24,180 bases of DNA from Acrasis kona (Eukaryota; Heterolobosea; Eutetramitea; Acrasida; Acrasidae): contig JAOPGA020001159.1 of NCBI GenBank assembly GCA_026419775.2, positions 1 to 24,180 of the forward strand, read 5' to 3'. Position numbers and translations under genes: made by a program. Of the stretch, positions 1 through 24,180 are shown in pieces. Position 1 is the stretch's first letter. Each line of letters begins with the position of its first letter. A model generated the notes under the pieces. The model saw only the letters and a list, made by a program, of their open reading frames with translations, was not told the DNA's origin and did no database searches.

Positions 1-908
1 TTTTGACCATCTCTGGAGCGTCTTAAAGCTTGGAGGAATCCATACAGTTCTGCTCTATAGTTGTTGGCAATGCCAGGTATTCTACCGTACTCCACCTTAT
101 CAAAGTTATCACTATTAACTACAGCGTAAGCGGCAATAGTTTTGTCTTTGTTTGCGGAGCCATCTGTGTACCATGTGACAGCATTTCCATCGCTATTTAT
201 GTCATTAGTTGTGGGTCTAACGAGATTGGAGCGAGCATCCTCTAGAAACAGTGCAACTTTACCTTTGTCTGGCGAAACCAAAGTGCGTGCCACTGTCCTG
301 TTGTAGAAATCTTTCAAGTCAACATCTAAGATATCCGAGAGCTGTTGAACATTATCAACATCAGACCAGAAAGGGTCGTTTAGAAGTTGTATATTTTTGG
401 CAGCGAGAAGACGCGAAGTCTCGGAATCTGTCGTGTGCTTGTTACAAGCGGTAAGCACATATGAAGATGCGTTTATCAGCAGTGAGTTGTCAATCATGTG
501 CAGATTAGCGGAGTAAAGCAAATTGCACGAGTTCACCAGATAAGAGTTTACACGATTTGTGTGAGAAATTCGTGTTTTGGACATAGCTGGGTGGACATGC
601 AACCGGTTAGCAAGCTGGATATCAATGAATCGTTGCTTGGTGGTGGCGAAGAGATGGGGATCAGTGTTGGAGTTTAAGGACTTGTGAAGCCCAACAAAAA
701 CTTCAGTTTTGATCAAGGTGGAGGGATGACCAAGCCCATATCCACCTCTATTTGTTGGAGCAAAAAGGAACAGTCTACCCATGTTTTTTCTCCGTATCCC
801 CGCAATGTCAATAAATAAAGAGGATACCAAACTATCTAGCTGCTGGAGTTGTGTGAAATTCCAGCAGAAACAATCTGCAGCGTAAGTTATAGTTGTGCTT
901 TTATTTAT
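1..908 (-). mobile_element. Retroelement fragment: RT C-terminal part plus RNase H domain, truncated
   Basis: The minus strand is free of stops from the codon at 908 (TAA at 911-909) to the left edge, about 302 codons. Near residue 50 is a segment with RRKNMGRLFLF followed by GGYGLGHPSTL, which resembles the end of a retroelement RT just after the thumb. About 200 residues later comes an RNase H start, WYTDGSANKDK (Asp codon 164-162), then NNYRAELYGFLQAL with the second acidic residue (Glu codon 50-48). The remaining RNase H residues lie beyond the edge. No palm motifs (YxDD) are present, so the copy seems 5'-truncated near 908, as is common for LINE-type elements. The RT-then-RNase H order fits I/R1-like non-LTR elements, but an LTR element is not excluded. 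Inference: a dead insertion, though the surviving part has no internal stop. Confidence 0.75.
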
Positions 909-1294
909 TTAGACATCGCAAAAAGAGATACACTCTTTGTCAAACAATAGCATTAGTGAAAATGATAGTTGTTAATACATGGATCATTTTTCGAAACTTG
1001 AAGACAATCAATTAATATCGTCAAAGTCAACTTCAGTTCATTTATAACATTGTAAAGGAGATAGGTGTTTCAGTTAAGAAAAGACAAGGAACTAATGCAA
1101 ATACCAGTATGAAGCATTGGTTAACTAAGCATCCTAACAATAGAAAGCGGTATCAGAATTGTAGAGAAAAGGCAAGAGATCTGAGACAAGATACTATTGT
1201 AAAGCTTGTGACATGCATTTTCACTTAGAAGGGAATGTTTTAATGAATACCATAAAAGACACTGTTTATAAACATAACTGTTCAAAAAAATTTA
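909..1294. other. Intergenic, with one short coding-like stretch
   Basis: No convincing gene. On the plus strand one frame is open from about 1016 to a TAG at 1226-1228. It encodes a basic stretch including NTSMKHWLTKHPNNRKRYQ. It has no good start and no recognised family, and it could be an orphan exon or a transposon scrap. Confidence 0.3.
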
Positions 1295-1513
1295 TTAAAA
1301 GTGCATTTTTGAGGTCTCTACATACTTGCCTGTAAAGGATATATCCCTAACAAATTGTGTTAAGGAGTCAGCATCTGGACCTTTTACAACTCCNGCTAAG
1401 AAAGTGTTGTCAANCCACTCCAAAAAATCATTTTTGTCATCATTGTCACTAACAGTGATTATAGAATACTCTTTAACAATTATTGGGTTTGCTTTACTGC
1501 CAGTACTGCTCAT
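1295..1513 (-). CDS. Small hypothetical protein (72 aa)
   Basis: I do not recognise this protein. The ATG at 1513 begins MSSTGSKANPIIVKEYSIIT, and the ORF ends with SKMHF at a TAA. It is acidic in the middle (SDNDDKNDFLEW) and has no transmembrane segment or known motif. Two codons contain N (near 1394 and 1414), so two residues are undetermined. A very AT-rich stretch (about 1520-1740) lies upstream and could hold its promoter. The balanced composition favours a real gene, but the length is marginal. Confidence 0.4.
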   Translation of the reverse strand: MSSTGSKANPIIVKEYSIITVSDNDDKNDFLEWXDNTFLXGVVKGPDADSLTQFVRDISFTGKYVETSKMHF

Positions 1514-1519
1514 TGTCAA

Positions 1520-1807
1520 GTAAATGTAATAGCAATAAACACATCATGTTTTATTTTGAAAAAATTATTATAATAACCTTATTATTATTTTTGGTAAATT
1601 CATTAAAAAATCTGGTAAAATATATAAAATAAATAGTGATTTCATATACATAATTAATAATTATTTTTGGTAAATAATATATAATAATTATTATATTGGT
1701 GGACAACTGTATGTCATCTTAATTCCTTAATTACAATGAAAAAATAACATTTAGGATTGATATGCCTGCCTCAGAAAGGAATTTGAAGGACAACAACTGC
1801 TTGGAGA
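1520..1807. other. Very AT-rich intergenic stretch
   Basis: Runs of A/T with repeated taattatt and ataattatta words. It could serve as promoter DNA for the flanking divergent genes. No RNA or coding feature is visible. Confidence 0.4.
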
Positions 1808-2954
1808 ATGTTAGCCCAATTGTTTCACAATCTATTCTCTACAAATAAGAATCAAAAACAATTTTACACTGATTGTCAGCATCCAACAATAGAGAAGTTG
1901 TATGATGGAGTAGCAAATAAGCAAGCTAATGTTCACAAAAGAGGAAGGGTCTACCTAGTGCTTTTTGGACCAAAGAATAAAGGAAGTAACTATAGATATA
2001 CAGCAATAATAATTGATGTGAGAGGACACTCTAGGGACAGTGATCAGATCATGGGTGTGTTAGTGCACCTCATCACAAATGAAAGTGTCAATCAAACAAA
2101 AACAGATGGAAGAAAGATTGTGGATGTTAGTGTTTCCTCAACAAGAATGAACAAGGAGTCGAAGAAGCAGAGGCAATAATACGCGTTAGGTTGCATGGAC
2201 TTAAAAGCTTTTGAGATAGACCCAACGGCTCAATGGAACACTATCAGAGGCAAAATCGAGAACATTTGTAATGGGCTGCATTCCGAGATGATCAATGAGC
2301 AGAAGAAGGTTGCTTTCTGCGAGACATGTCCAGGAAGAACAGTAAACTGCAATCACGTCATGACTTGGAATGGCCAATCCAACTGCCACTCTTTTGCAAA
2401 GAGGTTCCTTGAAAAAGTTCACATCAGCCTTCCCTCCGATGTTACACTACCCGGTGCCGACTTGAGTATTTTCACTAACGACAAAGTCGGGATAAAATAT
2501 AATAAATGAAGAATTTTTGATATTTCTTGGAATTTCAGGAAAGAAAGTTGGAGATAACTTTCCATTTAATTCAGAGACCTACTTAACAAATCCTAACAAC
2601 CGTAAGTCCTTGAAAGTTGACTTCCCCAAGTGTTCTCTTGTAAACTGTGAGAAGTCAAAGAACTCCAAGTATGGAATGATTATTATGTTCGGAAATAAGG
2701 CAATGGCAATGTGTGATCCAGTTGCCCATATCAAGTCCAAGATTACTAGAAAGGAGTTCATTGAGAAGGCAAAGTCTAATTGCTCAAAGTGGCCACATGA
2801 TGAGAAAAAGACATCTACCTGTACTTATTTTGCAAGTTCATCACATGACTTCTTGCATCTCCGTGCTAGAGATGGTGCTAGTCAAATTGCAACTTTCTGC
2901 CAAGTAGTCAAATGTCACATCGAGCGGTCCAAATGGAACGGGAAGTTTCCATGA
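1808..2954 (+). pseudogene. Interrupted gene for an unknown protein with an NC(x)SFA motif
   Basis: The first part, from the ATG at 1808, contains RVYLVLFGP and NYRYTAIIIDV. A TAA at 2177-2179 interrupts it, and the same frame resumes with FEIDPTAQWNTIRGKI, MTWNGQSNCHSFAKRF and LEKVHISLP. Between about 2150 and 2212 a shifted frame reads more naturally (EQGVEEAEAIIRVRLHGLKS), so two compensating indels may explain the stop. The next ORF (from about 2538) can be joined by a GT-AG intron at 2466-2538 in matching phase; it contains KVGDNFPFNSETYL and TCTYFASSSHDFLHLRARDG. The Asn-Cys motif after a W/Q-rich strand recalls papain-like LRAT/NlpC folds, but the resemblance is weak and no function is assigned. 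The 3' limit against the following transposase relic is uncertain. Confidence 0.4.
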
Positions 2955-3703
2955 GTATTGTAGAGATTTTTCGGAGTACAGAGAGAGGCTTGAGAATCCA
3001 TCAGATAGCATTATGGCTCTCTTGTTTGATCTTGGAGTGTCAACTGTTGGAAGGTATATATGGTCAGGGATACGGGTTTTGCACAAGTTCTTAAAGCCTG
3101 AGATATTTCTTCCACCAAGTGTTCGAAATCATCATTCGGTCAAATTCTATGGAAGAATAATAGCGGTTGTATGCGATGGAGCAGAGCAGGAGTGTAAAAC
3201 ACCATATGATCATAAACAGGAGAAGGTAGTGTACAGTCCAAAAAAGAAGAAGCACATTTACTCTATTAATCAACTCCTCTCCAGAGGGTGACATTTATGG
3301 GATATCAGCATCATACTCTGGTTCTACATCAGATTTAGAAATGTACAAAATGAGAGAGAACAGAATAGATCTGCTGTTAGACGATGATGAAGCGATAGCA
3401 TTTGATGGTGGATTTAATGGAGTGCAAAAGTTATATGCATCTGTTCTTCCATTTGAGCAGCCAAAAGGAGTTCAGATGTTTAAAGAAGAAATTGAGTTTA
3501 ACAAGAAGTTTAAGAGTGTGAGAATCGTCATTGAGAATGTAATCAACCAGGTCAGGAATTTCCACATTTGCAAGAACATGTTTTGTGGAAGTGTTTCAAA
3601 TATTGATATTGTCCAAGAAGAGCATAATATGTGCTGGGTAGTGTGTGCGGGTATTACCAAGTTGTTTAAGACAAGAGCTCAACGTGAGCACAATGCATTA
3701 TAA
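2908..3703 (+). pseudogene. Broken DDE_Tnp_4 (PIF/Harbinger-like) transposase
   Basis: One frame (open from 2908) gives SIMALLFDLGVSTVGRYIWS, a helix-turn-helix-like segment. It continues to GRIIAVVCDGAEQECKTP, with the first catalytic Asp at 3175-3177, and the KKKKHIYSINQLL strand. A frame change occurs at about 3286-3290 (SR then GDIYGISASYSGSTSDLEMY). The second frame then carries AIAFDGGFNGVQKL (second Asp, 3404-3406) and FKSVRIVIENVINQVRNF (Glu codon 3533-3535), ending at TAA 3703. The D-D-E spacing and the FN-x-RI-x-EN signature are those of DDE_Tnp_4 transposases of eukaryotic PIF/Harbinger and ISL2EU elements. The one-base break makes it non-functional unless it is a sequencing error. 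I found no terminal inverted repeats, so the element limits are unknown. Confidence 0.75.
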
Positions 3704-4793
3704 AAATATCATATTTTTTCTACATTTTCGTGATGGTTGTCAAAATTATCGAAAACTTGTGAGATTTATTTAAACGTCAAACTTTTATGACAAGTTCGCC
3801 AAAATTGTCGTTAGTGAAAATACTCAACTATCAACTGCTAGTAGGTACGTTCTTGGAGGCGAAAAGAACATATGACCAAAAAAGAGTAAAAAAAGACAAA
3901 AAATAAATTTGATTTGGGCCCACGAGATAAAATGGAGGTCAAAGTTTAATTTAATGGCCTCGGTTTTTACTTCGAATTCGAACGTTTCTTTTAGGTTGGT
4001 GCGCGTCATTTGATTGTGAATTTTGATTGATTCTCTCATCGAGTCCAAATCCATTTTCCATGGTCGAGTCGAATCTTGTTCGTCTGTGATTACTAACGTG
4101 ACCTCTCCCTCTGGAAGGAGGTAATTTAATTCCGATTAAAACTTGTCTAGTTTNCAGATGAAAATAAGAACAAGAGCACAGAAGTTAAATTAGTTGCAAA
4201 TCACCACTCTAATGTGGCAGAAAATGATTCAAACGTGACCCATTCATGTTGACTTGGCTACTGACATTTATAGGTGTAAATCACAGTTCGACTCAGACAG
4301 ATTTTTAGATGACACTAAATTTATAACTGAAAGCTGTGATTGTACAGGCTGCATGAGGTATTATGAGGGCAAGGAATAAGAGAGATTTCAGGAAGAGGTC
4401 CGCCCTAAGAGACTATTACGACTGATTGCCAGCTAGCCACAAAACAGGTGGAGACAGCGTAGGAATGTTATTTGAGTTGAAATTGGCGGCGCACTCGATA
4501 AGATCAGGTGCCCTCGCAATAACTCTCGTACATAACTATTTATTTAATTATTTATTTATACAAATGGGCCGTGGGCCAATTTATAGTGACTGGTCGTACA
4601 TAAATATTTGTCAAGAAAGTTCAATAGGACAAAGCTGCTGTTTGTTGTAAAAAAGATAAAATTGATGCCAGGGGTGTTGTACTTAAAACAACACCGTTCA
4701 ACAGAACAGATCGAGAGTGGACGGAACTAGAGTACAAAGACCAAGAGCCCTCACTAATCCAGACTACAGTAACTGAAAATAAACTTTTTAATT
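3704..4793. other. Gene-poor region with scattered coding-like scraps
   Basis: No gene model could be completed. Plus-strand pieces look coding. The stretch 4157-4380 (one frame break near 4242) includes DRFLDDTKFITESCDCTGC, a CxCxxC-type end. The stretch from about 4630 to a TAA at 4800-4802 includes TPFNRTDREWTELEYKDQEP and follows a possible splice acceptor (ttcaatag). A possible 46-nt intron (gtaattt to tttncag) lies at about 4121-4156. These may be exons of one plus-strand gene converging on the Ras gene, or a decayed gene. A 76-codon minus-strand ORF (4054-3824) has no recognised features. Confidence 0.3.
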
Positions 4794-5687
4794 TTACATT
4801 ATAAGACATTTGTTCTTCTTTGTCTTGGGCATCTTTGTATCACTTGAAACGATACACTCACCTTTATTCAACGTCTCAATAATGTTAGGATCTATCATGA
4901 GGCCATCCTCGGCTATTGTCTGGAAAGCCTTTTCCACGTTTATGTTTGACTTTGCACTGGTCGTTATAAAAATAGCATTGAATGACCTTGCTAAATCAAT
5001 TCCCTCTTGTTGCGGAATGCATGTGGCATCACTTACATCTGCGTCCCTCTTACATTCGACTACAAGTAATTTCGCTGGTGTCTTTTTTGAAATCTTATTT
5101 ATTCTTTGCACCTGATCATAAAAATCATGCAATTCAACCAAAGTTCTTCGAGATGTGCAATCATAACAAAGAATTGTGTAATCGGCATGTCGAAGATAAG
5201 CGTCTCTCATGGCGCTATATTCCTCTGGGCCGGCTGTATCTATTGAAATGTGAAAAAATGCTTCATGTGTGAACATACCTAATATGTCGAGTATAACATC
5301 CTTGTCTCCCACCCTCACCATTTTTCTGTAGGAGTCCTCAATAGTAGGATCATACTCGTAAATAAACTGTCCTGAAACGTATCTAATCACCAGGGCAGAT
5401 TTTCCGACCCCACCACCGCCAGTAACCACGACTTTGATATCTTTGTTTACGTCTTTTCTATGCGGCGACGTTTTTTGGAACAAATACATCTGATGGTAGC
5501 AAAATTTAAAATTTCCATTCAAGACATTTTGTTGCATTGGGTATTTATTCTTCCAAATGTATGACCACACAAAGTCACTATTAAAAATTTCTTGAAACTG
5601 CTTATTTACTGTGCTCAACTTATAGGTTTCCTTTACGCATGGTCCAATGTATAATGCAATTATTCTTATAATGTCTTCGTTCTGCAT
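4794..5687 (-). CDS. F-box/Ras-family GTPase fusion protein, one 39-nt intron
   Basis: The protein starts MQNEDIIRIIALYIG with an F-box-like helical segment (about residues 3-50, ending FVWSYIWKNKYP), followed by a Ras domain. G1 is GGGGVGKS (90-97) and switch I is YDPTIEDSY (112-120). In the unspliced frame, 13 extra residues separate VILDIL from DTAG. Removing a GT-AG intron at 5278-5240 (gtatgt to caatag, 39 nt, phase 1) gives LDILDTAGPEEYSAMRD, and a 284-residue protein. Family knowledge: the residue after DTAG is normally the catalytic Gln (Gln61 in HRas); here it is Pro. The G4 NKxD motif is changed to CKRD. G5 is TSAK. The tail KKNKCLIM is a CaaX box with a basic stretch, predicting farnesylation and membrane attachment. 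An F-box would link it to Skp1/cullin ligases. Inference: slow GTP hydrolysis and possible membrane-tethered ubiquitin ligase recruitment. The F-box call is weaker than the Ras call. Confidence 0.9.
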   Translation of the reverse strand: MQNEDIIRIIALYIGPCVKETYKLSTVNKQFQEIFNSDFVWSYIWKNKYPMQQNVLNGNFKFCYHQMYLFQKTSPHRKDVNKDIKVVVTGGGGVGKSALVIRYVSGQFIYEYDPTIEDSYRKMVRVGDKDVILDILGMFTHEAFFHISIDTAGPEEYSAMRDAYLRHADYTILCYDCTSRRTLVELHDFYDQVQRINKISKKTPAKLLVVECKRDADVSDATCIPQQEGIDLARSFNAIFITTSAKSNINVEKAFQTIAEDGLMIDPNIIETLNKGECIVSSDTKMPKTKKNKCLIM

Positions 5688-5807
5688 GCTCGATGATGTT
5701 TGACAAGGAAGTTGTTAGGAAGATGATCATAATTGTAAAATTCAGAACTTGATGGACTTGATTTAATAACGACATTGTACGTTAACATACAACAACAAAT
5801 TTTATTT

Positions 5808-6713
5808 TTAATTAGACCCTTTCATCACGGAGCACCAATCTATAGGCGTCAACTCATGCTCTTCTAAATACTTGTTACATTTCGAGAAGATCTTCATATC
5901 GAACCAACCCCCTTGATTAGCACCGAGTGGAGATGGGTGAGTAGTTTGAAGTACGCAATGCTTAGACTCCGTAATCATTTTTAATTTAGCTTTCGCTGGA
6001 CCTCCCCATAACATGAACACCAAATTCTTCTTTTTATTTAAAAGTTTGATTACTTCATCTGTAAAGTTTTCCCAACCCTTCTTTTTGTGAGAGTTTGCTT
6101 TTGTGTCTTCAACAGTCAAAATGGTATTTAGTAGGAGCACCCCCTGCTCTGCCCACGATGTTAGGTTACCATGCTTTGGCGCTTTGAAGCCCTTAATGTC
6201 CGTTGACAATTCTTTATAAATGTTTTGAAGCGATTTTGGGACAACAACTCCTGGCTGAACCGAGAAAGATAAACCATGTGCAAATCCTGCAGTTTGGTAG
6301 GGGTCTTGACCTAAAATCACAACCTTGACTTCATCTAAAGGACACAAATTAAACGCTGCAAAAGTGTCCTCGATTTTAGGGTGGATAATTGTTCCCGCCT
6401 TCTGTTCGCCTTGTAAAAATTTCTTCAAGGATTTGAATGACTCCTTTTTAAATTCCTTCTCGATAGCATCTCTCCAACTTGTTTCCGTAAGATAGTCTTC
6501 TATTTTGTTATAACCACTTGATGGTTTTGCAACACTGCTTGATGATGACTCAGTAGAGTCAGGTTTTCCATCCTCAATAGGTTTTTCAGAAGCTTTCGGT
6601 ATAGAAGGTATGTCGGAAGGTTTCTTTGGCACAAACGGTGCCACGGTTTTCCTCTTTTTCGCTTCAGGTTCTTCACTTTCCTCTAGTGGCCTCTTCTTCA
6701 AGAATTTGTCCAT
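5808..6713 (-). CDS. UNG: Uracil-DNA glycosylase, family 1
   Basis: A 301-residue intronless gene. Family 1 motifs are clear: VVILGQDPYQTAGFAHGLSF with the water-activating Asp at about residue 137; NIYKELSTDI; WAEQGVLLLNTILTV; LVFMLWGGPA; and TTHPSPLGANQGGWF with the catalytic His at about 259. The enzyme removes uracil from DNA to start base excision repair. The N-terminal 70 residues are basic and Ser/Pro-rich (MDKFLKKRPLEES, EAKKRKTVAP), fitting a nuclear localisation signal and a disordered, possibly partner-binding tail. The residue after DPY is Gln rather than the usual His, and HPSPLS is HPSPLG. The ATG at 6713 is the first in frame. Its end is close to the start of the Ras gene (about 120 bp), and both are transcribed leftward. 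Confidence 0.96.
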   Translation of the reverse strand: MDKFLKKRPLEESEEPEAKKRKTVAPFVPKKPSDIPSIPKASEKPIEDGKPDSTESSSSSVAKPSSGYNKIEDYLTETSWRDAIEKEFKKESFKSLKKFLQGEQKAGTIIHPKIEDTFAAFNLCPLDEVKVVILGQDPYQTAGFAHGLSFSVQPGVVVPKSLQNIYKELSTDIKGFKAPKHGNLTSWAEQGVLLLNTILTVEDTKANSHKKKGWENFTDEVIKLLNKKKNLVFMLWGGPAKAKLKMITESKHCVLQTTHPSPLGANQGGWFDMKIFSKCNKYLEEHELTPIDWCSVMKGSN

Positions 6714-6839
6714 TTTTCTTGTTTTCTTTTGAACTTTCTTACAATTTCTTCATGACCCGGTCAACATCAACTTTTCAAAGTTTGTTGGAGTTGACTCGCT
6801 TACAAAAATTGGAAACGATAAATAACCAAATATATAACT

Positions 6840-7814
6840 TTATTCAAAATAGCCCTTGAACTTTTCATAAAAAGTAAAAGTGATTGCCGCTGCAGGCATA
6901 ATGTATGCCAGTCGTGGTCCCAAACCACTAGTCAAACCCTTGATGCCCTCTTGTTGATAAATTTGAACGAAGCAGTCCTTGATGCCAGAATATTGATTCA
7001 CTCCCAATTTACTTTGCGTCTGTAGTCTTGTCTTGACTACATCCACCGGAATGGTGCAACAAGTAGCCACCGCACCAGCGCATGCGCCCGATACTAAATG
7101 TTGCCACGTTTTTTTCGACTTTTCGCCGAGTGACAGTTGCATCTTTAATAACTCATAAGATGTAAAGTAGATGGCCGCAAACGGGGCATCTCGTAGCAAT
7201 GTGACACCATATCCTGCAAAATAGCCCTTGAAGCCTTCCGTTTTGATAATGTTCCTGGCAGTACCCATGATTCCCTTCTTATCCTTAATGGAGTGATTTA
7301 CTAACTGCCCCTCCACTTGTAGTTGTTGCTTCAAAATGTCCAACGGGGTCCTGCACGCTGTACCTAGTACTCTCGCACCGGCACCAGCGCACAATGTAAG
7401 GATGGGGGTTTGCCATGATACCCAGTCGCTCTTTGTAGTCTTTCTGAAGGCAGTCATGAATTGCTCATACACGGTGAAGCTTACTGCCGCTGCAGGTGTT
7501 ATGTAAATCAAACGTATCGGAAGACCTCTATATAATGCCAAAAACCCCTCGTCTTTGATAATGTTGGTGAGAGCGCTAAAGCCGTTTGTATAATATTTTC
7601 TTATCCTTAAATTTGTTGTGTCGTTCCTTCTCTGAAATTGTAGGCGCGTTTTTATTACATCAACCGGGAACATGATTGTGGCAGCGCTACATCTCGCCGC
7701 TGCGCCTGCTAATAGGTTCTGTCCAATTTTTGTCGCATTCACTTGATTTGGTTCTATTGAGGCGTCAATTACATTCTTGGTGTCGATTGAAGCAGGTATG
7801 GGTTCGTCGGACAT
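6840..7814 (-). CDS. Mitochondrial carrier family (SLC25) transporter
   Basis: A 324-residue protein with the threefold carrier repeat. The signatures are PVDVIKTRLQ (about residue 50), PLDILKQQLQ (157) and PVDVVKTRLQ (256), each followed by a G-x-x-x-x-Y/F-x-G type loop (EGFLALYRGLPIRLIYITP, EGFKGYFAGYGVTLLRDAP, EGIKGLTSGLGPRLAYIMP). Family knowledge: six transmembrane helices in the inner mitochondrial membrane exchanging metabolites or nucleotides. The second repeat has an unusual PLDILKQQ in place of the Px[DE]xx[KR] ending in R. I cannot assign the substrate; repeat 2 has some resemblance to SLC25A39/40-type carriers. The start at 7814 (MSDEPIPASIDTK) is the first ATG, and the N-terminal 30 residues are polar. 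Confidence 0.95.
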   Translation of the reverse strand: MSDEPIPASIDTKNVIDASIEPNQVNATKIGQNLLAGAAARCSAATIMFPVDVIKTRLQFQRRNDTTNLRIRKYYTNGFSALTNIIKDEGFLALYRGLPIRLIYITPAAAVSFTVYEQFMTAFRKTTKSDWVSWQTPILTLCAGAGARVLGTACRTPLDILKQQLQVEGQLVNHSIKDKKGIMGTARNIIKTEGFKGYFAGYGVTLLRDAPFAAIYFTSYELLKMQLSLGEKSKKTWQHLVSGACAGAVATCCTIPVDVVKTRLQTQSKLGVNQYSGIKDCFVQIYQQEGIKGLTSGLGPRLAYIMPAAAITFTFYEKFKGYFE

Positions 7815-7960
7815 TGTTGTTGGTTGTCCTCATTACTTGAAAATGTACATAATTTCTTCCAATTTGTAACGGACGCTATTTTTGATTGAATCAACATTGG
7901 AGAAGGTTGATGAACTCCTAACCAAGAAGAACACAGAAAATTGGAACATTCACATCAAAT

Positions 7961-8124
7961 TTATTCATCAGCAATTTTGACAACAACTTTTCCTGTGTTC
8001 CTTCCGTGGAACAAATCAATAAATGAGGATACAATTTTTCCATTCCACTCCTCTCATCAATCTGCTCTTTAATTTTTCCTTTTTCATACTTTGGTTTTTG
8101 ATATGTAATATTGAAAATCAGCTT
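7961..8124 (-). pseudogene. C-terminal remnant of a medium-chain (PTGR/quinone) reductase gene
   Basis: Just before a TAA at 7963-7961 the minus strand encodes WNGKIVSSFIDLF then HGRNTGKVVVKIADE. This matches the end of medium-chain NADPH reductases of the prostaglandin reductase type (family pattern: aaF...L.GxNxGKxvVK). Upstream, in another frame, is KPKYEKGKIKEQIDE, corresponding to the preceding 'W..eGKIk' region; a TGA and a frame change separate the two. The rest of the gene is missing, because the next sequence upstream is the promoter of the divergent membrane-protein gene. Inference: a 5'-truncated relic. Confidence 0.6.
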
Positions 8125-8192
8125 AAATATTTTGATATTCAACGGGAAACAGCAAAAGCATGATATTTTTAACTATTTATTTATAGTTTCAT

Positions 8193-8241
8193 CTATTTAA
8201 AGGACAAGACAATTATCTTCACTCTACAAAAAAAAAACAAC
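8193..8241 (+). promoter_or_regulatory. Probable core promoter and leader of the membrane-protein gene
   Basis: A TATA-like ctatttaaagg sits 39-49 nt before the ATG at 8242. An A10 tract (8228-8237) and caac lie directly before the start codon. The A-rich leader fits strong translation initiation in AT-rich protists. This is inference from position and composition only. Confidence 0.4.
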
Positions 8242-9069
8242 ATGTCAACAGCAAACACACTATTACCAACAACTGCACCAACAAAAGTTTTAGACGGTCC
8301 AGGAGCAACCACCGTCACTCAAACAACAGTAACACAAACAGCATATGCCGCACCAGTTGAAGCTAAGTCACAAGTACTATCCCAAATTATGGGCGCCCTC
8401 ATGGGTCTATCCATGTTTATTGGAGGTGTTCTACTACTAGTCGGTGCCGCTATCAGTTTGGCTGACTTTGGATACCACTACGTCGCCAGTGGCGTTCTCT
8501 GGATTATTGCCTTCTCCTTCTTCACATTAGCATCTGTATTCTCCTTCATTGGGGGTTTCGACCTTGGAAACAAGAACTCAAGAACACCATACCACTTTTT
8601 GAACATTATCGGAAGCGTTGCCTTCTTCTTGGGAAGTATCCTTATGATTATTGGTGCCGCCTTATGGTTATCTGGCACAGATAGATTTGATACTTTCAAC
8701 GCCGGTACTATTATTTGGATTATTGGTTCCTCATTAATCCTTGCCTACTTCCTCTTAAGAAACTATGGTGCCATTGTGGACGGTATTTACTTGTACCACA
8801 CCTACATGAACAACTTGACTAGTCGTACAAACGGAGCCACCTTCGAAGTTGCACCAAAGAGCTTAATCTCAAGTTTGTATTTGAACGGTATTGCAACAGT
8901 CATGTACACTGTCGCTTCAGTTCTTTTGTTATTAGGTTCCATCGCATGGACTAGTTTCCTCAGAACATTCTTCAGCAGGTCATTCCAAACTGAAGCAGGT
9001 GTGTTGTGGGTCATTGCTGGTTCATTGTATCTAATTGCCGGCTTGTTACAAATTGCAGCACGTAGATAA
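8242..9069 (+). CDS. Six-pass membrane protein made of three tandem repeats
   Basis: A 275-residue intronless protein. After a Thr/Ala-rich N-terminus (residues 1-40) there are six hydrophobic segments, at about 45-72, 82-106, 118-143, 154-173, 210-236 and 252-271. They form three hairpins, and the second helix of each shares a motif: GVLWIIAFSFFTLAS (84-98), GTIIWIIGSSLILAYF (155-170) and GVLWVIAGSLYLIAG (253-267). The G-x-(L/I)-x-W-(I/V)-I core resembles the YrhK-like domain, but I am not certain of this. Codon choice looks biased (many ACC, GCC, TTC), unlike the neighbours, which suggests high expression. There is no signal peptide, and the loops are short. Its function is unknown; a plasma-membrane or vesicle structural role is possible. 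Confidence 0.85.
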   Translation: MSTANTLLPTTAPTKVLDGPGATTVTQTTVTQTAYAAPVEAKSQVLSQIMGALMGLSMFIGGVLLLVGAAISLADFGYHYVASGVLWIIAFSFFTLASVFSFIGGFDLGNKNSRTPYHFLNIIGSVAFFLGSILMIIGAALWLSGTDRFDTFNAGTIIWIIGSSLILAYFLLRNYGAIVDGIYLYHTYMNNLTSRTNGATFEVAPKSLISSLYLNGIATVMYTVASVLLLLGSIAWTSFLRTFFSRSFQTEAGVLWVIAGSLYLIAGLLQIAARR

Positions 9070-9572
9070 ATGTAAATAAAATTAATTTTGTATTATGAGA
9101 ATGTTATCTCTCCTAGCCAACAAATTTTCGAGTCTTCAAAAAAAGTTAGATATGCTCATTGTAATGTAGGTCAACTCCGTCTTCTACTACAATAAGGAAG
9201 GGAATAATCTAGCAATGGTAAGTGGAGAACAGCAATTATGAAATCTCGGTCTGGGAAAAGTAATACTCACACATGTCTCTGTTACACAATCTGGTCATAG
9301 TACAGAACAATAACAAAACAACATTAAAAACAAACAAATTATTATTAAACAACTAACGTGGCTCAAATATTAGTATATATATAGTGGACACACATGCATT
9401 TACAAGACGCCATAAGGGTCAACAGATCATGAACAGTATTAAATTGATTATGCCACTCCATTAAAGGAATACAGGATTGGTGATTATTACCCTTTTCTTG
9501 GAAGGATATTGCTATGGTGAATACACAGCTGTTAGTAATGTTCAGTACTGTACTAGTCATTTTAAATAAGAA
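9070..9572. other. Intergenic
   Basis: The gene terminator region (aataaaattaattttg right after the stop) is followed by sequence with no recognised gene. The 65-codon minus-strand ORF at 9560-9363 has no supporting feature. Confidence 0.4.
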
Positions 9573-9653
9573 GCATTGATGGTTTAGTGGTAGAATTGGA
9601 CGTTGCCATCGTCTAGACCGGGGTTCGATTACCAGAAATTCCCCGTCAATGCA
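9573..9653 (+). tRNA. tRNA-Gly(GCC) with a 10-nt insertion in the T-loop
   Basis: The acceptor stem GCATTGA pairs with TCAATGC (9646-9652), and the discriminator is A9653. The D-arm has AGTGGTAGAAT (A box). The anticodon stem GGACG/CGTCT flanks TTGCCAT with anticodon GCC at 9605-9607. The T stem is CGGGG (9619-9623) with CCCCG (9641-9645). Between them lies the standard seven-base T-loop TTCGATT (9624-9630) plus ten extra bases, accagaaatt (9631-9640). Without these ten bases the gene is a perfectly ordinary 71-nt eukaryotic tRNA-Gly. The insertion follows directly after the B-box core GGTTCGATT and changes its last two bases. A T5 Pol III terminator follows at 9654-9658. The gene may be functional with an ectopic intron, or inactivated. 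Confidence 0.9.
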
Positions 9654-9830
9654 TTTTTAACTTGAAAAACACATTCTCAAAGTCGGCTTCAGTAACCAGT
9701 ACACGCTCATTGATAGGTTCGTAATCTTCAGGTTAATCAGGATCATCATCCCAATTATAATCTGGTTCTTTGTGATCTGTTATTACACGCTCACGGTCGA
9801 CAAGTGAGTTATAAATTTCTCTTCTTTCTC
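9649..9830 (-). pseudogene. Coding-like relic abutting tRNA-Gly
   Basis: The minus strand reads RERREIYNSLVDRERVITD, HKEPDYNWDDDPD, then one TAA (9735-9733), then PEDYEPINERVLVTEADFEN and VFFKLKMH ending in a TGA inside the tRNA 3' end. The acidic composition looks like real protein, but I recognise no family. It may be a transposon or gene remnant next to the tRNA. Confidence 0.35.
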
Positions 9831-10039
9831 TTTAATATGAATGAAAATATTCTATAATCTTTCTCCTGGCTGGAATTGCTTTGTTGTTAATAAAATAATA
9901 TTATTAAATAATTTGAAGTGAACAACATACAGAGGAAGCCCATACGCATAAAGAAGGTTGGAAGCTATTCTTTGTTGCATGTCATGGCTGCACTCTTATT
10001 ATATGAAGGAGTGATGCTCATTGTATTTTACAAAAAAAT
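9831..10039. other. Intergenic upstream of the MFS gene
   Basis: AT-rich; no gene visible. The MFS start codon at 10040 is preceded by an A7 tract at 10031-10037 and a T, which fits an A-rich leader. Confidence 0.3.
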
Positions 10040-11639
10040 ATGATTTCACACGAAGAAGTTCGCGATAAACAGAGCAGTGAAGATGTGAGTTCTAGTAAAC
10101 CTCTTGTAAAAACGCCACTACCAAAAGGCGAAATGATAGCAATGGGATTTTTGTTCTTCACGGAGGGGTACAACTTTACTTTCATTTTTTCTGTATGCAT
10201 TCTCATATTGAAAGTTTATTTAATGCTTTGTTAGTTTATAGGATATTTAGTAGTAGACTTTGGTATGGCGGAAGATGAAAGGAGTGCAGGTTACTATGCT
10301 GGTATCGTTGCTGCATCATACTCTTTGTGTCAATTTATGAGTAGTTTCTTGTACGGATATATTAGTGACAAATACAGTAAAAAAAATAGTAATCCTTGTT
10401 GGCACAGCAGGAGCTCTTGTTGCCATTCTGTTTTTTGGTTTCAGTACCAATTTTTGGTGGGCTTTGGTGAGCCGGTCTGCGTGTGGGATGCTGAATGCCA
10501 ATATTGCTACAGTCAAATCGTATATCGGTGTCATTACAGATGAAACTAATCAGACCCTTGCCTTTTCAATAATAAATATAACTTGGGGAGTAGGTGCAAT
10601 AATAGGCCCTGCCCTTGGTGGTTTGCTTGCGCAACCAGCGACAAAGTACAATATTGACAGTACATTCTTGAGAACATTCCCCTATCTTCTTCCTTGCGTT
10701 TGTTGTGCAGTTGTAATGCTTTGTGGTTTTGTATGTGGCTGCTTTTTGTTGAAGGATCGGAAATCTGAGCAGATTGAAGATGTTGTTCCGGAAACTGAAA
10801 TTGGTTTAGAGGAAATAATAACCCCTAATACAGATCTGCCATCGTCGTATCCAAAAACGCCAACTTCTTCAGCGTCTGCAAATATTCCAACTGACCTTGG
10901 TTTAGTTACACATAAGACTTCTTTTCAATTAATGTTAGAAGGACTTCGACATAACTTTTTAAATAAGGAATTTGTCACAACAGTTTACTGTTACTTTTTT
11001 GTAGTCGGCCTTGATGTAATGTTCGAAGAATTGTTTCCGTTGTGGTCCATGCTAAGCACTAGAAACAAAGGGCTTGGATTTCAAACAAACCAAATAGGGA
11101 TGGTGCAGGCGATGATCGGAGTTTTAGCTTGTATTCTACAATTAACTTACCCATTTGTGGCAGATCGCATTGGTCACTTGAATTGCTTGAGATTTGGCAG
11201 TGTGTTTGTGTTGATCATGATGGCCACACCCCAAATAGCAGTCGCGGCAAAGATAGGCGGTGATTGGCTATTGTGGATTGTTCTTTTCATCTACGCGGGC
11301 ATTAGATCAATGTATCAGGTGTATGAGTACACTTCTGTTTTAATTCTAATTAATAATTCTGCAAGACCTGGAAAAGTTGGTCTTGTTACTGGTGCAGCGC
11401 ATTCGTTTGGTTGTATTTCGAAGATTGTTTCGCCGTTAGTTGCTGGGCCTCTCATTGCATGGGGCAGCGGAAATAATCTTCCTTTCCCAGTTGATGTCCA
11501 CCTGCCATTCATTATTTGCGGATTATGTTCTATATCTTACGTGATGTTCTCGCTTGTGCTTGATAAATCAATAAATGCCCCAAGAGCAAATAATGGTATT
11601 TTTCATCACTCCGCACAAGTGGGGAACAATTTCGAATGA
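10040..11639 (+). CDS. Major facilitator superfamily transporter (ZIF/multidrug type), one intron, one frame break
   Basis: Exon 1 (10040-10192) encodes a polar N-terminus and TM1 (EMIAMGFLFFTEGYNFTF). A 42-nt GT-AG intron follows (10193-10234, gtatgc to gttag, phase 0). Exon 2 resumes with FIGYLVVDFGMAEDE and SAGYYAGIVAASYSLCQFMS, then the MFS loop 2-3 motif GYISDKYSKK. At an A8 run (10379-10386) the frame shifts by one; with seven A's it reads SKKIVILVGTAGAL without a gap. The rest is intact: FGFSTNFWWALVSR, GMLNANIATVKSYIGVITDE (typical of the zinc-induced facilitator/MFS_1 drug group), WGVGAIIGPALGG, and a second six-helix half. A long polar loop separates the halves. The extra A may be a sequencing error, an inactivating mutation or a slippery site. 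The last 13 or so codons lie in the adjacent repeat element. Substrate unknown. Confidence 0.85.
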
Positions 11640-12523
11640 GTGCGGAGTGAGTGCAACGAACGACGCACGAATGAGGAATTGTCACCCACGAGGGCGAGTG
11701 ATTAGGAAATTCCTGTCTCTTTATGTCAACATAATTAATAAAGATGTTACTTATTTTATTCTCTGTCCTAATATGTTTTGTTGTATGCCATTGCAACAAA
11801 GGGCATTTCTATATAGTACTGTGGTAAAAATTGAGGAAATGACTGATCACACTCATGAGAAGTATCTCGCAGGACTGGTGTACATTCCACCAAGTGAGCA
11901 GGATAAGAAAGCTGAAGTATTGGCTAAAACTTTTCAAGAAATGGTTAGTATTCGTGGACACTCACAACCAGCTGTATTACCAAACTTGCAGCTGCAGTTT
12001 GACAATGCACCACACCATATAGTTAACCCAGCAAACTTACAAGGAGAAGTTACCAGAAGATGTACAATGGGAGATCACTCACGGTAGAGTATGCGATCAA
12101 AGAATTAGAAAGAACAAAGCCGGGGCTGTTATTGTTGTGAGGCATGGTATCGATAGGTATACTTCACACTCTGGCCGTAGAACAATGGCAACATTCATGG
12201 CTGAGATGGGATTCTGTGCAGCCGAAATTCAATCGATGTTGCGACACATGAACCAATCCACATCGCAGGAATACATCGACTCATCTGATCGTGTGAGAAA
12301 GAGCACGTCAAAAAAATTATCAAATGCGATTAGCATCATTGACAGAAACAACGTCGAAAGTGAAGCTGATGTGACCAAGGATAATGATGTTGTTATCGAT
12401 GATGAAGTGAAGGCAGTGGTAGGTCAAGAAAACAAGAAGAACTGGAATCTGGTATTCAATAATTGTAATGTCACATTTCACTAATAAAGTATGAGGGATA
12501 GTTTTTGTTCCCCACAGGTGTGT
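11606..12523 (+). mobile_element. Relic element with tyrosine-recombinase domain
   Basis: Its proposed limits rest on gtggggaacaa (11619-11629), repeated in inverse as ttgttccccac near 12508-12518. An 11-bp inverted repeat, tcactccgcac (11606-11616) with gtgcggagtga (11640-11650), lies at the left end. The GC content of 11640-11700 differs from that of its surroundings. Inside are a minus-one-frame ORF of unknown content (from about 11793, with HEKYLAGLVYIPPSEQDKK) and the recombinase domain. Terminal repeats this short could arise by chance, so the boundaries are tentative. Confidence 0.45.
12023..12484 (+). pseudogene. Tyrosine recombinase C-terminal domain (truncated)
   Basis: One frame is open from 12023 and ends at a TAA at 12482-12484. 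It contains KLPEDVQWEITHGRV, then YTSHSGRRTMATFMAEMG, AAEIQSMLRHMNQSTSQEYI and DSSDRVRKSTSKK. H-x-x-R, the following His (LRHMN) and a Tyr ten residues later form the box II of tyrosine recombinases (R-H-x-x-R-H-Y family), as in Crypton, DIRS and Ngaro elements. The first catalytic Arg region is missing or lies in another frame upstream, because the preceding ORF (to 12087) is out of frame. It is therefore a broken copy. There is no RT, so assignment to Crypton rather than DIRS is open. Confidence 0.7.
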
Positions 12524-12878
12524 TTTTGTTCCACACTCAATTGTAAAAAATGAAGAAAGAATTCTAGTTGATCGCTCGATTAGGTAAAAAATCTGTGCGG
12601 ATAAAGAGACAAAAATTGAAGTTAATGCAACAAGATCATCAGAATTTAAGAGTATAGATCAAGAAGAAATAGTGTAATATAAAGAATAACATACATAAAG
12701 AGCATTCATTACTGTTTGGTCTATCAAACTTTGTGTCCTATCAACTTGTTCCTTCCTTTCAAGTTGGTATATATCATTGTAATCATCTACTTATTTGTGA
12801 ATGTTCTCTGTTTGGAGATATGCTCATTATTAGAAGTGGATTGAATGCATTTTTCAAATCAAAACGAACATCTGCAAA
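12485..12878. other. Intergenic, probable relic DNA
   Basis: It holds two half-repeats ttgttcc(cc)ac near 12508 and 12528, then AT-rich DNA with one 30-codon open stretch (12594-12676) and no recognised gene. The last 40 bases may be the leader of the next gene. Confidence 0.3.
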
Positions 12879-13253
12879 ATGACGTCAACCCCTCAAGCTT
12901 ACGCTCCTGCTGATGGTAGTGCAGTGGATGTTATTGATAGTGCCATCCAGACTAACGATAGCATCACTTATGTTAAAAGCATTTGCCCTACTAACATAAC
13001 AAAAGAGGTCGAGCCTTTAGTAACTGAGAATCCATCATCAAAATCAATCAATAAATCATTATCAGACAATAGCAAGAAGAAGTTGTGTCGCATATTGCTA
13101 CATAGAAAATTTCAAAGCAGAGGTAGTTTACTACCCTCTTTACGAAGCAAAGTATATTCAAAGGAAGTGCATGCAAAAAGGAATCAAGAGAATTTAAAGA
13201 AGCAATTTGGTATTCAATACCAAATTCAATACCACCTAATCAATCTTTTTTGA
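12879..13253 (+). CDS. Hypothetical protein (124 aa) with palindrome at 3' end
   Basis: I do not recognise this protein. It starts MTSTPQAYAPADGSAVDVID, is Ser/Thr-rich, and turns basic after residue 70 (NSKKKLCRILLHRKFQSRG, KEVHAKRNQENLKKQ). There is no transmembrane segment. The ATG context (caaaatg) is similar to that of other genes here. The C-terminal FGIQYQIQYH is encoded by a perfect 11-bp inverted repeat with a 1-nt loop (13204-13226) plus a further caatacca copy. The natural end of the protein may therefore have been altered by a small insertion. Confidence 0.45.
   Translation: MTSTPQAYAPADGSAVDVIDSAIQTNDSITYVKSICPTNITKEVEPLVTENPSSKSINKSLSDNSKKKLCRILLHRKFQSRGSLLPSLRSKVYSKEVHAKRNQENLKKQFGIQYQIQYHLINLF
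13204..13226. repeat. Perfect 23-nt palindrome (11-bp arms, 1-nt loop)
   Basis: Arms aatttggtatt and aataccaaatt around a single C. It lies inside the last codons of the upstream small gene and is followed by another caatacca. Confidence 0.85.
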
Positions 13254-13347
13254 GCAGGAGGCCAGTTTTCGTGTAATGTATAATCGCTTTTTTAAAAATT
13301 AAACATTTTTCTAAATTCTTTTATCAAGAATTCAAATTTATTATTTG

Positions 13348-15222
13348 TCACTGGTTGATGATATTGACCTTCTTGCCATATATTACACTTAATAGTTTGA
13401 AGCACTCTGGAGCCACTCTTGCGCACTTATCCACACGAATTTCCCTTAGACCATATAGTGGTACTTTTCTGTCGCCAACAAAACCGTCTTTACTCTGCTG
13501 TTGGCGCAAATGAAGAGGATCACATAAAATGGAGCACAATCTCATCAATCCCTTATCTGTAATCAGTGGATTCTCGCTCAGGTCAAGAATTTCCATTGTA
13601 AGACAAGAATGCAACATATTCAATCCTTCGTCATCAATATTAGCACATCTCTTAAGACTCAATTCCTTCAAATAGAACAATTTTGAGATGTGACCGATTC
13701 CAGAATTTGTAATTTTTGAACAACCATACAAATTTAATATTTTTAAAGACAAACATAACTTTTCACAAATATACAAGACGCTAGCATCAGTGATGCGTAC
13801 ACATTTTTTTAAATTTAAATGTTCCAATTCTTGACAAGTATCGGCTACCATTGTAACACCATCATCAGTTATATCATCAGAGAAAGCCAAAACCAACTCT
13901 TTTAGCTTTGTAGTCCAAGATAATAACTTTATAATACATTTATCGCTTACTAGCTTACATCCCATCAGATTCAGTCTTTCTAATTTGGTCAATCCAGAAT
14001 TTTGACCATCTATTCCAGACAATGTGATCCTATCACATCCTGTCAGGTTCAAAGAGACTAATTTTTTACACTTTTGTACAATGTGGGTCAATCCTTGACA
14101 AGTTATTAGACGGCAGCATTGTAAGTTCAACACCTCCAAGTTGACCAACTCAGATAAATGTTGCAAACCAACATCTGTGATTTGGTGACAAAAAGTCAAA
14201 TCTAGGGAAGTCAATCTAGGACCCAATCCTTTCAAAATACTCATTCCAGAGTCCGTTAAGTGTACACAACCAGTCAGATCTAGAGACTCTAAGTATGGAA
14301 ACTGTAATAAATGAGTCATGGCGGCATCATTCACTTTTGGACACCTTTTGAGGTTTAAGGTTCTAAGATTTTTTGCAATATAAGTAAGATACATTACACC
14401 TTTTTCGGTGATTGATCTGCATCCCAAAAAATTTATTGTTTTCAAAGTATGTAAACCGTAACTGACTTCTTCTTGCTTGTTCTGGATCTTTGCGCTCAAA
14501 ATGCTTTTTTGATAACTCTTTGGTGGCGGATAATGATAATAAATGTGATGAAAGTTTGCGGCAGGGTTCATGAGAATGTTCCTTTTGATGTGATGGGTGT
14601 TACCGACCATTGACTCTTCATCATCTTGAATGGTATCCAAATCACTCTCGCTTCCCTCATTGTAACTGGTGCCTGTGACCGAGTCATATTCATCGGTTAC
14701 AGAGTCCAAATGTGTTTCGTAGTCAAATGAAAAATCGTACGATGACTCTGTGTCAGTTGGGTCCTTATTACTTAATGCTAAATAGTCAGCATTAGAGTAT
14801 ATGAACTTGTGAGCGAGCTGTTGTAACCCTTTATCTGTGATTTGAAAATCTTCGGACGAACCACTGTTGCCCAAATCCAACGCCTCGAGTCTGACGAACC
14901 TACGAACGACTCCAACAAATGCATCTTCGTTCAAGGAGCGTAATTTACCCTCTACTGTAACGATTTGAACGCCTTGAACGTGAAGAGCTGCAAATCTTCT
15001 GCAGACAAGTTTCATTGTTGTCATAAGATCGAATACATTTTTGAACTGAAACACACGCACCAAAAGTTCGTCTGGAAGTTCATCTAATGTTGTCGCAGAT
15101 GTATCCGATGCAAAATGTTGTTTTCTTCTTCTGGAGCGCTTTTTTCTTCTTCTTGCGGGCTGATTGGGACTCTGCACATTACCAGACATAAGGTATGGTG
15201 CATTGTTTGGTGGTGGGTACAT
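13348..15222 (-). CDS. F-box/leucine-rich repeat protein (FBXL2/20, AMN1 type)
   Basis: A 624-residue intronless protein from the ATG at 15222 (MYPPPNNAPYL). An upstream in-frame extension to 15255 has only a TTG. Residues about 23-35 (ARRRKKRSRRRKQ) look like a nuclear localisation signal. The F-box lies at about 46-79 (LDELPDELLVRVFQF, MKLVCRRFAAL). An acidic Ser/Asp-rich insertion follows at about residues 160-230. More than ten cysteine-containing LRRs then run to the end, for example LRTLNLKRCPKVNDAAM, LESLDLTGCVHLTDSGM, LTSLDLTFCHQITDVGL and LKILNLYGCSKITNSGI. Family knowledge: the F-box binds Skp1 in SCF ubiquitin ligases and the LRR arc binds the substrate. The substrate is unknown. 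This is the second F-box candidate in the window. Confidence 0.93.
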   Translation of the reverse strand: MYPPPNNAPYLMSGNVQSPNQPARRRKKRSRRRKQHFASDTSATTLDELPDELLVRVFQFKNVFDLMTTMKLVCRRFAALHVQGVQIVTVEGKLRSLNEDAFVGVVRRFVRLEALDLGNSGSSEDFQITDKGLQQLAHKFIYSNADYLALSNKDPTDTESSYDFSFDYETHLDSVTDEYDSVTGTSYNEGSESDLDTIQDDEESMVGNTHHIKRNILMNPAANFHHIYYHYPPPKSYQKSILSAKIQNKQEEVSYGLHTLKTINFLGCRSITEKGVMYLTYIAKNLRTLNLKRCPKVNDAAMTHLLQFPYLESLDLTGCVHLTDSGMSILKGLGPRLTSLDLTFCHQITDVGLQHLSELVNLEVLNLQCCRLITCQGLTHIVQKCKKLVSLNLTGCDRITLSGIDGQNSGLTKLERLNLMGCKLVSDKCIIKLLSWTTKLKELVLAFSDDITDDGVTMVADTCQELEHLNLKKCVRITDASVLYICEKLCLSLKILNLYGCSKITNSGIGHISKLFYLKELSLKRCANIDDEGLNMLHSCLTMEILDLSENPLITDKGLMRLCSILCDPLHLRQQQSKDGFVGDRKVPLYGLREIRVDKCARVAPECFKLLSVIYGKKVNIINQ

Positions 15223-15591
15223 CCTAATAATGTTATGACTTTGAATGTTTTTCAACTGACAGTCTTTGATTCCTCTTAATTGTGCTCAAGGGGGGTGGAA
15301 CAGGAACGGTCTTCTTATGAAAGAAACTCATATTTTCTTAATATGTTTCGTTTGGTTGTGATTTTTTAAACATGTCACCTTTCGCGTAATACACCCGAAC
15401 ATCGTAGGTTCGAAATGGTTCTATTCTCTTTGAATTGTAAACCTGTTGTTGACCAAAAGTACAAAATAGCATATCTGGTACAAAATAGTTTGCTGAAGAA
15501 AAGGAGGGTAGGAAAAAGTTTTGAGCTCTCAAAAAAACTTTTAGAATGCCGTTAGAGAAAAAATCATCCGCAGTAGCATCAAAAGACAGTT
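15223..15591. other. Intergenic
   Basis: A minus-strand frame (about 15532-15338), lacking an early ATG, reads QVYNSKRIEPFRTYDVRVYY. It could be an exon or a remnant, but nothing identifies it. No other feature is seen. Confidence 0.3.
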
Positions 15592-15957
15592 TTATTTATC
15601 ATATCGTTGTTCAATGGGTCTTGCTGTAAGGGCTAGTAAATACCACGTGGTGCAGTCCCAGGAAATCTGATGTTTGAGCAAATATGAGATTTTTTGAGTG
15701 CCAAATTCACTGTCTAGCCACTTGATGTCATCAATCTCGTCGCCAAGGTCTAAGCGTCAAGCTAATGGATATTATAAGGTTTTCTTCTGAATCTCCCCAA
15801 ACAAGTCCTCATAAATCCTCCATTCATCTGCCAAACTTATATACACCATTGAACGTGAGCTACAGAGCAAACGTCCCACCACAAAGTCAACATTGGGCGG
15901 CATGCATGATCCGTATCTGTTGTTACAACTTATAATCTTCAGTATCTTGTTCCACAT
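15592..15957 (-). pseudogene. Broken ORF with two in-frame stops
   Basis: From an ATG at 15957 the frame reads MPPNVDFVVGRLL and YISLADEWRIYEDLFGEIQK. It then hits TAA (15774-15772) and TGA (15759-15757), and continues in the same frame with LDLGDEIDDIKWLDSEFGTQ, KISYLLKHQISWDCTTWYLL and ARPIEQRYDK to TAA 15594-15592. Both halves look like genuine protein. The joint holds no acceptable GT-AG intron in phase. I do not recognise the family with confidence; DEIDDIKWL is reminiscent of the end of Nudix proteins. It is either a decayed gene or one interrupted by a short insertion of about 18-24 nt. Confidence 0.5.
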
Positions 15958-16065
15958 TGCAAACGATTAAATATATGTGCTTTATTAAATATTTGCGTCA
16001 TTTTGCATTTTATCGAACATTTTTTGTAAAGTGTATAATTAGACTTGATTTCTTTCCCTTCAAAG

Positions 16066-17231
16066 ATGAATAAATTGACCAGAGTGCTGTACAGAAATCT
16101 ATTGCATACTGCGAAGGTTTATGACAGCAAGCCCGCTTTTAAAACTAGAAGAACTAAACTGCACTTGAAGCACGAAAGACAAGATGAACAAATCAACAAC
16201 CCTCTACTAAAGAAACACTTAAAGGAGCACTCTCAAAAGATCTTCGGAGATAGAATATTTTATTTGCCCATAGAAAAATCATTCGCCGATTTGACTCGCG
16301 AAGGGTTCAAAATTAACAAGGATCTACAGGGTGAGGTAAGTTACCATCATCCTTTTACTTTGAATTCACAACTCAGGAGAAAGATGCAGCCATAGACGCG
16401 GGATATGTCTTATTAAGGAACTTCAACAATGCTTTACGTGAGGAACAATCCGAAGCAGAAGCAGAAACAGAAACAAAAACATCACCACCAGCAACAACCA
16501 AGACCAACCTCCCAAAATTTGAGTTAACCGACAAGATTGAACCCGGAGTGCTTCTGATCGCCCATCCCTGCTCAACTTCAGTATTCAAAAAATCAATTGT
16601 TCTCATTTGCGACCACAATGACACCATCACACCCGGTTCAAGATTAAAAACACATACATCAGGTGTCATCCTAAATAAAAAAATGACACCCAAGTTTCAA
16701 AATGATTTCATTTTCGTAGTAGCAGAAGGTGATGGATACACAATATTCCAAGATCCCAAAATTCTCAAAGAGATGGGCTTAAAAACGGACTTTAAAAAGC
16801 CACAACCTCCAAAAGAACAAGACGCCAACATTACAAGATACGGAGGTCCATGCCATGGTACATTCTCTCTTTACAAATCACCACAAGGTGATTTTTCGAA
16901 TCAAGAACAAACCGAAAAGACCAACAACAAGGTTAAAAAATTACCGGGAGGAATGATTTGGGGGGAGTCCGATGTGATCAATCAAATCAAAACTTTGCAA
17001 CAAGAAAAGGAACAAGACGTGAAGAAGGAGGATCGGATCGTGATATATAAGGGAAATGCACAATGGGAGAAGGATCAACTGTCGTCCGAGTTGGAGAGAG
17101 GTTCTTGGGTCATGGTGAAATGTAATCAAGAAGACATTTGGAAATTGGTTGGAAACAAAGAACAAGATGAAGTTCTATGGGACGAAATGTTGAAGAGCTT
17201 AGGAGGCGAATACGAGAAGTTTGTAGAATAA
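16066..17231 (+). CDS. UPF0301/AlgH-family protein, 41-nt intron, possible mitochondrial leader
   Basis: Exon 1 (16066-16335) starts MNKLTRVLYRNLLHTAKVYD, a basic, amphipathic leader suggestive of mitochondrial import. The 41-nt intron (16336-16376, gtaagt to ctcag) is phase 0. Exon 2 begins EKDAAIDAGYVLLRNFNN, followed by a low-complexity SEAEAETETKTSPPATTKT linker, then the AlgH core: GVLLIAHPCSTSVFKKSIVL, TSGVILNKKMTP, GGPCHGTFSLY and YKGNAQWEKDQLSSELERGS (family pattern: G.agWgpgQLe.El..g.W). The spliced protein is about 374 residues, much longer than the roughly 190 of bacterial AlgH because of the N-terminal half. The family's biochemical function is not established. An upstream TTG in frame was not used as the start. 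Confidence 0.88.
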
Positions 17232-17321
17232 AATTAAAGAACAAGGGTGTTAAGATTATTACGATAATATATTCGGTAGAGTGCACACAACAAAGCACGC
17301 TAGAATCAACAAGCAATTTAT

Positions 17322-19847
17322 TTATCCCTTCTTTGTGCTCAAAATGAGATTGATTGGAATGGAACCAGCTGAGGCAAACTCCAAACTTCCAAAAGTACTC
17401 AACACTTGATCAGAGTAATTAAAAACAATCCACTTCCAGTACGTGCTCAAGTTGTTCTGCCTGGACTGTCTCATCTCGCTTCCTCTGCTGCAGAACATGG
17501 CGACCAATTTGTCAAATTCTTCAGTACGAGGAGGTTCAACATCAGGTCTTGTGGTACCCACTAGGAAATTGAACTTGTATGTCCAGGACCTTTCCGCCTC
17601 CTCCTCAGCTGTCCATGAAATCATATTTCGGTCGGAGCTGCCTCCAGTCTTTGCTTTAATCTCATTAACAAGCATGCGGCGTTTATGAACAGGGCTCCAA
17701 TCCTTTGGCACAGATGACATTATCAAGTAATAGTCCTGACCCATGTTATGAGTGCGAATAAATGGTTCGATTAGCGCATGAGTAAGTCCCAATCCACCTG
17801 CAGTAACTGGCCAATACACCCACGCCTCCATCACATCGACATTCTCTGATTTTTCAAAGAATTTCTCCTTGATGGCTCTTATAAAGTACTCTAGGGAACT
17901 TTCGTTGCCAAAGCGTGCGTGAATGTCCTCGTAAGCGTTCAATACTGATTGCTTATAGTATGGATCATTAATGCCAGCTCCCTTACCAACATACATGTCC
18001 AATAACTTCAACTGACTGTTATAAACATTCACTTGCTTCATTAACGACGAACCAGATTTGACTTTTTCAATCATGCTCTTTTTAAATTCATCGAACACAA
18101 CTGGATTCACCCTAAAATAACCATCTTTGTGTAACTTCAAGAACCCCCAATTGACATCATTGTCCGGTAAGTTTTTCAAATCCTTATCATTAATATTAGG
18201 TTTTGGAAGTGGATCCTGGAGTTGGTTCTTTTTACTTCTATTGTTGAACAAGGTAAAGTAAACATCAGATGTATGACGAGGAAATTCTACTATACAGTAG
18301 CCAGATTTTTTGCGATTCATTTTCATCCCAAGCGAAGATAGAGTGGATGAGTATAGCTCAAAGGCTTGATAAATCACTTTAGAAGATTTGGATAGCATGT
18401 AAGTATCGTCACAACATCTAAACAGCTCTAAAGAATCGTTTTCCTTCACACTCGACAAGTTAGATAACTTGTTCATTTGATAATCCAAAACAAACATGAC
18501 GCATTCACAAAAGACATCGCTCAGTGCGTATCGCAGGGGCGTTCCCTTTGTAACAACGCCTTCGCGTCCATTATGTTTTATTTTTACCCTCAGGAACTTT
18601 TCAAAGAAGTTCAGATAAGCACCATAACCAAATGCATCCATGACCGCAAGGATGGTGGAGTGTGGCAAGCTGTTACTAAAGTCGTGAATGTCGGTGAACA
18701 ACACTACCATACCCTCCGTGGGACTCTTTGCTCTAGCATGTCCCAAATGACTACTAACGCCTTCCAGAACATCAGTCTTTGCCATGACGTCGATATCATT
18801 AGAGTTCTCAGAGGCCTCTTCTGATGCACTCTCCTCTTCTCTCTCTGTTCTCTGATACATGTCGGTTTCGACCTCACAAGTACTGTCTGGTAATAGGGTT
18901 AAGAATTTACCAGAGGTAGCTCTGCGGTCGAGACTCGTATTTATACATTTGTTGGTGATGAGATTGTTCAGATTCGTCTTTATGTCAACACCAATACGTG
19001 TTCCAATGATTTGCAAAAACAAGATGTCCATGTACTCAGCAGTGACAAAGTACCTCACCTTTCCATTCGAGAATTTTTCGAAATGGAACGTTGGCGGAGC
19101 GTCGCCATCTAGTTTCCAGTCCCAATTGTTAATGTCTTGGAGTTTGATGCTCAATAGATCTGATAATTCTCCAATGGTCACGTCGTCGTCGCACAAAGTT
19201 TTTAACTCTTGCGAAGTGGCGGCGTTGGTAATGAGGCCCTTGGTGATAATGTTCTTGATGGCGGCCTCGGTCTCTTGTTTGGATACCTTGCGTAAATGAT
19301 CGGTGTGGGTAGCGGGATGTGATAATTCATCGTCGGGGAATATTTTGTTGATGGCGGTTTTGGTGCTTTCTTTGTAACTCTTTTTCACTTTTGCAAACGC
19401 TCCGTCGATGAGCTCGGTCAACTTGGAGTTGCTTCCCTTGACAAGTTTGTCGTTTGGTACGTCAACCCATGAGCTCTCTTCAGTTGTGTTCTTTAACCAC
19501 TCTTCCAGGACACTGCAAAACAACTTTGTTTGGAATTGTCTTCTTCTACCGTTCTTTATTTCGTTTCTTAACTTTGTGGTCCATCTGGATAGTCCATCAT
19601 CACCGTAAAAAGATGGCAATTTCATTTGACGCTCAACGTGATCTATTTCACGAAAGTGTTTGTGGTGGTCCTTTACTTTCTTGATTCCTTCATGGAGTAC
19701 GCCAAGTTCGTTTGCTTTAGTACTTTGCTTATCAGCGTTTAACAGCACATCATCGTAATGTTTTTCCAAGAATGCCCTTTGTTTTTTAATTTCTTTTAAC
19801 TTTGCATCTGTTGCTTTTGAGAGCACTTGTTGTGATATTGTTTTCAT
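17322..19847 (-). CDS. rvt: Cellular reverse transcriptase of the rvt family
   Basis: An 841-residue uninterrupted ORF from the ATG at 19847. Residues 1-75 are charged and helical, likely coiled coil. The RT core shows motif A VVLFTDIHDFSNSLPHSTIL (catalytic Asp about 386), motif B' VVTKGTPLRYALSDVFCE (435-450), motif C LFRCCDDTYML (Asp pair 480-481), motif D GMKMNRKKSG (507-516), then DVNWGFLKLHKDGYFRV (564-580) and WPVTAGGLGL (679-688). I match these to the fungal rvt pattern (S/LPHxTI, RGTPxxHALSD, RLHDDxWF, GDVxWGFLxLD) from memory. Family knowledge: rvt genes are single-copy, non-mobile RT genes described from fungi, some protists, plants, rotifers and a few bacteria, with untemplated and NTP-polymerising activity reported. 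An acidic Ser/Glu insertion (about 328-355) sits within the fingers region. There is no endonuclease, integrase or RNase H, and no flanking repeats, so it is not a retroelement. Confidence 0.9.
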   Translation of the reverse strand: MKTISQQVLSKATDAKLKEIKKQRAFLEKHYDDVLLNADKQSTKANELGVLHEGIKKVKDHHKHFREIDHVERQMKLPSFYGDDGLSRWTTKLRNEIKNGRRRQFQTKLFCSVLEEWLKNTTEESSWVDVPNDKLVKGSNSKLTELIDGAFAKVKKSYKESTKTAINKIFPDDELSHPATHTDHLRKVSKQETEAAIKNIITKGLITNAATSQELKTLCDDDVTIGELSDLLSIKLQDINNWDWKLDGDAPPTFHFEKFSNGKVRYFVTAEYMDILFLQIIGTRIGVDIKTNLNNLITNKCINTSLDRRATSGKFLTLLPDSTCEVETDMYQRTEREEESASEEASENSNDIDVMAKTDVLEGVSSHLGHARAKSPTEGMVVLFTDIHDFSNSLPHSTILAVMDAFGYGAYLNFFEKFLRVKIKHNGREGVVTKGTPLRYALSDVFCECVMFVLDYQMNKLSNLSSVKENDSLELFRCCDDTYMLSKSSKVIYQAFELYSSTLSSLGMKMNRKKSGYCIVEFPRHTSDVYFTLFNNRSKKNQLQDPLPKPNINDKDLKNLPDNDVNWGFLKLHKDGYFRVNPVVFDEFKKSMIEKVKSGSSLMKQVNVYNSQLKLLDMYVGKGAGINDPYYKQSVLNAYEDIHARFGNESSLEYFIRAIKEKFFEKSENVDVMEAWVYWPVTAGGLGLTHALIEPFIRTHNMGQDYYLIMSSVPKDWSPVHKRRMLVNEIKAKTGGSSDRNMISWTAEEEAERSWTYKFNFLVGTTRPDVEPPRTEEFDKLVAMFCSRGSEMRQSRQNNLSTYWKWIVFNYSDQVLSTFGSLEFASAGSIPINLILSTKKG

Positions 19848-19895
19848 TTTTTGTTGTTGGGATAATAGTGTTTACACCAAATCTTTTATATAGAT

Positions 19896-19956
19896 ATTCG
19901 GAACGAAGTGTTGAAGTTCTCGGAAGAACATTATGTGTTTTCGAAAGTTCTCGGAA
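19896..19956 (-). promoter_or_regulatory. Repeated motif aagttctcggaa upstream of rvt
   Basis: The 12-mer aagttctcggaa occurs at 19914-19925 and again at 19945-19956, spaced 31 bp (about three helical turns). A related attcggaacga lies at 19896-19906. The repeats hold GAA/TTC units similar to heat-shock elements (gaaagttctcggaa), but the spacing is not canonical. They lie 50-110 bp upstream of the rvt start codon and 55 bp or more before tRNA-Lys, so they could serve either gene. Confidence 0.45.
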
Positions 19957-20010
19957 CGTTACAATATTCATATTTTTATATATATTAAAAAATATGTGAC
20001 AATTGACATC

Positions 20011-20093
20011 GCCCGTCTAGCTCAGAGTAGAGTATTCGGTAGAGCGCAAGACTCTTAATCTTGTGGTCGAGGGTTCGAGCCCCTCGGTGGGCG
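20011..20093 (+). tRNA. tRNA-Lys(CTT) with a 10-nt insertion in the D-loop
   Basis: The acceptor GCCCGTC pairs with GGTGGGC (20086-20092), and the discriminator is G20093. The anticodon arm CAAGA CTCTTAA TCTTG carries anticodon CTT. The T-arm is GAGGG TTCGAGC CCCTC, with a perfect B box (GGTTCGAGCCC). The D stem GCTC (20020-20023) and GAGC (20042-20045) is present, but the loop AG-TCGGTA is split by ten extra bases, agtagagtat (20026-20035). Without them the gene is the standard 73-nt eukaryotic tRNA-Lys. The extra bases duplicate the local word gtagag, so a slippage duplication is possible. The insertion lies within the A box, widening it. A T5 terminator follows at 20099-20103. It is divergent from rvt. 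Confidence 0.9.
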
Positions 20094-20167
20094 AAATATT
20101 TTTAAGTTGCTGACCGATAAACAAGAAAAGTAAAACTAGAACATTGAGTAGCATAAAATTTATTTTG

Positions 20168-20695
20168 TTATCCTCTTCTTCTAAATGTAATGTTGATCCT
20201 AGGTGCATCACAATGTTTATCTTTTGGTAAAGTGTGTTTAAAATGCTTCTGAGTGTCGCCCATCATGGTTAATAGTGATCCATTAGCTAGCATCTCAGAA
20301 ACAACCACCTTTTTTGTCTTTGTGTCTTTAAATCTGAAGTTTCTCTCAGCACCCAATGATATGGAGGCAACTGGATTGTCTCCGTCTTCTTTGTCTGCAT
20401 GGTAGCCAATATAATGGTCTCCATTCTTGTAAAGGTTCACCAGCGACCCGACATTGCAAGAGAAGTTCAAGTTAGTAAACTAACTTCAATTTATTGTTTG
20501 AACTGAATTGTAGATTCTATTCATAAACTTTTCTTTGTCCCAAATCCATGACGTATCAAATTGTCGTATTTTGAATAAGGATAAGACGAATTAAAGTTGT
20601 TTTGCATTATGCTCGAGAAGTCAAAATACACAGCACAAGTCGGACGACATTCGACAGATGAAGAGACCAGATCTATAATTATAACAGAAGACTTT
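20168..20695 (-). pseudogene. AlkB-like 2-oxoglutarate/Fe(II) dioxygenase, disrupted
   Basis: The C-terminal 100 residues are well preserved: SLVNLYKNGDHYIGYHADKE with the H-x-D iron ligands, NPVASISLGAERNFRFKD, ANGSLLTMMGDTQKHFKHTL with the distal His, and DAPRINITFRRRG with the 2-oxoglutarate Arg. This is the ALKBH2/3-type pattern of enzymes that reverse N-alkyl damage in DNA or RNA. Upstream, the same frame meets TAG and TGA (20482-20480 and 20488-20486) at a small hairpin. It then continues as DTSWIWDKEKFMNRIYNSVQ, and after a further frame change near 20555 as NNFNSSYPYSKYD and VECRPTCAVYFDF. Against human ALKBH2, from memory, removing about 24 nt around the stops restores the expected spacing. 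No start codon was identified. It is probably a pseudogene, unless the extra segments are removed from the RNA. Confidence 0.75.
20469..20486. repeat. Small hairpin inside the AlkB-like gene
   Basis: Arms aagttag and ctaactt around taaa. On the minus strand it contains both in-frame stops and a tactaac word. It coincides with the extra sequence that interrupts the AlkB frame. Confidence 0.6.
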
Positions 20696-20798
20696 TATGG
20701 ATGATTCATATTGTAAACTTTCGTTATCCGTTGCAGCAAAGGGTCCTATTCTTTGTTGTGTTTATTTTTTCTTGAGGTACCTTCTGTGTGGTTGTTTT

Positions 20799-21236
20799 TT
20801 ATTCCTGACACTTGTGAGCCCTAGTGAAATTAAAATTTTTCGAATTCAATTTTAACATACAGTTGCCCTCAGTTTTCTCTAATTTGGCCTCTATCGTATT
20901 ATCTGTTTTTTGCTCTGAATTTACGGATCCGTCAACCTTGTCTTCTGGTATGATTATCCCATTTGTGTCGTCAATGTCCTGCTTCTTTTTTTTTCGTATA
21001 TTCCCTACTTCATAATCTTCATCCTCTAATTTTCTTTTCATCGGTTCTACAGAATGTGATGGAACGCAAAATACAACAGTGTTGGACTTTGCCACAACAT
21101 TTATCGATTCCTTAGTGCTCCTCATTAGCCCCGCTATTTCCTTCTCAAAACTTTTTAATAGTATTTGTTCAGCTTTCCTTACACCCGACGTCGCAAGGGT
21201 GGTCTTTGAAACAACTCCAAGGCTTTGCACATCCAT
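20799..21236 (-). CDS. Hypothetical basic protein (145 aa), probable nuclear
   Basis: I do not recognise this protein. The ATG at 21236 gives MDVQSLGVVSKTTLATSGVR, then AEQILLKSFEKEIAGLMRST, a low-complexity charged middle (MKRKLEDEDYE, IRKKKKQDIDDTNG) and a Lys/Glu-rich end (NTIEAKLEKTEGN). The KRK and RKKKK clusters look like nuclear localisation signals. The frame is open for 11 more codons upstream (RFVKKLASIP) without an ATG, so a 5' exon may exist. With that extension the N-terminus faintly recalls a TFIIS N-terminal helical domain, which I do not claim. The stop is a TGA-free TAA-type end near 20799, well separated from the AlkB relic. Confidence 0.55.
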   Translation of the reverse strand: MDVQSLGVVSKTTLATSGVRKAEQILLKSFEKEIAGLMRSTKESINVVAKSNTVVFCVPSHSVEPMKRKLEDEDYEVGNIRKKKKQDIDDTNGIIIPEDKVDGSVNSEQKTDNTIEAKLEKTEGNCMLKLNSKNFNFTRAHKCQE

Positions 21237-21499
21237 TGGGATACTCGCTAATTTCTTTACAAACCTTCATAAGTCAATCAGTTACAACCGAGCAGAAGAA
21301 TGAGTGAAGAGGTGCGAGAACGGTTACTATTAATCTTGTTATATTAAGTCTAGTCACGATTTTCAATAATTTCATATTAGAGGATATCAGATTTTTTGAA
21401 TCAACACTCATCAAATTGATCAAAATTGTTGTTTATTTCTCTCGTCCGAGCAAATGAATGTCGGCACTTATATGTATTTTTACAAAGTATTCCAAGGCG
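21237..21499. other. Intergenic
   Basis: This lies between the starts and ends of two leftward genes. It is AT-rich with no recognised feature. Confidence 0.3.
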
Positions 21500-22267
21500 T
21501 TATACTTTCCAAGCGACTCCCTGCTGTGTAAGTTGTACTTGTAGTTCATATAGACCTAAAAGTATTGCCTCATCCATTGATTCTGATTTTGTGGTGGAGC
21601 ATAGATCAGTTTCCTGGTCTGTGCATGATGCAGTCCATGAACCTGAATGGTCTGGTAGCACCACAACAGTGACTTGCCTTCCATTGATGTTTTCTATTAG
21701 GATGCTGTTGCTGTTTCTCTTTAATGATGTTTAGTGATAACATTATGTTAATTACATACGTTAAAGAACCTGTGTACGTTTGATGTGAGCATTTGTTTTT
21801 TGTCTGTTATTTTCAAGGTTTTCGAGTTACCATTTTCTCCTTTTATGTTGAAGGTTTCGTCAAATAAAGCATGTACATTAATTTGAACATTTCCAAGAAT
21901 CTCATACCGAGTTTTACCAGAAAGAATGGATATAAAAGGGCAATTTGAGGTGAGAGTATTTTGGTCAACTCCCTAATTGATTGGAATTGATTTAATCATG
22001 TGTATTGTAATAAATTTGAAATTTAAACAATCGAATCATTAAAAGAAATGGAAACCAGCAGGTAGGTACAGCTTCAATACTTGGTAGTGTAGTGAGAACG
22101 AACAGGAAAAAAAGATGTTTTTTTTCCTGCTCGTTAGAGCGGTCACTACCAAGTATTGAAGCTGTACCTACCTGCTGGTTGGAATGAAAGTGATGCTTGG
22201 GTGTACCAAAAGATTTTATTTTATCCAACCGACTGTTGATCTTGTTATTAAAGGGATCTGTGACCAT
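21500..22267 (-). CDS. Hypothetical protein (175 aa), three exons
   Basis: I assembled this gene from three exons in matching phase 0: 22267-22172 (MVTDPFNNKINSRLDKIKSF to NQQ), 21972-21760 (GVDQNTLTSNCPFISILSGK to VHRFFN) and 21718-21500 (RNSNSILIENINGRQVTVVV to GVAWKV, TAA). Intron 2 is 41 nt (21759-21719, gtatgt to taaag, with a cactaaac branch-like word), the same size as other introns here. Intron 1 is 199 nt (22171-21973, gtaggt to attag) and holds a large inverted repeat that includes its own donor. The protein is mixed alpha/beta in composition (YEILGNVQINVHALFDETFN, RQVTVVVLPDHSGSWTASC) with no known motif or membrane segment. No function is assigned. The exon structure is well supported by frame and phase. 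Confidence 0.7.
22053..22180. repeat. Perfect 37-bp inverted repeat (foldback) spanning a splice donor
   Basis: The left arm is 22053-22089 and the right arm 22144-22180, identical in inverse over 37 bp. The 54-bp centre contains further near-matches (aacgaacagg and cctgctcgtt, with A7 and T8 tracts). On the minus strand the right arm consists of the last 9 nt of exon 1 (AACCAGCAG) and the first 28 nt of intron 1, including the GTAGGT donor. The left arm is the inverted copy further into the intron. The transcript could fold into a hairpin of roughly 50 or more base pairs that covers the donor. Confidence 0.9.
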
Positions 22268-22785
22268 TGTTTCCGTAAAATGATAGAATCTGATTTAATC
22301 CAAAACTAATTTGCTAAAAGTCGTTGGCTGATTTGGTGCGATATAAAGTGATTGATGATTTGATAATTTTGATGTCATCCGTGGTTGGAGTTGACGGTCC
22401 AATGTAACGTTAATGCTATTCACAATTGGTTCTAATGTTGGCATCATGAATATCTCAATCACAGTAGAAATCAGGAAGCTGGGTTGCTAAAGGTGCAGTA
22501 ATGGTAGGTCAATACATCTCTTAATAATGCGACTCCATACTCCGCCCTTATTATTCGCTGCAGCATGTGCTTGTCATAAGATCCAACCATCTATGCAAAG
22601 CATTTATTGGTTGATTGTAATTGTTAAGAGAATGCATTGAAGGAGGAATTCAACAAATGTCACAACAATTCAAAAGACTTTTCGGAAGATCAAAGCCAAC
22701 AATCTCTATACTAGATATAAAAAATATTTCATAATTAGCACCGTGAATACTTCGTCACGTGATAATTGCTTTGATCAAAACAATT
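22268..22785. other. Intergenic, about 500 bp with no gene seen
   Basis: It probably includes the promoter of the three-exon gene. No open frame of note and no RNA gene were found. Confidence 0.35.
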
Positions 22786-23927
22786 TCAATTTTTATTAAA
22801 ATGTTTGATTTCCTCCTTAATTTTAGGAACTGCGCTGCCAACTGTAGTTGTGTCTACTCCTACATCATTAATGTCATCAATTAACTCTTGGTGGAAAAAG
22901 TGTATTACAGAGTAACGGCATTCTCCAGACCAAGTTTCCAATTTGTGCCAAAGGGGATTTGACCTAAAAACAATTAAATCTCTACACTCATACTTGAAAG
23001 ATGCTCTTAATTGTGGTATGCCGAGACGTCCTCCTATGAATTCACCAACGCAATTTAGAAAAGTCCACCCATCAACGATGTCACGTTGTCCCGATGTAAA
23101 AGTGTTTGTTGGTTAATATTGAAGGCTCTTCTAGAAAATACATTTTCTTCTCCAAAATATAAATGATTTGGTTGATGTTCTGTAATCTTCTTTACTCTTC
23201 TCAAACAGATATCATAAATTTCTGGATCGAATGCTTTCAAAAAAGCGGACACCTTTAATGTTGTCACCTGCATTGCCTTTAAAAATGCAGTTACATCACC
23301 ATTGCTTCTGCACTCTAATGTTTCTTTTGAGAAATGAGGCTTTGCACCTGGAGCCCGTACTCTCTCATACCAGTAAGCATGATGGTATGAACCAACTGTA
23401 CCATGTTTTTGAGATTTCAACTTCGTGGGCTTCTTTTTCGTTTCATGTCTGGTTCCTTGGCATTTAGACGGCGCGACTGCAATAGACATTGTACCAATAA
23501 TTTCTCCTTGGTTATCAACGTGCACCGCACTGTCGTCAAAATAGTGTAAAGGGTCTTGATTTAACTTCTTCTCCTTTGCGGTATTTTCCATGGCTTCTTT
23601 CAACGAGAAGTCGTCGTGAGTAATGCGTGGGAGCATTTGATACTGATTTCGGTACTTCTCGACGTATCTTTTAAAACGTTGACCACGAGTTCTCCTGTTC
23701 TTGCGTTTCTTTTTCTTCTGCTCATTATCATCATGGTTACACTCATTGTTAATCTGTTGTACAGAGTTTGTTGTCTGTTCGACGGGCAAAGATGCACATC
23801 CAATAAAAAATGTGGCCTCATCTTTATAAGAGGTGCAACCTACAGGGATTGCTTCCTCTTTGCCAGTACTACAGCTTCCTCGGTCTGAAACTAACAAACA
23901 ACTTGAGATATCTCCAGATTCAAACAA
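22786..23927 (-). CDS. TET/JBP-like 2-oxoglutarate/Fe(II) oxygenase, one frame break
   Basis: The first frame (23927 to about 23085) has a basic region EQKKKKRKNRRTRGQRFKRY (about 69-88), then SYHHAYWYERVRAPGAKP, FLKAFDPEIYDICLRR and AFNINQQTLLHRDNV, with H-x-D iron ligands at about 278 and 280. The second frame continues DIVDGWTFLNCVGEF, IGGRLGIPQLRASFKYECRD, LIVFRSNPLWHKLETWSGEC and RYSVIHFFHQELIDD to a TGA at 22788-22786. The order HxD...D..DGW...G.F.GG.L.iP.L...Y...D...fRs.plwH...w.G.RyS is that of TET/JBP oxygenases as in fungi and Naegleria, with the distal His (LWH) and the Arg (RYS) present. One missing base near 23080-23087 would give HRDNVDIVDGW exactly. These enzymes oxidise methylated pyrimidines in DNA; many fungal copies ride on transposons. 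No good ATG exists at the 5' end, so an upstream exon is likely. Confidence 0.65.
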
Positions 23928-23938
23928 GATTCAAACAA
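23917..23938. repeat. Perfect 11-bp tandem duplication
   Basis: gattcaaacaa occurs twice in direct succession (23917-23927 and 23928-23938), at the 5' limit of the oxygenase frame. Eleven bases would shift a reading frame, but the repeat may lie in an intron. Confidence 0.85.
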
Positions 23939-23967
23939 CACAGATGAAGATTACAATTGAATTTATT

Positions 23968-24180
23968 TTACACGGATACCCATTCAAACTTGAACACATC
24001 ATCATCTTCTTCATCAGAAATAGTTGGCTGGAAAACCCTATAAGAAAAATCTACATACAGGAACCGAAGAGTTATATTGTATCTAAACACAGCTTTGTTC
24101 AGTTTAAAGTATCTTTTAACACCAGTTGCTCTTTCATCCCAATAAAAATGCCACCAATTTTTTGGAGCATTTGGAACTTG
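23968..24180 (-). CDS. 3' part of a gene leaving the right edge
   Basis: The minus strand is open from the edge to a TAA at 23970-23968: NAPKNWWHFYWDERATGVKR, YFKLNKAVFRYNITLRFLYV, and an acidic end SDEEDDDVFKFEWVSV. I do not recognise the family. A donor-like GTAAAA overlapping the last codon (VSV) and an acceptor ctcaag inside the downstream oxygenase frame would join the two in phase through a 70-nt intron, so this may be the upstream part of that oxygenase. A 21-nt GTATGT...TATAG segment in frame is noted but is too short to call an intron. Confidence 0.55.
   Translation of the reverse strand, partial: QVPNAPKNWWHFYWDERATGVKRYFKLNKAVFRYNITLRFLYVDFSYRVFQPTISDEEDDDVFKFEWVSV

Follow-up and report, generated by a model that had tools for sequence, protein, structure and literature searches.

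Two tRNA genes lie on the forward strand of the window, i.e. the whole stretch of 24,180 nt of contig JAOPGA020001159.1 of Acrasis kona that was analysed. One encodes tRNA-Gly(GCC) and the other tRNA-Lys(CTT), and a run of T residues follows each of them (Table 1). The first-pass annotation had described the glycine gene as intact in its stems but enlarged by ten bases in the T-loop, and the lysine gene as carrying ten extra bases in the D-loop; both descriptions are borne out. The glycine insert splits the end of the B box. From the sequence alone its placement slides by one T: it had been put at 9631-9640, whereas the splice rule described below places the same ten T-loop bases one position upstream, and we use the latter borders. 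Canonical eukaryotic introns sit between tRNA positions 37 and 38, and the inserts of the window and the other ectopic inserts of Acrasis lie elsewhere. ARAGORN did not call the glycine gene in the window and put the start of the lysine gene at 20020; the Rfam tRNA model matched the lysine gene only, over model positions 8-63 of 71. Since one program missed the glycine gene and the other matched neither gene fully, tRNA counts obtained with default models for such genomes may be wrong.

Table 1 Features of the two interrupted tRNA genes of the window; introns, helices, bulges and cuts are predictions (BHB, bulge-helix-bulge).
Feature	Position	Strand	Basis or remark
tRNA-Gly(GCC) gene including discriminator base, T-loop interrupted	9573..9653	+	stems intact
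Putative ectopic intron of Gly, 10 nt, T-loop, between tRNA positions 59/60	9630..9639	+	comparison of 27 genomic places; borders from BHB rule
Gly central BHB helix, 5' strand TTCG, tRNA 54-57	9624..9627	+	3/4 pairs form in window copy
Gly 5' bulge, predicted cut after 9629	9628-9630	+	BHB rule
Gly central BHB helix, 3' strand AGAA, inside putative intron	9634..9637	+	BHB rule and minimum-energy fold
Gly 3' bulge, predicted cut after 9639	9638-9640	+	BHB rule
T-run, putative pol III terminator of Gly gene	9654..9658	+	sequence
tRNA-Lys(CTT) gene, D-loop interrupted	20011..20093	+	sequence, ARAGORN, Rfam, genomic copies
Putative ectopic intron of Lys, 10 nt, D-loop, about 16/17	20026..20035	+	copies: 28/28 parsed Lys(CTT) genes interrupted there
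Lys central BHB helix, 5' strand GCTC, doubles as D-stem 5' strand	20020..20023	+	BHB rule
Lys central BHB helix, 3' strand GAGT, inside putative intron	20030..20033	+	BHB rule
Lys 3' bulge, predicted cut after 20035	20034-20036	+	BHB rule
T-run, putative pol III terminator of Lys gene	20099..20103	+	sequence

The remainder of the window holds features of diverse kinds. An open frame of 849 aa at 17325-19871 (-), whose start lies some 140 nt away from the tRNA-Lys gene, matches RVT_1 with 29.0 bits, just below the cut-off of 29.6, and is possibly a tRNA-associated retroelement. Fragments with RNase H, DDE_Tnp_4 transposase and phage-integrase-type recombinase domains were detected at 3-908 (-), 3230-3703 (+) and 12023-12484 (+). 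A uracil-DNA glycosylase gene at 5811-6749 (-) is a candidate for horizontal transfer: among the matches listed, its named relatives (identity about 55-58%) are mostly Bacteroidota such as Pedobacter and Mucilaginibacter, but also include one EukProt entry, code CFRG, which we take to be Creolimax. The best named relatives of a mitochondrial carrier encoded in the window come from Naegleria gruberi (57%) and Willaertia magna (51%).

A similarity search of the assembly (37,352,617 bases, 1021 contigs) with the glycine gene gave 27 places, and all 27 candidates were scored. In 26 of them the T-loop is interrupted. The first-pass annotation had named uninterrupted tRNA-Gly(GCC) genes as evidence against introns. 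None turned up in the 37.35-Mb assembly: the sole copy with a normal T-loop, L057 (C492:99819-99902), has inserts in the D-loop (13 nt) and in the anticodon loop (10 nt). After removal of these two inserts L057 yields exactly the tRNA predicted from 19 T-loop genes with unchanged exons, so that one product results from 20/20 parsed genes. The other seven T-loop copies show exon changes, a single T-loop base in L047 and other changes in L051-L056; some of these are probably pseudogenes. Among the 20 T-loop copies with a regular body (L047 included) 20 different inserts are present, and their 60-nt flanks share little similarity (upstream mean identity 0.32, maximum 0.47; downstream mean 0.34, maximum 0.58). 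TTTT occurs within 20 nt downstream in all 20 T-loop genes examined. Constant exons next to 20 distinct inserts and such dissimilar flanks suggest that selection has held the exon and the splice signal and that the middle of the insert has drifted. The similarity search misses some partial copies, and a pattern search added two matches. One of them, L103 (C198), is a 3' tRNA-Gly fragment without a 5' half that is fused to unrelated sequence and carries the same T-loop insert as L045; the other, on C341, has the same sequence as L103 within the match itself, flank excluded.

The situation is similar for tRNA-Lys(CTT). No insert-free gene of this kind was present among 40 of 41 candidates that were scored or among 73 matches to a D-loop pattern, and the 28/28 genes that could be parsed are all interrupted in the D-loop. 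The first-pass annotation had stressed that two of two tRNA genes carried insertions of the same length. The interruption has turned out to be systematic in both families, but the equal length carries no meaning: since glycine T-loop inserts vary from 10 to 13 nt and lysine (CTT) inserts from 10 to 14 nt among parsed copies, the agreement within the window is coincidental.

Ectopic inserts of 10-28 nt were found in genes of 16 anticodon families, at the sites D16/17, D17/18, D20/21 and T59/60, and form 19 site families in the genome; some anticodon families also hold insert-free copies. Three patterns were used, one for interrupted T-loops (78 matches versus 35 for the reversed pattern), one for D-loops of open length (73 versus 4 reversed; 16 of the 73 are insert-free D-loops by manual count) and one for the B box (199 versus 30 reversed). 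Sixty B-box matches were read, from the first-listed places of the 199, and 120 short stretches overall. Parsed genes with and without insert number 20/0 for Gly-GCC, 28/0 for Lys-CTT, 2/0 for Lys-TTT, 7/0 for Ala-TGC, 14/0 for Glu-CTC, 8/0 for Tyr-GTA, 8/0 for Ser-GCT, 4/0 for Val-AAC, 7/1 for Pro-TGG, 2/4 for Leu-TAG, 3/2 for Arg-TCT, 4/4 for Trp-CCA, 2/4 for Asp-GTC, 4/1 for Gly-TCC, 4/3 for Glu-TTC and 3/2 for Gln-TTG, ratios that are biased because the genes were picked by pattern and similarity. Unparsed entries comprise six Gly, three Lys-CTT and 28 in the Lys-TTT row, whose start and end pattern is common with Lys-CTT. The searches were near-complete for Gly and Lys; for Tyr, Ala, Glu, Ser and others the best 40 of 144 candidates were scored and the B-box matches were read in part, so that Ala, Glu-CTC, Ser-GCT and Val genes without inserts may exist. 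An assembly error as the cause of the inserts was rejected on the basis of the 120 parsed genes that carry them.

Several genes are interrupted more than once. All eight parsed Tyr genes have inserts in the D-loop and the anticodon loop, and two add a T-loop insert, giving three per gene; the B-box stretches yielded further Tyr genes without a T-loop insert. Eleven of the 14 parsed Glu-CTC genes have D- and T-loop inserts and three a D-loop insert alone. Four Glu-CTC copies (L097, L098, L100, L183) have their 5' acceptor strand replaced by seemingly antisense tRNA sequence, apparently a repeated chimera. An Ile(AAT)-like tRNA, L114 (C569), has a possible D-loop insert outside the defined site families. 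Canonical 37/38 introns are also present in the genome, namely in Tyr, Val, L057 and some Gln genes (two of the three Gln-TTG inserts). Insert-free genes include, with anticodons read by eye, Thr, two kinds of Met, Asn, His, Ser-TGA, Arg-TCG, Gly-CCC and Pro-CGG; insert-free Asp genes are likewise present, and four that were read belong to fifteen places with a common tRNA score of 59 bits. With human Ala, Val, Ile and Phe seeds none of the corresponding Acrasis genes was detected; of the 12 matches obtained, 11 belonged to a Leu seed and one was a known Asn gene. TTTT lies within 20 nt downstream of 39/39 genes with T-loop inserts, 79/81 with other inserts and 21/21 without insert. An upstream element that distinguishes T-loop-insert genes was not found: TATA at -40 to -15 occurs in 11/28 genes with T-loop inserts, 21/37 with other inserts and 7/16 without.

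The inserts share a bulge-helix-bulge geometry, a rule that was spotted by eye first and tested afterwards. Four helix bases followed by two bulge bases make up the end of the 5' exon. At the end of the insert stand four bases complementary to these helix bases and again two bulge bases, and the second bulge is completed by the base with which the 3' exon begins. A helix of up to four exon:insert pairs is thereby flanked by two 3-nt bulges, and both predicted cuts fall between bulge bases 2 and 3; such a bulge-helix-bulge is the substrate on which tRNA-splicing endonuclease acts. At T59/60 the T-stem serves as outer helix and TTCG faces mostly NGRA, with a few TGAG, CGAG and CGGT (in Gly mostly NGAA). 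The helices at D16/17 are GCTC:GAGY in Lys and Trp (GAGA in one Lys-TTT copy), GTCT:RGAY in Pro and GCCG:CGGT in Leu; at D17/18 TCAG:CTGA in Arg; and at D20/21 AGTG:CACT in Asp and Gly-TCC, GTTG:CAAY in Tyr, GTTG:TAAT in Val and GTGG:CCAT or TCAC in Ser and Glu-CTC, with three pairs in Glu-TTC and Gln. Most helix changes stay paired through wobble (e.g. GAGT/GAGC, AGAT/AGAC/GGAT, CCAT/TCAC), and in Gly the innermost pair is missing in 8/19. The outer helix of a full BHB, present at T59/60, is absent at D16/17. As the insert there pairs with a strand of the D-stem, D-stem and splice helix are mutually exclusive. A three-pair helix at D16/17 with the cut two bases further on was rejected, since it gave a product one base longer than the insert-free Trp, Pro and Leu paralogues (by eye); the four-pair register reproduces these paralogues.

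At least three of four pairs are formed by 115/115 distinct ectopic inserts (L057 included), and A is the first base of the 3' bulge in 108 of them. This set excludes one Ala insert with an N and the seven exon-changed Gly copies, which reach at least three pairs in 7/7 when scored apart, and includes the T-loop inserts of the four Glu copies with replaced 5' end. In families without insert-free paralogues the cuts were set by the rule itself, so that 115/115 is partly circular and the anchored subset, in which insert-free paralogues set the borders apart from sliding ambiguity, is the more independent test. Of these 29 distinct inserts (28 ectopic and one canonical Gln insert) all have at least three pairs and 24 have four, whereas shuffled inserts reach three in a mean of 6.2/29 cases (maximum 17 in 2000 trials) and shifted registers in at most 6/29 or 5/19. 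The mean number of pairs is 3.83; the means for eight shifted registers lie at 1.0-1.7, and shuffles average 1.73 with a maximum of 2.41. Over all families 117/123 inserts fit (shuffles: mean 29.7, maximum 45), and the six exceptions are Tyr and Val inserts at the canonical 37/38 site; canonical anticodon-loop inserts have three pairs in only 3/9, or 4/10 with L057. With one insert drawn per site family 19/19 fit, versus 12 at most in shuffles. If the shuffles may choose the best of three registers they reach a mean of 11.4 and a maximum of 18/19 (5000 shuffles), and this strictest register test is therefore clear yet less extreme. When 20 Gly T-arms were folded, 17 showed the T-stem, a 3-nt bulge and three or more pairs of the helix, among them the window copy with three pairs; another pairing is favoured by the minimum-energy fold in the remaining three, and shuffled inserts form the expected helix in 41/1000.

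Removal of the predicted introns restores regular tRNAs in silico. With flanks trimmed, ARAGORN assigned the right anticodon to 5/120 insert-bearing genes before removal and to 120/120 afterwards; for the Gly(GCC) genes these figures are 0/20 and 20/20. In the eight families of mixed composition (Trp, Asp, Gly(UCC), Glu(UUC), Gln, Pro, Leu, Arg) 20/29 predicted products are identical to an insert-free copy with that anticodon; the other nine are equal in length and differ by 1-3 bases distant from the insert site. Genome-wide copies, the common BHB geometry, identical predicted products and insert-free paralogues of other tRNAs support the earlier suggestion of small ectopic tRNA introns. The new class of intron that had also been suggested is unnecessary, since the inserts match the known BHB type. 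The additional bases are almost certainly bulge-helix-bulge introns at ectopic sites of the tRNA, which would be excised from the precursor.

That the inserts stay in place, and that mature Acrasis tRNAs simply have enlarged D- and T-loops, would agree with the shortness of the inserts and the intact stems. Such tRNAs would, however, have inserts that pair with conserved D-loop, T-loop or D-stem residues in one and the same 3-4-3 register, insert-free counterparts in each of the eight mixed families, and Gly genes that are identical apart from differently placed inserts; we regard this as very unlikely. It is also extremely unlikely that the insert-bearing genes are pseudogenes or SINEs and that functional tRNAs derive from intact genes missed by the assembly or the searches. 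Exon changes in 7/26 Gly T-loop copies, the truncated Gly fragment and the four chimeric Glu copies point in this direction, as does the size of the assembly in comparison to the 44.02 Mb given in the genome paper (PMC11589745); moreover, similarity searches score the best candidates only. Instead of decayed bodies and intact copies elsewhere, however, we found twenty Gly genes (19 T-loop genes and L057) without any exon change, T-loop genes with unrelated flanks and T-runs, and, among the scored candidates, neither Gly(GCC) nor Lys(CTT) genes free of inserts; the cell requires both tRNAs. A review expects, as a rule, a pseudogene where one gene among many synonymous ones is interrupted (PMC4090602); here 27/27 Gly places are.

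Since some families hold insert-bearing as well as insert-free copies, gain or loss of the inserts has taken place, and fragments resembling reverse transcriptase and transposase lie within the window. Both observations would suit mobile-element footprints or a targeted insertion process that placed random 10-nt stretches in tRNA loops. But the inserts are not random: the helix residues and, in the great majority, the A of the 3' bulge are kept and the rest is variable. An insertion process may describe the origin of the inserts rather than their present role; taken as the whole explanation, it conflicts with the BHB constraint that the inserts obey, and we consider it barely credible.

The genome encodes a tRNA-splicing endonuclease and RNA ligases, candidates for the two steps of intron removal. 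A search with PF01974 revealed two genes, L088 matching human Sen34 and L089 matching Sen2. In both, Tyr, His and Lys residues align with the human chains, and we take these to be the catalytic residues. The Sen2 gene (on C492) is 100% identical over 93% of the query to 'tRNA-splicing endonuclease subunit [Acrasis kona]'. PF12928 detected one Sen54 candidate (35 bits, cut-off 24). RtcB is complete on C620; a second RtcB, on C179, is split into two parts, and two in-frame stops in one of them perhaps represent an intron. The RNA_lig_T4_1 domain is present at six places (C36, C760, C376, C544, C100, C849), many for one genome.

We propose that in the Gly precursor the T-stem would form the outer helix and the last part of the insert would base-pair with TTCG (54-57), so that either strand keeps an unpaired bulge of 3 nt. 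Cleavage by a Sen2/Sen34 endonuclease between the second and third nucleotide of both bulges, as in archaeal BHB substrates, would be followed by joining of the exons to a canonical TTCGATT T-loop, through RtcB or a ligase of the Trl1 type. The Lys precursor would be processed likewise with its insert paired to the 5' strand of the D-stem (GCTC:GAGT), and the same scheme could hold for all four ectopic sites across the 16 anticodon families. We infer transcription, cleavage, ligation, their timing and the acting enzyme from the genome sequence. Because the D16/17 inserts of Lys and Trp mimic the 3' strand of the D-stem, their excision would precede D-stem formation. Early removal is also suggested for the T-arm introns by analogy to Cyanidioschyzon merolae, where a T-arm intron blocks formation of pseudouridine 55 by Pus4 (PMC9602550). 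Two further papers state that eukaryotic endonucleases can cleave archaeal-type sites (PMC4090602) and that the yeast enzyme cuts strictly at 37/38 within a tRNA (PMC4033280), which implies that either the Acrasis enzyme lacks such a ruler or a strong BHB is enough. The canonical 37/38 introns of Acrasis are presumably cut by the same enzyme as the ectopic ones.

Ectopic BHB introns as such are described for archaea, C. merolae and nucleomorphs (PMC4090602, PMC3978253, PMC9602550). The archaeal non-canonical introns have sites such as 20/21 and 59/60 as well as the 4-bp helix and two 3-nt bulges in common with those of Acrasis (PMC4090602). They are abundant in Crenarchaeota and Nanoarchaeota; Acrasis differs by its eukaryotic Sen2, Sen34 and Sen54-like subunits, T-run terminators and many paralogues per tRNA. 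C. merolae belongs to a lineage unrelated to Heterolobosea and also has permuted tRNA genes, whereas in Acrasis the introns occur in multi-copy families, with an insert of its own in each Gly copy and several families of mixed composition. The nucleomorph of Guillardia theta resembles Acrasis in having non-canonical introns, of 3-24 nt, in the D and T arms among other places, and their excision is reported to have been shown by RT-PCR (PMC4090602). It is, however, a reduced relict nucleus in which many introns lack a defined BHB (PMC3978253), in contrast to the regular register in Acrasis. No report of tRNA introns in Heterolobosea, Naegleria or Acrasis was found in the accessible parts of the open-licence PMC literature searched, which included PMC8450103, PMC11589745 and PMC12482156; the main text of the A. 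kona genome paper has 'tRNA' twice, in one passage on tRNA synthetases (PMC11589745). The kind of intron is thus known, while the lineage, the scale and the gene families with and without intron look new. As far as we have seen in that literature, the same applies to the regular Gly copies, no two of which share an insert, and to a gene, L057, that has introns at other sites and the same predicted product.

Ectopic tRNA introns of eukaryotes have been regarded as uncommon curiosities found in red algae and in relict nuclei of algal origin (PMC4090602). Ectopic introns as the rule in essential tRNAs of a free-living discobid would extend BHB cutting by a eukaryotic endonuclease to a distant branch. 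Twenty natural variants of one Gly intron, together with several families of mixed composition, make intron gain and loss and the substrate rules of the enzyme testable, and the interrupted B box raises the question of how TFIIIC reads it. We tentatively put forward a broader idea, which is possible but doubtful, that the Acrasis endonuclease is a free BHB cutter without a 37/38 ruler, that tRNA introns are continually gained, lost and relocated, and that essential tRNA pools depend on splicing. If so, copies of one isoacceptor with introns at different sites (in Gly, L057 compared to the other 26) or with none would converge on one tRNA; the pools of Gly-GCC and Lys, and perhaps those of Ala-UGC, Glu-CUC, Tyr, Ser-GCU and Val, would need splicing; and pol III would have to tolerate a B box split by 10-17 nt in the T-loop cases. 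Families of mixed composition could then tie tRNA supply to splicing capacity, for example during starvation or aggregation.
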